From an uncultured Verrucomicrobiota bacterium (lineage in GTDB: Bacteria > Verrucomicrobiota > Verrucomicrobiia > Limisphaerales > UBA9464), in assembly GCA_903907995.1 (NCBI GenBank), contig CAIVQH010000023.1, forward strand, positions 1-64,000: DNA of 64,000 nt. The letters run 5' to 3'. Positions 1 to 64,000 of the stretch are shown here, piece after piece (the stretch's first letter is position 1; every line of letters starts with the position of its first letter). Below the pieces are notes generated by a model. That model worked only from the letters and a program-made list of their open reading frames with translations, did no database searches and had not been told where the DNA came from. The translations under genes and the position numbers were made by a program.

Positions 1-8
1 ACAGACCC

Positions 9-65
9 TTTGTCCATCCCCGGTTCCGGTCGGGCTCCGCCCTCCCTCCACCGGGGATGGACAAA
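9..65. repeat. Perfect 15-bp inverted repeat (hairpin)
   Basis: The arms 9-23 and 51-65 are exact reverse complements (TTTGTCCATCCCCGG and its complement) around a 27-nt GC-rich loop that itself holds GGGC-TCC-GCCC. No T-tract follows, so it is not a typical intrinsic terminator. It could be the end of a transcript entering from the left, or a copy of a dispersed palindromic element. Confidence 0.75.
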
Positions 66-114
66 CCAACACAGAACCACAACCATCAACCAACTCCTGA
101 GACTCTCATATCCC

Positions 115-759
115 ATGGAGCAGTTTGTGTGGTCCGGTCAGTTCCGCATCGTTTTTTCAGATTTAAATAAAGTTTCATCGACGGAGACTCGTCGTTTACT
201 CCAAAAAAGAATAATTGAGCGAATTGAACAAGAAGTCGTATTGACTACGCTAATTGGTGCTGAAGAAGGCTTATTGAAGCCAGAGCAGATTCACCATGAA
301 GCGGTAAAACTTCTTCAGAAATCAGAAAGCGAACTTTTTGAGCTACTGGTGAGGGCCCTGCCATATGGCTCGATTAAATTACTTGGCGAAGTCAGGTCCG
401 ATGCACTTCTCCAATTGTCGATGCCGGATCGTAAACTCCTTCTCCCACCGGGACAAGCGAGTCAGCCGCCGCATGTTGGAAAACTAGTCTTTGCAGTGCT
501 GAAGCGGGTGGGTTGGAAGACATTATGCGATGCAAAAAGCCCCCTCTACAAACTTTGGTCTCAGAAGATTCCGGGCGTTTACAGTGCTGCATACTTTGCT
601 ACTTCAGTAACGCAAACATTTCACGACTGGAAAATTGGCTTGCCGTTTCTGGCAGCAGGAGTATCGGCAATCGCGATGAAATATGGAGCTCAAGAGTTTT
701 GTGATTTAACAAAACCTGACTCAATTATGGATTCTCGCCGAAAGGGCACAAAACGCTAA
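115..759 (+). CDS. AT-rich hypothetical protein
   Basis: Predicted 214-residue protein that I do not recognise. An in-frame TTG at 10 would add 35 residues, but that extension is encoded by the hairpin, so the ATG at 115 is preferred. The N-terminal half is charged and probably helical. A hydrophobic stretch near residues 175-190 (FLAAGVSAIAMKYGAQ) could be one membrane-associated helix. Base composition is clearly more AT-rich than every neighbour, with many AAA, TTT and ATT codons, which suggests recent transfer. No catalytic motif is visible and there is no obvious operon partner; the next gene is on the other strand. Confidence 0.6.
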   Translation: MEQFVWSGQFRIVFSDLNKVSSTETRRLLQKRIIERIEQEVVLTTLIGAEEGLLKPEQIHHEAVKLLQKSESELFELLVRALPYGSIKLLGEVRSDALLQLSMPDRKLLLPPGQASQPPHVGKLVFAVLKRVGWKTLCDAKSPLYKLWSQKIPGVYSAAYFATSVTQTFHDWKIGLPFLAAGVSAIAMKYGAQEFCDLTKPDSIMDSRRKGTKR

Positions 760-811
760 GGAAGCGCTCTATTTCGATCCGATCTCTGCCCACAATCGTC
801 CCACGTCACGG

Positions 812-3082
812 TCACTTCCACGTCACCGTCGCCATAGCCGCCGAGGCTCCGTCCGCCCGTTCCTCCAACGACGCCAGAATATCCGCCGCGCGACGCTTGG
901 CTTTGCCGTGAAAGGTCTTATGACCATTCACCAGCACTGTCAGCGGGCGGTCGAGGTCGACCAGGTGGTCGGAAAGACGCAGGGTCAGCTTCGTCGGCAC
1001 GTCGCCTTCGATCGCGATGGTTTGATCCTTCACTGTGGCGACGATCTTCTGCTTTTCCTTCAGCTCCACGCTTTCGGGCACCTGCAGCCAGTAGAAGCGG
1101 TGGTGGATGATGTCGTCCTGAAACCAGACCACCTTGGTCGGCCAGGGGTTGCGCGTGAACCCGGCCATCCACGGCAGCGCCTCGGCGTCTTTTTTCTGCA
1201 TCCAGTGGCCGAGACCGGGATAGATGCGGAACATGTGGACATAGCCGCCCGGATCGGCGGCCTCCAGGCGGTCGAGTTCGGCGGCGCGGGCGGCGGCGAT
1301 CTTGTTCCGGTCGTAAGCGGCATCGTCACCGCCCATGAAGATCGCGAAGGGCAGATCGCGCAGGCCGAGCAGCGAGGCCTCGTTCGGGTGGCCCGCCATC
1401 ATCGCGGCGGCGGCGAAACGGTCGGCCATGCGCGGCGCGAGCTGCCATACTCCGTCGCCACCCGCCGAGTAGCCCATGAGATAGACCTTGTCGGGGTTCA
1501 CCCCGTGCAACGCCACCTGGTCGTCGATCAGCCGCTGGAAAAGCGGTTCGATGTGGCCCTCGTGCCACATGTTCCAGGTGTCGGTCGGCGCGCGCGGCGC
1601 GACGTAAATGCCCTCGGCCGGCTCGTAGAGGCGGATCTGGTTGGTCCATTGCTGGCTGTTCACCGCCGCCGGGGCATTGCCGCCGCCGTGCATGGAAATC
1701 CAGAGGCTGCGACCATTCGTGGGCGCTTCGCCAAAGGTCTTCACCATCCAGCGGAGCGTCTTGTCGCCCAGCGTGATCGCCTGGGCCTCGACTTCGCCCT
1801 GCCGCTCCAGCGCGAGATGATGCAGCCGGTCGGCCGTGAGCATTTCCAGCACCCGCGCTGCCTCGTACCGGGTAAGCGCGGCCTGCATGGCCGGCGCGTT
1901 GGTCTTGCGCTCCTCGCGGGGCAGCGCCAGCCACGATTCGACCGCCTTCATGGCCGGGGTCACCGGGGACAGCTCCGACCACTTCGCGTCCACGGTGGGG
2001 TCACCCTTCGCCAAGGGGCCAAAGGGGCACTCGCGAATTTCGTGGCCGATGGTGAAGCGCAGCCAGCCCGTCGCGCCGGGCTTGAGCGCGAAACGTGGCA
2101 TGTCATTGAGGTCGGCCGTGCCCGCCTTGGTGCTGGCGATGGCGCATTCCTTCCGCACGCCATCGAGCACGCACACCTTCGCCGACATCCGTTGGCCGCC
2201 GGCCTTCTGCCCCACGGCCTTGTCCCACAGGCGCACACCCAGCTTCGCGATTTCCGGCTCGGCGGAAGTCGCCTTCGCATAGCGGGCCGTGACGTTCACG
2301 GCCGCCACTTCGCGGCTGGATTCGGCCCAGACCATCGGGAAAGAAAGGCCGTCGCGCTTCCACGAGGTCGCATAGATCGCAAAGCGCGGCACGTCGGCCT
2401 TCGCCAGGGCGGCGTCGTTCACAAACCAGCCCCGGTCGAGGCCGGCCGGATCGGGCTCATCCGCCCCGGTGAAGTGCCAGTCGCCATCCCAGATTTCGAC
2501 CCACGTGTGGTTGCCGCGCTCATTGGTCCACAACGGCGTGCCCACCGAGCGGGCCGGAATGCCAACCGCACGGCAGGCATCCACCAGGATGATGGACAGC
2601 CCGGTGCAGGTCGCCTTGCCCAGCTCAATGGATTCCTTCGGGCTCTGGTTCGGGCGCTTGCGCCCCGTATTGTAGTGGACCTTTACCAGGTTGAAGATCT
2701 GGCGGTTCAGCATTTGGGCCGCTTCCGACGCAGTCTTCGCGTCCTTCACGAGGACGCGGCATCGCTCGTAAAAATCCGCCCGCCACGGGTCGCGCGGCTC
2801 GTCAAAGACGGCATAGGGCAGCACGTCGTTTTCGAAGATGGCGTCCGGCACCGCCTTCGCCCACGGGAACTCGCTGCGCGCCTTGAAGGCCAGGTCCAGA
2901 TTTTCCGTGAGAAACTGGGCTGAAAGCGTCTCCCGATCCCGGGCGGGCATGTTCGCGACGAGGAAATGCGCGGCCTTCTCTCCGGCTTCGCCGTGCTTTG
3001 CCTTGGCCGCCGCGATGAAGTCATCCACCGGAGCCCCGAGCGCGAGCCCCGCCATGCCGAAGAGCAGCCAAACAAATCGCAT
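812..3082 (-). CDS. Secreted transglutaminase-like / alpha-beta hydrolase fusion
   Basis: Predicted 756-residue exported protein. The chosen ATG gives a signal peptide (MRFVWLLFGMAGLALG); an upstream in-frame start would add 14 polar residues. The N-terminal half holds a transglutaminase-like fold: Cys in ATCTGLS near residue 158, then GNHTWVEIWDGDWHFTG supplying His and Asp. The C-terminal part is an esterase or PHB-depolymerase-like alpha/beta hydrolase: oxyanion segment SMHGGG, nucleophile elbow GYSAGG near residue 537, and a late His in GLGHW. The pairing suggests a periplasmic enzyme acting on peptide or polymer substrates, but the substrate cannot be read from sequence. Monocistronic and divergent from the beta-propeller gene. 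Confidence 0.8.
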   Translation of the reverse strand: MRFVWLLFGMAGLALGAPVDDFIAAAKAKHGEAGEKAAHFLVANMPARDRETLSAQFLTENLDLAFKARSEFPWAKAVPDAIFENDVLPYAVFDEPRDPWRADFYERCRVLVKDAKTASEAAQMLNRQIFNLVKVHYNTGRKRPNQSPKESIELGKATCTGLSIILVDACRAVGIPARSVGTPLWTNERGNHTWVEIWDGDWHFTGADEPDPAGLDRGWFVNDAALAKADVPRFAIYATSWKRDGLSFPMVWAESSREVAAVNVTARYAKATSAEPEIAKLGVRLWDKAVGQKAGGQRMSAKVCVLDGVRKECAIASTKAGTADLNDMPRFALKPGATGWLRFTIGHEIRECPFGPLAKGDPTVDAKWSELSPVTPAMKAVESWLALPREERKTNAPAMQAALTRYEAARVLEMLTADRLHHLALERQGEVEAQAITLGDKTLRWMVKTFGEAPTNGRSLWISMHGGGNAPAAVNSQQWTNQIRLYEPAEGIYVAPRAPTDTWNMWHEGHIEPLFQRLIDDQVALHGVNPDKVYLMGYSAGGDGVWQLAPRMADRFAAAAMMAGHPNEASLLGLRDLPFAIFMGGDDAAYDRNKIAAARAAELDRLEAADPGGYVHMFRIYPGLGHWMQKKDAEALPWMAGFTRNPWPTKVVWFQDDIIHHRFYWLQVPESVELKEKQKIVATVKDQTIAIEGDVPTKLTLRLSDHLVDLDRPLTVLVNGHKTFHGKAKRRAADILASLEERADGASAAMATVTWK

Positions 3083-3150
3083 GGGTGAAAACATACTGAC
3101 CGCCAACAGGTTGGAAACCGACAAATTCAGGGGAAACCGGGGACTGAATG

Positions 3151-3212
3151 AATTTGGAAAACAGGAATGCAGGAACCGAACTACTCTTTCCTGTTTTCCT
3201 GTTTTCCAAATT
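3151..3212. repeat. Perfect 17-bp inverted repeat between divergent genes
   Basis: Arms 3151-3167 (AATTTGGAAAACAGGAA) and 3196-3212 are exact reverse complements with a 28-nt spacer. CCTGTTTT units are also repeated within the right arm. It lies in the 246-bp gap between two divergent genes and resembles the polypurine/polypyrimidine intergenic repeats scattered through this window. Confidence 0.8.
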
Positions 3213-3244
3213 TAATCTGCTCCTTCCCTCCGTCTTGTCTTTGT

Positions 3245-3272
3245 CCCTTTGCTCCTTGGTTCCTTTGTTGTT
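3245..3272 (+). repeat. 28-nt pyrimidine-rich repeat, copy 1
   Basis: A CCCTTTG..CCTT.GTTCCTTTG tract in the leader of the beta-propeller gene. It matches the reverse complement of 40292-40319 at 26 of 28 positions. In both copies the pyrimidine strand reads towards the start codon of the next gene. Confidence 0.7.
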
Positions 3273-3328
3273 TGCCGCAATTCCTCTTTTTCTGCTGCGT
3301 TCTCAACGGTCTTCTTCATTCTCCGGCC

Positions 3329-4225
3329 ATGAAATCCCCGCGCGCCCTGATGGCTCTGCTTGCTTTGCTTGCCACCGCCCTGTCCCTGCAGGCGGGGCAT
3401 CCGCTGCTGCTGTGCGATTCCGGCAACAACCGCGTGTGCAAGGTTTCGGCCGAGGGCAAAATTGAGTGGGAACACCCGGCCCAGCACCCGCAGGACATCT
3501 GGCTCACGCCCGCCGGCAACTACCTTTTCTGCTTCAAGACCGGCGCGCTCGAGGTGACGCCGGACAACACCAAGGTCTGGGAATACGTCGCGCCTACCAA
3601 CAGCGAGGTCCACGCCTGCCAACCGCTGCCGGATGGCCGCGTGATGCTGGTCGAGGGCGGCACCAGCCGGATCATCGAGGTGGATCGCGCCGGCAAGATC
3701 GTGAAGGAGATCCGGCTGACCACGTTGCCGAAGATCAGCACGCATGAACAGTACCGCGGCACGCGCAAGCTGCAGAACGGGCACTATACCGTGTGCTTCA
3801 AGGGCGAGCACAAGGTGGTGGAGCTGAACAGCAGCGGCCTGGTGCTGCGGGAAATCAAGGCCCCCGGTGACGTGCATGAGGCGCTGACCCTGCCCGACGG
3901 GCACATGCTCATCACCTGCGGAGATGGCCACAAGGTCATCGAAATCGATGCGGCCGAGAAGGTTGTGTGGGAGCTGAACGAAAACGACCTGCCCGGCCAC
4001 CCGCTGCGGCTCATGGCCGGCTGCCAGCGCCTGCCCAACGGCAACACGGTCTTCGTGAACTACCTCGGCCATGGTCACAACGGCGAGCAGCCGAGCGTCT
4101 TCGAGCTGACACGCGACAAGCAGATCGTCTGGACCCTGAGCGTCACCAACAATTTCAAGGCCGTCTCCCAGATTCAGCTGCTGGACATCCCGGGCGACAC
4201 GACCAAGGGCGAAATCTTGCGGTGA
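3329..4225 (+). CDS. Secreted beta-propeller (PQQ/arylsulfotransferase-like) protein
   Basis: Predicted 298-residue protein with a signal peptide (MKSPRALMALLALLATALSLQAG); an open frame runs further upstream but is encoded by repeat-like pyrimidine tracts. The mature part is built of about six blade-like units with recurring G..V.E.D..GK.V.E and L.DG..L patterns, for example RIIEVDRAGKIVKEIRL and HKVIEIDAAEKVVWELN. This is typical of PQQ-like or ASST-like propellers. No catalytic residues for sulfotransfer are identifiable, so a binding or scaffolding role is equally possible. It stands alone, followed by four TTTCGAA units. Confidence 0.75.
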   Translation: MKSPRALMALLALLATALSLQAGHPLLLCDSGNNRVCKVSAEGKIEWEHPAQHPQDIWLTPAGNYLFCFKTGALEVTPDNTKVWEYVAPTNSEVHACQPLPDGRVMLVEGGTSRIIEVDRAGKIVKEIRLTTLPKISTHEQYRGTRKLQNGHYTVCFKGEHKVVELNSSGLVLREIKAPGDVHEALTLPDGHMLITCGDGHKVIEIDAAEKVVWELNENDLPGHPLRLMAGCQRLPNGNTVFVNYLGHGHNGEQPSVFELTRDKQIVWTLSVTNNFKAVSQIQLLDIPGDTTKGEILR

Positions 4226-4231
4226 AGGGAG

Positions 4232-4259
4232 TTTCGAATTTCGAATTTCGAATTTCGAG
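4232..4259. repeat. Four tandem 7-bp units TTTCGAA
   Basis: Three exact TTTCGAA units are followed by one TTTCGAG, directly after the stop codon of the beta-propeller gene. Each unit contains the palindrome TTCGAA. Confidence 0.85.
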
Positions 4260-4640
4260 TTAGTCGGAGTTCCGGGTCTCGTGCGCCCAGTATGCCGATT
4301 TCGGGAAGTCAGAGCTTCCTGAACCATTGACAGCCGGTTTCAGCCAGATGCCTTGGCTCTGGCCAAGTCGCCGCCTGCCTCATCCGCTTCTTTGCGCCCG
4401 TGGTGGCGAGGAATCAACGATGAGCCACTCTCCCGCCTTTCGCTGCGAAGTGAATCGGCTTTCGCCCGGCCCTAAATCACCGAATTTCCGTAAATATCCG
4501 TTTTTAAAGCACGAAATACGCAAATACATTACTTGTTTACTTATCTTTAAATAAAAATGCAATAAACGGCCTTTTTAAGCGATTAAACAGCCCGTAAAAC
4601 CGCCCGCTTCTGGCTGATGAATGCAAATTAAATAATTACT

Positions 4641-4655
4641 CTATTGACTTAGTAG
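4641..4655 (+). promoter_or_regulatory. Candidate promoter/operator of the sulfate cluster
   Basis: CTATTGACTTAGTAG is an imperfect palindrome (10 of 15 positions symmetric) that overlaps a -35-like TTGACT. No convincing -10 hexamer sits at the usual spacing. It lies 100 bp before the porin start within AT-rich sequence, where a sulfur-responsive repressor or activator could bind. This is speculative. Confidence 0.3.
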
Positions 4656-4755
4656 ATGTTTATTCCAAGCTCTGCCCGCCGTGACTGAAACACACCGCGT
4701 TAAGTCTCCTCACTCCGACGACCGGAGGCGGCAACCCGTAGCTTTGACCCGCACC

Positions 4756-6231
4756 ATGAAACTGCCCCGCTGGATTGCCACCGCCGCGATTCTTGGCCTC
4801 ACCCTGCCCATGCTGCCCGCCGCGGCCGATGACCAGGCTGAACTCATCAAGCAACTGCTCCAACGCATCGACTCGCTCGAAAAGAAGGTCGATGCGCTGG
4901 AACATTCGCCCGGTACCGCCGGCACCGCCACGAACAGCGCCGTCGCCACCGTGCCCGCTGAACGCTTCACCCAGTTGGAGCAGCAGGTGAAGGTGCTCGG
5001 CCGCCAGAACGAGCTGGCCACCGAGGCCGCCGCCGAGAAGGCCCGGACCGCACCGGTCGTGGACTTCGGACCCAATGGCTTCCAGTTTCGCAGCGCCGAG
5101 ACGAACTTCGTCCTGAAGATCAAGGGGCAGGTGCAGCTGGACTCCCGCTGGTACATCAACGACCTCGCCGCGAACCATAATGATTCGTTTGTGCTGCGCC
5201 GGGCGAGGCTCATCGCCGAGGGCACCATTTTCCACGATTTTGATTACCAGTTTGTGCCGGAATTCGCCGGCAGTTCGCCCACGATCCTCGATGCGAACGT
5301 CGGCTACCGCTACGACAACTGGCTTCAGCTCAAGGCGGGCAAGTTCAAGTCGCCGGTCGGCCTGGAACAGCTCCAGAACGATGCCCAACTTTTCTTCATC
5401 GAGCGCGCCCTCCCTTCGCAGCTCACGCCGAACCGCGACCTCGGGGTGCAGCTCTCCGGGGACCTGTTCGATGGCCGCCTGAGCTACGCGGCGGGCGTCT
5501 TCAACGGGGTGGGCGACGGCCGCAACGGCGGCAACGCCGATGTGGACGGCGAGCAGGAGTTCGCCGGCCGGCTGTTCGCCCAGCCCTTCGTGAACACGAG
5601 CAAGACCTGGCTGCGGGGCCTGGGCTTCGGTCTCGGCGCCAGCGCCGGCCACGAGACGGGGGCAGATCTGACGCCGAACGGCCTGGGATTCACCACGGAT
5701 GGCCAGCAGAAATGGTTCAGCTACAAGAGCAGCGTCATTGCCAATGGCGAGCACTGGCGGCTCTCACCGCAGGCCTACTATTACGCCGGCCCGTTCGGGT
5801 TACTGGCGGAATACGTGATCTCAGACCAGCAGCTCCGCGCCGGCACCAACAGCGCCACTTACGCCTCCGGCGACCTGGAAAACACGAGCTGGCAGGTCGC
5901 CGGCAGCTACGTGCTCACGGGGGAGAACGCGAGCTACAAGGGGGTGACCCCGCGCCACAACCTGAACTTCTCCGAGGGCACCTGGGGGGCTTTGGAACTG
6001 GTCGCCCGTTACGCCGAGCTGGGGGTGGACGGGGATGCGTTTCCCACCTTCGCGGATCCCACGGCAAATCCGCGCCGCGCCCATTCCTACTCCGTCGGCG
6101 TGAACTACTATCCCAACCGGATCTTCCGGGCCTCCATACAGTACACGCTGACCGATTTCGACGGCGGGAGCGGGACCGGAAACAAGCACAGCGAAAACGC
6201 ATTGCTCACCCGGTTCCAGATCGCGTTCTGA
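4756..6231 (+). CDS. OprP/OprO-like outer-membrane porin
   Basis: Predicted 491-residue porin. The ATG is chosen because it begins a signal peptide (MKLPRWIATAAILG, cleavage near AAAD). Residues about 27-50 form a coiled coil (IKQLLQRIDSLEKKVDALEH), typical of trimeric OprO/OprP-type porins. The rest has alternating beta-strand pattern from FVLKIKGQVQLDSRWYI onwards and ends in a C-terminal Phe (LLTRFQIAF), the usual signal for barrel insertion. The family is known for phosphate or pyrophosphate. Here it sits 33 bp before a sulfate-binding protein gene, so sulfate or another oxyanion is the likelier substrate (inference). Confidence 0.85.
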   Translation: MKLPRWIATAAILGLTLPMLPAAADDQAELIKQLLQRIDSLEKKVDALEHSPGTAGTATNSAVATVPAERFTQLEQQVKVLGRQNELATEAAAEKARTAPVVDFGPNGFQFRSAETNFVLKIKGQVQLDSRWYINDLAANHNDSFVLRRARLIAEGTIFHDFDYQFVPEFAGSSPTILDANVGYRYDNWLQLKAGKFKSPVGLEQLQNDAQLFFIERALPSQLTPNRDLGVQLSGDLFDGRLSYAAGVFNGVGDGRNGGNADVDGEQEFAGRLFAQPFVNTSKTWLRGLGFGLGASAGHETGADLTPNGLGFTTDGQQKWFSYKSSVIANGEHWRLSPQAYYYAGPFGLLAEYVISDQQLRAGTNSATYASGDLENTSWQVAGSYVLTGENASYKGVTPRHNLNFSEGTWGALELVARYAELGVDGDAFPTFADPTANPRRAHSYSVGVNYYPNRIFRASIQYTLTDFDGGSGTGNKHSENALLTRFQIAF

Positions 6232-6264
6232 TACACACCGCCACGCACGCAAGACATTTACCCG

Positions 6265-7254
6265 ATGAAATCTCTCCTCTCCCTGATTTTCGCCGTCGCC
6301 ACCCTCGTGGGGGCATCGGCCAAGGACCTCACCCTGCTCAACGTCTCTTACGACCCGACACGCGAGCTTTACGCCGACGTGAACAAGGCCTTCGCCGCGC
6401 AATGGAAGGCGAAGACCGGAGACAACGTCACGATCCGGCAGTCCCACGGCGGCTCGGGAAAGCAGGCCCGCTCGGTCATCGACGGCCTGGATGCCGACGT
6501 GGTCACGCTCGCTCTGGCCTACGACCTGGATGCCATTTCCGAAAAGGCCCGGCTCTTCCCGGCGGACTGGCAAAAGCGCCTGCCGCAGAACAGCGCGCCC
6601 TATACCTCGACGATCAACTTCCTCGTGCGGAAGGGAAATCCGAAGCACATCAAGGACTGGGATGACCTCATCAAACCCGGGGTCTCCGTGATCACGCCCA
6701 ACCCGAAAACCTCCGGCGGTGCGCGCTGGAACTACCTTGCCGCGTGGGGCTACGCGCTCCGCACCAAGGGCGATGCCGCCACGGCGCAGGCCTTCGTGAC
6801 GGCGCTCTACAAGAACGTGCCCGTGCTGGACTCCGGCGCCCGTGGCGCCACCACCACCTTCGCCCAGCGTGACATCGGCGACGTGCTCATTTCCTGGGAA
6901 AACGAGGCGTTCCTGGCCCTCAAGGAATTCGGTCCCGACAAATTCGAGATCGTGACGCCCTCGATGAGCATTCTCGCGGAACCGCCGGTCACCCTCGTGG
7001 ACAAGGTCGTGAAGCGGCACGGCACCCAGGCCGTCGCCCAGGCGTACCTCGACTTCCTCTATACCGACGATGGCCAGGACATCATCGGCCGGAACTTCTA
7101 CCGGCCGCGCAGCGAAAAGGCCGCTGCCAAGTACGCCGGCACCTTCCCGAAGGTCACGCTCTTCACCATCGACGAGGTCTTCGGCGGCTGGCAGAAGGCG
7201 CAAAAGGACCACTTCAACGACGGCGGCATTTTCGACCAGATTTACAAACCCTGA
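6265..7254 (+). CDS. sbp: Sulfate-binding periplasmic protein
   Basis: Predicted 329-residue solute-binding protein of the Sbp/CysP family. It has a signal peptide ([19 protein letters not shown]) and the family segments [66 protein letters not shown] and [10 protein letters not shown]. It delivers sulfate (or thiosulfate) to the CysTWA transporter encoded next door. Length is normal for the family. The gene is probably cotranscribed with the porin, then separated from cysT by a repeat and an M14-type peptidase gene, an unusual insertion in this otherwise standard order. Confidence 0.93.
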
Positions 7255-7291
7255 GACGTAGCCGGCGAAACGCACGTCGGTCTCTCCCATT

Positions 7292-7400
7292 CCTTCTTAA
7301 TCGTAATCTTGCTCTTAATCTTAATCCCAAGCCCCCAATCGCGATCACGAAGACCTGAGCCAGGGTGATTAAGATTACGATTAGGAGTAAGAGTAAGAAC
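7292..7400. repeat. TTAATC-type inverted repeat element, copy 1
   Basis: The left arm (about 7292-7328, units of CTTAATC and GTAATCTT) and the right arm (about 7363-7400, GATTAAGATTACGATTA) are imperfect reverse complements around a 34-nt GC-richer loop. It fills the gap between sbp and the peptidase gene. A related element occurs at 23590-23681 and a half copy at 29169-29193. Confidence 0.7.
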
Positions 7401-7416
7401 TAGCCCTGTTGCCACC

Positions 7417-8250
7417 ATGACTGACACGCTCCTGAATCCTGTGACCGCTCCCGCCACCAGCCCGACGCCGGCTTCGCGCCGTTCCGTGGAACGGCTGCTC
7501 GCCCACCTCGACTTCATTGCCGAGCACTCGCGCCACCTGGTCAGCAAGTCGTGCGGACGCTTTGAGAGCCAGGGCCAGAGCTACGCGTTGCCGCGTTACC
7601 TCTTCGTCGGCCCCAAGGGCGGCGGCGACACGATCCGCCTCGGCATCTTCGCCACCATCCACGGCGACGAGCCCGAGGGCGCGCTGGCGTTGACCCGCTT
7701 CGTCTCCGCCCTGGAGAAGAATCCCGAGCTGGCCACCGGTTATGCGCTGTTCATCTATCCGGTCTGCAATCCGACCGGCTTTGAGGACGGCACCCGCCAC
7801 AACCGCAACGGCCTGGATCTGAACCGCGAGTTCTGGAAGCAGTCGGCCGAGCCGGAAATCCGCTTCCTCGAGTCGGAAATCTGGATGCAGGCCTTCCACG
7901 GCATCGTGACCCTGCACAGCGATGACACGAGCGACGGCCTGTACGGATTCGTGGGCGGGGCGGTGCTGAGCGAAAACCTTCTGGAACCCGCCCTGCAGGC
8001 CGCCGGCCGCTTCCTGCCGCGCAATCACAGCCCGGTCATTGACGGTTTCAACGCCCGTTCCGGCATCATCCAAAGCGGCTATCACGGCATGCTGAAATCT
8101 GTGCCCAATCTGGACTATCCGCCGTTCGAACTGACCTTGGAAACGCCTGCGAAGGCCCCGCTCCATCGCCAGGCCGATGCGCACGCGGCCGCGCTGGAGA
8201 CCATCCTCACCGAATTCCGCTACCTCCAGGCCGTGGCCCAGAACATCTGA
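7417..8250 (+). CDS. M14-family metallocarboxypeptidase-like protein
   Basis: Predicted 277-residue cytoplasmic protein without a signal peptide. It carries the zinc-peptidase signature of the M14/succinylglutamate desuccinylase group: H82-G-D-E85 zinc ligands, N136-R137 in GLDLNREFW, third ligand H167 in TLHSDD and the likely catalytic Glu in ELTLETP (E242). Such enzymes cleave a C-terminal residue or an N-acyl amide. The substrate here is unknown. Its position between sbp and cysT suggests a link to sulfur assimilation, perhaps release of a sulfur amino acid from a conjugate, but no direct evidence supports that. Confidence 0.78.
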   Translation: MTDTLLNPVTAPATSPTPASRRSVERLLAHLDFIAEHSRHLVSKSCGRFESQGQSYALPRYLFVGPKGGGDTIRLGIFATIHGDEPEGALALTRFVSALEKNPELATGYALFIYPVCNPTGFEDGTRHNRNGLDLNREFWKQSAEPEIRFLESEIWMQAFHGIVTLHSDDTSDGLYGFVGGAVLSENLLEPALQAAGRFLPRNHSPVIDGFNARSGIIQSGYHGMLKSVPNLDYPPFELTLETPAKAPLHRQADAHAAALETILTEFRYLQAVAQNI

Positions 8251-8366
8251 CACCTTGTTCACGTCAGCGCCCACCACCCGCTCCGCGCTCCCCGCTCGCC
8301 GCTCCGCGCTGGCGAAGTTCATGCCTTGGCTTTGGCACCGGGTTTCCGCACGCTGAAGCTTCGCTG

Positions 8367-9197
8367 ATGGCTCAAAGAAAGACCAGTCCCCTGCCCGGCT
8401 TCCGGCTGACGCTGGGATACACCCTGCTGTATCTCTGCCTCATCGTCCTGCTGCCTTTGGCGGCGACCTTCCTGAAGACCGCCACGCTGACGTGGGACCA
8501 GTTCTGGACCACGGTGACGGCCCCCCGTGTGCTGGCATCGTACCGCCTGACTTTCGGAACCTCGCTGCTTGCGGCGATGGTGAACCTCGTCTTCGGCCTG
8601 CTCGTGGCATGGGTGCTGGTACGGTACAATTTTTTTGGCAAGAAGATAGTGGACGCCCTGGTGGACCTGCCCTTTGCGCTACCCACGGCAGTGGCCGGAA
8701 TCGCCCTGACCGCCATCTACGCGCCCAACGGATGGCTGGGCAAACCGCTGGCCGCCCTCGGGATCAAGGCGGCCTTCACCCCACTCGGCATCTTCATTGC
8801 GCTGACCTTCATCGGGCTGCCTTTCGTGGTGCGGACCGTACAGCCGGTTCTTGAGGATCTGGATGCCGAGGTGGAGGAAGCTGCCGCGAGTCTCGGGGCC
8901 ACACGCTTCCAGACCTTCCGGTATGTGATCATTCCCATGCTCCTGCCCTCGCTGCTGACGGGCTTTTCCCTCTCCTTTGCCCGGGCGCTCGGCGAATACG
9001 GCTCGGTGGTGTTCATCGCGGGCAACCAGCCGATGAAGACCGAGATCACCGCCCTCCTCATCATCACCAAGCTGGACCAGTACAACTACGCCGAGGCCAC
9101 GGCCATCGCGGTCGTGATGCTCGTCTTCTCCTTCGTCATGCTGCTGACGGTCAACCTGCTCCAGTGGTGGGGCAGCCGCTTCCAACAGCCCCATTGA
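8367..9197 (+). CDS. cysT: Sulfate ABC transporter permease CysT
   Basis: Predicted 276-residue inner-membrane permease with six hydrophobic segments. It has the family sequences LPFALPTAVAGIALTAIYAPNGW and the EAA loop EEAAASLGATRFQTFRYVIIP, which contacts the ATPase. The C-terminal half has the typical FARALGEYGSVVFI segment. It pairs with CysW, which starts 3 bp after its stop codon, so the two are translationally close. It is the first membrane subunit of the sulfate/thiosulfate importer. Confidence 0.93.
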   Translation: MAQRKTSPLPGFRLTLGYTLLYLCLIVLLPLAATFLKTATLTWDQFWTTVTAPRVLASYRLTFGTSLLAAMVNLVFGLLVAWVLVRYNFFGKKIVDALVDLPFALPTAVAGIALTAIYAPNGWLGKPLAALGIKAAFTPLGIFIALTFIGLPFVVRTVQPVLEDLDAEVEEAAASLGATRFQTFRYVIIPMLLPSLLTGFSLSFARALGEYGSVVFIAGNQPMKTEITALLIITKLDQYNYAEATAIAVVMLVFSFVMLLTVNLLQWWGSRFQQPH

Positions 9198-9200
9198 CCC

Positions 9201-10082
9201 ATGAGCGCTCCGCACTCACTGATCGCGACGGAACGCCTGGGTGGCCATCGCCGGCCCACGACGGAGCCGCCCTGGGTGCGTCGCCTGCTCATCGGCGTGG
9301 CGCTGGCATTCCTCGCCATTTTCCTCTGGGTACCGCTGGCGGCCGTGTTTGCCCAGGCCTTCGCGAAGGGGGCCAGGGCCTATTTCGATTCGTTCAACGA
9401 TCCGGTCACCTTTGCAGCGGTGAAGCTCACGCTCATTGCCGCCGGCATCGCCGTGCCCCTGAACCTCGTCTTCGGGGTGGCGGCGGCCTGGGCGATCTCC
9501 AAATTCAATTTCCCCGGCAAGAGCCTGCTCATCACGCTCATCGACCTGCCGTTCTCGGTCTCGCCGGTGATCGCCGGCCTGATCTATGTGCTGCTGTTCG
9601 GCGCGCAGGGATTGCTGGGACCGTGGCTGATCGATCACGACATACGGATCATCTTCGCGGTGCCCGGCATCGTGCTGGCGACGACGTTCGTGACCTTCCC
9701 CTTCGTCGCCCGCGAGCTGATCCCGCTCATGCAGGCACAGGGCCGCAGCGAGGAGGAGGCGGCGCTCTCGCTCGGGGCCAGCGGCTGGCAGACATTCTGG
9801 CGCGTGACCGTGCCGAACATCAAGTGGGGCCTGCTCTACGGCATCATCCTCTGCAATGCCCGGGCCATGGGCGAGTTCGGAGCCGTCTCCGTCGTGTCCG
9901 GCCACATCCGGGGCGAGACCAACACCATCCCGCTCCACATTGAAATCCTCTACAGCGAGAACGTCGTGGCCGCGTTTGCCGTGGCCACGTTGCTCACGCT
10001 CCTGGCTCTGGTTACCCTATGCTTGAAAACCTGGGTCGAATGGCGTGCCGCCGCCGAGTCCCAAACGGCCGAAGCCGAATGA
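9201..10082 (+). CDS. cysW: Sulfate ABC transporter permease CysW
   Basis: Predicted 293-residue permease with six membrane segments, homologous to CysT. Diagnostic stretches are [22 protein letters not shown], the EAA loop [22 protein letters not shown] and [19 protein letters not shown]. The N-terminal 30 residues are polar and precede the first membrane helix. It forms the transporter heterodimer with CysT and is followed 13 bp later by cysA. Confidence 0.93.
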
Positions 10083-10095
10083 TTTTCCCCGCCGC

Positions 10096-11193
10096 ATGAG
10101 TGTCGAAGTCCGTAACATCACCAAGACCTTCGGGTCGTTCACCGCGCTGAACAACGTGAGCCTGAACGTCGAGTCCGGCGAACTCATCGCGCTGCTCGGT
10201 CCCTCCGGTTCCGGCAAGACCACGCTGCTGCGCATCATCGCGGGGCTCGAATTCGCCGATCCCGGCACCGCCCAGGTGCTCTTCCACGGCGAGGATGTCA
10301 CGAACCTGCCCGCCAGCCAGCGCCGTGCCGGGTTCGCCTTCCAGCATTACGCCCTGTTCCGGCACCTCACCGTCTTTGAGAACATCGCCTTCGGCCTGCG
10401 GGTCCGGCCCCGGGCCACTCGGCCGTCAGAGGAGTCGATCCGCGAGCGGGTCACCGAGCTGCTGAAGCTCATCCAGCTCGATCCGCTGGCGAACCGTTTT
10501 CCCAGCCAGCTTTCCGGCGGTCAGCGTCAGCGCGTGGCGCTCGCCCGGGCACTCGCGGTGGAGCCGAAGGTGCTCCTGCTGGATGAGCCCTTCGGCGCGC
10601 TCGACGCCAAGGTCCGCAAGCAGCTCCGCCGCTGGCTGCGCAAGCTGCACGACGACATCCACATCACCAGCATCTTCGTCACGCACGACCAGGAGGAGGC
10701 GCTGGAGGTGGCCGACCGGGTGGTGGTCATGAACGAGGGTGGCATCGTGCAGATCGGGCCGCCGCACGAGGTTTACGACCGCCCGGCCAATGCCTTCGTT
10801 TTCAACTTCCTCGGCAACGTCAACCTGTTCCAGGGCCGGATGGATGATGGCCTGATGAAGATCGGCGACACCGAGCTGCATGTCGCCGAAAACCTCGGCA
10901 CCAGCGTGTCGGACGCGACGGTCTATTTCCGTCCGCACGATGTGAAGGTCTCCACCGAGCCGGTGGGCCAGGAAAGCATCGCGGCCCTGATCCGGCACAT
11001 CAACCTGGCCGGTCCGGTGGTGCGGATCGATCTGGAGCGCGCCGACACCGGCAGCCGCTTCGAGGTCGAACTGAACCGCGAGCAATGGCAGGGCATCGAC
11101 CGCCGGGTGGGTGACCGCGTATTTGTGGACCTCCAGCGCGTCCGGGTCTTCCCCACAGATCACAAGACTCCGCTGGAGGATTTTTCGATTTAG
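10096..11193 (+). CDS. cysA: Sulfate ABC transporter ATPase CysA
   Basis: Predicted 365-residue ATPase. Walker A is GPSGSGKTT, the signature motif is LSGGQRQR, Walker B is [12 protein letters not shown], and the His switch lies in [10 protein letters not shown]. The C-terminal 120 residues form the TOBE-like regulatory domain usual for CysA. An ATG at 10045 would overlap cysW; the ATG at 10096 starts directly before the conserved beta-strand [12 protein letters not shown] and is preferred. It completes the sulfate importer. Confidence 0.94.
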
Positions 11194-11256
11194 CGACAGG
11201 ACTCCGGACTTGCGGATGCCCCTTCCGTTGTCCCAGCGGAGGATTAACTTCGGGGC

Positions 11257-12321
11257 ATGTCGGAACCGAAACCAGCAGCCCATCGCGGTGCGATCTCGCA
11301 GCCGGCCAACCGGTTTTCGGCCACGCACCGCGAGCGCGATCCCGATGCGGAAGACCTTGATCCGGCCGAGGAACCCCTGCCTCGCACCCAGTTCATCACG
11401 GACCACACCCAGTCCATCCTCACCACCAACGACAGCCCCGACATTGGCTTCACCTACAGCCTGAATCCCTATCGCGGCTGCGAGCACGGTTGTATCTACT
11501 GCTACGCCCGGCCCTTCCACGAATATCTCGGGTTCAGCGCCGGGCTCGATTTTGAGTCGAAGATCATGGTGAAGGCCGATGCGCCCGAACTTCTGCGGCG
11601 CGAACTCGGTTCGGCCAAATGGAAGCCCCAGTGCATCGCCATGAGCGGCGTGACTGACTGCTACCAGCCGGTGGAGCGGAAGCTCCGCATCACCCGGCAA
11701 TGCCTCGAGGTGCTCGCCGAGTTCCGCAACCCCGTCGGCATCGTCACCAAGAACGCGCTGGTCGCCCGCGATGTGGATGTGCTCGCCGAACTCGCCCGGC
11801 ACCAGTGCGTGCTGGTGATGATCTCGCTTACGACCCTCGATCCGGAGCTGCGCACGATCCTGGAACCGCGCACGTCACCACCCCTCGCCCGGCTGGCCGC
11901 CATCCGCAAGCTGAGTGCGGCCGGCATTCCGGTGGGCGTGCTGACCGCCCCGATCATTCCCGCGATCAACGATCACGAGATTCCCGAACTCATTCGCGCC
12001 GCGGCCGACGCCGGCGCCACCTTTGCCGGCCGGGTGGTGCTGCGGCTGCCGCACGCGGTCGCGCCGTTGTTCGAGGACTGGCTCACGCGGCATTTTCCTG
12101 ATCGGAAAGAAAAGGTGCTGGCCCAAGTGCGGGCGCTGCGTGGCGGCAAGATAAACGACGCGCGCTTCGGTTCGCGCATGACCGGAGAGGGCCTCTTCGC
12201 GGAACAGATTTCGCAACTGTTTCGCGTGGCCTGCCAGCGCGCCGGGATCGCCGGGGCCGGCCCGGAACTGTCCACCGCGCACTTCCGCCGGCGGCAACCA
12301 GGACAGGCGGAATTCTGGTGA
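11257..12321 (+). CDS. PA0069-family radical SAM protein
   Basis: Predicted 354-residue radical SAM enzyme. The cluster-binding motif is CEHGCIYC (C-x3-C-x2-C) within NPYRGCEHGCIYCYARP, matching the PA0069/Rv2578c group related to spore photoproduct lyase-like proteins. Conserved downstream segments are SGVTDCYQPVERKLRITR, GIVTKNALVARDVDVL and SLTTLD. The reaction is unknown for this family. It starts 63 bp after cysA and may be read with the sulfate cluster, but the family is not known to be linked to sulfur, so cotranscription may be incidental. Confidence 0.85.
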   Translation: MSEPKPAAHRGAISQPANRFSATHRERDPDAEDLDPAEEPLPRTQFITDHTQSILTTNDSPDIGFTYSLNPYRGCEHGCIYCYARPFHEYLGFSAGLDFESKIMVKADAPELLRRELGSAKWKPQCIAMSGVTDCYQPVERKLRITRQCLEVLAEFRNPVGIVTKNALVARDVDVLAELARHQCVLVMISLTTLDPELRTILEPRTSPPLARLAAIRKLSAAGIPVGVLTAPIIPAINDHEIPELIRAAADAGATFAGRVVLRLPHAVAPLFEDWLTRHFPDRKEKVLAQVRALRGGKINDARFGSRMTGEGLFAEQISQLFRVACQRAGIAGAGPELSTAHFRRRQPGQAEFW

Positions 12322-12338
12322 GCCAAACCGCCCTGCGC

Positions 12339-13343
12339 TCAGAAACCAATGCTCACGCCGGCGACCGCGCCGTAGGTGGAACCGAAATCAAGCTTCGCCT
12401 GGCGGCCCGGGGCATCGACCGTCACGCCGGTGTTGTACTGGAAGTCGCCGCCGACATAGACGCCGAGGTGCTTCGTAAGCCGGTAGGTGGCCCGCAACTG
12501 CGCATAGCCGCCCGGTGACCAGTGGGTGCGGAGATATTTGCCCGTGGAAGTCCCGGACAGGGAGTCTGTCTCCGTGAGCGTCAGTTCCGAGGAGGAATAG
12601 ACAGTGCAGTAGCCGACGCTCAGCGCGAGGTTCACGCGCCCGGAGAGCGGAACTTCGATCCACGGACCGATACGAAGCGTTTGGAAATCCGATTGAAGCT
12701 TGGTGTCGAGGGCGGAAGTTCCGGCAACGGACCGGATGACCGGGCTGTTATAGGTCAGCAACGGACCCGGTTTGTCCGGCGTGCCCGAATACGGCGGGAG
12801 CGGCGGAGTCACCCCGTTCAACGGGTAATCATAGTACAGCGAATTCCCGGAGGCGGTGGCGTGGTCGGACACGGAGAATTCGCTGAGGCTGTAGCCGAGC
12901 TCAAAACCGAACCGGGCCTCACGATGGCCGATGTCGAAGCGGACGAATTCAAACCCGCCCACAATCTCGCCGCCGAACTGCGGATCGTCCTTCAGGCCGT
13001 TCCGATCACCGACCCGCATGGCGCTGGCGTCGCGAAACGTCAGGGTGTCCCCGTTGACCTGGCTGGCGGACTGGTAGCCCCAGTTCTGCGTCAGCGTCGG
13101 ACTGCCACCGCTGTCCTTGCCGACAAATCCGTCGTCATAGACCGACAGGCCCGGGGTCACGGAGGCTGCCGGGCGGGTGTTGCGCAATTCGGCTTTCACA
13201 CCCGAGGAGATGCGTCCGCCAAGGCGGACGAACCAGCCGCTCTGGTCATCATCATCCAGGTTGTCCGCCGCAAAGACAGGGACGGCGGTGGCGGCCAGGC
13301 CAAGGACGAGCGCAACGGTACGGGGGGAGAGCAGTGAATTCAT
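12339..13343 (-). CDS. Outer-membrane beta-barrel protein
   Basis: Predicted 334-residue exported protein. Signal peptide MNSLLSPRTVALVLGLAATA with cleavage near VFA. The mature region shows long alternating amphipathic strands separated by Gly/Ser/Asp-rich loops and ends in a C-terminal Phe (GAVAGVSIGF), as expected for BAM-inserted barrels. I do not recognise a specific porin or transporter family. It begins 21 bp after the stop codon of the Ig-like secreted protein and is probably the second gene of that operon, so the two may work together at the surface. Confidence 0.7.
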   Translation of the reverse strand: MNSLLSPRTVALVLGLAATAVPVFAADNLDDDDQSGWFVRLGGRISSGVKAELRNTRPAASVTPGLSVYDDGFVGKDSGGSPTLTQNWGYQSASQVNGDTLTFRDASAMRVGDRNGLKDDPQFGGEIVGGFEFVRFDIGHREARFGFELGYSLSEFSVSDHATASGNSLYYDYPLNGVTPPLPPYSGTPDKPGPLLTYNSPVIRSVAGTSALDTKLQSDFQTLRIGPWIEVPLSGRVNLALSVGYCTVYSSSELTLTETDSLSGTSTGKYLRTHWSPGGYAQLRATYRLTKHLGVYVGGDFQYNTGVTVDAPGRQAKLDFGSTYGAVAGVSIGF

Positions 13344-13364
13344 GTCAGCGAACTGGGGAGAGGG

Positions 13365-15233
13365 TCAGCGGGTTTCGAGCACGTGATAGAAACGTGCGCC
13401 GTTGGTCGGCAGCGAATCGGTTTTGGGCGGGCCATTGTCCAGCCATTGCACCTGGTTGCCCGTGCCCAGCACCGCCGGCAGGGCGGTGCGAACACGGTTG
13501 GTGGCGGCGAAGTCCTCGGCGTGATCCGCATACTGCACGTAGTAGTGGTAATTGGTCTTCGTCGGGAACTCGACCAGGAAAACATTGGTGACGAAAAGGG
13601 TGTTGGTTACGAACCGGGTGGCGGTGATGTTGATCGGCGTGGTGTTGGCCAGCGTGTTGGTGATGGCCGTGGCGCTGTAAGCCGTGAGCGTCGGCGCATG
13701 GACGGTCAGGTGGTCCGGTGCAAAGTATTCAAGGATGGCCGACTCCGTGTCGCCCGGCGCAAGCGTGGGCAGGCTCACGAAGGATTCCCCGGTGACCAGG
13801 TAGCCCTGGGCGTTCTGGTGGCGGATCGCGTTGGTGTTCGAGTCAGTGCCGAGCTGACCGACGACGAGGAAGACATTCTCGATACTGGTGGCACCCGGAT
13901 TGGCAAACTGGACGACCTGCTCGAAGTTTCCGGTCTGCAGGTTCAATTTCGGACCCGTGGCGGAACTGACAAAATTGCTGCTGACCAGGACGGGCGGGGC
14001 CTGGCTGATGGTGATCACGGCGTTGGTGGTGATCACACTGTTGGTGGCGTTGGTGCTGACGACGACCGGTGAGAAGGCCAGCGGCAGCGGAGCATTGGTA
14101 AAGGTGACGAGGCCCGCGTAAGGATTCGCACCCGGCTGGAGGGTGAACGTGACCCGGCCCAGTGTGTCGGTGCTTTCACCTGGATCCAGCGTAAACCCGG
14201 GAGCCATACCGATGTTGACGCCCAAAGATCCGGGCGTGCTGGTTATCGTCACGGGTGACTCCACGGGAATGGCAGCCGGGAGGGGACGACTGCGATTGCG
14301 ACCCGGGTCACCCGGTGGCGTGGGAAATGTATTGGTAACGACCGGAGTGGTGGAGGTGGGAATCGGGGTCTGACTGACGCCGCTATCTGAGAAACCAATG
14401 GTGGTGCCTCCTCCAACAATGGTCATTGAAACGACCGCCTCAAAATTGGCATTGGCAAAGACCGTCGGGTCGTAGCTGACGCTGAAGCTGAGATTGGTCT
14501 CCGTGCCGTGGGAAGTGAAATAAACCGGGAAACGAACCTGGCCATCGACAATGGTCTCCGCTCCGAACCGCAGTGCCGGGTCGGGCAGGTCCTGCACGGT
14601 GAGCACGGCCGACCAAGAGGTGATTCCCGAGGCGTTCGTGGAGATAAAGGTGTAACTGCCCGCATTGGTGCTGGGCACATTGGTCAGCAGGATGGTGTGC
14701 TCCGAGCGATAGGCATCGATGACCGTGTCGGTGAACACCGCGTTGGTGATCGGGAGATTGTTGAAATACCAGCCGTTGGTCGTCGGGGTGGTGCTGTAAA
14801 CCTCGGCCGTAAAAGTCGCGTTCTTCCCGGTGTAAATGGTCTCGTCCACCGGGGTGGTTTCCAACGCCGGGAGGCCGTTGACGTCCAGGCTGGCCGACGC
14901 GGCGGCGGGCAGCGAGCCATTGTCGGCAGTGCCGACGACCACCGTGTAGAGCCCGTGGTCGGTGGAAAGCACGCTGGCGAGGTTCAGCGTGCTGTTGGTC
15001 GCGCCATCGATGTCCAGATAGGTTGTGCCCGCCAGCTTCTGCCACTGGTAGGTCGTGGGCGTGGCGTTGGTGACATTGGCGGTAAAGGTGAAATTTGTGC
15101 CCGCGTTCACGATGCTGGCGGCCGGCGTGATCGTGACTGCCGGCGTCCCTGCCGCCTGGGCAAGACTCAGGGCGCAACCCGCGAGGGCGACCAGGAGGCA
15201 GCGGAAGAGACTAGGAATATTCAGAACTCGCAT
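13365..15233 (-). CDS. Large secreted protein with Ig-like domains
   Basis: Predicted 622-residue exported protein with a signal peptide (CLLVALAGCALSLAQAAG). Residues about 30-200 contain two tandem Ig-like domains with the verrucomicrobial pattern VNAGTNFTFTANVTNATPTTYQWQK...LNLASVLSTDHGLYTVVV. The middle resembles cohesin/dockerin-type or adhesin beta-sandwiches (NLSFSVSYDPTVFANANFE). The last 70 residues form a short fibronectin-like tail ending NGARFYHVLETR, which is also seen in the S8 protease of this window. Composition is rich in Thr, Asn and Val. It is likely a surface adhesin or scaffold; no enzyme motif is seen. Confidence 0.75.
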   Translation of the reverse strand: MRVLNIPSLFRCLLVALAGCALSLAQAAGTPAVTITPAASIVNAGTNFTFTANVTNATPTTYQWQKLAGTTYLDIDGATNSTLNLASVLSTDHGLYTVVVGTADNGSLPAAASASLDVNGLPALETTPVDETIYTGKNATFTAEVYSTTPTTNGWYFNNLPITNAVFTDTVIDAYRSEHTILLTNVPSTNAGSYTFISTNASGITSWSAVLTVQDLPDPALRFGAETIVDGQVRFPVYFTSHGTETNLSFSVSYDPTVFANANFEAVVSMTIVGGGTTIGFSDSGVSQTPIPTSTTPVVTNTFPTPPGDPGRNRSRPLPAAIPVESPVTITSTPGSLGVNIGMAPGFTLDPGESTDTLGRVTFTLQPGANPYAGLVTFTNAPLPLAFSPVVVSTNATNSVITTNAVITISQAPPVLVSSNFVSSATGPKLNLQTGNFEQVVQFANPGATSIENVFLVVGQLGTDSNTNAIRHQNAQGYLVTGESFVSLPTLAPGDTESAILEYFAPDHLTVHAPTLTAYSATAITNTLANTTPINITATRFVTNTLFVTNVFLVEFPTKTNYHYYVQYADHAEDFAATNRVRTALPAVLGTGNQVQWLDNGPPKTDSLPTNGARFYHVLETR

Positions 15234-15341
15234 GGACTTATGGTGTTGAGCCGGAAGGGACGCAGAACTGCCGGAGCGCGGGTAGTTCGCGGGAAGGAAC
15301 CGTGCCGGGCAAGCGAAATTGGGTGATGGGCCGGCTGCGTT

Positions 15342-16637
15342 TCAAAGCACCGTGCCATGCGGGATCACGCCGTTTTTCGGGATCATCAGCACCCCGTCAC
15401 GGATGTAGTACAGGGGGTGGTCCATGTTCTCCGGCTTGCCGGCGGGCGACAGCACGCAGCCGTCGCCGATGCGGGCATTCTTGTCCACGATCGCGTTTTC
15501 AATCCGCGTGTTCTGGCCCACGCCGATGGGAATGCCCTGGTTTTCCGGCTTCGCGAGGCGCGAAGGCGAATCGTAAAAGTCCGCACCCATCATCACCACG
15601 CGGTTCAGGTAAGATCCCTCACGCAGGATGCCGCGGATGCCGATGACGCTCTGCTGCACCCGGGCGTGACTGATGATGCAGCCGTCGGAGATCACCGCGT
15701 GATCGATTCCGGCCCCGTTGATCTTCGAGGCCGGCAGGAACCGCGGGCGGGTGAAGACCGGCGGATCGAAGAAGTTGAATTTCGGCAGGTCGGTGGCCTG
15801 GTCGATGTTCGCGTCGAAGAAGCTGCGAATCGTGCCGATGTCCTCCCAATAGCCCTGGAAAACGTAGCTGAACACCCGGTGGGTATCGATCGCCGTGGGG
15901 ATGATGTGCTTGCCGAAGTCGGTCTGGTTGTTGTCGAGCAGCTCGAAGAGCACGTCGCGGTTGAAAACATAGATGCCCATCGAGGCGAGGTAGAACTGCT
16001 CGTCCCCTTTCACCCCGAGGCCGGCGTAGCTCTCCCGGTCCAGCTTCAGGGAATCCAGCAGCGCGGGATCCTTGGGCTTCTCAACGAAGCGGGTGATCCG
16101 GCGTTCGCGGTTGATGTGCATGATGCCCAGCGCGCTGGCCTCCTTGGCGGGCACCGGGATCGTCGCGATGGTCAGGTCGGCGGAAGATTCCTCATGCGCC
16201 TCGATGATCTTGCGGAAATCCATCCGGTAGAGCTGGTCGCCGGAGAGGATCAGCGCGTAGTCAAAATTCGTGTTCCGGAAGTGCATCAGGTTCTTGCGCA
16301 CGGCGTCGGCGGTGCCCTGATACCATGAGGTGTTGGAGAAGCTCTGCTCGGCGGCGAGGATCTCGACAAAACCGGCGCCAAAATGGTCGAACTTGAAGCT
16401 CTGCGAGACGTGCCGGTGCAGCGAGGCGGAGTTGAACTGCGTGAGCAGGTAGATGCGGTTCAGGCCGGAGTTGAGACAGTTCGAGATGGGTATGTCCACC
16501 AGGCGGTACTTCCCCGCCAGCGGCACAGCGGGTTTGGCGCGCTCCTGCGTCAATGGGAACAGGCGGGTGCCCTGGCCACCACCCATGATGATGGCCAGCG
16601 TGTTGTGGCTGTACGAGACGTGACGGGAGGTAGGCAT
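15342..16637 (-). CDS. glgC: Glucose-1-phosphate adenylyltransferase
   Basis: Predicted 431-residue enzyme making ADP-glucose from ATP and glucose-1-phosphate, the committed step of bacterial glycogen synthesis. Nucleotide-binding motif GGGQGTRLFPLTQERAKPAVP, then DIPISNCLNSG, LILSGDQLYRMDF, FVEKPKDP and GYWEDIGTIRSFFDAN. The C-terminal 130 residues are the left-handed beta-helix (hexapeptide-like repeats, VQQSVIGIRGILREGSYL). Length is typical. It lies alone; other glycogen genes are not in the window. Confidence 0.95.
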   Translation of the reverse strand: MPTSRHVSYSHNTLAIIMGGGQGTRLFPLTQERAKPAVPLAGKYRLVDIPISNCLNSGLNRIYLLTQFNSASLHRHVSQSFKFDHFGAGFVEILAAEQSFSNTSWYQGTADAVRKNLMHFRNTNFDYALILSGDQLYRMDFRKIIEAHEESSADLTIATIPVPAKEASALGIMHINRERRITRFVEKPKDPALLDSLKLDRESYAGLGVKGDEQFYLASMGIYVFNRDVLFELLDNNQTDFGKHIIPTAIDTHRVFSYVFQGYWEDIGTIRSFFDANIDQATDLPKFNFFDPPVFTRPRFLPASKINGAGIDHAVISDGCIISHARVQQSVIGIRGILREGSYLNRVVMMGADFYDSPSRLAKPENQGIPIGVGQNTRIENAIVDKNARIGDGCVLSPAGKPENMDHPLYYIRDGVLMIPKNGVIPHGTVL

Positions 16638-16717
16638 GGAACTTCTGGTACGTGGTAAAACGGACGGCGCACCAACTCATACTGTGCCACCGGCACGGCA
16701 GCAAGCCGCGAGAAGCC

Positions 16718-16754
16718 ATGGTGCGCAATGGACTTTGCCGGTCCGGCGCACCAT
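16718..16754. promoter_or_regulatory. Inverted repeat in front of the dGTPase gene
   Basis: ATGGTGCGC and its exact complement GCGCACCAT flank a 19-nt spacer. The right arm ends 22 nt before the dGTPase start codon, within the 139-bp divergent gap shared with glgC. It could be an operator or a leader hairpin. Confidence 0.45.
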
Positions 16755-16776
16755 CTTCCCGTCCCACGGAATCGCC

Positions 16777-17934
16777 ATGCCCGTAGCCCTAGCCGAACTC
16801 GAAACCCGCGAGCGCCAGTTCCTCGCCCCCTACGCCCAGTTCAGCGGGGACAGCTGCGGGCGCGTTCATCCCGAAGCTCCGCCCACCTGGCGCACGCAGT
16901 TCCAGCGCGACCGCGACCGGGTGATTCACAGCCGCGCCTTCCGCCGGCTGGAGTACAAGACCCAGGTCTTCCTCAACGGCACCGGGGACCATCTCCGCAC
17001 ACGACTCACCCACACCATCGAAGTGGCGGCCATCTCCCGAAACATTGCCCGCGCGCTCCGGCTAAACGAGGACCTCGCCGAGACGATCGCCCTGGCCCAT
17101 GACCTGGGACATTCGCCTTTCGGCCACACGGGCGAGGAGGTGCTTGACCGGCTGATGAAGGACCACGGCGGTTTTGAGCACAACCGCCAGAGCCTGCGCG
17201 TGGTCGAGGAGCTGGAGCAGAAATATCCCGGCTTTCCAGGCCTGAACCTTTCCTGGGAAGTCCGCGAGGGCCTCGCCAAGCACAAAACCGGCTTTGACGT
17301 GCCCCCCGGCGGCGCCTCGTTCATCCATCGCCAACCCTCGCTGGAAGCGCAAATTGCGAATCTGGCCGACGAGGTCACCTATTACAGCCATGACCTTGAC
17401 GATGGTCTGGACTCAGGGCTGCTCGACGAGAAGAGGCTGCTGCGAGAGGTCAAGGTCTGGGCCATCGCCGCCCGGGAGGTGAAACGGCAGTTCGGTGCGC
17501 TGCCGGATGAAAGCCGTCGCTACTACACGATCCGCCAGATCATCGATGGCCAGGTCAGGGATGTGGTCGAAACCACGGAAGAGCTGCTGCGCAAGGCCAA
17601 GGTCAGATCAGCGGATGAGGTCCGCGCGCAGGCCAAGCCCCTGGTGCGCTACAGCCCGGAACGGCGCAAACTCAACCTGGAGATGCGCAAATACCTCTAT
17701 CAGAATCTCTACTACAACCCGGCGGTGGCCGGCCCCAACACGCGGGCCACACAGATGCTGGCCGAGGTCTTCAGCCACCTGATTGCGCATCCCGAAGAAG
17801 TCGGCGCACAGGCGCGCAAGCGTGCCAAGAAGGATGGCTGGCACCGGGCCGTCTGCGACTACATCGCCAGCATGACGGACCGCTACTGCATCCAGGAGCA
17901 CCAGCGCCTTTTCGGGCTGAACCCCGGAAGGTAA
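16777..17934 (+). CDS. dgt: Deoxyguanosinetriphosphate triphosphohydrolase-like protein
   Basis: Predicted 385-residue HD-domain phosphohydrolase that converts dGTP (or another dNTP) to deoxynucleoside plus triphosphate. Metal ligands sit in HTIEVAAISRNIAR and in AHDLGHSPFGHTGEEVLD (HD pair), with a later D in ANLADEVTYYSHDLDDG. RVIHSRAFRRLEYKTQVF and RTRLTHTIEV are the family signature. The ATG at 16777 is preferred over an in-frame ATG at 16636, which would overlap glgC and encode an arginine-rich leader. Length fits the short (type 2) subfamily. Confidence 0.9.
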   Translation: MPVALAELETRERQFLAPYAQFSGDSCGRVHPEAPPTWRTQFQRDRDRVIHSRAFRRLEYKTQVFLNGTGDHLRTRLTHTIEVAAISRNIARALRLNEDLAETIALAHDLGHSPFGHTGEEVLDRLMKDHGGFEHNRQSLRVVEELEQKYPGFPGLNLSWEVREGLAKHKTGFDVPPGGASFIHRQPSLEAQIANLADEVTYYSHDLDDGLDSGLLDEKRLLREVKVWAIAAREVKRQFGALPDESRRYYTIRQIIDGQVRDVVETTEELLRKAKVRSADEVRAQAKPLVRYSPERRKLNLEMRKYLYQNLYYNPAVAGPNTRATQMLAEVFSHLIAHPEEVGAQARKRAKKDGWHRAVCDYIASMTDRYCIQEHQRLFGLNPGR

Positions 17935-17942
17935 GCCCACGC

Positions 17943-18416
17943 TTACATCCCCAATTTCATCAGCTCGCGTTCGAGCGCGATTTGGAACTCCTGAAGATCC
18001 GGCGCGCTGGGACGATAGCCCTTGGTATCGGGAGCCAGGCCCGGGCGGCCATACTGGTCCACATACCAGGTGGCGCCCAGTCCGTCGCTGAAGACAACCC
18101 GGCCACTGACCATCATCCCGGGCCGCGTGACGGTATCAACCGTCACTTTGATGCCGCCGCCACCCGGCACGGTGTCGGCCGGTGCGGTGGCCGGAACCGC
18201 CTCGGATGCGGGAGCCGGGGCCGCCACGGGTTCCGGCTTCTTGGGCGGCTCAGGATCCTTCGGCAAAACCTTGAGGTCATCCACCAGAAAGCGGACCTCC
18301 ATGTAGGTCAGCTTCATCCCGAAGTCGGTTTCCAGCCGCTTCTGGAACTCGGACAGCTTCATGCCGTCCGCCAGCCATTGGCGTGCGATTGCTTTTTGGT
18401 CTTCCGTCAAAGTCAT
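17943..18416 (-). CDS. Small hypothetical protein with Pro/Ala-rich linker
   Basis: Predicted 157-residue protein. An upstream in-frame start at 18482 would add 22 basic residues; the ATG at 18416 (MTLTEDQKAIARQWLADG) is preferred. An N-terminal helical domain of about 50 residues (LSEFQKRLETDFGMKLTYMEVRFLVDDL) is followed by a Pro/Ala/Glu-rich linker and a C-terminal beta-rich domain (SGRVVFSDGLGATWYVDQYGRPGL). The front resembles helix-turn-helix-like small domains, but I cannot assign a family. Convergent with dgt. Confidence 0.65.
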   Translation of the reverse strand: MTLTEDQKAIARQWLADGMKLSEFQKRLETDFGMKLTYMEVRFLVDDLKVLPKDPEPPKKPEPVAAPAPASEAVPATAPADTVPGGGGIKVTVDTVTRPGMMVSGRVVFSDGLGATWYVDQYGRPGLAPDTKGYRPSAPDLQEFQIALERELMKLGM

Positions 18417-18608
18417 GGGCCGCAACGTAGGGACCGCCGCCCGCCGGTTCAAGTTTTGCAGCCGATCTGCCGGTATAGGCATGAAGCCGGCGAGCCCGGC
18501 CGGAACCGGCGGAATCTCGCGTCAGATACGGCCCAAATCGCCAGAAAACCCTCGTCACACCCGGCCCGAATGGGTTCTCTCTCGGCCGAAAGCTCGCGTT
18601 AGCGTGCG

Positions 18609-21600
18609 ATGATCGCCTCTTTGTGGACCAACCACTATTTCTGCGCCGGCGGCAACCGTTCTGGTCCGGAACGGGCCCGTCCGTCGTGCCGGTTCGTTTT
18701 CGGCTGGCTGGCGCTCTGCATCCTTGCCGGGGTGGCCATTCTGCCCGGCCATGCCGATTTGCCGCCCCAGGCGCAGCGCTACGCCAGCGAATTCATTTCC
18801 AAGGAACAGGGCCTGCCCGACGGCGCAATCACCCAGCTCGCGCAATCCGGTGACGGCTATCTTTGGGTCGCCATGACCACCGGGCTCGCCCGGTTCGACG
18901 GGGTCCGGTTCGACCATTATGACCACCGCAACACCCCTGCCCTGCCCGATGACCGGGTGACGGCGCTGACCACGGACCGCCAGGGTCGGATCTGGGCGGG
19001 AACACCCAAAGGCCTGGCTCGTTGGGACCGGGGACGATTTGCCTCGGTGTCGCTGGATGAGGATGCGGGGGCCATCACCGCCCTGGCCAGTTCCACGAAT
19101 GGCGGCGTGTGGGTGGCCACGGCTTCGGCCGTGCTCCGGGTTGGCTCCGACAAGCCGGATCAGCGGTTTGGCAGCCCGCCCGCCTGGGGCACCAACGCCA
19201 TCGGTTCGCTGGTTGAACTCGCCAGCGGACATCTGCTGGTCGGCAGCTCGTCCGCCTGGGCCGAACTGGATCCGGCGACCGGGACCTATCAGGCACCGAC
19301 GGCCGGTCTCATGCCGCCGGTCTTGGTGCGGGCACTGATCCCTGACGACGCCCACGGAAACGCCTGGGCCATGGACGCCCAAGGAATTCATCGCCGCACG
19401 GTTCAGGGATGGGAACGGGTACAGGCTTTCCCCAAGGAATATGACGGCAAGGCGGCCGGCCTTTACCGGGACCCGCTCGGCGGCGTGATCGCCTGGATTG
19501 CTCAGGTGGGAGCCTGCCGCTGGGAAAATGAGCAGGCCGGCTTCGTGCGCCTGGACTCCGACCCCCTGCATTCGGAAACGCTCCGCCGGCCGGTGGCCGT
19601 CCTGCGCGACGCCGAGCAGAACCTGTGGGTCGCCAGTTCCGGCGGCCTCCTCCGTTTTCAGCGCCGCATTGCCGCGCTCTGGAATAAGGATGACGGCCTG
19701 CCGAGCCCGACCTGCTGGTCGGCCAGTGTCGGTCCCGACGGGCGGCTCTGGGTGGGAACGCAGGCCGGGATCAGTGTCATTACCGAGGCCGGCGCGAATC
19801 CCAGCCTGAGTGTGCCCGTTTCGACCAATGCCACACGCCTCGTGCTGCCGACGCGCGGCCAGCGCGTCTGGTGCGTGGTGGCCGACCGGGCACTCTACTG
19901 GTCCGATACGCCCCAAGCTGCCGGTTCGTGGCGGCTGCTTCCGCTGGGGGAACGGCATGTCAAAACCTTGTACGAGGGGGCTGATGGCAGCCTTTGGGCC
20001 GGTACCGAAGCCGGAGCGGTGAAAATCACCGGCCAGGCTCCGGCGGTGACACCCTTCGCCGGGCAGGAGCAGTTGAACGCGTTTGAGATCACCGCCATCC
20101 GTCAGGACCGTCACGGGGCGCTCTGGTTCGGAACCCAATCCGGGGTGATTTTCCAGGCGGAGGACGAAAATTGCCGGCGCTTCGCGGGATCCGATCTGAC
20201 CGGAGAAAGCCCGATTCTGTGCATTCAGGAGGACAGCGACGGGGGAATGTGGTTCGGCACCCGTTTTGGAATCAGCTACCGCCGGGACCAGCGTTGGTAC
20301 TTCTTCGGTCCTGATCAGGGACTCGGCGATCACCTGTTCCTTGGCATCTATGAGGACGCCGTAAAACATTTCTGGCTGGTAAGCAAGCACGGATTGCAGC
20401 GGGTGGGGCGCGCCGAACTGGAAGCCGTGGCGACCGGAGCTTCCCCCCGGGTTTTGCCGCTTAATTTCGGAATCCTGGACGGCGTGGAAAATTGCGACTT
20501 CGCCGGCTACCGCCAGCCGACGGGCGCCTTGGACAAGCTGGGACAGCTGTGGTTGCCCACCACCCAGGGGCTTCTGCAGGTGGATCCCCGCCGGCTGCCG
20601 GATAATTCGCCCCCTCCAGCCGTGCTCATGAGCGGTGCCAGTTTCGGGGAACAGATCATCGGTGAAGCCCTTGTCCGGCAATTTTGCAGCGCCACCGCGA
20701 CGGGCAGTCCGCCGGCCGGCCGCCCGGAGTATCTGTCGGTTCCTCAGGAGCTGGGACATTTCGTGCAGCTGCATTTTACAGCCAGCAGCTTTCTCCAGCC
20801 TCGCAATATCCTCTTCCGCTATCGGTTGCAGGGATATGAGCAGGCGTGGAACAAGGCGGTGGAGGGACGTACGGCCACCTATCGCAATCTGCCAGCCGGC
20901 GATTACACCTTTGAAGTCGAAGCCTCCAATCCCCATGGCGCTTGGAACAGTGTGGGAATGGTCTTCCGCTTCTCGCTGACGCCGCGTTTCTATGAAACCC
21001 GTTGGTTCATGGTGGCCTGTTTCGCGGTGCTGCTCCTCGGGGCGATGATCTTCGCGCGGCACCACTACCGCAGCAACGAGCAGCGCCTCCGCGGCGACCG
21101 GCGGGCCCTGGAACAGGAACGCAGCCGCATCGCCCGCGATCTGCATGACGATCTGGGGGCCAATCTCACCGGCTTGGCGATGCAGGCTGAAATTGCAGGC
21201 AGGCAGCTTTCCGGTCCCGGAGCCGAGGAGCTGCAGCGCTTTGCGGTGACCACCCGCAGCCTCGCCCAGCGGCTCCGCGAGGTGATCTGGGCCGTTGATC
21301 CCGAAAGCGACACCCTGGAAAGCCTGACGGCCTTCCTGGGCCAGCAGACCGACGAGCTGCTCGGTGCCACCCGGCTGCGCTACCGCTTCGATGCTCCACC
21401 CCACCTGCCGGCAATCCGCCTCCGTGCCGGTACCCGGCACCAGCTCGCGATGTCGGCCCGCGAGGCCCTCAACAACATCCTGAAATACGCCCAGGCCAGC
21501 GAGGTCATGGTCCGGCTCGAGCTGGCCGACGACACCCTCAGCATTACCATCAGCGACAATGGTGTCGGCCTGCCCAGCGGCTCGGTCACCCAGTCCGGCC

Positions 21601-21791
21601 GGCCCGTGACCGGGGGCCAGGGCCTGAAAAACATCCGCCAGCGGCTCAAATCGCTGGGGGGAAATTTCCGCGTGTCTAGCGCCCCCGGAGCTGGCACGCT
21701 GGTGCGGTTGGAAGTTCCTCTGGCGGCCGTAACCGCAGTCGAATCCAAACCCGATAAACCGTCTAATGAGCATCAAAGTCGCGATCGTTGA
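18609..21791 (+). CDS. Two-component propeller sensor histidine kinase
   Basis: Predicted 1060-residue membrane kinase. A first hydrophobic segment (residues about 29-49) exports an N-terminal double beta-propeller of Reg_prop units, recognisable by repeated DGYLWVAMTTGLARFDG, GRIWAGTPKGLARW and GALWFGTQSG. A Y_Y_Y domain follows (about 715-795, YRLQGYEQAWNKAVEGR...YTFEVEASNPHG), then a second membrane helix (about 808-825). The cytoplasmic part has HisKA_3 with phospho-accepting H846 in ARDLHDDLGANLTG, and HATPase_c (EALNNILKYAQ, ITISDNGVGLP, GGQGLKNIRQRLKSLGG). The propeller family often senses extracellular carbohydrate. Its 3' end overlaps the response-regulator gene by 26 bp. Confidence 0.9.
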   Translation: MIASLWTNHYFCAGGNRSGPERARPSCRFVFGWLALCILAGVAILPGHADLPPQAQRYASEFISKEQGLPDGAITQLAQSGDGYLWVAMTTGLARFDGVRFDHYDHRNTPALPDDRVTALTTDRQGRIWAGTPKGLARWDRGRFASVSLDEDAGAITALASSTNGGVWVATASAVLRVGSDKPDQRFGSPPAWGTNAIGSLVELASGHLLVGSSSAWAELDPATGTYQAPTAGLMPPVLVRALIPDDAHGNAWAMDAQGIHRRTVQGWERVQAFPKEYDGKAAGLYRDPLGGVIAWIAQVGACRWENEQAGFVRLDSDPLHSETLRRPVAVLRDAEQNLWVASSGGLLRFQRRIAALWNKDDGLPSPTCWSASVGPDGRLWVGTQAGISVITEAGANPSLSVPVSTNATRLVLPTRGQRVWCVVADRALYWSDTPQAAGSWRLLPLGERHVKTLYEGADGSLWAGTEAGAVKITGQAPAVTPFAGQEQLNAFEITAIRQDRHGALWFGTQSGVIFQAEDENCRRFAGSDLTGESPILCIQEDSDGGMWFGTRFGISYRRDQRWYFFGPDQGLGDHLFLGIYEDAVKHFWLVSKHGLQRVGRAELEAVATGASPRVLPLNFGILDGVENCDFAGYRQPTGALDKLGQLWLPTTQGLLQVDPRRLPDNSPPPAVLMSGASFGEQIIGEALVRQFCSATATGSPPAGRPEYLSVPQELGHFVQLHFTASSFLQPRNILFRYRLQGYEQAWNKAVEGRTATYRNLPAGDYTFEVEASNPHGAWNSVGMVFRFSLTPRFYETRWFMVACFAVLLLGAMIFARHHYRSNEQRLRGDRRALEQERSRIARDLHDDLGANLTGLAMQAEIAGRQLSGPGAEELQRFAVTTRSLAQRLREVIWAVDPESDTLESLTAFLGQQTDELLGATRLRYRFDAPPHLPAIRLRAGTRHQLAMSAREALNNILKYAQASEVMVRLELADDTLSITISDNGVGLPSGSVTQSGRPVTGGQGLKNIRQRLKSLGGNFRVSSAPGAGTLVRLEVPLAAVTAVESKPDKPSNEHQSRDR

Positions 21792-22437
21792 AGACAATGC
21801 CAGCATGCGTGATGGCCTTGCCGCCCTGATCCGCATGTCGCCCGGCTTCACCCTGACGGCCGCCTGCCGCAGCGGCGACGCGGCCGTACGGGAGCTGCCG
21901 CCGCTCGCCCCGGAGGTGGTGCTGATGGACATCAATATGCATGGGATCAGCGGCATTGAGACCCTGCGGCAGCTCCGTCTGCAGCTGCCCGACCTCAAGG
22001 TCATCATGCTCACGGTCGCCACGGACGCCCGGCACGTTTACTCCGCGTTTGAGACGGGAGCCGATGGCTATCTGGTTAAGGACACCGAACCGGTACGCAT
22101 TCTGGAAGCCATCCGCGAAGTGCACGGTGGTGGTTCGCCCATTTCCAGCCCCATCGCCCGTCTGCTGGTGCAGAAATTCCACCAGCGCGGGCCGTCCCCG
22201 CATCCCGAGGACAATCTCACGCCGCGCGAGGAGGAAATCCTCACCTGCCTCGCCCGTGGCTACCGTGCCAAGGAAATCGCCGACGAACTCGGCATCAGCA
22301 TCCACACGGTGCAGACCCACATCCGGAAAATTTACAGCAAGATGCAGGTCCGCTCCGGCGCCGAGGCGGTCGCCAAATTCCTGACCCAGAGCGGCGGCAC
22401 CGGCCTTTCCAACGTGGACCCGCGCCCGGGTCTCTGA
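21766..22437 (+). CDS. NarL/LuxR-type response regulator
   Basis: Predicted 223-residue regulator partnered with the upstream kinase. The receiver domain has phosphorylation site D55 (VVLMDINMHGISG), T in MLTVAT and K105 (GYLVKDTE). The C-terminal LuxR-type helix-turn-helix is LTPREEEILTCLARGYRAKEIADELG followed by HTVQTHIRKIYSKM. The start codon lies inside the kinase gene, which implies coupled translation. Target genes cannot be read from the sequence; no adjacent transport or polysaccharide-degradation genes are present. Confidence 0.93.
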   Translation: MSIKVAIVEDNASMRDGLAALIRMSPGFTLTAACRSGDAAVRELPPLAPEVVLMDINMHGISGIETLRQLRLQLPDLKVIMLTVATDARHVYSAFETGADGYLVKDTEPVRILEAIREVHGGGSPISSPIARLLVQKFHQRGPSPHPEDNLTPREEEILTCLARGYRAKEIADELGISIHTVQTHIRKIYSKMQVRSGAEAVAKFLTQSGGTGLSNVDPRPGL

Positions 22438-22502
22438 TCCCCCTTCCCGACCGCGTTCTTTGCTTGGTGCCAACGCCGGCCCAACCTTATTCTGTCGCCG
22501 TC

Positions 22503-22799
22503 ATGTTTTCGCACGTTGTCATTTTCTGGACCGATCCGGCCAACCCCAAGGCCGCCGACGAATTGCTGGCCGGCATGGACCGCCACCTTAAGCCGATCCC
22601 CGGGGTGCTGCACTTTCACGCGGGAAAAATGGTGGGCAGCCATCGGTCCGTGGTGGACCAGACCTATCAGGTCGCCCTCAACCTCGTCTTCCCCGACAAG
22701 CAGGCGCAGGACGACTATCAGGTTCACCCCATGCATCTCGACTTCGTGAAGCATTGCAGCCCGCTCTGGAAACGGGTCCTCGTGTACGACTTCGCCTGA
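22503..22799 (+). CDS. Dabb-family (stress-responsive alpha-beta barrel) protein
   Basis: Predicted 98-residue protein with the Dabb pattern: HVVIFWTDPANPKAADELLAG, IPGVLHFHAGK, YQVALNLVFPDKQAQDDYQVHPMH and a C-terminal VLVYDF. A GTG 39 nt upstream is possible, but the ATG begins exactly at the conserved first beta-strand. Members form small dimeric ferredoxin-like barrels of unknown or varied function. Stands alone downstream of the two-component pair. Confidence 0.8.
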   Translation: MFSHVVIFWTDPANPKAADELLAGMDRHLKPIPGVLHFHAGKMVGSHRSVVDQTYQVALNLVFPDKQAQDDYQVHPMHLDFVKHCSPLWKRVLVYDFA

Positions 22800-22870
22800 G
22801 GTGGTCGCGCGTTCGCCTTAATCTCGGGCGGGTTGAATTCCCCACCGGCACTGCACGGTCGGGACTGCCC

Positions 22871-22901
22871 AGGTTGCCTCACGCACCGTTTCAGGCAACC
22901 T
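22871..22901 (+). promoter_or_regulatory. Hairpin just upstream of the endonuclease III start
   Basis: AGGTTGCCT and its exact complement AGGCAACCT surround a 13-nt loop; the stem ends 7 nt before the GTG start. It would occlude the ribosome-binding region if it forms. No T-tract follows, so termination of the previous gene is less likely than a translational effect. Confidence 0.5.
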
Positions 22902-22908
22902 CAGCGCC

Positions 22909-23601
22909 GTGCCACGCGAAGCTCATCCCGCCAAAGTTGCCCGCACTGCCCGGATTATCGCCGGGCTGCGGGCCACCTATCCTGGCGCGCATTGCGAGCT
23001 GAACTTCCGTAACCCGCTGGAACTGCTCGTCGCCACGATCCTCTCCGCGCAGTGTACCGACAAACAGGTCAACCTCGTCACCGAGGGATTGTTCGAAAAA
23101 TACCGCACCGCCCGCGATTACGCAGACGCTCCGGCCGGGGAATTTGAACTGGCGATCCGGCGCATCGGGCTTTACCGGAACAAGGCGAAGAACATCCAAG
23201 CCGCGTGTCGCGCCCTGCTCGAAAGCCATGGCGGCGAGGTGCCCTGCACGATGGAGGAGCTGACCGCGCTCGCCGGCGTCGGACGCAAGACGGCCAACGT
23301 CGTGCTGGGAAACGCCTTCGACATCAACGACGGCGTCGTGGTGGACACCCATGTGGCGCGGCTCTGTGGCCGGCTGCGACTGACACCCGAGACCGATCCC
23401 GTGAAGATCGAGCAGGCCCTGATGAAGCTCGTGCCGCGTGAGCAGTGGGCGCATTTCAGCCACTGGCTGATCTGGCACGGGCGCCGGCGCTGTTTCGCCC
23501 GCAAGCCGGACTGCGCCCATTGCGAAATCCGGACGGATTGCCCCTCGGCCGGAATTGCGAGCCTCAAACCGTCGGCCGCGTCGTCCCAGTCTTCATCTTA
23601 A
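22909..23601 (+). CDS. nth: Endonuclease III
   Basis: Predicted 230-residue DNA glycosylase/AP lyase for oxidised pyrimidines (base-excision repair). The helix-hairpin-helix is LTALAGVGRKTANVVLG with the catalytic Lys in it, the catalytic Asp is in VVVDTHVARL, and the C-terminal iron-sulfur loop is CFARKPDCAHCEIRTDC (C-x6-C-x2-C-x5-C). The chosen start is GTG. The last residues (SQSSS) and the stop codon are encoded by the first units of a TTAATC-type repeat, so the native C-terminus has been extended or replaced by the repeat. Confidence 0.93.
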   Translation: MPREAHPAKVARTARIIAGLRATYPGAHCELNFRNPLELLVATILSAQCTDKQVNLVTEGLFEKYRTARDYADAPAGEFELAIRRIGLYRNKAKNIQAACRALLESHGGEVPCTMEELTALAGVGRKTANVVLGNAFDINDGVVVDTHVARLCGRLRLTPETDPVKIEQALMKLVPREQWAHFSHWLIWHGRRRCFARKPDCAHCEIRTDCPSAGIASLKPSAASSQSSS

Positions 23602-23681
23602 TCTTCATCTTAATCTTCATCTTCATCTTAATCATAATCCGCGCAGGAAGCGGGATTACGATTACGATTATGAGTAAGATT
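23590..23681. repeat. TTAATC-type inverted repeat element, copy 2
   Basis: Five CTTCATCTTAAT-like units (about 23590-23640) face a right arm GATTACGATTACGATTATG (about 23654-23681) across a short GC-rich loop. It separates nth from the convergent helicase gene and supplies the nth stop codon. Related to the element at 7292-7400. Confidence 0.7.
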
Positions 23682-23689
23682 GGGCCGCC

Positions 23690-25888
23690 TCAGCGGCCCG
23701 CCAGTTTGGCCCGCAGGGGCTTCCCGTGATAGACGCTGTGCTTGAGCTTCAGCACCACGTTGCGGGCGAACTCGCTGTTCACATCCACCAGCGTGTGATC
23801 CTCGTGGACCTCAATCTGGCCAATCACGCTGTCGGGCAGGCCCGTATGGCCCTGGATGCACGTCACCACGTCCGGCCGGGTGATGTTTTCGCGCTGGCCG
23901 ATGCCGAGCCACACCTGCGTCATCGAGACTGGCTTGGGCGACGGGGGTGGTACCGCCGCTCGCGGTGCCGCGGTCGGCACCCGCCGCTGCGGCGGGCGCT
24001 CGTCGTAACGGTTATCCGGGCGGACATTGCGCGAGTCCGTCTGCGGATACGCCGGCGGGCGGTCCCATTCGCGCCCCTGATCGGGAGGGCGTTGATAGGA
24101 ATCGGCACGGTCGCGGAATTGCGGACGCTGCTCGGTGAATCCAGGGCGATCCCAGGTGGAGGCACGCAGCTGCGGCTTCGGCGGGACCGGCGCCCGGGGA
24201 GCCACAGGCTTCCTGGCCGGGGGCTGCGGAATCATTGGGACAGGGGCGGCTTCGGCTGATTCAGAGGGGGTTCTCTCCCCCACGGCAGGCTGCGTCACCG
24301 GTGACGGTGCAACCTCCGAAGCGGCCTTCGCCGGACTGGGAAGGTGCGTGCCTTCCACTTCGGCAAATCCGCTTTCTTCATCGACCGTAAACGCCGGCTT
24401 GGTGGCGGCCGAAGCCAGCGCTTGAGGCAGCGCCGCTTTGGGCAACTCAGATTTCGGCTGCGGCTTGGCCTTGGGCGCAACCGGAGCCCGTACCGCCACG
24501 GGAGCGTTGGCGACGGCCGCCGGTTTTCCGACGGCAGCGGCGGCTGGCACAGCCTTGCCCAGGGCCATCTTGGGCTCCGACTTGACGGCTTCAACGTCCT
24601 CGCCGCCCGTGAGCAGGTGCAGCGCGGCGCTGGCGATGTTCACAGAATCAAAGCCCTCCTCGAGCAGCGCCTCGATGAAGTGGTCGCGGCGCGGGAAATC
24701 TTTGGCCTGAAGCGTGGCCCGGATGCGCTGGAGCAACTGGTCCTCCTTGGCGCGCTCGATTTCGCCCTCGGACGGGATCTCGCCGCGGCGCAAACGCTGC
24801 CGCGTAAACTGCTCGATCTGGCGGATCATGAAAAACTCACGTCCGCTGACAAAGGTGATCGCCAGGCCGCTCCGGCCCGCGCGACCGGTCCGGCCGATGC
24901 GGTGGACATAATCCTCCGCATCGTAAGGCAGGTCGTAGTTGAAGACGACCTGGATGTCGTCCACGTCGATGCCGCGGGCGGCCACGTCGGTGGCCACGAG
25001 GAATTCGAGGCTGCCGGTGCGGAATTTCTTCATCACGCGGTCGCGGGCCGCCTGGGCCAGGCCGCCATGCAACGCATCGGCGCTGTAGCCGGCGGCGTGC
25101 AGATGCTCGGTGAGTTCGTCCACCATGCGCTGCGTGTTGCAGAACACGATGCCAAGGGTGACATTGTGCAGCTCGATAAGCCGCGTGAGCGCCTCAAATT
25201 TCCAGCGGCGGTCCACCTCGTAATACACCTGCTCGACGGTCGGCACCGTGAGCGCCTTGGCCTCGATGCGCACCCGCACGGCATCGCGCGTGTAGTTGCG
25301 GATGAGGAACTCGATCGCCGGCGGCACCGTGGCCGAGAACAGCACCGTCTGCCGCTCGGCCGGCATCGCCTTCAGGACGTACTCGATGTCATCGCGGAAA
25401 CCCATGTCCAGCATCTCATCGGCCTCGTCGAGGATGATGGTGTGGATCTGGTCGAGCCGCAGCGTGCCGCGGTTCATGTGGTCCATGACGCGTCCGGGCG
25501 TGCCGATGACGATGTTCGCGCCGGCCTTCAGCCCGGCGAACTGCCGCTCGTAGCTCTGGCCGCCATAGACCGGCAGCGCCCGGATGCCGGGCTTGAAGCA
25601 TGCCAGCTTGTGGACCTCCTCGCTCACCTGCACCGCCAGCTCACGGGTGGGGCACAGGATCAGCACCTGCACGGCGCGGTTCTTCACGTCCACCTTTTCG
25701 ATGGCGGGAATGGCAAAGGCGGCCGTCTTGCCGGAACCGGTCTGCGACTGGCCGACGACGTCGCGGCCCGACTGGATGACCGGAATGGCCTCCGCCTGGA
25801 TGGGCGAGGCCTGTTCAAAACCAAGGCGGTCGATGGCTTTGAGAATCTCCGGCGACAGGCCGAGTTCGGAAAAAAGTTTTGGCGTCAT
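23690..25888 (-). CDS. DEAD-box RNA helicase with DbpA-type C-terminal domain
   Basis: Predicted 732-residue CsdA/DeaD-like helicase. It begins MTPKLFSELGLSPEIL (preferred over an ATG 24 nt upstream). Motifs in order: Q motif GFEQASPIQ, SQTGSGKTA, PTRELAVQ, TPGRVMDHM, DEADEMLDMGF, FSATVP, VATDVAARGIDVDD and HRIGRTGRAG. A low-complexity linker of about 200 residues (Ala/Pro/Lys, then Arg/Tyr/Asp-rich) leads to a DbpA-type RNA-binding domain (VWLGIGQRENITRPDVVTCI...VDVNSEFARNVV). Likely role is unwinding structured RNA in ribosome assembly or cold adaptation. Monocistronic. Confidence 0.93.
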   Translation of the reverse strand: MTPKLFSELGLSPEILKAIDRLGFEQASPIQAEAIPVIQSGRDVVGQSQTGSGKTAAFAIPAIEKVDVKNRAVQVLILCPTRELAVQVSEEVHKLACFKPGIRALPVYGGQSYERQFAGLKAGANIVIGTPGRVMDHMNRGTLRLDQIHTIILDEADEMLDMGFRDDIEYVLKAMPAERQTVLFSATVPPAIEFLIRNYTRDAVRVRIEAKALTVPTVEQVYYEVDRRWKFEALTRLIELHNVTLGIVFCNTQRMVDELTEHLHAAGYSADALHGGLAQAARDRVMKKFRTGSLEFLVATDVAARGIDVDDIQVVFNYDLPYDAEDYVHRIGRTGRAGRSGLAITFVSGREFFMIRQIEQFTRQRLRRGEIPSEGEIERAKEDQLLQRIRATLQAKDFPRRDHFIEALLEEGFDSVNIASAALHLLTGGEDVEAVKSEPKMALGKAVPAAAAVGKPAAVANAPVAVRAPVAPKAKPQPKSELPKAALPQALASAATKPAFTVDEESGFAEVEGTHLPSPAKAASEVAPSPVTQPAVGERTPSESAEAAPVPMIPQPPARKPVAPRAPVPPKPQLRASTWDRPGFTEQRPQFRDRADSYQRPPDQGREWDRPPAYPQTDSRNVRPDNRYDERPPQRRVPTAAPRAAVPPPSPKPVSMTQVWLGIGQRENITRPDVVTCIQGHTGLPDSVIGQIEVHEDHTLVDVNSEFARNVVLKLKHSVYHGKPLRAKLAGR

Positions 25889-25949
25889 GCGCGAGGTCGG
25901 AAGGTATAGCACAACGCCGGGCCGGGACGCGAAGTGTTTTCACAAGGGC

Positions 25950-26096
25950 GGAGAAACAGCGAACTGCGAACAGGGAACAGCGAGCCGCAAAGCTGCGGGC
26001 GATGCGTCGTGCGTCCTGCCCCTTCAGTTCGGCCTTATTCGCAGCTCCCCTACCTCCCGCTACGCGCTGTTCCGTGTTCGCAGCTCGCTGTTCTCC
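25950..26096. repeat. Inverted repeat with 32-33-bp arms upstream of the helicase gene
   Basis: The left arm (25950-25982, GGAGAAACAGCGAACTGCGA...) and right arm (26065-26096) are near-perfect reverse complements, with one extra A and two mismatches, around about 80 nt of unrelated sequence. The units CAGCGA and GAACAG recur inside. It lies between the helicase start and the end of the sugar-kinase gene. Confidence 0.7.
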
Positions 26097-26099
26097 CCC

Positions 26100-26132
26100 A
26101 AAAAAAAACGCCGCCTTCAGAAGAAAGCGGCG
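26100..26132 (-). terminator. Intrinsic terminator of the PfkB kinase gene
   Basis: On the minus strand CGCCGCTTTC-TTCT-GAAGGCGGCG forms a 10-bp stem (one G-U pair) with a 4-nt loop, directly followed by nine T residues. It starts 27 nt after the kinase stop codon. A textbook Rho-independent terminator. Confidence 0.92.
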
Positions 26133-26158
26133 GTCGTAAAATCAGCGGAAAATCTGGC

Positions 26159-27211
26159 TCAGTAGTCCGAATCCGGCTCGAGCGGCGGGCGGACGCCATA
26201 CTTCTTTTTCAGCGTCTCCACCACCGCCAGCGGCTTCATGCCACCCGTGCAGGTCGGGTCACTGAGGGAGGCGGCGGCGGCCATGACGCCGGTGAGCAGC
26301 GATTTCTGGAGTTCCCAGCCCTCGTGCAGGCCTAGCAGCACGCCCGCGCAGAACGCGTCGCCCGCACCGGCGGTGCCGGCAATGTGCTTCTCCGGCACCT
26401 TGAGCGACGGCTGCCAGTGGTCCTTGCCGTCACGCGTGCGCGCAAAGCAGCCCTCGGGAAAATGGATCACCACCAGCTCTTTCACGCCGTGCTGGAGAAT
26501 GGCTCCGGCGGCATGACGCAGCGAGACGGTATCGAGCACGCCTTCCTTGCGGATCCGGAAGCCGGTCACCTGGCCGGCCTCATACTCGTTCATGATGGCG
26601 TAGTCGCAGAACTTGAGCGCCGGGATCACCACCGCCTTGAAGCGGTCGCTGGCCTCGCTCACGACGTCGATGCTCGTCTTGATGCCGGCAGCCTGGGCGG
26701 CGGCGAGCAGCTTGGCGGCGAGGGTCACGCCCTCCTTGTTCACCACGTCGAGCTTGTCGAGCAGCAGCAGGTAGCCGAGATGGAAGATGCGGGCCTTGCT
26801 CTTGGTGAAGTCAAGGTCCTTGCCATCCCAGAGAGAGTTTGCGCCCCGGTAGTGGAAGAAGGTGCGCTTGCCCGTGCCCTGCACCGTCATCACGTCGGTG
26901 TAGCTGGTGGTGGCCTCGGCGGTGGCCTTCAGGAACTTCGTGTCGATCTTGTGCTTCTCGACATCGGCGAGGATCTGTTCACCGAGGGCATCCTTGCCCA
27001 CCAGTCCGGCCGCGCTCAACGGGAACTCGACCCCGAGCTTGGCGAGGTCGAGGAGCACGTTGTAGGGCGAACCGCCGGTGCCTTGGTGCTGGCTCTTGAT
27101 GTTCGCCAACTGCTCCAGACCGGGGAAGGTATCTACGATTTTGACCTGATCGATAATCCAGTTGCCGCCGGCCAGGATGCCGGAGCGTTTGGATGCTGCG
27201 CTTGCTTTCAT
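26159..27211 (-). CDS. PfkB-family carbohydrate/nucleoside kinase
   Basis: Predicted 350-residue ribokinase-like kinase. It shows GGSPYNVLLDLAKLG (substrate-binding Gly motif), the lid region with TTSYTDVMTV and FFHYRGAN, and the C-terminal PfkB signature GTAGAGDAFCAGVLLG with the catalytic Asp. Overall it resembles adenosine/sugar kinases found in Verrucomicrobiota and Planctomycetes, but the specific substrate (adenosine, ribose, fructose) is undetermined. Length is normal for the family. Monocistronic, with a clear terminator downstream. Confidence 0.85.
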   Translation of the reverse strand: MKASAASKRSGILAGGNWIIDQVKIVDTFPGLEQLANIKSQHQGTGGSPYNVLLDLAKLGVEFPLSAAGLVGKDALGEQILADVEKHKIDTKFLKATAEATTSYTDVMTVQGTGKRTFFHYRGANSLWDGKDLDFTKSKARIFHLGYLLLLDKLDVVNKEGVTLAAKLLAAAQAAGIKTSIDVVSEASDRFKAVVIPALKFCDYAIMNEYEAGQVTGFRIRKEGVLDTVSLRHAAGAILQHGVKELVVIHFPEGCFARTRDGKDHWQPSLKVPEKHIAGTAGAGDAFCAGVLLGLHEGWELQKSLLTGVMAAAASLSDPTCTGGMKPLAVVETLKKKYGVRPPLEPDSDY

Positions 27212-27277
27212 GCTATGGGGACGGACGTGCCACGACGGGAAAACACCCCGATACGTTCGTGGTTAGACGTAGTGTAG

Positions 27278-27592
27278 GGGAAACAACCGCTGCTTGTCTC
27301 TAACGATTTCGACCGCAACCCCCAACCGAAGCCGGGCAACGAACCATCGTTCCAGCCCATCGGCAACCCCAGCTGCAAAATTGAACCGGTCCTGAAAGGC
27401 CTCATGGAAGACACCACTGAGCTCGGCCTGAAAAACTTCGCCGACCAGCGCCGCGCCTACCTGCTGAAGCAGATCCCGGCCCAAGCCCTGACTTCCACGT
27501 CGCCCGTCCTGTTTTTGGAATCCCGAATCGTAAGCCAGGGGCTTGCCTGTTCAGCCGCCAGCCAAAACTTTACGCTGAGTCTGAACAAATGA
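27278..27592 (+). pseudogene. Gene remnant with coding-like sequence
   Basis: This open frame has no plausible full-length start (in-frame TAG at 27275), yet residues such as LVSNDFDRNPQPKP, EPVLKGLMEDTTELGLKNF and ADQRRAYLLKQIPA look like real protein with genome-like codon use up to about 27500. The last 30 codons look random. It may be the decayed 3' end of a larger gene; the RR.YLL.QIP pattern recalls CotH-kinase-type secreted proteins, but that is only a suggestion. Its stop overlaps the next start codon as ATGA. An alternative is a genuine 62-residue protein from the ATG at 27404. Confidence 0.4.
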
Positions 27593-28089
27593 GCAGCCTT
27601 GGAAGGATCACACTGCGGGAGGTCGAGTCTTCCGATCTCGACGCATTCTACCGGCATCAGCTCGACCCGGAAGCGATCCGGATGGCCGCCTTCGTCGGTG
27701 CCAACCGTGAGGACAGGACAGTTTTCAACGCCCATTGGAATAAAATCTTAACTTCGCCACAAAACAGCAATCGGACGATCGTTGCCGGGGAACAGGTCGC
27801 CGGTTACATCGCGTGTTATCCGCAGGGGGAACATCTGGAAGTCACCTATTGGCTGGGAAGTGAGTACTGGGGCCGAGGCCTGGCGACGGAAGCCCTCAAG
27901 CAGATGCTCCAAATGGTGCCAGCCCGGCCAATCATTGCCCGGGCGGCAACCGACAACCACGGCTCACTCCGAGTGCTGCAGAAATGCGGCTTTAAAATCA
28001 TCGGAACAGACAAGTGCTTCGCCAATGGCCGCGGCGTAGAAACGGAGGAATATCTCCTGCGCCTGGATGACGATCAGACACAGGAATGA
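27589..28089 (+). CDS. GNAT-family N-acetyltransferase (RimJ-like)
   Basis: Predicted 166-residue acyltransferase. It shows ITLREVESSDLDAFYRHQ at the N-terminus, VTYWLGSEYWGRGLATEALKQML (motif A, acetyl-CoA pyrophosphate loop) and NHGSLRVLQKCGFKIIG (motif B) as in RimJ/RimL-type enzymes. The acceptor could be a protein N-terminus or a small molecule. Its ATG overlaps the stop of the preceding remnant. Base composition is slightly more AT-rich than the neighbouring genes. Convergent with rtcA. Confidence 0.85.
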   Translation: MSSLGRITLREVESSDLDAFYRHQLDPEAIRMAAFVGANREDRTVFNAHWNKILTSPQNSNRTIVAGEQVAGYIACYPQGEHLEVTYWLGSEYWGRGLATEALKQMLQMVPARPIIARAATDNHGSLRVLQKCGFKIIGTDKCFANGRGVETEEYLLRLDDDQTQE

Positions 28090-28110
28090 CTCAAACCAAG
28101 CCGCTTTGCA

Positions 28111-29145
28111 TCAGTTCGCTTCGCCAGCCCGCCGGACCACGACTCGCCAGACCTTCTCGCTCTCCGGTTCGAAGGTGATCTCCACAGGAAGGAATTTCCG
28201 GATGATCGAGGCATTCGTGGTGGAGTGCAGCGACGGCTCGGTCGTACGGAAGGAACCGCCGCCCGCCAATGCCATGGGAATCAGGAGCTGATCAGCGAGA
28301 TGCTCATCCACTGGCACTCCAGCCTCCAGCCACGCGGACGCCATCTCTACCGCTTCGAGGGCCACCTGCTCCGGCAACCGCCCGCGATCGCCGAAGCCGC
28401 TGAAGACGCCAGTCACGTGCTCGGCATCAGCCTTGATGATCACGGCGTTCCCCGGACCGGGTGAATTCGTGACCGCTTCGACCGCGCATTCGTCGTCCTG
28501 AAAGCCGAGCCGTTCCCGGATGACCACCAGCTCCCGTCGGGCCACGTTTTCCGGCAGCCGTGAAGCGATCACGCGGGCACACCGTTGCCGGATGTCGCCG
28601 CGTTCCAGAACCGCGATTGGCGTCAATTGCGTCACCGGCTCGATCCGGGCCTGGAACTGGCCACCGCCCGCCGGGAAAAAGCCCGGCCGCCGAAGCTCCA
28701 GGTCCAGCTTCGGCCCCAGGCGCCGAATCATCGGCGCGAAGCTGAGCGCGAGAAAATCAAATGGCGGCGCGAGCGGATTGTGCGTGCCGCCTTCTAGCGT
28801 GAGCGTCGTGATCCCTTGGGCGGTGAGCAGCGGTGGCAACACGGTTTGCAGGACGAGGGTCGCGCTGCCCGCGGACCCGACCGCAAACCGGTAGTCGCCC
28901 GGCGTGACGGTGCCGGGCCAAAACTCAAGCGTGGTGGACCCCAGCATGGCCCCGATGGCTTCGGCCTGGCCAATGGCCATCGCCGCCTCCACACAGGTGA
29001 GATGCTGGCGCGCCAGTCCCGGCTTGGGCCGGCCGGCGCGGATGTTCTCCAGCAGGAAGGGCTGCCCCGTCACCAAGGCCAGTGCCAGTGAGGTTCGCAG
29101 AATCTGTCCGCCGCCTTCGCCTTGTGATCCGTCAATCGTCAGCAT
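28111..29145 (-). CDS. rtcA: RNA 3'-terminal phosphate cyclase
   Basis: Predicted 344-residue enzyme that converts RNA 3'-phosphate ends to 2',3'-cyclic phosphates using ATP, preparing them for RtcB ligation. Family motifs: TIDGSQGEGGGQILRTSLALA at the start, RPKPGLARQHLTCVEAA, GATLVL-like SAGSATLVLQTVLPPLL, FFPAGGGQF, and the C-terminal DEHLADQLLIPMALAGGGSF with the adenylated His. Length is standard. It follows rtcB after 105 bp that hold a hairpin and a half copy of the TTAATC repeat; GAGGGG 10 nt before the ATG is a good ribosome-binding site. Confidence 0.94.
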   Translation of the reverse strand: MLTIDGSQGEGGGQILRTSLALALVTGQPFLLENIRAGRPKPGLARQHLTCVEAAMAIGQAEAIGAMLGSTTLEFWPGTVTPGDYRFAVGSAGSATLVLQTVLPPLLTAQGITTLTLEGGTHNPLAPPFDFLALSFAPMIRRLGPKLDLELRRPGFFPAGGGQFQARIEPVTQLTPIAVLERGDIRQRCARVIASRLPENVARRELVVIRERLGFQDDECAVEAVTNSPGPGNAVIIKADAEHVTGVFSGFGDRGRLPEQVALEAVEMASAWLEAGVPVDEHLADQLLIPMALAGGGSFRTTEPSLHSTTNASIIRKFLPVEITFEPESEKVWRVVVRRAGEAN

Positions 29146-29168
29146 CTTAATTTTCCCCTCATCATCTG

Positions 29169-29193
29169 AATCCTAATCATCATCTTACTCCCT
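29169..29193. repeat. TTAATC-type repeat, half copy
   Basis: AATCCTAATCATCATCTTACTC matches one arm of the elements at 7292-7400 and 23590-23681, but the facing arm is absent. It lies in the rtcB-rtcA gap, within the leader of rtcA. Confidence 0.5.
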
Positions 29194-29198
29194 CCAAA

Positions 29199-29238
29199 GG
29201 GAACGCGGCGGCGGCACTACCTTCCTCACCGCGTTCCC
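29199..29238 (-). promoter_or_regulatory. Hairpin between rtcB and rtcA
   Basis: GGGAACGCGG (29199-29208) and its exact complement (29229-29238) flank a 20-nt spacer and begin 12 nt after the rtcB stop codon. On the minus strand the stem is followed by only three T residues, so it is more likely an RNA-processing or attenuating stem that protects the rtcB message than a full terminator. Confidence 0.5.
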
Positions 29239-29250
29239 TCCTGCCTTCTT

Positions 29251-30645
29251 TCAATCCTCCGGACGCTCCCCGTGCGGGGCCATCTTGACCAGCTTCGGGT
29301 CGAAGCGCCCGAGCACCTCCACCAGATCCGCCTGTGCGGCCATCACCTGGTGGATGTCCTTGTACACACCCGGCACCTCGTCCAGCCCGGCCGAGATCAG
29401 CTCCACACCGCGCTCCTGCAGGACCGGCTTCACCTGGTCCCAGCCAAAGGTAGCCATCGCCTTGGTGCGGCTCATCGCCCGGCCGGCCCCGTGCGAGGCC
29501 GACTGCAGCGACTCCGTCTGCCCCTTGCCGAGAACCAGATACCCGGGCGTGGCCATGGAGCCGGGGATGATTCCCATGACTCCGGCTCCGGCCGGCGTGG
29601 CACCCTTGCGGTGCACCACCACCTCGCGCTCGGTCCCGTCGATGACGTGACGCTCCTTCCACGCGAAGTTGTGGTGGTTCTCCACGTCCAGCAGGACCTG
29701 CAGGCCCAGATGCCTGGCGATATGCTGATGGATCATCGCGTGATTGGCCGCCGCATAGCGGCCCATCAGCTCCATCGCCGCCCAGTATTCCTGGCCCTCG
29801 GCCGAATCCAGCGACAGCCACGCCAGCCGGCGGTATTCCTGCGGCAGTCCGGCATGCTTCGCCATCGCCAGCTTGCTGTAATGGTCACACACGGCCGCCC
29901 CGGTTCCCCGGCTCCCGCTATGGCTGAGCAGCGCCACGTATTCGCCGGCCGGCAGCCCCTCGACCGCCTGCTCGTTGGTGAACACGCCGAACTCGACGAA
30001 GTGATTGCCGCTGCCGCTCGTCCCGAGCTGTCCCCAGGCGCGCTCCTTGTTCTGCAGCGTCACCGGGCTCACCGACCAGTCGGCATCCAGGACCTCATGC
30101 TGCCGACGCTGCTTGAACTTCGCGCCGATGCCGAACCGCGTCTCGGTTTCGATAGCCTTGACCAAGGCATCACGACGCGCACCCAGATCAGCCAGGGGCA
30201 GATCCAGCACGGTGAGCTTCATGCGGCAGGCAATATCGACACCGACCGCATAGGGAATCACTGCGTTGTCCGTCGCGAGGACGCCACCGATGGGCAGGCC
30301 ATAGCCAACGTGCGCGTCAGGCATGAGCGCACCCGCGACCGCGATGGGAAGCTGGCAGGCACGACGCATCTGGTTGAGGGCCTCGGACTCGAGGTTGTCA
30401 CCCCACTGCCGCCAGGGAACCGGCGTCTCCCGGATGGCGGGACCACGGTAGCTCAGCGCCTTCGCCAGCTCACCGCGCAGCGCATCCTCCAGGTAAGCCG
30501 CCGGCGCACCGACGACCGCCGCGACCTCGTCGGGCAGCTTCGTCGGATCAAATCCGCCTTCCACATAGGCACGGATGAAATCGAAAGCGCACTGGATCGG
30601 CGCGCCCGCAGGCACGCCTAACTTGGTAAGGTCTTGAGTGTTCAC
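29251..30645 (-). CDS. rtcB: RNA-splicing ligase RtcB
   Basis: Predicted 464-residue GTP-dependent ligase that joins 2',3'-cyclic phosphate (or 3'-phosphate) ends to 5'-OH ends in broken tRNA and other RNA. Key segments: MPDAHVGYGLPIGGVLAT, AVGVDIACRM (metal-binding Cys), GTSGSGNHFVEFG, ALLSHSGSRGTG, DVENHHNFAW, VHRKGATPAGAG and the C-terminal SHGAGRAMSRTKA. The predicted start is GTG, only 2 nt downstream of the transcription start implied by the sigma-54 promoter; a second GTG lies 30 nt further in. First gene of rtcBA. Confidence 0.94.
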   Translation of the reverse strand: MNTQDLTKLGVPAGAPIQCAFDFIRAYVEGGFDPTKLPDEVAAVVGAPAAYLEDALRGELAKALSYRGPAIRETPVPWRQWGDNLESEALNQMRRACQLPIAVAGALMPDAHVGYGLPIGGVLATDNAVIPYAVGVDIACRMKLTVLDLPLADLGARRDALVKAIETETRFGIGAKFKQRRQHEVLDADWSVSPVTLQNKERAWGQLGTSGSGNHFVEFGVFTNEQAVEGLPAGEYVALLSHSGSRGTGAAVCDHYSKLAMAKHAGLPQEYRRLAWLSLDSAEGQEYWAAMELMGRYAAANHAMIHQHIARHLGLQVLLDVENHHNFAWKERHVIDGTEREVVVHRKGATPAGAGVMGIIPGSMATPGYLVLGKGQTESLQSASHGAGRAMSRTKAMATFGWDQVKPVLQERGVELISAGLDEVPGVYKDIHQVMAAQADLVEVLGRFDPKLVKMAPHGERPED

Positions 30646-30658
30646 AATGATGTTTGAA

Positions 30659-30673
30659 GCAACGGTCGTGCCA
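30659..30673 (-). promoter_or_regulatory. Sigma-54 promoter of rtcBA
   Basis: On the minus strand TGGCAC-GACCG-TTGC matches the sigma-54 -24/-12 consensus (TGGCAC-N5-TTGC) at every position. The implied transcription start is near 30647. Its position next to an RtcR-type activator gene matches the known E. coli arrangement. Confidence 0.88.
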
Positions 30674-30715
30674 ACCGCTTCCTGGGATTTTAGGCAATTC
30701 TTTCAATTTATTTTC

Positions 30716-30728
30716 AATCAATGACTTA
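30716..30728. promoter_or_regulatory. IHF binding-site consensus
   Basis: AATCAATGACTTA fits WATCAANNNNTTR perfectly. It lies about 45-55 bp upstream of the -24 element in an AT-rich stretch, where a bend would bring RtcR to the sigma-54 holoenzyme. Confidence 0.6.
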
Positions 30729-30769
30729 CACGCAATTAATCAGCCGGAATACCGTCAATCCGATAGCCA

Positions 30770-30817
30770 TTGCGAAAGCAGAAAAGCGCCTATAAGCTAA
30801 TTTAAGCGAATAAAAGC
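30770..30817 (+). promoter_or_regulatory. Candidate rtcR promoter and phased AAGC repeats
   Basis: TTGCGA (30770) and TATAAG (30791) with a 15-bp spacer form a possible sigma-70-type promoter. AAGC recurs at 30794, 30804 and 30814, exactly 10 bp apart and so on the same DNA face, ending 7 nt before the rtcR ATG. They could be sites for RtcR (autoregulation plus enhancer for rtcBA) or another regulator. Confidence 0.4.
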
Positions 30818-30824
30818 TATTTTT

Positions 30825-32426
30825 ATGGCCCACCGAAAAACCGTCGTCATTGGGCTGCTCGGCAGCGTGCTGGATTCGGGCTTCCACGAGGAACGCTGGA
30901 AGAAATGGCGGCCGACCGTGTCGCTGGGCCAGCACGAGGACCTCCCCATCGCCCGGTTTGAGCTGATCCATCAGAGCACCCATGAACACATCGCCCGCTG
31001 TGTGGCGGCCGATCTCGGGCGGGTTTCCCCCGGCACCGATGTGAAGCTCACGGTCCACGATCTCAGCAATCCCTGGGACTTCGAGCAGGTGTACGGCGCG
31101 CTGCATGATTTCGCCCGGACGTATCCCTTCCGCCCGGAGACCGAGGACTACCTGGTCCACATCACGACCGGCACTCATGTGCAGCAGATCTGCCTGTTCC
31201 TGCTGACGGAGTCGCGGCACTTCCCTGCCCGGCTCTTGCAGAGCTCGCCGGCTGATCCGAAGCGTCGCACCGCCGAGGGCAAGCACAGCATCATCGACCT
31301 CGACCTTTCGAAGTATGACCGCATCGCCGCGCGGTTTCAGCGGGAGGCGCGCGACGCCGTGTCGTTCCTCAAGTCCGGTATCGAAACACGCAACGCACGG
31401 TTCAACCAGATGATCGAGCAGATCGAGTACGTGGCCATCAATTCCAAGGAACCCATGCTGCTCATGGGGCCGACCGGTGCCGGCAAGTCGCAGCTCGCCC
31501 GGCGCATCTATGAGCTGAAAAAGACCCGCCACCAGCTCGCCGGAAGTTTCGTGGAAGTGAACTGCGCGACGCTGCGCGGCGATTCCGCCATGTCCACCCT
31601 GTTCGGCCATGTGAAGGGCGCCTTCACCGGGGCCATGAAGGACCGCCCGGGCCTGCTGCGCAGCGCGAATGGGGGGCTGCTCTTTCTCGATGAGGTCGGC
31701 GAACTCGGCACCGATGAGCAGGCGATGCTGCTGCGGGCCCTGGAAGAAAAGCGCTTCCTCCCGCTGGGCGGCGACCGGGAGGTGGCCAGCGATTTCCTGC
31801 TCATCGCCGGCACAAACCGCGATCTCGCCACGGCCGTGAGCGAAGGACGCTTCCGCGAGGATCTATTGGCCCGCATGAACCTGTGGACCTTCAAGCTGCC
31901 CGGCCTCGCCGAGCGCCCGGAAGACATCGAGCCGAACCTGGACTTCGAGCTCGAACAGTTCGCCCGTCATACCTCGCGGCGCGTGACTCTGAGCCGGGAG
32001 GTCCGGGAGGAGTTCCTCGCCTTCGCGCGCTCTCCGTCGAGCCGGTGGAGCGCGAACTTCCGCGACCTGAATGCCTGCGTCACCCGCATGGCGACGCTTT
32101 CTCCCGGCGGCCGGATCGCCCGCGAGATCCTCGACGGCGAAATGGCTAGGCTCCGGACCGCGTGGGCGATGCCGACCAACCCGATTGATCCGGAGGCCGC
32201 CCTCACCGCCCTGCTGGGACCGAAGGCGCTGGTCGGGCTGGATTTGTTCGACCGGCAGCAGCTCGCGTTCGTGGTCCAGGTCTGCCGGGAATCCGCCACC
32301 CTCTCCGAGGCGGGCCGCCAGCTCTATGGCGTGACCCGCACCCAGCGCAAAGTCCCCAACGACGCCGACCGCCTGCGAAAGTATCTCGCCCGCTTCGACC
32401 TGGATTGGGATGCCATCAAGATTTGA
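30825..32426 (+). CDS. rtcR: RtcR, CARF-domain sigma-54 transcriptional activator
   Basis: Predicted 533-residue regulator of RNA repair. Residues 1 to about 180 are the RtcR-type CARF sensor domain (VVIGLLGSVLDSG at the start, YLVHITTGTHVQQICLFLL in the middle), thought to bind cyclic-phosphate RNA ends or cyclic oligonucleotides. The AAA+ domain has Walker A GPTGAGKS (about 215-222), the sigma-54 contact loop GAFTGA (265-270), Walker B GGLLFLDEVGEL and an arginine-finger region. The C-terminal 70 residues include a helix-turn-helix (ATLSEAGRQLYGVTRTQRK). Divergent from rtcBA. No good Shine-Dalgarno sequence precedes its ATG. Confidence 0.95.
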   Translation: MAHRKTVVIGLLGSVLDSGFHEERWKKWRPTVSLGQHEDLPIARFELIHQSTHEHIARCVAADLGRVSPGTDVKLTVHDLSNPWDFEQVYGALHDFARTYPFRPETEDYLVHITTGTHVQQICLFLLTESRHFPARLLQSSPADPKRRTAEGKHSIIDLDLSKYDRIAARFQREARDAVSFLKSGIETRNARFNQMIEQIEYVAINSKEPMLLMGPTGAGKSQLARRIYELKKTRHQLAGSFVEVNCATLRGDSAMSTLFGHVKGAFTGAMKDRPGLLRSANGGLLFLDEVGELGTDEQAMLLRALEEKRFLPLGGDREVASDFLLIAGTNRDLATAVSEGRFREDLLARMNLWTFKLPGLAERPEDIEPNLDFELEQFARHTSRRVTLSREVREEFLAFARSPSSRWSANFRDLNACVTRMATLSPGGRIAREILDGEMARLRTAWAMPTNPIDPEAALTALLGPKALVGLDLFDRQQLAFVVQVCRESATLSEAGRQLYGVTRTQRKVPNDADRLRKYLARFDLDWDAIKI

Positions 32427-32514
32427 GCCGGATTGGATAACCCATAAGCTCCTTCGGAAGGCAGTCGTAAACGTCGCTCGCGCCTGCGCCCGGTCTTCGT
32501 TAGAATGGCCCGTG

Positions 32515-35160
32515 ATGTCTTTCCTGCTCCGTTGCCTGCCATGGTTGCTGGTGCTGGGGTTGGCGCAGGCCGCGCAGGTGGAGTTCCGTGCACCGCACGC
32601 GGTGGCCTACGACCTGGAATCTCCGGCAACCAGCCAGTCCTCGGCCGCTTCGCCGTCCACAACGGACCTGGTTGCCCGCCCGGTCGGTGGCGGCAAGCCG
32701 GTGCGGATCACCTCGCGCCTCATCCTGCGCCTCGCGGACACGAATCAGCTGGCTGCCCTGGCCACGGCTCATGCCCTGACCATAATCCGCCCCTTCGATA
32801 GCCGGACCTTTCTGCTGTCGGCTGATAGCCCCCACCAGTCAGCGCTGGCCGCCGCCGCGCTGGCGAAGGTGCCCGGGGTCGAGGTGGCGATGCCGATCTT
32901 CCGCCGGCAGATTCGGAAGCATTTTGCCTACGGAGCGGCACCGAACGACCCCTATTACCCGCGCCAGCCCTACCTCGAAGCGCCCCTCACCAACGCACCT
33001 TTCCTCTCCATCGCGCCTGATCTCAACGTGCGCGGAGCATGGGCCTTCACGCACGGTGCCGGCGTGACCGTGGCCCTGGTCGATGACGGCATGGAGGTGG
33101 CTCACCCGGATCTCGTCGCGAACGCCACCGGCCCGCACCACAACTTCTTCACCGGCGCCAATGACGGCAACCACGACGGCAGCTTCAACTATCACGGTAC
33201 CGCCGTCGCCGGCCTCATCGCGGCCAGAGGGGACAACAAGCTGGGACTGAGCGGTGTCGCCCCCGCCGCGCGGCTGGCCAGCTGGCTTATTTTCAACTCG
33301 TTGGATGACACGCCAGACGACGCGGGGATGGCCTCCATGTTCAGCTTTGAACTGAAAGGGCCGGACGCCGTGGGCGTGCAGAACCATTCCTGGGGCAACT
33401 CCGATTTCGATGTGCTCCCTATCAGCCTGCCGGAACAGCTCGCCATCGCCCAGGCCGTGACGGAGGGCCGCAATGGTCTCGGAGTTGTCTACGTCCGCTC
33501 AGCCGGGAATGTCCGCGCGCAGGACTACAATTTCGCCCGCGGCGTCGGCGACGCCAATCTGGACGCCTACGCCAATGATCCCCACCAGATCACGGTGGCT
33601 GCCGTCCGCAACTCGGGACGGGTCAGCAGCTACAGCACCCCGGGGGCGTGCGTGCTCGTGGCGGCGATGGGCGGCGACATCGGGGACGCAACGTCGCCCG
33701 GCCTCCTGACCACCGATCGCGTCGGCTCGCTGGGTGCCAACCGGACCCAGAATCCGAATGATCCCCATTCCTGGGACTACGCTTTCGACAACACCGGGTT
33801 CATCGGCACGTCGGCCTCGGCCCCGCTGGTTTCGGGTGTGGTGGCGCTCATGCTGGCCGAAAATCCCAATCTGGGCTGGCGCGATGTGCAGCAGGCATTG
33901 GCGCTGGCTTCTCGGCATATCGACCTGGCGGACCCGGACCTCGCCACCAATGGCGCGGGCCTGATGTTGAGCCACAACGTCGGCTTCGGCATTCCGGATG
34001 CCGGCATGGCGGTGCGCCTTGCGCGGGACTGGAGCAACCGCCCGCCCGCCGTGGAACTGCACTACACCAACGCCACCCCGCAGGACATTCCCGATGACAG
34101 CCTGAAGGTCCACGTGACCGGGCCGGGCGTTTCCGATGGCTTCGGCCCCATTCCGGCCAGCGGCTCGGTCGGGCTGCATCCCGACCGCCCGACAGCCTCG
34201 CTGCCCCTGACCTACGTCGGCCTCGCCACCGCGCCCATCGGGGCCAATCTGAATGGCCAGGCCGCCCTGATTACCCAGAGCAGCGCCTTCGAAGCCCCCA
34301 TCAACAATGCCGCCGCCGCCGGGGCGGCCTTCGCGATTGTCGAGAACAGCCAGGGCACCACCGAGCGGCTGATCATGCGTGACACCTACTTCGCGAAAAT
34401 CCCGGCCGTACTGGTCGGCCACAACGACGGCGAGGCCTTGCGCTCTTTGTTTGCCACGAATTCCGCCGCCCGCGTGAACCTCGGCCTCGACTCGGCAAAC
34501 TACCCGTTCGCCATCACCGACACCTTAGTCGTCGAGCACGTACAGGTGCATGTCACCTGGTCGCATCCCCGCATGGCCGATCTGCGGGTCACGCTGCGGT
34601 CGCCGGCTGGCACGGTCAGCATCCTGCAGCGGCCAGGTGCGAGCACCAGCGCCGTGCAGAGTGAATGGACCTTTTCCACCGTGCATCACCTCGGCGAATC
34701 CAGCGTTGGCACCTGGACGGTCGCGATTACCGATGAGGACACCGGCATGACCGGCTCGGTGGATTCCGTCGAACTCATTCTCCACGGCACCCCCATCACG
34801 GATACGGACGCCGACGGCCTGGACGACGCCTGGGAGCTCGCCCACTTCGGCACCCTGAACTACGGCCCGCTGGACGATCCCGACCACGACGGCTGGAACA
34901 ACGCCGCCGAGCAAATGCGCGGCAGCGACCCCACCCGCAACGAAACGCCGTTGGCCATCGACATCATGCGTTCGCCCAATGGCCAGGTCCGCCTCAGCTG
35001 GCCGGGGCTGAACGCGACGCCTTTCGACGTCTTGCAAGGAAATCTGCCAGACGCGGCCTCCAACGTTCTTAAAACCGTCCCTGGCCACTTCCCGGAATCG
35101 GGCTTATGGCTGCCGGCAAGCGACGCGGCCCGCTATTTCCGGGTGCAGCAAACGCCCTGA
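32515..35160 (+). CDS. Secreted kexin-like S8 protease with P domain
   Basis: Predicted 881-residue exported subtilase. The chosen ATG opens a signal peptide (MSFLLRCLPWLLVLGLAQAAQ). A propeptide of about 150 residues precedes the S8 domain with catalytic D190 (ALVDDGMEVAHPD), H227 (YHGTAVAGL) and S433 (GTSASAPLVSGV). The DDG motif and the following proprotein-convertase P domain (about 665-755, TLVVEHVQVHVTWSHPRMADLRV) place it in the kexin-like S8B group. A PA-like insert (YVGLATAPIGANLNGQAALI) lies between them. After a DTDADGLDDAWE calcium-binding repeat comes a short beta tail ending AARYFRVQQTP. Confidence 0.88.
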   Translation: MSFLLRCLPWLLVLGLAQAAQVEFRAPHAVAYDLESPATSQSSAASPSTTDLVARPVGGGKPVRITSRLILRLADTNQLAALATAHALTIIRPFDSRTFLLSADSPHQSALAAAALAKVPGVEVAMPIFRRQIRKHFAYGAAPNDPYYPRQPYLEAPLTNAPFLSIAPDLNVRGAWAFTHGAGVTVALVDDGMEVAHPDLVANATGPHHNFFTGANDGNHDGSFNYHGTAVAGLIAARGDNKLGLSGVAPAARLASWLIFNSLDDTPDDAGMASMFSFELKGPDAVGVQNHSWGNSDFDVLPISLPEQLAIAQAVTEGRNGLGVVYVRSAGNVRAQDYNFARGVGDANLDAYANDPHQITVAAVRNSGRVSSYSTPGACVLVAAMGGDIGDATSPGLLTTDRVGSLGANRTQNPNDPHSWDYAFDNTGFIGTSASAPLVSGVVALMLAENPNLGWRDVQQALALASRHIDLADPDLATNGAGLMLSHNVGFGIPDAGMAVRLARDWSNRPPAVELHYTNATPQDIPDDSLKVHVTGPGVSDGFGPIPASGSVGLHPDRPTASLPLTYVGLATAPIGANLNGQAALITQSSAFEAPINNAAAAGAAFAIVENSQGTTERLIMRDTYFAKIPAVLVGHNDGEALRSLFATNSAARVNLGLDSANYPFAITDTLVVEHVQVHVTWSHPRMADLRVTLRSPAGTVSILQRPGASTSAVQSEWTFSTVHHLGESSVGTWTVAITDEDTGMTGSVDSVELILHGTPITDTDADGLDDAWELAHFGTLNYGPLDDPDHDGWNNAAEQMRGSDPTRNETPLAIDIMRSPNGQVRLSWPGLNATPFDVLQGNLPDAASNVLKTVPGHFPESGLWLPASDAARYFRVQQTP

Positions 35161-35228
35161 TTGCGGGCGAGACGCCACTTCTTGAATTCCCCGCCACCTC
35201 TCCCCGGTCGAAGCTGCGCACGAGTAAA

Positions 35229-35269
35229 TTGACGCGCTTCCGTTTGGATCGAAATTATTCGCAATAATT
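35229..35269 (+). promoter_or_regulatory. Candidate promoter with AT-rich palindrome
   Basis: TTGACG, an 18-bp spacer and AATTAT could form a promoter for the DUF1592 gene. The -10 region overlaps the perfect palindrome AATTATT-CGC-AATAATT (35253-35269), a possible operator, 28 nt before the start codon. Confidence 0.35.
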
Positions 35270-35297
35270 CGCGCTGCTCGTGCGTCATTAGGTGTCC

Positions 35298-37700
35298 ATG
35301 CGTCGGCAAATCGTCATTCTTTCGGTCCTGATCGCCGGAGTCATCGCTTCGGCGTGGCTGGCGTTTGGCCGTGCCCGTTCCGGCTCAAGGACTTCCACGC
35401 TGCGGCCAGCACAGGTGGATCTGGCCAAGGCGGACGCACATTTCCAGAAGGAAGTCCTGCCCCTGCTGAACAAGTACTGCTGGGATTGCCACGGCGATGG
35501 TGCAACCAAGGGCGACCTTTCATTGGATTCCTTCACCAACGTGACCGTGGTGCTCAAGGATCGGAAGACGTGGGAGCATGTGCTGCACAACGTCGAGACC
35601 GGCGACATGCCGCCCAAAAAGAAAAAGGCCCAGCCCTCTCCGAACGAGCGGGAAACCATCACGACCTGGATCGGGAAGACCCTCTTTCCCGTTGATCCCG
35701 ATCACCCGGACCCGGGTCGCGTGACGCTGCACCGGCTGAACCGGGTCGAATACAACAACACGGTCCGCGACCTCGTGGGCGTGGACTTCAAGCCGGCCGA
35801 TGACTTTCCGCAGGACGACGTCGGCTACGGCTTTGACAACATCGGTGACGTGCTCTCGCTGCCTCCCATGCTTTTCGAGAAGTACCTGCGCGCCGCCGAA
35901 CGCATCATGGACGAGGCCATCGTCAGCGGGCCGCGTCCGCCGCCGCTGCGGCATTTTGAAGCCAAGCAGCTCGAGGGCGGCTCCGATCTGGGCGAGGTCC
36001 GGGCCCTGGCCTCCAATGGCGAGCTTACCACGGCCTACAAGTTTCCGGCTCCCGGCAAATACATCCTGCGGGTGAAGGCCTACGGCCAGCAGGCCGGCCC
36101 CGACCCGGTGAAGATGGCCGTGCGGCTCGACGGCAAGGACATCCAGCAGTTTGACGTCAAGGCGAAGGCCAGCGAGCCCAAGACCTACGAAGCCGAGGTG
36201 AAGATCGAGGCCGCCGGCCAGAAGCAGGTGGCCGTCGCTTTTCTCAACGACTACTACAACGTCAAGACCGTGGAGACCCCGCGCGAGGGCAAGGCGCCGC
36301 GCAAGGAGAAGGTCATTGAGGACCGTAACTTCTACTGCAATTACGTCGAAATCTCCGGTCCCCTCGGTACCGAGGTACCCCTGCCCGAATCGCATCGGCG
36401 GATCTTCACCAAGCAGGCCGACGGCCAGAATGACGGTGTGGTCGCCCGCGAACTGATTGCCAACTTCACGAAGAAAGCCTGGCGCCGGCCGGTCACCAAG
36501 GCTGAGACGGACCGCCTGGTGAAGCTCTTCTATGAGGCCAAGGCCAACGGCGACAATTTCCCGGCCGCAATCAAGCACGCGCTGACCGCCACGCTGGTGT
36601 CGCCGCATTTCCTGTTCCGCAACGAGCTGCAGCCGGACCCGAACAACGCCACGGCCGTTAGCGACATCGACGAATACGCCCTCGCCTCGCGGCTCTCCTA
36701 CTTCCTCTGGAGTTCCATGCCCGATGCTCAGCTCTTCGCGCTCGCCGAGGCCGGCAAGCTCCGCCGGAATCAGGACACCCAGGTCCAGCGCATGCTCCGC
36801 GACCCCAAGGCGCAGGGGTTGACGGAGAATTTCGCCGGCCAGTGGCTGCAGCTGCGGATGCTGAGCATCGTCGATCCCGACCACGACAAGTACCCCGACT
36901 TCAGCGAGGAACTCCGCCGTGACATGCGCACGGAGACGGAAAAGTTCTTCGAGTACATCATCGCGCAGGACCGGCCGGTCACCGACTTCCTCACCGCCGA
37001 CTACACGTTCATCAATGAGCGGCTGGCCACGCACTACGGCCTGCCTGGAGTCGCCGGCGAGGAATTCCGCAAGGTCTCGCTCGCGGGAACCCAGCGGCAG
37101 GGACTCCTCACGCAGGGCAGCATCCTCACCATTACCTCGAATCCCAACCGCACCTCCCCGGTGAAGCGAGGCAAGTGGGTGCTGGAAAACTTGCTCGCCA
37201 CCCCTCCACCGCCACCGCCGCCGAATGTGCCGCCGCTCGAGGCCGGTGAGGCCCTCAAGGGCACCCTCCGCCAACGGATGGAGCAGCACCGGGAGAATGC
37301 GATGTGCGCCAGCTGCCATTCCCGCATGGACCCCATCGGGTTTGCCTTCGAGCATTTTGACGGCGTGGGCATCTACCGCGACAAGGACGGCAAGGACCCG
37401 GTCGAACCCGCCGGCGAACTCGCGAGCGGCGAGAAGTTCACCGATCACCGGCAGCTCAACCAGATCCTGGCCACGGCCAAGCGGCCCGATTTCCTCCGCT
37501 GCCTCGCGGAAAAGATGCTGACCTACGCCTTGGGCCGTGGCCTGGAGTACTACGACAAGCCCACGGTCGAGCGGATTGTGAAATCGATGGAAGGCAACCA
37601 GCTCAAGTTCAGTGCCTTGCTCTCCGGCGTCATCCACAGCGCGCCATTCCAGCAGCGCCGGGGTGAGGGCAACCCGGCGGAGCTGAGTTCGGCGAGGTGA
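35298..37700 (+). CDS. DUF1587/1592/1588/1585 planctomycete-type cytochrome-like protein
   Basis: Predicted 800-residue exported protein of the family expanded in Planctomycetota and Verrucomicrobiota. An N-terminal membrane anchor (IVILSVLIAGVIASAWLAF) precedes a c-type heme motif C61-W-D-C-H65. Then come DUF1587 (TLHRLNRVEYNNTVRDLVGVD), a carbohydrate-binding-like insert, DUF1595/1592 (AWRRPVTKAETDRLVKLF, ALASRLSYFLWSSMPD), DUF1588 with a second CASCH motif at 670-674 (SRMDPIGFAFEHFDGVG) and DUF1585. The function is unproven; a periplasmic redox role is assumed. It usually sits next to a DUF1552 gene, which is absent here. GTG at 35292 is an alternative start. Confidence 0.9.
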   Translation: MRRQIVILSVLIAGVIASAWLAFGRARSGSRTSTLRPAQVDLAKADAHFQKEVLPLLNKYCWDCHGDGATKGDLSLDSFTNVTVVLKDRKTWEHVLHNVETGDMPPKKKKAQPSPNERETITTWIGKTLFPVDPDHPDPGRVTLHRLNRVEYNNTVRDLVGVDFKPADDFPQDDVGYGFDNIGDVLSLPPMLFEKYLRAAERIMDEAIVSGPRPPPLRHFEAKQLEGGSDLGEVRALASNGELTTAYKFPAPGKYILRVKAYGQQAGPDPVKMAVRLDGKDIQQFDVKAKASEPKTYEAEVKIEAAGQKQVAVAFLNDYYNVKTVETPREGKAPRKEKVIEDRNFYCNYVEISGPLGTEVPLPESHRRIFTKQADGQNDGVVARELIANFTKKAWRRPVTKAETDRLVKLFYEAKANGDNFPAAIKHALTATLVSPHFLFRNELQPDPNNATAVSDIDEYALASRLSYFLWSSMPDAQLFALAEAGKLRRNQDTQVQRMLRDPKAQGLTENFAGQWLQLRMLSIVDPDHDKYPDFSEELRRDMRTETEKFFEYIIAQDRPVTDFLTADYTFINERLATHYGLPGVAGEEFRKVSLAGTQRQGLLTQGSILTITSNPNRTSPVKRGKWVLENLLATPPPPPPPNVPPLEAGEALKGTLRQRMEQHRENAMCASCHSRMDPIGFAFEHFDGVGIYRDKDGKDPVEPAGELASGEKFTDHRQLNQILATAKRPDFLRCLAEKMLTYALGRGLEYYDKPTVERIVKSMEGNQLKFSALLSGVIHSAPFQQRRGEGNPAELSSAR

Positions 37701-37780
37701 GGCGGCGGAAAGAGGAGACAGGAGTCAGGAGCCGCGGATGGTCAGGAATATCCCGGGCGCTTTCTGCGGGCGCGGCCGCT

Positions 37781-37797
37781 GCGGGCAGGATGCCCGC
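37781..37797. repeat. Short perfect palindrome in the ABC-F leader
   Basis: GCGGGCA-GGA-TGCCCGC is a 7-bp hairpin within a longer GC-rich stretch where CCCGGG also occurs on both sides. It looks like one of the short palindromic intergenic repeats common in this kind of genome. Confidence 0.5.
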
Positions 37798-37905
37798 GCT
37801 CCCGGGTTGGCACCGCCTCCGGCGGCTGAGAAACTGACTGAGCCATTCCCTCAGTATCGGGCGGCTTGTCGGCGGGGCGGGAACCGGCCATATTCGCGGG
37901 CTTCG

Positions 37906-39813
<1,908 letters not shown>

Positions 39814-39889
39814 GCCGAAGTTGAACCGCTCATCCGCACGGATGGACACTGATACAACGCGGCGGACAAGGCCGGTTTATCAGCGCAGG

Positions 39890-40279
39890 TCAGTATTGAT
39901 CAGCGGTTAAGGGATCCCGTCCGGTCGTCTGTTTCACGCGCAGTTTCCATTCATCGGCCGAGACCTCGTGCGGTTTGGCGCGGCAGACATGCTCGAAGCC
40001 GGGGAAATTCCACAGGTTCGGGAAGTCGCGGCACTGCTGCGGCTTTACCGGGTTCACCCGGCAGCCATCCCCTTCGAGAAAGACGCAGGCCCCACTTGCC
40101 TGATCCACCAGGGCCAGCCCGTTGCGGGCAGCGTTGATCCGGGTAAAGCGTTGGATGAAGTCATCCTCCGCCAGGCCGAGGAACGCCGCGAGCCGGACCG
40201 CTTCCCCGTCGGCAAGCTTCACCTGCCCCGGCCAGCGGCAGCAGGCGGTACAGCGGTCACACTCGTAAAAGATCGGCAT
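39890..40279 (-). CDS. YkgJ-family cysteine-cluster protein
   Basis: Predicted 129-residue protein starting MPIFYECDRCTACCRWPG. The cysteines CDRCTACC, CVF, GCRVNPVKPQQCRDFP and CRAKP match the YkgJ/UPF0153 pattern of a Zn- or Fe-S-binding cluster. Function is unknown. It is the last gene of the leftward cluster that includes tsaB, separated from it by 73 bp that contain a pyrimidine-rich repeat placed directly before its start. Confidence 0.85.
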   Translation of the reverse strand: MPIFYECDRCTACCRWPGQVKLADGEAVRLAAFLGLAEDDFIQRFTRINAARNGLALVDQASGACVFLEGDGCRVNPVKPQQCRDFPNLWNFPGFEHVCRAKPHEVSADEWKLRVKQTTGRDPLTADQY

Positions 40280-40291
40280 GGCAGGAAGGTG

Positions 40292-40319
40292 AACAACAAA
40301 GGAACGAAGGAACAAAGGG
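40292..40319 (-). repeat. 28-nt pyrimidine-rich repeat, copy 2
   Basis: The plus-strand purine tract AACAACAAAGGAAC..AGGAACAAAGGG is the reverse complement of copy 1 (3245-3272) with two mismatches. It ends 12 nt before the YkgJ start codon on the minus strand. Confidence 0.7.
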
Positions 40320-40352
40320 GAAGAATCGGCGACGCCGAGCAACCCCGCAGAG

Positions 40353-40982
40353 TCAGACCACCCGGGGTGGCGGAGCCTTCACAAAGGCGGCTTCGCGGAG
40401 GTACACCGGGGCGAGCGTCTCCGCCGGCACAAATTCGGCGCGACTCTCCGCCAGTTGTGCCGTGGTGACGGCACAGGGGAACAGTTCCAAGCCTCCGCCA
40501 AGCAGGCGCGGAATCTCTGGCCCAGCCACCACGCCCCCCGCAGCGAGGTGTGCTTTCAGCTCCGCCAGCGGCGCCAAGCGGATGGGTGGCACCAGCTGCC
40601 CGCCCTCGGCGTACGCCACCGCGAACTCCTGACGCTGGGCGTCCACGGCCAGCAGGACTCGCCCCAGCCCGGCGGTGGCTGCCGCCTGGGCGAGCGAGTC
40701 AAAGCTGTTAATGCTGGCGACGCGTGCGCCCGTGGCCAGCTGCCAGCCCTGCGCGACGGAGATCGCGAGCCGCACGCCGGTGTAGCTGCCCGGCCCGATC
40801 CCAACGGCGACGCACTCCACGGCCTCACGGGCGACCCGGCTCCGCTCCAGCACGTCGGCGATGAGCGCAAACACGGGCGTCGAGCGGGTGACCTCATGCA
40901 CCGCTTCGGCGAGCAGTTGGCCATCCCGCACGAGCGCCACGCTCCGGCGGTCGGAGGAAAATTCAAGCGCCAGTACCGTCAT
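40353..40982 (-). CDS. tsaB: tRNA t6A biosynthesis protein TsaB
   Basis: Predicted 209-residue ASKHA-fold protein (YeaZ) needed for threonylcarbamoyladenosine at tRNA position 37, where it supports TsaD. Conserved: MTVLALEFSSDRRSVAL, AVGIGPGSYTGVRLAISVAQG and DSLAQAA. The ATG at 40982 is preferred over an in-frame start at 41048 and gives a 20-bp overlap with tsaE, implying coupled translation. tsaD and tsaC are not in this window. Confidence 0.93.
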   Translation of the reverse strand: MTVLALEFSSDRRSVALVRDGQLLAEAVHEVTRSTPVFALIADVLERSRVAREAVECVAVGIGPGSYTGVRLAISVAQGWQLATGARVASINSFDSLAQAAATAGLGRVLLAVDAQRQEFAVAYAEGGQLVPPIRLAPLAELKAHLAAGGVVAGPEIPRLLGGGLELFPCAVTTAQLAESRAEFVPAETLAPVYLREAAFVKAPPPRVV

Positions 40983-41412
40983 AGGCAATCTGTCGGGAGG
41001 TTTCACTGAGAGTGGAAAGGTGGATCCGGCGCAGCGTGCCCGGACCACCGTCGCCGGTGCCGGCCGCGTCGCCGCACCAACGCTCGATCCATTCGACGAC
41101 CGCCACGCCCTCGGGCTGGGTGACGTATTCCTCCAACCCTGCCGCCCGGATTTCCTCGGGCGAATTCAGCCGGTAGAGGTCGAGGTGGAAGAGCCGCAAA
41201 CGCCCGCCCTCGTATTCATTCAGCAGGGCGAAGGTGGGTGAGTGCACGCGTCCGGCACAGCCCAGGCCCCGGGCAAAACCTCGCACCAGAGCCGTCTTGC
41301 CCGCGCCGAGATCACCGCTGAGCCCATAGACCCAGCCGGCCTGCGCGACACGGGCGAGTGACTCGCCAAACGCCTCGGTCTCGGCCACCGAATTGGAATG
41401 GAAGATCAGCAT
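40963..41412 (-). CDS. tsaE: tRNA t6A biosynthesis ATPase TsaE
   Basis: Predicted 149-residue P-loop ATPase (YjeE). Walker A is LSGDLGAGKTALVRG, and the family motifs SPTFALLNEYEGG and LFHLDLYRL follow, with GVAVVEWIERW near the end. It regenerates the TsaB-TsaD complex during t6A synthesis. It sits 21 bp after thiL and overlaps tsaB. Confidence 0.94.
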   Translation of the reverse strand: MLIFHSNSVAETEAFGESLARVAQAGWVYGLSGDLGAGKTALVRGFARGLGCAGRVHSPTFALLNEYEGGRLRLFHLDLYRLNSPEEIRAAGLEEYVTQPEGVAVVEWIERWCGDAAGTGDGGPGTLRRIHLSTLSETSRQIAYDGTGA

Positions 41413-41433
41413 CGTCCTGCCGGAGGATTCAGT

Positions 41434-42381
41434 TCACGCGAAGTGTTCATAGCCTTTCGTGGTCAGTGGCCTAAGTCCCCGCTCGTCCCGCAAGAAGATG
41501 CCGGCCTGCGACGTGACCCTGCCGATGCAACTCAGCGGAACGCCGGGGAACTCGGCCTTCCAGCCATCCAGCAGCTTCACCGCGTCCCGTGAGGCAACCG
41601 TGAAGAGCAGCTCGAAATCCTCCCCGTCCGTCAGCGCGGCCACAATGGCCGGCTTGGCCGTGTCGCCCTCGCGCGCCCGGAGTTTGGCGATCCGGCTGAT
41701 GGGAATGGCGGCTTTGAGCAAGTCGGCCCCCAGCACCGTGCCTGGCTGAGAACTGGCCGCCAAAAGATGCGGCAGATCACCCGCCAGGCCGTCGCTGACG
41801 TCCATCAGCGCATGGACCAACCCGGACGCCGCGAGCCAGCGGCCTTCGGCCAGACGCGGCTCGAAGTCGAGATGCCGGCCCGCGATCGAGCCGCCCAGCT
41901 CACCGCTCACAAAAATCGCATCCCCCGCCTGCGCACCGGAACGCAGCAGCGCGCCTCCCCGGGGCACGGTGCCGAGCAGCGCGACATTGAGCAGCAGCCC
42001 GCCGGGGCTCGTGGTGGTCTCGCCACCCACGACCGCGACCTGATTCCGGGCCGCCAGCGCGTTCAGGCCACGATAGATGGCCAGCACCCGCTCGGGATCA
42101 TAACCCTTCGGCAGTGCCAGCGTGACCACGGCGGCAACGGGTGTTCCGCCCATGGCGGCGATGTCGCTCAGGCATCGTGCGAGCGCCTTATGGCCGATGC
42201 GTTCGGGCTCCGTCTCAGCGGTGAAATGGACCCCTTCGACAATGGCATCGGTCTTGAAGAGCGTCTGCCGGTCGGCCGCGCCGAGTTCCAGCACGGCGCA
42301 GTCGTCGCCGGCTCCGGTGACGACAAAGTCGTTGGTCGGCAGCAGCGGCTTCAGCTTCGCGATGAGTTCAAATTCCGTCAT
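41434..42381 (-). CDS. thiL: Thiamine-monophosphate kinase
   Basis: Predicted 315-residue kinase forming thiamine diphosphate from thiamine monophosphate, the last step of the pathway. Motifs: VTGAGDDCAVLEL, DAIVEGVHFT, ALARCLSDIAAMGGTP, VVGGETTTSPGG and MDVSDGLAGDLPHLL with metal-binding Asp residues. Length is normal. It lies between the CPBP protease gene and tsaE in a tight leftward cluster. Confidence 0.94.
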   Translation of the reverse strand: MTEFELIAKLKPLLPTNDFVVTGAGDDCAVLELGAADRQTLFKTDAIVEGVHFTAETEPERIGHKALARCLSDIAAMGGTPVAAVVTLALPKGYDPERVLAIYRGLNALAARNQVAVVGGETTTSPGGLLLNVALLGTVPRGGALLRSGAQAGDAIFVSGELGGSIAGRHLDFEPRLAEGRWLAASGLVHALMDVSDGLAGDLPHLLAASSQPGTVLGADLLKAAIPISRIAKLRAREGDTAKPAIVAALTDGEDFELLFTVASRDAVKLLDGWKAEFPGVPLSCIGRVTSQAGIFLRDERGLRPLTTKGYEHFA

Positions 42382-42405
42382 GTGGCGGGCGGTAGGAAAC
42401 GCGGA

Positions 42406-43128
42406 TCAGCGGCCGCCTTCAAAGTTGATTCCGAACGCCAGCATCACGAACGGTGCGAGATTGAACAACCCGTGCGCAGTGATGCAGGAGAGCAGATTGC
42501 CCGTGCGCTGGTAAAGCCAGGCCAGCGCCAGCCCGAAAAGCGTGAGTGGCACGAAGGCGGCGGCATTCATGTGGATCAGGCCGAAAAACACGCCCGTGCC
42601 CCAGAACGCCAAGCGCGGAAAGCCCAGGTCACGCAGGAATGCAAAGAAAATACCGCGGAACACCCCTTCCTCCGCCAGCGGTGCCAGCACGACCGCAAAG
42701 AGCGCCAGGTAGGCCCGCTGCCACCACGTCCCGTTGAGCAGCCACTCCACCGAGGTCTGGGCCTGGGCGGGCCAACCGAGGCGTTCCAACAGGCGCACGC
42801 CCAGTACCTGCAAGCCGTAACCCACGGGCAGCACGACCACCGCGACCCCGGCGCCCCACAACATGGCCCGGCCGGGGGAGCCCTGGCCGAAGCCAAACGC
42901 CTCGCGCACCCCCATCTGGTGGGCCCGCAGGAAGAACCAGAGCCCGGTCAGGATGACTCCCTGAAACATCAGCGTGTTCAGGATGACCTCGCTGAACTTC
43001 ATGGGAGCGGCCGCGGGGGCCGCAGCCTTGCCGACCAATTGCGACACCAGCCCGAGGAGGACCAGACCGCACAGGGGCAGCGCGAACAGGATGACCAGTT
43101 CGACCCGCCAGTTTTTCCGCGACAACAC
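42406..43128 (-). CDS. CPBP-family intramembrane metalloprotease
   Basis: Predicted 240-residue membrane protein with about seven hydrophobic segments. The catalytic signature is EEGVFRGIFFAFLRD with downstream HMNAA and HGLFNLAPF supplying His and Asn, typical of Abi/CAAX-type proteases. Substrate unknown. The open frame reaches a TTG at 43218, but that leaves only 24 bp to the divergent gene; the GTG at 43128, just before the first membrane helix, is preferred. It is the first gene of the thiL-tsaE-tsaB cluster. Confidence 0.82.
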   Translation of the reverse strand: MLSRKNWRVELVILFALPLCGLVLLGLVSQLVGKAAAPAAAPMKFSEVILNTLMFQGVILTGLWFFLRAHQMGVREAFGFGQGSPGRAMLWGAGVAVVVLPVGYGLQVLGVRLLERLGWPAQAQTSVEWLLNGTWWQRAYLALFAVVLAPLAEEGVFRGIFFAFLRDLGFPRLAFWGTGVFFGLIHMNAAAFVPLTLFGLALAWLYQRTGNLLSCITAHGLFNLAPFVMLAFGINFEGGR

Positions 43129-43242
43129 GCGGTGACAGTAGCCGGCGCGACCGCGCAGGGCTGCAAAAACTTCGGGATTGTCGCTTTCCCGCCCGGGGCT
43201 AACTTCCGCGCCGCTCAACGATAATCAGATCTGCAACACTTC

Positions 43243-45525
43243 ATGGCCGCCTCAAAACACATCTGGCAGTTCTTCCGCGCGGGCGGATTTGACCAAGTCC
43301 AACTCAGCACCGGCGCCGACCTCCTGGCGCTGGACCAGCTTGACCTGAAACTCTGGGTCGCGCTCGCCTGCCCGACCACCGGGCTGGAGTTTGACAAGAC
43401 CACGCTTGCCCTCATCGACACCGACAAGGACGGACGCGTGCGTGCGCCTGAACTGATCGCGGCAGTGAATTGGACCGGATCGCTCCTGAAAAACCCGGAC
43501 CTGATCGTCCGCCGCGTTTCCGCGCTGCCGCTCGATGCCATCAACGACGCCACACCGGAAGGCAAGACGGTCCTCGCGTCCGCTCGCAGCATTCTCCAAA
43601 ACCTTGGCAAGGCTGGTGCCACCGAGATCACCCTGGAAGACACGGCGGACACAGTGAAGATCTTTGCCCAGACCGCCTTCAACGGAGACGGCATTGTCGT
43701 TGCCGAGGCGGCCGAAGACCTGGCCCTCCGGTCCGTGATCGCCGACATCATCGCGACCCAAGGGGGCCTGCTCGACCGCTCCGGCAAGTTGGGCATTGAT
43801 CAGCCCAAGGTGGACGCCTTCTTTGCCGACGCTGCGGCCTACGACGCCTGGGCCGCCAAGGCCGAGGCGGATGCCGCCACCATCCTGCCGCTCGGCGACG
43901 CCACCGCCGCGGCCAGCGCTGCCCTGAAGGCCGTGAAGTCCAAGGTGGACGACTACTTCGGCCGTTGCCGGCTGGCCGCCTTCGATCCGCGGGCCCTCGC
44001 CGCCGTGAACCGCGACGAGAAGGACTACCTCGCCGTGGCCGCCAAAGAGCTGAACCTGGTGGCCACCGAAGCGGCCGGTTTCCCGCTGACGCAGATCGCC
44101 GCCGGCAAGCCGCTGCCGCTTCTGACCGGCATCAACCCCGCCTGGGCAGCCGCCGTGGCCGCGTTGCAGATCGCCGCTGTCAAACCCGTGCTGGGCGACC
44201 TGACGGAACTGACCGAGGCCGACTGGGTGGCGCTGGTCGCCAAGCTCGCACCCTATGACGCCTGGCTTGCCGCGAAAGCCGGAGTCAGCGTGGAAAAACT
44301 CGGCCTCCCGCGCGTCCGCGAACTGCTCGCCGGTCCGGCCAAGACCGCACTTGCCGCGCTGATCGCCCAGGACAAGGCATTGGAAACCGAGGTCGCCGCC
44401 ATCGCCAACGTGGACCGCCTCCTGCACTACGTCCGCGACCTGCACCTGCTCTGCGAGAATTTCGTCAACTTCAAGGACTTCTATGACGGCGGTGAGCCCG
44501 CGATCTTCCAGGCCGGCACACTCTATCTCGATCAGCGGAGCTGCACCCTCTGTCTGCCCGTCGAGGACGCCGCCCGGCACGGGACCATGGCCGGCCTGGC
44601 AGGCACCTACCTCGCCTATCTGGACTGCGTCCGCAAGGGCACCGGCGAAAAGCGCAGCATCATGGCCGCCTTCACCGATGGCGACAGCGACAACCTGATG
44701 GTCGGTCGCAACGGGCTCTTCTACGACCGCAAGGGGAAGGACTACGACGCGACGATCACCAAGATCATCGACAACCCGATCAGCGTCCGGCAGGCCTTCT
44801 GGTCGCCGTTCAAGAAGCTCGTACGGCTGATCGAGGACCAGGTTGCCAAGCGCGCCGCCGCCGCCGATGCGGATGCCAACGCCAAGCTCGCCAAGGTGGC
44901 GGAAACGGCCGCCAACGCCGACAAGGCGGCCAAGGAAGCGGACGCGAAGAAAGAGGAGGCCAAGAAGATCGACGTCGGCGCCGTGGCGGCGATGGGCGTC
45001 GCCTTCGGCGCCTTGAGCGCGGCATTCGCCACCATCGCCGGCTACGTCTCTGGCCTGTTGGAAAAGGACTTTTGGCAGATCTGCCTGGCGATCCTCGCCC
45101 TGCTGTTCATCGTCTCCGGTCCGTCCATGCTCATCGCCTGGCTGAAGCTGCGGAAGCGCAACCTCGGCCCGATCCTGGACGCCAACGGCTGGGCGTTGAA
45201 CGCCAAGGCGAAGGTCAATGTGCCGTTCGGCACCTCGCTGACCGGCGTGGCCAAACTGCCCGTCGGTGCGCTGGCCGCCAAGGTAGACGACCGGTTCGCC
45301 GAGCATGCGCCCAAGTGGCCGAAGTTTCTCTATTTCGGCATCGCCGTCTGCTTCGTGTACAGCCTCGCGAACCACTATCATTTTGCGCCGAGGTGGAACG
45401 CGCAGGAGGGCAGCTTCGTGATCCCCGCCCTGCATCCCACCAATGCGCCGGTGTCGGTCCCGATCTCCGGCAACATCACGGGCAGCATCTCCGGCAGTGT
45501 CACGAACACTCCCCCGGCAAAATGA
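43243..45525 (+). CDS. Large membrane-anchored protein with EF-hand, function unknown
   Basis: Predicted 760-residue protein that I cannot assign to a named family. The N-terminal 530 residues are soluble and Ala-rich, with one canonical EF-hand loop at 59-70 (DTDKDGRVRAPE) and weaker acidic loops near 147 (NGDG) and 479 (DGDSDN). Residues about 535-575 are a charged Ala/Lys/Glu coiled coil. Three hydrophobic segments follow near 581-606, 610-636 and 692-713, ending in a Ser/Thr/Asn-rich tail. No signal peptide, so the large domain is probably cytoplasmic and may sense calcium or bind a partner. It is not in an operon. Confidence 0.75.
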   Translation: MAASKHIWQFFRAGGFDQVQLSTGADLLALDQLDLKLWVALACPTTGLEFDKTTLALIDTDKDGRVRAPELIAAVNWTGSLLKNPDLIVRRVSALPLDAINDATPEGKTVLASARSILQNLGKAGATEITLEDTADTVKIFAQTAFNGDGIVVAEAAEDLALRSVIADIIATQGGLLDRSGKLGIDQPKVDAFFADAAAYDAWAAKAEADAATILPLGDATAAASAALKAVKSKVDDYFGRCRLAAFDPRALAAVNRDEKDYLAVAAKELNLVATEAAGFPLTQIAAGKPLPLLTGINPAWAAAVAALQIAAVKPVLGDLTELTEADWVALVAKLAPYDAWLAAKAGVSVEKLGLPRVRELLAGPAKTALAALIAQDKALETEVAAIANVDRLLHYVRDLHLLCENFVNFKDFYDGGEPAIFQAGTLYLDQRSCTLCLPVEDAARHGTMAGLAGTYLAYLDCVRKGTGEKRSIMAAFTDGDSDNLMVGRNGLFYDRKGKDYDATITKIIDNPISVRQAFWSPFKKLVRLIEDQVAKRAAAADADANAKLAKVAETAANADKAAKEADAKKEEAKKIDVGAVAAMGVAFGALSAAFATIAGYVSGLLEKDFWQICLAILALLFIVSGPSMLIAWLKLRKRNLGPILDANGWALNAKAKVNVPFGTSLTGVAKLPVGALAAKVDDRFAEHAPKWPKFLYFGIAVCFVYSLANHYHFAPRWNAQEGSFVIPALHPTNAPVSVPISGNITGSISGSVTNTPPAK

Positions 45526-46040
45526 GCTTCTTGGGCTCACTGCTTCCCTCGAGTCTCTCCCCGTTGAGGGGAGAGAACCTAGGACTTCAAATCGCGGCGA
45601 ATCGCGCCCACAAACACTTTAGTAAGCTCTTGAGAATAAGGCTATTTTGAAGAATTCATGCAGCAGGGCACTTCACTGTTTGCAGGGCTGAAAGCCCGTT
45701 CGAGAAATGCCTGGGGTGGAGCGAGCCGTGCGAGCGCAGCCCCAGGTTAGCCAATTAAAAGAGGTCGAGCGCTGTAAGCGCGTCCGAAGGTGTGCATGGC
45801 CCTTGCGTCGGGCCTTCAGCCCTCAGAACGATTTGAAGGACTTGCCCTGGGGCTCCGCTCACTGCGTTCGCTCCACCCCAGGCATTCGTCGGACGCGCTT
45901 TCAGCGCTAGGGTCCCTCAGATGAGAGGGAGGTTTATGGGTAACTTGGCATCTGGCCCGAGACCGTCTCCGGAAAACATTTGCCGCAGCGCCTGATTAGA
46001 TGGCCAACTCAGGGTATGAGGTGGTAATTCTCATCCCGTC
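45526..46040. other. 515-bp intergenic region with composite palindromic element
   Basis: No credible gene. It holds the large inverted repeat listed separately, preceded by AT-richer sequence (45590-45680) and followed by about 130 bp without recognisable features up to the next start codon. Confidence 0.6.
45684..45908. repeat. Composite palindromic element with arms of about 63 bp
   Basis: The left arm 45684-45746 and right arm 45845-45908 are imperfect reverse complements; both contain ATGCCTGGGGTGGAGCGA and GAGCGCAGCCCCAGG or close variants. A third partial copy of the outer motif (GCGCTGTAAGCGCGTCCGA) sits in the centre near 45769. This modular build resembles REP/MITE-like dispersed elements of Planctomycetota and Verrucomicrobiota. 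No transposase is nearby. Confidence 0.75.
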
Positions 46041-46922
46041 ATGAGCCAGCCAACTTGCTTTATCATCATGCCGATCAGCGTACCCGACGAACGGCTCGCG
46101 GATTACGGGGGCGACCGGGAGCACTTCCATCACGTGCTGGAGTTTCTGCACATCCCCGCAGTGGAGGCGGCGGGCTTTACGGCCATCGAACCCATCGCCA
46201 AGGGTGCCGACCTGATCCATGCGGAGATCATCAAGCAACTCGACAGTGCCGACCTAGTGCTCTGCGATATGTCCACCCGTAACCCCAACGTGTTCTTCGA
46301 ACTCGGCATACGCACCGCACTTAACAAGCCCGTCTGCATGGTCCGGGATGTCTTGACCACTCATGTACCCTTCGATACGGGGGTGCTCAATTACGAGACC
46401 TACCAACAGAAGCTGGACCCTTGGCACCTCAAAACCGAAGTACCGAAACTAACCAAGCACATCTCTGCCGCCGTGCAACGGAGCGGCAAGAAGAACCCCA
46501 TGTGGCAATATTTCGGCTTGGCTACCCCTGGAAGTTTTGCCAAGGCGGCACCCACCGGTCTCGAAGATCAAATTAGCCTTCTAGCCTCCCGGGTGGAGGA
46601 TATTGCAACTAGAATGAATCCACCCACCGTAAATTCCCCGTCTAAGGCCAAGGCTTCTTTCCATATTCTGCGCATTTTCGTAAATGGTAGGATTGATGAG
46701 ATTCTCACCAAGCGTCATCTAAAACGAAAGCCAAACGACGTCAAAGTAGAAGTTATAGATGAACGTATTTTTATTACACTAAAAGGTGATGCTTATTCAG
46801 GTTTAGTTGAAGAAATTGGTGATTCCGTTTGCAATCAGGCCAACAAGCCAACAATAGTCACATTGATCTCGGATAACGGAGAATCACAATCAAGGGTTTT
46901 TCACCCGCCTGATTTCATGTGA
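46041..46922 (+). CDS. TIR-like / nucleoside deoxyribosyltransferase-like protein
   Basis: Predicted 293-residue protein. Residues 1 to about 130 have the Rossmann-like pattern of TIR/deoxyribosyltransferase-fold nucleotide-binding domains: CFIIMPISVPDERL, an ADLIHAEIIKQLDSADLVLCDMSTRNPNV stretch and FFELGIRTALNKPVCMV. Glu in FELG matches the catalytic Glu position of such enzymes. Residues from about 190 to the end form a separate, unrecognised alpha-beta domain with clearly AT-rich coding, unlike the GC-rich front. Related domains serve as NAD- or nucleotide-degrading effectors in defence. It stands alone behind a palindromic element, a setting consistent with accessory DNA. A defence role is inference. 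Confidence 0.7.
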   Translation: MSQPTCFIIMPISVPDERLADYGGDREHFHHVLEFLHIPAVEAAGFTAIEPIAKGADLIHAEIIKQLDSADLVLCDMSTRNPNVFFELGIRTALNKPVCMVRDVLTTHVPFDTGVLNYETYQQKLDPWHLKTEVPKLTKHISAAVQRSGKKNPMWQYFGLATPGSFAKAAPTGLEDQISLLASRVEDIATRMNPPTVNSPSKAKASFHILRIFVNGRIDEILTKRHLKRKPNDVKVEVIDERIFITLKGDAYSGLVEEIGDSVCNQANKPTIVTLISDNGESQSRVFHPPDFM

Positions 46923-47319
46923 TTATTTCTTAATTTCCAAAGTCCGTTGTCGATTGAGTTGCCGCGCCAAGTGATGAATTAGCAATTCGAGGAGACCACG
47001 ATTCATCACTATCTTTCGGCGGTATTAGGTGCGCCGGGTTTGACCAAATGCTCCAGTGATTTGAGTAAATCGGATGCCAATGGAACCCATCTACCCGCTT
47101 TCACAAGCGGCCATGCCCCCCCTCTTTCTCAGATGAAAATGGTCGGAACGGGCGAGCTTACAACGCCCACCAAACACGCTAAAGGCTTTTGTAATACAAC
47201 CTTGATGCGCTTTTGGCCGAGAAATGTCTGTACCCACTTCATTTTCGGCTGGTCATTCCGCGATTGAGAAAGGCTTTTTGTTTTTGGACCGGCCGGATTT
47301 ACCCTAGACTCCACACACC
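46923..47319. other. 397-bp intergenic region without recognised features
   Basis: Composition shifts from AT-rich next to the TIR-like gene to mixed. A 75-codon open frame in the middle has no ribosome-binding site or protein-like pattern. GGCTTTTTGTTTTTGG near 47271 is T-rich but lacks a stem. Confidence 0.5.
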
Positions 47320-49416
<2,097 letters not shown>

Positions 49417-49456
49417 ACGTCGGGTGATTTTACCCACCTCACATCGCACTTTGGCC

Positions 49457-50395
49457 ATGACGTTCCGCTGCCTGTTCCTGCTCCTGGTCGGCCTGCTCGC
49501 GCACACGGTTCAGGCCCAGCAGTTCACGGCGCATGGAACCGTGACCTACGAGACCTTTGTTGCGGGCGACCGCCAGAGCGGGTCTGAATACGGCTTCGAG
49601 TTCAGCTTCGACAACGGCCGGTACTTCATCGGCCTGAATCCCACGGACAGCAATCTTCCCGACATCCGGTTTGGGTTTGAGGCGGGGGCGCTTTACCGGA
49701 TCCAGCACGTGCTGCACCCAAGTCCAGGCGCTGTCAACGACTTCGCGGGCAACGTCCAAGCGCGCGAATGGCCGCAGGATGATGGGACCGGAGCCAATGT
49801 GATCTGGCTGGCGCTCGGCAGTTTCAAGCCCATGGCGGCCCTGGCTGCCTCAACGAACCGGACGTTCCCGCCTTTCTGGCCATTGGATGATTTCTATCTG
49901 GCAAAGGAAGGTTTTCGGATGCCGGTCAGGCTCAGCCTTTTGGCCGGAGGACTGCCGCAGCAGCTCGTCTTCCTAAACGACGGAACCAACCGACACAGCG
50001 ACCTGAACGGGGTCCGTCATGTGGACCGCTATACGGGCCGACTGGCAGATGGCTACACCAATGCGCTTTATGACGTGGGCCAGACGATGGCTTACAAGGG
50101 CCTGACGCTGCCGTCCATTGCGGCGCTGACGCGCTATTACCCGATTGGGCAAGATTCGCTGGCCATACGCTCCGTGTACACGATCAAGGTCAGCAAAGTC
50201 GGCCCGTTGGCCATCAAGACGTTCCTGCCGGTCTTTTCCGGGAGGGCGTTCACGATCGATGACCGCTTCCCCATTGTGGTGGGTTCACGAACCAATTCCC
50301 TGCATTACGCTCATACCAACGGCTTTTGGCCCCAGGGGAATGCCCTGAACCGCATTTATTACCAGCAGCTTCGCCAATATGGGGTCTTCCCGTGA
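49457..50395 (+). CDS. Secreted hypothetical protein
   Basis: Predicted 312-residue exported protein with a signal peptide (MTFRCLFLLLVGLLAHTVQAQ). The mature part is predicted beta-rich with many aromatic residues (TYETFVAGDRQSGSEYGFEFSFDNGRYFIGLNP). No motif is recognised. The pattern resembles lineage-specific verrucomicrobial secreted proteins of similar length. It follows the YyaL gene by 40 bp, and its own stop is 129 bp before rplM. Confidence 0.65.
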   Translation: MTFRCLFLLLVGLLAHTVQAQQFTAHGTVTYETFVAGDRQSGSEYGFEFSFDNGRYFIGLNPTDSNLPDIRFGFEAGALYRIQHVLHPSPGAVNDFAGNVQAREWPQDDGTGANVIWLALGSFKPMAALAASTNRTFPPFWPLDDFYLAKEGFRMPVRLSLLAGGLPQQLVFLNDGTNRHSDLNGVRHVDRYTGRLADGYTNALYDVGQTMAYKGLTLPSIAALTRYYPIGQDSLAIRSVYTIKVSKVGPLAIKTFLPVFSGRAFTIDDRFPIVVGSRTNSLHYAHTNGFWPQGNALNRIYYQQLRQYGVFP

Positions 50396-50524
50396 GCGCC
50401 CAACCCACCCCTCCTTGCCGGCTGGGCAAATCGCTACACTCACTTTTTGGAAACTCGGGTATTGACCCCAAGCCGCCGTTTGATACACATCCCGCTCCTT
50501 TGTTTCGGAAATAGACAGCGATAG

Positions 50525-50959
50525 ATGAAAACTTTTTTGCCCAAAGTGGATGTCCAGCGGCGCAAGTGGCGCGTGATTGACGCGAACGGTGCCGTGCTCG
50601 GCCGTCTTGCAGTCCAGGTTGCCGACGCGCTCCGCGGCAAGGACAAGCCCGTGTTTACGCCCCACCTCGATGCCGGTGACTTCGTCGTCGTCATCAATGC
50701 CGAGAAGATCGTCCTCACCGGCAAGAAGGAGACCGACAAGCTGTTCATGAGCTACTCCGGTTGGAAGGGCGGCGAGAAGTACCGTTCGGTCGCGCAGGTC
50801 CGCGCCAGCCATCCCGACCGTCTCGTGATGCACGCCGTCAAGGGCATGCTCCCGAAGAACCGCCTCGGTGACCAGCTCCTCACCAAGCTCAAAGTCGTGG
50901 TCGGCCCGGTGCACACGCATTCGGCCCAGACCCCCGCGACCATGGCTTACGTCGGCTGA
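50525..50959 (+). CDS. rplM: 50S ribosomal protein L13
   Basis: Predicted 144-residue large-subunit protein. Conserved segments are KWRVIDANGAVLGRLAVQVADALRGKDKP, YTPHLDAGD-like TPHLDAGDFVVVINAEKI, AVKGMLPKNRLGDQLLTKLKV and a C-terminal HTHSAQTP. It is cotranscribed with rpsI 28 bp downstream, the usual order in bacteria. Confidence 0.97.
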   Translation: MKTFLPKVDVQRRKWRVIDANGAVLGRLAVQVADALRGKDKPVFTPHLDAGDFVVVINAEKIVLTGKKETDKLFMSYSGWKGGEKYRSVAQVRASHPDRLVMHAVKGMLPKNRLGDQLLTKLKVVVGPVHTHSAQTPATMAYVG

Positions 50960-50987
50960 AACTCAATTTTACACCCACTGCTAAATC

Positions 50988-51383
50988 ATGGCTCAAGCTG
51001 TTGAATTCCTCGGGACCGGTCGCCGCAAGACGAGCACCGCCCGCATCCGTCTTTCCCCCGGCACCGGCAAGATCACGGTGAACAAGCGCCCCTTCGAGAA
51101 TTACTTCTCGGTCGAGGCGCAGCGCATGGCCGTCCAGCAGCCCTTCGTGACCACGGCCACGCTCGGCAAGTTCGACGTCAAGATCAACGTCAACGGTGGC
51201 GGCCCCGCCGGCCAGGCCGGTGCGGCCCGGCACGGCATCGCCCGCGCGCTGCTCGCCAGCGACGAGGCCCTCAAGCCGCTCCTGCGCGCCGACGGCCTCC
51301 TCACCCGCGATTCCCGCATGAAGGAACGCAAGAAGTACGGCCAGCCGGGCGCCCGCAAACGCTTCCAGTTCTCGAAGCGCTGA
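50988..51383 (+). CDS. rpsI: 30S ribosomal protein S9
   Basis: Predicted 131-residue small-subunit protein. [41 protein letters not shown] and the basic tail [20 protein letters not shown] identify it. The C-terminal KR reaches the P-site tRNA. Terminated by the hairpin 20 bp further on. Confidence 0.97.
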
Positions 51384-51403
51384 GCCAAGGCAAGATTTCC
51401 AAA

Positions 51404-51433
51404 CCCCGCCCGGTCCTACCGGCGGGGTTTTTT
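51404..51433 (+). terminator. Intrinsic terminator of rplM-rpsI
   Basis: CCCCGCCCGG and CCGGCGGGG pair (one bulged C) around TCCTA and are followed by six T residues. Confidence 0.93.
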
Positions 51434-51471
51434 GCTTTCACCGGGCCCGCCAATCGAACCTTCTCCCTCCG

Positions 51472-52095
51472 ATGCACATTCCCAAGGCATTTGCCGGCGG
51501 TGATCCCGCAGCGATTCACGAGGTCATCGCGCAGAATCCTTTTGCCACGCTGGTGACGTTGGATGGGCAGGAGCCCTTCGCCACGCACCTGCCCCTGCTC
51601 CATTTTCCCGGGCCGGACTCTCCGGGCATCCTCGTGGGCCACGTCGCCCGCGCCAATCCGCAGTGGCAGCACCTCCAAACGGACCGTGACGTGATGGCCA
51701 TCTTTCACGGCCCACACGCCTACGTGTCGCCGAGCTGGTACGAGACGCAGCCCGCCGTGCCGACGTGGAACTACGTGGCCGTACATGCCTACGGGCGCGC
51801 GCGGCTGATCACGGATGCCGCCGAGGTGCGCTCCCGGCTGCGGGAACTCACCGCCCACTTCGAAGCCGGCCTTCCCCGGCCCTGGATTCATGATCTGCCC
51901 GAGGATTACTGGCAGCGCATGACCCAGGCGCTGGTCGCCTTTGAGATTTCGCTCACCCGGCTGGAGGGGAAATTCAAGCTCAACCAGAACCGCTCCGCCA
52001 AAGATGTTCGGGGCGTCATCCGGGCCCTGTCGGCATCGGCGCAGCCGATGGATCGCGACGTGGCCACGCTGATGGAGGCGGCCTTGAAAGAATGA
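51472..52095 (+). CDS. PaiB-family FMN-binding protein
   Basis: Predicted 207-residue flavin-binding split-barrel protein. MHIPKAFAGGDPAAIHEVIAQNPFATLV, LPLLHFPG, GHVARANPQW, AYVSPSWYETQPAVPTWNYVAVHAYG and KLNQNRSAKDVRGVI are typical of the PaiB transcriptional-regulator family, which in Bacillus represses sporulation and protease genes. It overlaps the next gene as ATGA, implying coupled translation with a GNAT enzyme, which recalls the paiAB pair. Confidence 0.9.
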   Translation: MHIPKAFAGGDPAAIHEVIAQNPFATLVTLDGQEPFATHLPLLHFPGPDSPGILVGHVARANPQWQHLQTDRDVMAIFHGPHAYVSPSWYETQPAVPTWNYVAVHAYGRARLITDAAEVRSRLRELTAHFEAGLPRPWIHDLPEDYWQRMTQALVAFEISLTRLEGKFKLNQNRSAKDVRGVIRALSASAQPMDRDVATLMEAALKE

Positions 52096-52562
52096 ACGCA
52101 AATACCTCCATGCACCCGGAGTGGCAAAAGGATGGATTCACGGTCTCGACCGATCCGGCGAGGCTCGACGTCGCGGCAATCCATCGCTTCCTCGCGGCGT
52201 CCTACTGGGCCACCGACATCCCGTACGAGGTGGTCGCCCGCTCCCTGCAACATTCGCTGTGCTTCGGCGTGTATCACGGTGGCGAGCAGATCGGCCTCGC
52301 CCGGCTCATCACTGACCGGGCTACCTTCGCCTACCTCTGCGACGTGTACGTCCTCGAGGCCTGGCGGGGACGCGGGCTGGCGAAATGGCTGATGACCTGC
52401 GTCAGCGCGCACTCCGACCTGCAGGGCCTGCGGCGCTTCAACCTCGTCACCCGGGACGCTCATCCGCTCTACCGGCAGTTCGGCTTTGTGACGCCGGCCC
52501 GGCCCGAAGGCTACATGGAGAAACTCGACCGCGATGTTTACAAGCGGGCTGCCGCTCCCTGA
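52092..52562 (+). CDS. GNAT-family N-acetyltransferase
   Basis: Predicted 156-residue acetyltransferase. SYWATDIPYEVVARSLQHSLCFGVY, DVYVLEAWRGRGLAKWLM (acetyl-CoA-binding motif A) and AHPLYRQFGF are typical of single-domain GNATs. The substrate is unknown; the link with PaiB suggests a polyamine or other amine. Translationally coupled to the PaiB gene through a 4-bp overlap, and followed by argC after 42 bp. Confidence 0.87.
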   Translation: MNANTSMHPEWQKDGFTVSTDPARLDVAAIHRFLAASYWATDIPYEVVARSLQHSLCFGVYHGGEQIGLARLITDRATFAYLCDVYVLEAWRGRGLAKWLMTCVSAHSDLQGLRRFNLVTRDAHPLYRQFGFVTPARPEGYMEKLDRDVYKRAAAP

Positions 52563-52604
52563 AATTGCGGGCCGTCATACTGCGTCATACTTTGCCACCC
52601 TGAC

Positions 52605-53678
52605 ATGCGAACTTTTCCATCCCCCGTCCGCGTCGCCATCATCGGAGCCTCCGGCTATTCCGGCGAGGAGCTCGTGCGCCTGCTGCTCGGCCATCCGCAC
52701 GCCGAGCTCGTGGCCGTGACCTCGCGCCAGTATGCGGGGCAGACGGTCGCCCAGATCTTCCCCAAGTTCGCCAGCCATCCCAAGGCGCGCGCCCTGCGCT
52801 TCAGCGACCCCAACGTGGGCGTCCTCGCCACCCAAGCGGATGTCGTCTTTTTGGCCCTGCCCCACGGTGTGGCGGCGGAGTTTGCCGTGCCGCTGCTGGC
52901 AGCCGGCTGCACCGTGATCGACCTGAGCGCGGATTTCCGCCTGCGGAGCGCTGCCGTCTATCAGGAGTTTTACGCCCACGAGCATCCTGCGCCGGACCTA
53001 CTCGCCAAGGCCGTGTACGGATTGCCCGAGGTGTATCGCGCGCAAATCCGCGAGTCGCAACTCATCGCCTCGCCCGGCTGCTATCCCACGAGCATCCTGC
53101 TGCCCGTAGTGCCGCTCCTGCGCGCCGGCCTGATCAAGCCCACGGGCATCATCGCCGACTCGATGAGCGGCGTGAGCGGTGCGGGCCGGAAGGCAGAGCT
53201 GGACTATCTTTTCTGCGAATGCAACGAGAGCGTCCGCGCCTACGGCCTTCCGAAGCACCGGCACCTGTCCGAGATCGAGCAGGAACTCAGCCTCGCGGCG
53301 GGCGAAGCGGTCACGCTCCAGTTCACGCCGCATCTCATCCCGGTGAATCGGGGCATCCACACCACGCTCTATCTCGCCCCGGCCAAGCATTTCTCCAGCG
53401 CCGAAGAGGCCGCCGAGCTGAACGCGCAGATTGCCGCCTGCTATCGCGCCGCCTACGCCGACGAACCCTTCGTGCGCGTGCTCGAGGGCAAGGCGCTGCC
53501 AGACACCAAGAACATCACCGGCACCAACACCCTTGAACTCGCTTGGCGGCTCGACGTGCGCACCGGCCGCCTGCTCGTGCTCAGCGCCGAGGACAACATC
53601 GTCAAAGGCGCGAGCGGCCAGGCCGTGCAGAGCCTGAACATTCTCTGCGGCTGGGCGGAAACCTCCGGTCTGCTCTGA
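52605..53678 (+). CDS. argC: N-acetyl-gamma-glutamyl-phosphate reductase
   Basis: Predicted 357-residue enzyme of arginine synthesis that reduces N-acetylglutamyl phosphate with NADPH. NADP-binding IIGASGYSGEELVRLL at the front, VFLALPHG, the catalytic Cys in LIASPGCYPTS, and SGVSGAGRKA and HLIPVNRGIHTT further on. Length is typical. No other arg genes are in the window. Confidence 0.95.
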   Translation: MRTFPSPVRVAIIGASGYSGEELVRLLLGHPHAELVAVTSRQYAGQTVAQIFPKFASHPKARALRFSDPNVGVLATQADVVFLALPHGVAAEFAVPLLAAGCTVIDLSADFRLRSAAVYQEFYAHEHPAPDLLAKAVYGLPEVYRAQIRESQLIASPGCYPTSILLPVVPLLRAGLIKPTGIIADSMSGVSGAGRKAELDYLFCECNESVRAYGLPKHRHLSEIEQELSLAAGEAVTLQFTPHLIPVNRGIHTTLYLAPAKHFSSAEEAAELNAQIAACYRAAYADEPFVRVLEGKALPDTKNITGTNTLELAWRLDVRTGRLLVLSAEDNIVKGASGQAVQSLNILCGWAETSGLL

Positions 53679-53714
53679 GCCTGCGACGGCCCGCCGTCGC
53701 CGTGGCCAAGGCAG

Positions 53715-54893
53715 TCAGGATTTGCCGGCGTGGTCGCCGTACTCCCAATCGTAGGGTACGCCGGTGTCACCTAAGATGAATCGCACCAGCTCGGCAAAAC
53801 CGGCCTCGGAGCGGACGTCATTTGACAGGATGACGACGCAGCGCTGACCAGCCATCAGGCAGACCATGGTATTGGCCGTCTTGCCGTCGTGGCCGCCCTT
53901 GTAGATGCCATGGCCCTGCGGTCCGTCGAAGGCGATCGCGCCCAGGCTGGCATACAGATCCTTGCGCTGCTTCGCCACCGGCACGTCCTCCTGGAAGTTG
54001 GGAAACTGATGGGCGATGCCGAGGTGCAACTGCGGTTTCGCCAGCTCGGCGCGGGCGGCTGTGCTCAGGCCATCGCCGCGCACCAGGCCGGCGGCGAATT
54101 TTGCAAAGTCGGCAATCGTGGTGTTCATCGAGCCGGCCGCCCGCACCTTTTTGCGCTGGTCATGTTCCTCGGGCTCGCCCTTGTCGTTCCAGCCGTCGGC
54201 GACGTTGGCATTGGTGCCATTCAGCCAAGTCAGGCTGGTCCGCGTCATGCCCAGCCGGTCGAAATTGGCCCTGGTCAGCTCGCCGACATCGAGTCCCAGG
54301 CCCTGCGTCTTGCGTCCGTGTTCGATCACGAACTGCAGCAGGATGAAGCCTTCGCCCGAATAACTGAAGCGGGTGCCCGGATCGAAGTGGAGGCGCAGCT
54401 TCTGGTCGGGTTCGATGAACCAGAAGTTGTGCATGCCAGTCGAATGGGTCAGGCACATGCGCGGCGTGATCTTCTCCCAGCGCGGGTCGTCGGCCAGGTG
54501 CTTGTAGGGTCCGTATTTATCAGGGAAGACGGGATCGGGACCGTACGTCGGCAACGGCTGGTCGAGATCCTCCTTGAGGGGCGTTTCGAGGCTGAGTCTG
54601 CCCTGATCGACGAGTTGCAAAACGGTGTAGGCAAAGACGGTCTTGGTCAGCGACGCGCCGTACATGACGGTGTTGGTGGTGAGCGGGTCGCCCTTGGCGT
54701 TCCGGATGCCATAGGCCTGGACATAGCCAACTTGGCCCTGGTCGATGACCGCCACAGCCATGCCGTTGGCGTGAGTACGGGTCATGATCTGGCGCACCTT
54801 GGTGTCGATGGCCGCGCCGTTCGGTATGGGCTGGGCGACCGATCTCAGGGAAAGACCGAGCGTGAACAGGATCAGATAAACGGTACGCCTCAT
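53715..54893 (-). CDS. Secreted class C beta-lactamase-like serine hydrolase
   Basis: Predicted 392-residue exported penicillin-binding-protein-fold hydrolase. The chosen ATG opens a signal peptide (MRRTVYLILFTLGLSLRSVAQ); an upstream start would add 23 residues. The catalytic SxxK is SLTK in VMYGASLTKTVFAYTVLQL, the second motif is YSGEG, and KGGHDGK near the end takes the place of the KTG box. CLTHSTGMHNF is the usual LLTHTSGL element. Such proteins are esterases, D-aminopeptidases or transpeptidases; resistance is not implied. Confidence 0.88.
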   Translation of the reverse strand: MRRTVYLILFTLGLSLRSVAQPIPNGAAIDTKVRQIMTRTHANGMAVAVIDQGQVGYVQAYGIRNAKGDPLTTNTVMYGASLTKTVFAYTVLQLVDQGRLSLETPLKEDLDQPLPTYGPDPVFPDKYGPYKHLADDPRWEKITPRMCLTHSTGMHNFWFIEPDQKLRLHFDPGTRFSYSGEGFILLQFVIEHGRKTQGLGLDVGELTRANFDRLGMTRTSLTWLNGTNANVADGWNDKGEPEEHDQRKKVRAAGSMNTTIADFAKFAAGLVRGDGLSTAARAELAKPQLHLGIAHQFPNFQEDVPVAKQRKDLYASLGAIAFDGPQGHGIYKGGHDGKTANTMVCLMAGQRCVVILSNDVRSEAGFAELVRFILGDTGVPYDWEYGDHAGKS

Positions 54894-55078
54894 GAATCGA
54901 TGGCAACGTGTGGATTTCCCCGATCTCAAACAACCCAAAACGGCCGGCCAAAGCCCCACCAAGGCTGCGCCTTGGCTTCGTTAGGAGGTTCACCTCCGCG
55001 GATCGCCGGAATCTCCGACGCCTGTCCGGTGGTCGAATGCCGGGGCAGCCACCCGTACAAATGTGCGCCCGCTCGCCC

Positions 55079-57676
55079 TCATTTTCCGGAGCGCTCCTGC
55101 AAAACCACGCCCAGCGGACCGGACCGGACCTCAAAGTGCAGGGTCTGTTCGTCGCGCTGTATTTCCAGGTCCACGGCCCCCTCCTTGCCTGCTGCCATCC
55201 GCTGTAGCAGCGCATCCCTTCCCGTAACTTCCTGGCCGTCGTAGCGGCGGATGCGGTCACCGGCTTTCAGGCCCCGCTTCGCGGCCTGACCGCCCGGGAT
55301 GATTTCGGAGATGATGACAACCGCCGAGCCTGCGAGGGCGCCGGCTTTCGTCGCGAGGTTCACACCCTGGGCGTCGAAGTATTCGGCGCGGACCGGCTGA
55401 CCGGTGGCGGGATCATATTGTATGGTGGCCCGGGCCCAGCGACCCACTGCCACCGGCCGGTCAGCCGCGTCGAAATAGGCGGTCTCCGTCACATTGCCAC
55501 GGGCGTCATAGCGGATGGCCGTGCGAGCCCACCCCTTCGGATCGGCCACGGGCTGGCCATCTTTGCCGAAAGTGGCGAGCTCCACGATGTTCCCGCGGTC
55601 GTCGTAGCGGATGGTTCCACGCACCCGGCCATCAGCAGTGCGCACGGGCTCGCCCTTCACCCCGAAGTAGGCCGTCTCAATCGGGCGGTTCCGGTCGTCG
55701 TAGCGGACTCTCAGGATCGAATACCCGGTCTTGAGCAGCACGGGTTGCTGGTCCGGTCCGAAACAGGCCGTCTCGATCTGGTTCCCGCGCGCGTCCCAGC
55801 GATACGTCGTCCGCGCCATGCCGGTGTTGGCGCACACGGGTTCGTCGCGCGCGCCAAAATACGAAATCTCGACCGGGTTGTCCTGGGCGTCGAAGCGCTG
55901 GGTCACCCTCGCATAGCCCTGCCGGTTCAGCGTCGGCAGCCCGTCCACCCCGTAATAGGACTGCTCATTGGCGTTTCCGCGCGTGTCGTAGCCGGTGACG
56001 ATGCGGGCGATGCCCTCCCGGTTCCGCGTGGGCAGGCCGTCCACCCCGAAACAGGCCCACTCGACCAGGCTGCCCTCTTCATTGCGCCGGCTGCGGAGAC
56101 TCGCGTAGCCTCCTTGGCCCAATACAGGCTCGTCGTTAATGCCGAAGAAGGCCAACCCGACCTCGTTATGCCGGCTGTCCAGACGGAACTGGCACCGGGC
56201 GATCCGGTCCAGCACCAGCACTGGTTTTCCGTCCGGGCCGAAAAAGGCCTCCTCCAGCAGGTTCCCCTGCGTATCGACGCGGCGCGTAACGCGGGCGTAT
56301 CCTTGCCGGTTCGACACCGGTCGGTTGGTCAGGCCAAAGTTGGCCAGCTCCACCTGGTTGCCGTGCGCATCGTAGCGGGCGGCGCTGCGGGCGATGCCAT
56401 CCCGGGTCAACACGGGGCCGCCATCCAGACCAAAGTAGGCCAGCTCCGTCTGGTTGCCCTGTACGTCATAGTGGGCGGTCCAACGGGCAAAGCCGTTGGT
56501 ATTGAGCACGGGGCGACGGGTGAGCCCGAAGAACGCCTCTTCCAACTGATGCCCGTGGGCATCGTATCGGGAAACGATTCGCGCCACGCCGTTCGGGAGC
56601 ACCACCGGCTGATGGTCCGGCCCAAAAAAAGCCCACTCGACCAGATTTCCGTGGCCATCCCGCACCATCTCGCTGCGGGCATGGCCATCCCTCTGCCAGA
56701 CCGGACCGCCGTCCAGGCCAAGGCTGTCCTGACTGACGGTGTTGCCATACCGGTCGCGCACCGTGCGGGTTTCGGCGTAGCCTCCCGGCACCAGGACCGG
56801 GGCGCCTTGGGCGTCGATGAACCGGCTCCGGATGACGAAGCCCCGGGCATCCCGTTCCAGACGGACCGAAACGACGCCGCACCGGTTGGGCACCGGCTTC
56901 CCGTCGAATCCGAGATTGGTAATTTCCAGAGGCCGCCCCCGCTCATCGTAGCGAAAGGCCTGGCCATACCCACCATCCACCCCGGCACACGGCACATGGT
57001 ACGCATTGAAGTAGGTCAGCTCCCGGCACAGGCCGTCCGGCTGGTAAACCACCCGGTGCGCCGTGATCGGGCTCCTCACCTCGCCGAGCAGATGCGGTTC
57101 ATGGGACGGGGGAAGCGTATCAAAGAGCCCGCCCAAACTGCTCTGGACCGGCGGTGTTCGTTGGGAGCCTGGCTGAAACTCGACCATCACCACGCGGCCT
57201 TCGGGCAAATCCTGGGCCACGCCATACTCCTGGTGGAGCACCCGGCGGCCGGCATGATCCTGCAGGTCGATGGCGGCCAGCGAGCCATCCGCCCGATAGG
57301 TGAGCTCCCGGAGCGCACCATGATAGCCATAGGGGGAGTCCGCGAGATCACCGGTGGCATTGACCGTGATGATGTGAATCACCCGGTTCTGGCGGCGCTC
57401 CACCTGGTAGCTCAGCTCACGATGACGCGCCTCTTCGGCCGTGAGGGGGATGATCCCCTCAGGCACACTGAAGCGGTCGGTCAGCTCGGCGAAAAAGGCC
57501 ACCGCCGCAGCAGGGTCAGGCTGCCTGTTTTCCAGGCCGGTCACGAACAGCAACAGGGGCAGCAGAAGCACCCCGGGAATCAAACGTCGCAGCCTCCACC
57601 GCCCGTGAGTCTTTAAGGCAGTGGCGGTCATGCCGGCTAACGGGACCGAAAATTCCTCGGAGTGCTCAGGGTTCAT
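55079..57676 (-). CDS. YD-like repeat protein with C-terminal PDZ domain
   Basis: Predicted 865-residue membrane-anchored or exported protein. The ATG at 57676 is preferred; another is at 57631. A hydrophobic segment (LIPGVLLLPLLLFVTGL, about 31-47) leads into the outside part. From about residue 300 there are 17 tandem repeats of about 32 residues with the pattern E.A.FG.DG.PV....G.AR....YDA.GN, related to RHS/YD repeats. The C-terminal 85 residues are a PDZ domain (SEIIPGGQAAKRGLKAGDRI). This is an unusual pairing; a surface binding protein that presents a peptide-binding module is plausible. Divergent from the MEDS gene. Confidence 0.8.
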   Translation of the reverse strand: MNPEHSEEFSVPLAGMTATALKTHGRWRLRRLIPGVLLLPLLLFVTGLENRQPDPAAAVAFFAELTDRFSVPEGIIPLTAEEARHRELSYQVERRQNRVIHIITVNATGDLADSPYGYHGALRELTYRADGSLAAIDLQDHAGRRVLHQEYGVAQDLPEGRVVMVEFQPGSQRTPPVQSSLGGLFDTLPPSHEPHLLGEVRSPITAHRVVYQPDGLCRELTYFNAYHVPCAGVDGGYGQAFRYDERGRPLEITNLGFDGKPVPNRCGVVSVRLERDARGFVIRSRFIDAQGAPVLVPGGYAETRTVRDRYGNTVSQDSLGLDGGPVWQRDGHARSEMVRDGHGNLVEWAFFGPDHQPVVLPNGVARIVSRYDAHGHQLEEAFFGLTRRPVLNTNGFARWTAHYDVQGNQTELAYFGLDGGPVLTRDGIARSAARYDAHGNQVELANFGLTNRPVSNRQGYARVTRRVDTQGNLLEEAFFGPDGKPVLVLDRIARCQFRLDSRHNEVGLAFFGINDEPVLGQGGYASLRSRRNEEGSLVEWACFGVDGLPTRNREGIARIVTGYDTRGNANEQSYYGVDGLPTLNRQGYARVTQRFDAQDNPVEISYFGARDEPVCANTGMARTTYRWDARGNQIETACFGPDQQPVLLKTGYSILRVRYDDRNRPIETAYFGVKGEPVRTADGRVRGTIRYDDRGNIVELATFGKDGQPVADPKGWARTAIRYDARGNVTETAYFDAADRPVAVGRWARATIQYDPATGQPVRAEYFDAQGVNLATKAGALAGSAVVIISEIIPGGQAAKRGLKAGDRIRRYDGQEVTGRDALLQRMAAGKEGAVDLEIQRDEQTLHFEVRSGPLGVVLQERSGK

Positions 57677-58001
57677 CAAGGGGAAGCGTTGCCGAAGCGG
57701 GAGAAGCAGGCCGCGACCTCCCGAATGGAATGCCGAACGGTGCGTTGATTTCAAGGGACGGCTGGAATTTCCCGGCCAGTTTCCGCCAAGACCACCGAGT
57801 GTCCGGTAGCGCCAGCCTGCCTTTGGGCCTGGCATATGCCACCGGGCAAACCGGGCGCGGCACCGGCCAGGGCGACCGGAACCGTTCCAATTCCAGCCGA
57901 AAGCCGCAGGCGCCAGGTGGCGTGTGGCGGGAAATGGGGGTTGAGATTCTTGCCAGATTTGTAAAATTTTTGAAAAGGCTGATTGCCAGCGCACTTTGAT
58001 C
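57677..58001. other. 325-bp divergent gap
   Basis: GC-rich, with no credible gene. TTGAGA (57941) and TAAAAT (57962) are only 15 bp apart and form a weak candidate promoter for the rightward MEDS gene. The gap length depends on the start chosen for the leftward repeat protein. Confidence 0.4.
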
Positions 58002-58628
58002 ATGTATAGCAAATCAAACGGAAAAGTACCGCACACGGGAAGTGATTCGCGTCATCAATGCCTCATCTATGAGGGTTCCCCCTCGAAGCAGCTCCCGGCA
58101 TTGGCGGCCATGATCAGGCAGAAGCTGGCGGAGGGGCACCGCTGTCTCTACCTCAACAGCCGGCCCATGGTGGCGGGAATGCGCTCCTATCTGGCCGCGC
58201 TGGGCTGCGATGTGGAAAGCGAGCTGGCCGAAGGGCGCCTAGTTTTGTCCTCGGAACCGGTCACTTCCGCCAATGGTGATTTTGATGTGGAAATGATGCT
58301 GAACCAGCTCAGCCAGGCAGTGGATCGGGCGCTGAAAGATGGATATAGGGGCCTCTGGGCCACCGGGGACATGACCTGGGAGTTCGGCAACGAAAAGAAC
58401 TTTCTCAAGCTCATGCAATACGAATATCGGCTGGATGCCCTGATGGTGAAACGCCCGGAACTCTCGGGCATCTGCCAGTATCATCAGGATACGCTCCCGC
58501 CTGAGGCCATCCGGCAGGCCCGGCTGACGCATCCATCCCTCTTCATCACCGAGACGCTGTCACGCATCAACCCCGACTACATCCTGCGCGTGCTGTCGGA
58601 TGAGCCAAAGGCACGAATTGCCGCCTGA
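58002..58628 (+). CDS. MEDS-domain sensory protein
   Basis: Predicted 208-residue protein with the DcmR-type MEDS domain (a RecA/KaiC-like sensory fold): HQCLIYEGSPSKQ at the front, HRCLYLNSRP, GRLVLSSEPVTSANGDFDVE, GYRGLWATGDMTWEF and CQYHQDTLPP. Such domains usually sit in front of histidine kinases or regulators and sense small molecules. Here the domain stands alone without kinase or DNA-binding parts, so it may act in trans. The ATG at 58002 is preferred over TTG at 57996. Confidence 0.85.
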   Translation: MYSKSNGKVPHTGSDSRHQCLIYEGSPSKQLPALAAMIRQKLAEGHRCLYLNSRPMVAGMRSYLAALGCDVESELAEGRLVLSSEPVTSANGDFDVEMMLNQLSQAVDRALKDGYRGLWATGDMTWEFGNEKNFLKLMQYEYRLDALMVKRPELSGICQYHQDTLPPEAIRQARLTHPSLFITETLSRINPDYILRVLSDEPKARIAA

Positions 58629-58663
58629 AGGCACATCGCGGCCCCCGCTTCCTCAGCCTTGTT

Positions 58664-61600
58664 CTACTTCTCAATGAGGTAATAAAACGTGCCCGCCGCG
58701 AGCGTGAGGTTGTCGGCGGTCTGGGTCGGCGTCGCGTCGCGGTAGCCGTTCGCATCGAGAGCGGTAACACGTAGTGAGGCGGCATCGGACCGAGTAAGTG
58801 ACACTTTGCCCGCGAGGTTCCGGACCATGATCGGCGCATTACCGGCACTGGTGATGGTGCGGACGCCGGTGGCGGCATCGGTCGTCCAACCGAAGGGCTT
58901 TTCCTCGCTCATGGCCTGCACCAGCAGCTTGGCCGAGGTCGCGATGGGCTGCCCATCCAGCGAAATGACCAGGATGCTCCCGTACTCAACCGGCGATTCG
59001 ATGGTCACATCGGGCAGGTGAGTACTGCCGGCCGCGGTGAGAAAGCCGGTGAGGCCCTGCGCGGCGGGAGCCATGAGCTTCACCACGCCGTTGCTCCAGT
59101 TCCATTCCAGCTCACCGGTCTGGCTCTTTGCGATCTTCGTCGTGCGATTGATGAAGGGTGAGAGATCGGTGACTTCCGAGCGCGGCGAACCATTGGTCAG
59201 GATATCCACGCCGACGCGGCCGACGAGAAAGGCGAGCGAGTCGATGGCGCTGACATTGGTAAGCGTCGCGCCGGGCGGGATGTCGTTGCCGCGCAGCTGG
59301 TCGAAGTTCTGTGGCGCGGGCAGCGGCGTGCCTTTCAGCGCGTAGAGATCGGAGACCACAAGCTGCACGTTCACGATGCGCGGCGCCGTCTTCACGAGGC
59401 CCTGCCGGTAGATGAGCGCGGCGGCGGGGAACTGGCCCTCCACGACCGGCGTCTGCACCGAGAACTTGCTGGGCACGCTTTCCCATGCCGGTGACCCGGC
59501 GGCGAAGTGGAAGATGGCGTCGCTGCCTTGCAGCGAGCCGTAAGCGGCGGCGAGCACGGGATAGTCGGCGCGGAAACGGTTCGGCGGCGGCCAGTTCACT
59601 TCGGTGATCGTCGAGGGCTGCCCGTCATAGATGATGTCGAAGAGCGGGTTGTTGAAATCCTCCCCCACGCCGTTGTCCTTCAGAAACTTAAGCGCCGTCC
59701 GGTCGTCGTACTGCTGTCCGGCCTGGATGGCATAGCCCGAGGCATCGCCGGTGTGCACCCCGCCGAAATAGCCGTGGCGATCCATGAAGTCGGCGTCGGC
59801 ATTGGAGAGCTTGTCGAGGGGTCCGAGGTACTGCGGGCTCGCAGTCTGCCAGTTGGAGGCATAGACGAGTCCTCGGAAGCCGAGCGTCTTTTTCAGGTAG
59901 GCGTAGTGGTCACGGTAAAATTTCTGCTGGGTCTCGGTAAGGAACTGCGCGGTGTCCTGGTCGCGCTTCTGACGTTCGGTGAAGACCTGGTAAAGTCCGC
60001 GAAAGCCAACCCGGCCAGCAGCGAAGTTGTCCTGCGCTGACGTCGTGCCGCCCCAAGCCGTGCGGATCTGGTCGAGCGTTTTGCCGGGGTACTTCTTCAG
60101 CAGCCAATCGCCGAACTGCTTTTCTAGGATGGCCCGTTGCGGATCAGGAATTGCACCGGTATTTCCCGCGTCAGGATTGAAGGTCCAGAAGAGGAACGAA
60201 TCCTCGTTCACCAGTTCGGCCATCGCCACCGCTGGATCATCCTTCAGCGCAAGCCCGGTGTAGGGGTTTACGGTGTTCATCACGTAATCCCACCAGGTTC
60301 GGTAGAGTGCCTGAAACTTCGGGTTGAAATAGAGGAGCGCGAAGGGGTTCTTGCCGGTGTAGCCGGGGAAATCCGTGTTCACCGCGTCGAGCTTCACCCA
60401 GAGCGGGAAGTAGATGCTCAGGCAGGTGTAGATGCCCTCGCGCTTCAGGGCCGCGATGAGGTAGTGCAGCTTGGCAACATGGTTCGTGTCCACCTGACCG
60501 AAGTTTGCGCCGCTGCCGGCGTACACGGGACCGTGGATGCGCACGAGGTTCACGCCGCGCTTGGCCAGCGAGCGCGCAAAGAGGTCCACCTCGGTCTTCG
60601 ACAGGTCAGCGGTCGCGCCGCCCGTATTGACCGCCCAGAACTTCACCGGTTCGCCCGTCTTGGAATGGATGAACTCCTCGCCGCGCGCCGCGATGGAGCC
60701 GCCGTCACCAGCCGTCTTCTCGTTCAACCGGCGCAGATCGATCGGACTGAAGTCAAACGGATCGGCCTCCGGCTGAAAGGAGGTCCAGCCCGTCTCGTCG
60801 GCCACGAGTTTGTCGTCGGGCTTCAGCTTGCCGCGCGGGGTGAAGGTCTCGCGCGTGAGCAAAAAGCAGTCGTAGGCCGTGGTGCTGCTGGCATCGGTGA
60901 CTTCGAGGCGAAAGACCTTCGAGCCTGCTGTGAGCGTGACGGTGCCGGCGTTAATCCAACCCACCTTGCGACCCGGGCCAAGGTCCACCAGATCCTGCAA
61001 CGGCGGATTGGCGGTGTCTTTCCAGGCATCCGTGGTGCCGACGCGCCAGTGAAAGGTTTGCCCGTTCCAGAACTTCCGCACCCAGAGCGTGTAAGTCCCG
61101 TCGGCGGGAATCGTGATGGTCTTCTGGATCGAGCCGGCGGGAGCGACCCATGACATCTGGCCGCCCGAAAGCAACGCGTTGGCCTCGCCATTGGGCGGCT
61201 CGGCCTCGAACCAGACGTAGCCCTTGGACACGGGCCTCGCCGGAGCCAGTCCGGCGCTCAGCTGCGCAAAGAGCCGGGGCTCACCGGGGCTCACAGACAG
61301 GCTGGCTTCGTGCCGGGTGGAGCCAGCTGCCGGCGCGGCGTCCGTTTCCGTGAGATGCTGGCCGTCCGCCACGTGCCAGCCACCCGCGCCTGGATCTCGG
61401 CTCCAAATCAGCAGCAGCTCCGCCTCGCGGGCGGCATTGGCGGAATCGAAACCGAAGGCGAGGTGGTCGCCCGTGACGTCCGATTGGTAACGCAGTCCCG
61501 TCAAACCGCCGGCATCGGCCCGGGTCGGGTCAAGGCCCAGCGCGTATTCCAGAAAGTTCGGCAGGCCGTCGCCATCGGGGTCCGCCACCGGGTCGGCCAT

Positions 61601-61741
61601 GGGCAAAGTGGCGCGATCCGCACCCCAGACCTGGGCCTTCCAATCGGCATAGGTGCCGGACGGTGCCGCCAGGGCATGAGCGGCGTATTGGGACGCCACG
61701 AGTATGACGGAAGCAGCCAGTGCAACGGAACGGCAGAGCAT
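58664..61741 (-). CDS. Large secreted glycoside-hydrolase-like protein
   Basis: Predicted 1025-residue exported protein with a signal peptide (MLCRSVALAASVILVASQYAAHALA). A DPDGDGLPNFLEYALGLDP calcium-binding repeat follows, then a carbohydrate-binding-like sandwich (YTLWVRKFWNG). A clan-A type (beta/alpha)8 domain comes next, with FWAVNTGG, RGVNLVRIHGPV, AMAELVNEDSFLFW (acid/base Glu) and TITEVNWP (candidate nucleophile). C-terminal beta domains end TFYYLIEK. It probably hydrolyses a beta-linked polysaccharide outside the cell; the exact family is uncertain. An upstream in-frame start would run into a 30-bp inverted repeat. Confidence 0.8.
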   Translation of the reverse strand: MLCRSVALAASVILVASQYAAHALAAPSGTYADWKAQVWGADRATLPMADPVADPDGDGLPNFLEYALGLDPTRADAGGLTGLRYQSDVTGDHLAFGFDSANAAREAELLLIWSRDPGAGGWHVADGQHLTETDAAPAAGSTRHEASLSVSPGEPRLFAQLSAGLAPARPVSKGYVWFEAEPPNGEANALLSGGQMSWVAPAGSIQKTITIPADGTYTLWVRKFWNGQTFHWRVGTTDAWKDTANPPLQDLVDLGPGRKVGWINAGTVTLTAGSKVFRLEVTDASSTTAYDCFLLTRETFTPRGKLKPDDKLVADETGWTSFQPEADPFDFSPIDLRRLNEKTAGDGGSIAARGEEFIHSKTGEPVKFWAVNTGGATADLSKTEVDLFARSLAKRGVNLVRIHGPVYAGSGANFGQVDTNHVAKLHYLIAALKREGIYTCLSIYFPLWVKLDAVNTDFPGYTGKNPFALLYFNPKFQALYRTWWDYVMNTVNPYTGLALKDDPAVAMAELVNEDSFLFWTFNPDAGNTGAIPDPQRAILEKQFGDWLLKKYPGKTLDQIRTAWGGTTSAQDNFAAGRVGFRGLYQVFTERQKRDQDTAQFLTETQQKFYRDHYAYLKKTLGFRGLVYASNWQTASPQYLGPLDKLSNADADFMDRHGYFGGVHTGDASGYAIQAGQQYDDRTALKFLKDNGVGEDFNNPLFDIIYDGQPSTITEVNWPPPNRFRADYPVLAAAYGSLQGSDAIFHFAAGSPAWESVPSKFSVQTPVVEGQFPAAALIYRQGLVKTAPRIVNVQLVVSDLYALKGTPLPAPQNFDQLRGNDIPPGATLTNVSAIDSLAFLVGRVGVDILTNGSPRSEVTDLSPFINRTTKIAKSQTGELEWNWSNGVVKLMAPAAQGLTGFLTAAGSTHLPDVTIESPVEYGSILVISLDGQPIATSAKLLVQAMSEEKPFGWTTDAATGVRTITSAGNAPIMVRNLAGKVSLTRSDAASLRVTALDANGYRDATPTQTADNLTLAAGTFYYLIEK

Positions 61742-61808
61742 GGCCCAAGCATGGCAAGTTCCGGGCCAAGGGCCATTCCCGAAATGGCGGGCCGAATATG
61801 CCCACGGC

Positions 61809-61919
61809 CCGGACCGCGGGTCTGTGACCCGCAGCAACCCTCGTCAATAGGAAGGCGGCGAATGAAATCGAGCCAGAGTGCGAGTCGCAGTTGCTGCGGG
61901 TCACAGACCCGCGGTCCGG
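61809..61919. repeat. Perfect 30-bp inverted repeat
   Basis: Arms 61809-61838 and 61890-61919 are exact reverse complements (core GGACCGCGGGTCTGTGACCC, then GCAGCAAC) separated by 51 nt. It lies between rsmE and the glycosidase gene. The perfection over 30 bp suggests a recently inserted or actively maintained element. Confidence 0.85.
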
Positions 61920-61936
61920 TGGAGGGCCGGGGGCGC

Positions 61937-62692
61937 TCAGGCCAGTGATCGAGGTGCCGTCAGTTCGTAGTTCACCAGCGCCAGGCAATAGGTCGCCGCC
62001 GTCTCCACGCGCAAGACTAGGGGACCTAGTGTCATGGATTTCGCGCCGGCGGCCTTGAAGGCGGCGTATTCCGCCGGGGTGAAATCGCCTTCGGGACCTA
62101 CGATCACTCCCACAGAACGCGGCAGCCGCCCCTGTTCCGCTAAGAACCGCTCGAAATGGGCGCGGGGATGCTGTGGGGCATCCAACAGCGAGCCGATGAG
62201 CAGCAGGTCAAAGCGTTCCTGGCGCTTCAGCCAAGCCGCAGAGGTCTGAGGCGTCTCCACCTTGGTGAGCCAGACTGCGCCACACTGCTTCGCGGCTTCA
62301 GTCACGATGGTCTGCCATTTGTCGCGCTTGTCGTCGGCGTCGTCCGGCTGGCTGATGCTGCGCTCGGCCACCAGTGGCACAACGCGGGCGGCTCCGAGTT
62401 CGACGGATTTCTGCAGTAGCCCATCCATCGCCTTCGTCTTGGCGATGGCCTGGATGAGGGTGATTTCACCGGCGCGTGGCGGATGCTGGAGCCGCTCCCG
62501 CACCTGCACCGTCACGGCATTGCGGCTCACGGACTCGATCTGGCCGCGCAGCTCGCCCCCGGCACCATCCAACACGACGACCGGCTCTCCCGGCTGCACC
62601 CGCAGCACGCGCGCGGCATGATGCGCGTCGGAGTCCGACAGGATGACCACGTCGGTCTTCGTCCGCTCCGGGGGCAGGAAGAAACGGTGCAT
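61937..62692 (-). CDS. rsmE: 16S rRNA m3U1498 methyltransferase
   Basis: Predicted 251-residue SPOUT-class methyltransferase. HRFFLPPE at the N-terminus, HHAARVLRVQPGEPVVVLDG (PUA-like part), ITLIQAIAKTKAMDGLLQKSVELG and VGVIVGPEGDFTPAEYAA followed by LGPLVLRVETAA (knot) are diagnostic. It modifies U1498 in the decoding centre and often neighbours dnaJ, which is here 15 bp upstream in the same direction. Confidence 0.94.
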   Translation of the reverse strand: MHRFFLPPERTKTDVVILSDSDAHHAARVLRVQPGEPVVVLDGAGGELRGQIESVSRNAVTVQVRERLQHPPRAGEITLIQAIAKTKAMDGLLQKSVELGAARVVPLVAERSISQPDDADDKRDKWQTIVTEAAKQCGAVWLTKVETPQTSAAWLKRQERFDLLLIGSLLDAPQHPRAHFERFLAEQGRLPRSVGVIVGPEGDFTPAEYAAFKAAGAKSMTLGPLVLRVETAATYCLALVNYELTAPRSLA

Positions 62693-62707
62693 GTTGCCGT
62701 CACGTGC

Positions 62708-63874
62708 TCAGCTGAAGAAATCCTTTGCGCGATCCAGGAAACCCTTGCTGCGGGGATTCACGCTGGGATCGCATAGCCGGGCAAATTCCTCGAGCTTCGC
62801 GCGCTGCGCAGAGTCCAGCTTGTGCGGCACCTCGACGACCACTTTCGCGAGCAGGTCGCCGGTGCCGTAGCCCTGGATGTTCTTCACCCCGCGCCCCTTC
62901 AGGCGAAAGGTCGTGCCGCTCTGCGTGCCGGCGGGAATGCGGATGTGGGCCTTGCCGTTGAGGGTCGGCACATCCACTTCTGCCCCGAGCGCCGCCTGGG
63001 TGAAGGCGATAGGCACTTCGCACAGCAGATCGTCGCCGTCGCGCTTGAAGAGGTCGTGCTCCTTCACGTGCAGCACGACGTAGAGGTCACCGGCTGTGCC
63101 GCCGCGCTGGCCCGCCTCGCCGTTGCCGGTGGACCGCAGCCGCGTGCCGTTGTCCACACCTCCTGGAATCCGAAGCGTGATCGTGGACGGCTTGTTCACG
63201 CGTCCGTCGCCGCCGCATACCTTGCAGGGCTTCTCAACGATCTCGCCGGCCCCCTCGCAGCGCGGGCACGTCTGCTGGATGCTGAAGATGCCCCGGGACA
63301 TCACCACGCGGCCGCGACCGGCGCACTGGATGCATTTGATGCGCTTGGAGCCCTTTTCCGCGCCGCTGCCGCTGCAATGGTCGCAGGTGGCCGGCTTGTT
63401 CACGGTGATCTGTTTCTCGGTGCCGGCCACGGCTTCCTCGAGCGTGATCTCCATGTCGTAGCGCAGGTCCGCGCCCCGCGTGTGGCCACCGGGCTCGGAA
63501 TCTTCGCCCCCCCCGGCACCGCCAAAAAACTGCTCGAAGATTGAGCCGAGATCCCCCTGCCCGCCGAAGGCCGAGCGGAAGATGTCGTTGGGATCATGGA
63601 AACCGCCACCGCCGCGCCCGCCACCGGCACGGGCGCGCGGGTCAAAGGCAGCATGGCCGTATTGGTCGTAGGCGGCGCGCTTCTGCGGGTCGCTGAGGGC
63701 CTCGTAGGCCTCGCCCAGCTCCTTGAACTTCTCCTCGGCCGCCTTGTCGCCGGGGTTCTTGTCGGGGTGATACTTCACCGCGAGCTTGCGGTAGGCCTTC
63801 TTGAGCTCGTCGGCAGACACGCTGCGCTCGACTCCGAGGACTTCGTAGTAGTCGCGTTTGGTGGAAGTGGCCAT
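62708..63874 (-). CDS. dnaJ: Chaperone DnaJ
   Basis: Predicted 388-residue Hsp40 cochaperone that stimulates DnaK. J domain with [16 protein letters not shown] (HPD motif), Gly/Phe-rich linker ([13 protein letters not shown]), and four zinc repeats: [24 protein letters not shown] and CKVCGGDG. The C-terminal substrate domains include [19 protein letters not shown]. Complete and of normal length. Likely cotranscribed with rsmE. Confidence 0.97.
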
Positions 63875-63902
63875 GTAGGATGGTCAGGGGTAAAAAGCAA
63901 AC

Positions 63903-64000
63903 TTACGGTTTCTGAAACTGATTTGCCGGCGTGCCCCGCTCCATGTCGGTCACTTTCTGCCGCAGCTCCTCCAGCTCCTTCCGCATCTGCATCGTGTTGG
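63903..64000 (-). CDS. C-terminal end of an unidentified coiled-coil protein (partial)
   Basis: A leftward frame enters from the right edge and stops at 63903-63905. The visible residues (TMQMRKELEELRQKVTDMERG, then TPANQFQKP) form a charged heptad-like helix followed by a polar tail. grpE would be expected upstream of dnaJ, but this ending does not look like the GrpE C-terminal beta domain. It ends 28 bp before dnaJ begins and is probably in the same operon. Confidence 0.55.
   Translation of the reverse strand, partial: NTMQMRKELEELRQKVTDMERGTPANQFQKP

Follow-up and report, generated by a model that had tools for sequence, protein, structure and literature searches.

The locus lies in a 64,000-nucleotide stretch of DNA, hereafter the window, and comprises a gene coding for a repeat protein, a serine hydrolase gene on the same strand and a divergently transcribed gene coding for a MEDS protein (Table 1). 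The start codon of the repeat gene is an ATG at position 57676. A longer frame of 985 residues, opening with a GTG at position 58036, is probably not the gene; the ATG and the length of 865 residues are common to the window species and a sister species (G007). The open frame of the sister species is 901 residues long and thus opens just 36 residues upstream of the shared ATG, and single-base indels separate the two species in the DNA upstream of it. No sigma-70-like promoter was found in positions 53500-62000. The order and spacing of the serine hydrolase and repeat genes are retained in the sister species, and the hydrolase is a possible operon partner of the repeat gene.

Table 1. Features of the repeat gene locus in window coordinates.
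Feature	Position	Strand	Remarks
Serine hydrolase, beta-lactamase family	53715..54893	-	PF00144; 185 bp downstream of repeat gene, same strand
Repeat gene, 865 aa, ATG start	55079..57676	-	Start and length common to sister species
PDZ domain aa 786-850, then short conserved tail	55127..55321	-	Pfam PDZ_2
YD/RHS-type array, 16 regular 32-aa units and 1 degenerate	55382..57013	-	RHS_repeat E 8.3e-7; AF2 six-unit model
Juxtamembrane domain aa 57-221, common to TIR-bearing relatives	57014..57508	-	Alignments A1, A2
Hydrophobic segment aa 32-48, predicted membrane anchor	57533..57583	-	17-residue hydropathy 2.44
Divergent intergenic region	57677..58001		Sister identity: 88% repeat-gene half, 60% MEDS half
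Stand-alone MEDS protein, divergent neighbour	58002..58628	+	PF14417; probably outside the system

The repeat gene is present in 2 of 50 family genomes, those of the window species and its sister. A single full-length copy occurs in the window's own genome, where a second match (E 4.6e-4) spans just 65 residues of the PDZ domain. The orthologue of the sister species, the sole one found, has the same 865 residues with 45 amino-acid differences and no gap. Purifying selection acts on the gene, with a dN/dS of 0.158 for the whole frame and 0.146 within the array. Residues 766-865 show no replacement between the two species at a dS of 0.20, and the N-terminal tail with the anchor is the fastest-evolving part (dN/dS 0.377). 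No sign of hypervariation was seen in this two-species comparison.

From the N-terminus on, the sequence shows a short tail followed by a single hydrophobic segment, then the juxtamembrane domain and a 17-unit array, and it ends in a PDZ domain. The seventeen YD-like repeats of about 32 residues reported in a preliminary description are borne out as YD/RHS-like units, of which 16 are in register (aa 222-733) and the seventeenth is degenerate (about aa 734-765). Residue identity at lag 32 reaches 0.375, against a highest value of 0.121 at any lag from 20 to 44 in 1000 shuffles. The same description held the repeats similar enough to vary by recombination. This does not stand: DNA identity between units is 49% on average and 68% at most, the longest exact run is 16 bp, and Tandem Repeats Finder reported no array in positions 52500-62000. 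With such a mean identity and so short an exact match, the units are too diverged for ready recombination, and their number is identical in the orthologue. Structure prediction, also suggested there, succeeded in part. Six units modelled by AF2 form a confident strand ladder of RHS/teneurin type (pLDDT 94.4), which in the PDB is matched best by structures of RHS, Tc and teneurin proteins. The model of the whole protein is of poor quality (pLDDT 56.9) and was kept out of the fold search; the overall shape and the placement of the PDZ domain are thus not taken from it, and the fold is modelled for the six units alone.

The short tail that precedes the hydrophobic segment is rich in arginine, and the Pfam scan detected no domain ahead of the segment. 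The protein is probably membrane-anchored, as judged from hydropathy. All 12 proteins tested have a hydrophobic segment ahead of the juxtamembrane domain, with 17-residue hydropathies of 1.44-2.64. The cut-off of 1.6 is reached by 10 of them, the TIR protein of genome G245 (1.59) and a kinase protein (1.44) falling below it. The N-terminal part of the juxtamembrane domain is rare and was matched in 2 of the 387 genomes drawn from the phylum, the window's own and G245, which make up both rows of alignment A2. At the other end of the protein, the PDZ_2 match lies above the Pfam cut-off (E 1.5e-7). No protease domain of HtrA, RseP or S41 type is present, and the matches span the PDZ domain alone. 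Such a cap had been called unusual for YD/RHS proteins, rightly so: it occurs in 2 of the 17 array proteins scanned with Pfam, the window protein included, and only one other capped member was found, with a score below cut-off. That member is the TIR form L141 of G878. The PDZ domain and tail of the window protein match its C-terminus (29% over 96 residues, E 2e-10 in a two-sequence comparison), and its PDZ domain scores 21.0 bits against a Pfam cut-off of 27.

Several relatives from Verrucomicrobiota share the succession of hydrophobic segment and juxtamembrane domain, and are grouped here as a TIR-TM-juxtamembrane-YD family. TIR proteins with the juxtamembrane domain and a YD array were found at loci L066, L054, L141, L142 and L147, and both the juxtamembrane domain and the array of the window protein align with the TIR proteins of G540, G245, G878 and G822. 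More distantly, in a search of 24 targets, four nSTAND1-YD array proteins (L143-L146) match the juxtamembrane domain at E-values between 5e-7 and 9e-5; a kinase-YD-TPR-CHAT protein (L155) has a similar array with a weak juxtamembrane match (E 0.03). These relatives are laid out like the window protein, except that the hydrophobic segment is preceded by a further domain, which is TIR in some and a STAND NTPase or a kinase in the more distant ones. Nine examined relatives with a supported juxtamembrane match bear a cytoplasmic signalling domain (5 TIR, 4 STAND); in a tenth, L055, the contig ends before the position of that domain. The Pfam scan found no TIR domain in the window protein. There is no TIR remnant near the gene either, the sole tblastn match in the window covering 18 residues at 38377-38430 (E 0.88). 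In a juxtamembrane tree, which has no outgroup and settles neither the sister of the window pair nor the order of events, this pair groups with the TIR forms, outside the STAND-plus-kinase group. The TIR domain may have been lost in the window lineage rather than gained in the relatives, but this is not proved.

Taken with moderate confidence, the window protein would correspond to the ectodomain part of receptors of this family, i.e. a periplasmic scaffold or ligand-binding protein devoid of an effector. The array would reach into the periplasm in the form of a curved ladder of strands whose surface binds a ligand or partner, and the PDZ domain at its far end may grip the C-terminal peptide of a protein in the periplasm or outer membrane. 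Because it lacks a cytoplasmic effector, the window copy would act as a binding scaffold, co-receptor or decoy and not as a complete signalling receptor. The protein resembles the TIR-juxtamembrane-YD proteins in its hydrophobic segment, juxtamembrane domain and array and differs from them by the missing TIR domain; the nSTAND1-YD and kinase-YD-TPR-CHAT proteins are alike in the array and unlike in having a cytoplasmic domain of their own.

Another possible, if rather unlikely, explanation is that of an ordinary membrane-anchored adhesin or surface structural protein, never a receptor, to which effectors were added in other lineages. Effector-less YD proteins indeed exist in several Verrucomicrobiota genomes, and in five such proteins (L149-L153) the Pfam scan detected nothing above cut-off at the N-terminus. 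The juxtamembrane tree is compatible with either order of events, and carbohydrate binding by RHS repeats has been proposed (PMC3482391). However, the signalling domains of the nine juxtamembrane-matched relatives argue against an adhesin, as do the PDZ domain and tail held in common with the G878 TIR protein. Three short effector-less proteins of other Verrucomicrobiota (L063-L065) are candidate juxtamembrane homologues, with E-values of 0.05-0.24. A receptor gene that lost its TIR domain and is now decaying would explain the missing effector and the presence of the gene in just 2 of 50 family genomes, but is highly improbable given an 865-residue frame intact in two species, the low dN/dS and the unchanged last hundred residues; a pseudogene is likewise disfavoured by purifying selection. 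A polymorphic toxin or shell protein of RHS type is extremely improbable. The RHS_repeat match and the RHS-like fold of the six units would suit it, and the two-strand units with a YD..G motif are those of RHS/YD proteins (PF05593), namely T6SS Rhs effectors, Tc toxin B-C shells and teneurins. Yet the strict 32-residue period, the predicted anchor and the PDZ cap set the window protein apart. In agreement with the preliminary description, no toxin or shell domain was found by Pfam, nor any PAAR or VgrG domain, and a closed shell is not part of the six-unit model; an RHS toxin was rejected on the PDZ C-terminus and the missing toxin domain. The DPxGL-type autoprotease motif is a core motif of RHS polymorphic toxins. 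The only DPxG-type sequence of the window protein is DPKGW, inside unit 16.

The preliminary description had also proposed that the MEDS and repeat proteins control or sense together as a divergent pair. Its account of the MEDS protein as lacking an output domain is correct. The 208-residue protein covers the whole 161-position PF14417 model (E 6.6e-37), matches no other Pfam family above cut-off, and has no HTH or kinase fused or adjacent to it, the next gene being on the other strand. A MEDS domain is likewise the sensory domain of the MEDS histidine kinase of Methanosarcina acetivorans (PMC11784639); the MEDS protein here has the domain in full length and is unlike that kinase in having no fused or adjacent output domain. 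A partnership is favoured by the same divergent order in G007, by the fact that the 2 of 50 family genomes with the repeat gene are precisely the 2 that have MEDS and by purifying selection on both (MEDS dN/dS 0.174). These two species are close, however (95% protein identity), they also have the serine hydrolase and a GH5-like gene in common as flanking genes at this position, and intergenic identity is lower in the MEDS half than in the other. Linkage was found in these two sister species only. In the 387-genome draw, 12 genomes had a repeat match and 8 a MEDS match, both occurring in the window's own genome only, which has one MEDS match. Among nine repeat-bearing genomes searched for MEDS, 7 of them already in the draw, the two positives were the sister species and G540. 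In G540 the two genes lie on different contigs, and the MEDS protein is 22% identical and overlaps another long ORF. The window MEDS protein had no match in 15 fetched relative loci with YD-array genes, the G540 MEDS locus L108 being the sixteenth. Within this sampling, neither MEDS-repeat pairs in further genomes nor the variable repeat number envisaged earlier were found. A partnership as a general rule was rejected, and a sensing or regulatory pair is quite improbable; the MEDS gene is probably unrelated to the repeat gene, a mere lineage-specific neighbour and not a regulator. Another MEDS locus (L068) was seen in G127.

The ectodomain-half reading can be extended, as a doubtful conjecture, to a Verrucomicrobiota family of Toll-like membrane receptors, in which a teneurin-like periplasmic YD sensor would sit on a common juxtamembrane domain with swappable TIR, STAND or kinase effectors, and the PDZ-capped window protein would be an effector-less decoy or co-receptor tuning or feeding such signalling. 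The TIR-bearing relatives would follow, by analogy, the principle of animal Toll-like receptors (ectodomain, membrane helix, TIR), in reversed N-to-C order and with an unrelated ectodomain; the window copy lacks the TIR. Bacterial TIR and STAND proteins are discussed mostly as intracellular phage sensors. If true, the proposal would add an outward-looking bacterial receptor that joins a large RHS/teneurin-type ectodomain to signalling domains of these kinds, and it would assign RHS/YD repeats a task other than that of a toxin. The window form offers a practical handle, as its ectodomain could be produced free of any cytoplasmic effector and used in ligand screens. The family, pairing TIR or STAND with a predicted hydrophobic segment, juxtamembrane domain and YD array, is new here. 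No TIR-YD, STAND-YD or PDZ-capped YD array is described among the papers listed and the passages covered by the literature searches, with subscription journals and preprints outside their scope (including PMC10907252, PMC7159879, PMC11784639, PMC3482391, PMC6653060 and PMC12419801; in the last two, one of the two sought terms stands in a reference title alone).

No family of PADLOC-DB 2.0.0 matched the repeat or MEDS protein at E 0.01, and a plasmid search with the window repeat protein gave no match. An IMG/VR pattern search matched 59 stretches, none of which was confirmed. For the G540 TIR protein, the juxtamembrane domain with its preceding segment had no plasmid match, and the juxtamembrane-plus-array part had one weak plasmid match (E 3e-3) and one weak phage match (E 9e-3). 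The G540 protein as a whole matched nine plasmid records, all inside its first 203 residues, i.e. at the TIR end.

The repeat gene (865 aa, ATG start) encodes 16 units of 32 residues that keep register over aa 222-733, then a degenerate 17th unit and a PDZ domain, as the preliminary description had read it with its seventeen YD-like repeats capped by a PDZ domain. The units conform to the consensus [YF]FG.DG.PV....G.AR....YD..GN..E.A, and residue identity reaches 0.375 at lag 32 against a maximum of 0.121 over lags 20-44 in 1000 shuffles. The same description considered the units alike enough to vary by recombination, which is contradicted at the DNA level: identity between units averages 49% (maximum 68%), the longest common exact run is 16 bp and no array was detected in the gene by Tandem Repeats Finder. 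The array is not a recombining array. The sole orthologue found, in the sister species G007, likewise encodes 865 aa and aligns without gap, so that repeat number is constant on the basis of two species only. The genome itself contains one full-length copy and one further match covering the PDZ part alone.

Features and their coordinates (positions of the window unless a locus or contig is named)
Feature	Position	Strand	Detail
Repeat gene	55079-57676	minus	
Stand-alone MEDS gene, divergent from repeat gene	58002-58628	plus	complete MEDS domain, E 6.6e-37
Four-gene stretch	53678-61937		
GH5-like gene	58664-61765		1033 aa
Chance-level match to relatives' TIR domains	38377-38430		18 residues
TIR_2 match outside the window	C23:82484-82747		139-aa frame
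TIR-YD gene and following genes, G540	L066 75-4126		
Kinase, YD repeats, TPR, CHAT protein	L155 2695-8883		2063 aa
Stand-alone MEDS gene and long downstream ORF, G540	L108 8886-12817		
Stand-alone MEDS gene and long downstream ORF, G099	L067 4809-7405		

The two orthologues differ by 92 synonymous and 45 nonsynonymous codon differences (45 replaced residues). The dN/dS ratio is 0.158 for the whole gene, 0.377 for the tail and anchor, 0.233 for the juxtamembrane domain and 0.146 for the array, and not a single replacement falls in aa 766-865 at a dS of 0.20. The repeat gene is therefore maintained under purifying selection.

Six units (aa 350-541) were modelled from an alignment with other units of the protein and of its sister, yielding two strands a unit (pLDDT 94.4, pTM 0.83), while the full-length model was poor (pLDDT 56.9). 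By Foldseek, the six-unit model comes closest in the PDB to T6SS Rhs proteins, Tc B-C complexes and teneurins, and next to engineered OspA single-layer sheets; the lowest E is 1.9e-6, and no query TM-score exceeds 0.45 among the best 50 matches listed. With VIA-align, where Z under 8 may reflect a common arrangement, Z reached 9.2, and small Bacteroides proteins likewise scored 8.7-8.8. The predicted fold supports an RHS/teneurin-like strand ladder and lends no support to a closed shell.

An order-wide search (320 genomes, E 1e-8) retrieved a single additional repeat protein, that of G540 (779 aa), in which a TIR domain (PF13676, E 7.2e-13) is followed by a hydrophobic segment, then by the same juxtamembrane domain and an array. 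TIR, juxtamembrane domain and array also make up a 1342-aa protein of G245. Searching 374 class genomes at E 1e-15 with a profile built from four full-length proteins gave 50 genomes with a match, in many cases via TIR columns only; 15 stretches from 13 of these 50 were taken for architecture reading. Reading and Pfam identified TIR forms in G878, G822 (TIR under the Pfam cut-off, 20.3 vs 28 bits) and G847 (array recognised by reading alone, without RHS_repeat match), and nSTAND1 forms in G808, G823, G789 and G854; G789 also encodes a kinase-YD-TPR-CHAT protein. Among 17 array proteins submitted to Pfam (window protein included; G007, L148, L154 and proteins of loci L056-L065 left out), TIR was found in five, nSTAND1 in four, a kinase in one and PDZ in two. 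No N-terminal effector was matched by Pfam in L149-L153, and the N-terminus of L055 is cut by the contig end. The YD proteins L150-L153 have a common C-terminal region (MRVLNI...) and no Pfam domain over cut-off. The TIR-YD gene of G540 has a cyclase-like gene (Pfam just under cut-off) behind it and, two genes downstream, that of a WD40 protein with a TIR_2 match; these genes possibly form a cluster of TIR proteins.

The second PDZ-bearing protein, from G878 (1956 aa), carries TIR, hydrophobic segment, juxtamembrane domain, array and PDZ in this order. Its PDZ, under the Pfam cut-off (21.0 vs 27 bits), is with the tail 29% identical to the window protein over 96 aa (E 2e-10, two-sequence comparison). 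With a juxtamembrane profile (A2), matches came from 13 of the 387 genomes in a phylum draw; its N-terminal part was matched only by the own genome and by G245, which are both represented among the rows of A2, and the remaining matches fall on repeat-like columns. A profile of the first 62 juxtamembrane residues, built from TIR and window proteins, was run against 24 targets and recovered four STAND proteins (E 5e-7 to 9e-5) and, weakly, the kinase protein (E 0.03). The short L063-L065, which lack an effector, gave E 0.05 to 0.24 and are possible relatives. The best 17-residue hydropathy within the 50 residues before the domain falls between 1.44 and 2.64 in all 12 proteins; only G245 (1.59) and the kinase (1.44) stay under 1.6.

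The window protein has only 31 residues ahead of its hydrophobic segment and no TIR. Three relatives' TIR domains found no remnant in the window beyond one match at chance level (E 0.88). The sole TIR_2 match of the own genome lies outside the window, on C23. From hydropathy, the Arg-rich tail and the cytoplasmic signalling domains of relatives, an N-in topology is predicted, which would place array and PDZ in the periplasm. The array may bind a ligand or partner and the PDZ a C-terminal peptide, and the protein would act as scaffold, co-receptor or decoy; this overall reading is given slightly better than even chances. Its main rival, considered rather unlikely, takes the effector-less forms for ancestral surface proteins, with signalling domains joined on elsewhere. 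In the juxtamembrane tree (12 rows), rooted at midpoint only and without resolution of their closest sister, the window protein and its orthologue group with TIR forms, outside the STAND-plus-kinase group (99/96).

The repeats and fold resemble those of RHS/YD proteins, whose toxin feature is however missing here. STAND proteins with C-type-lectin sensors, some carrying TIR effectors, have been described (PMC10907252), as have conflict systems whose repeats are of the TPR or beta-propeller type, one GTPase system having PDZ domains beyond a membrane segment (PMC7159879); 'RHS' does not occur in the main text of either. A polymorphic-toxin survey reports RHS repeats from both toxins and teneurins and refers to a proposal that they bind carbohydrate (PMC3482391). 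The two passages on STAND in this survey deal with Amoebophilus effectors, and 'PDZ' is not found in its accessible portion. Neither TIR or STAND with RHS/YD repeats nor PDZ with such repeats was encountered in the literature searched, subscription journals and preprints excepted.

The divergent lone MEDS gene was confirmed as a complete, stand-alone domain, the only MEDS match of the genome. Both genes occur together in 2 of 50 family genomes (own and G007), in identical divergent order. This argues only weakly for a partnership, because the species are close and also have the flanking PF00144 serine hydrolase and GH5-like gene in common. The GH5-like protein matches a GH5 mannanase only weakly (E 6e-5) and has no Pfam family over cut-off. 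The four genes lie, in both species, between genes that we take, from their sequence, to be argC and rsmE. The two presumed genes are about 250 bp apart in G005, with none of the four between them, and enclose another ORF (585-589 aa) in G010 and G004; thus this spot varies in gene content. That ORF reads like an FAD oxidoreductase. The presumed rsmE of G006 was not found within the fetched 15 kb, and the contigs of G008 and G009 are short at this spot.

In the phylum draw, the repeat protein was matched in 12 of 387 genomes (E 1e-8) and MEDS in 8 (E 1e-5), both in the own genome only. Among nine repeat-bearing genomes, seven of them also in that draw, MEDS is present in G007 and G540; in the latter it lies on an 87-kb contig, the repeat gene on another of 6.8 kb, and it is 22% identical to the window MEDS. 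At E 1e-3, the window MEDS protein matched nothing in a further 15 loci taken from relatives with YD-array genes. Within this sampling, linkage is confined to the window and G007 and repeat number is constant, the outcome that the preliminary description had named as refuting its reading. The G540 MEDS gene adjoins a 1059-aa ORF, by eye hybrid-kinase-like. In G540 and G099 alike, the lone MEDS gene abuts or overlaps a long ORF downstream of it that, judged by eye, resembles a hybrid histidine kinase.
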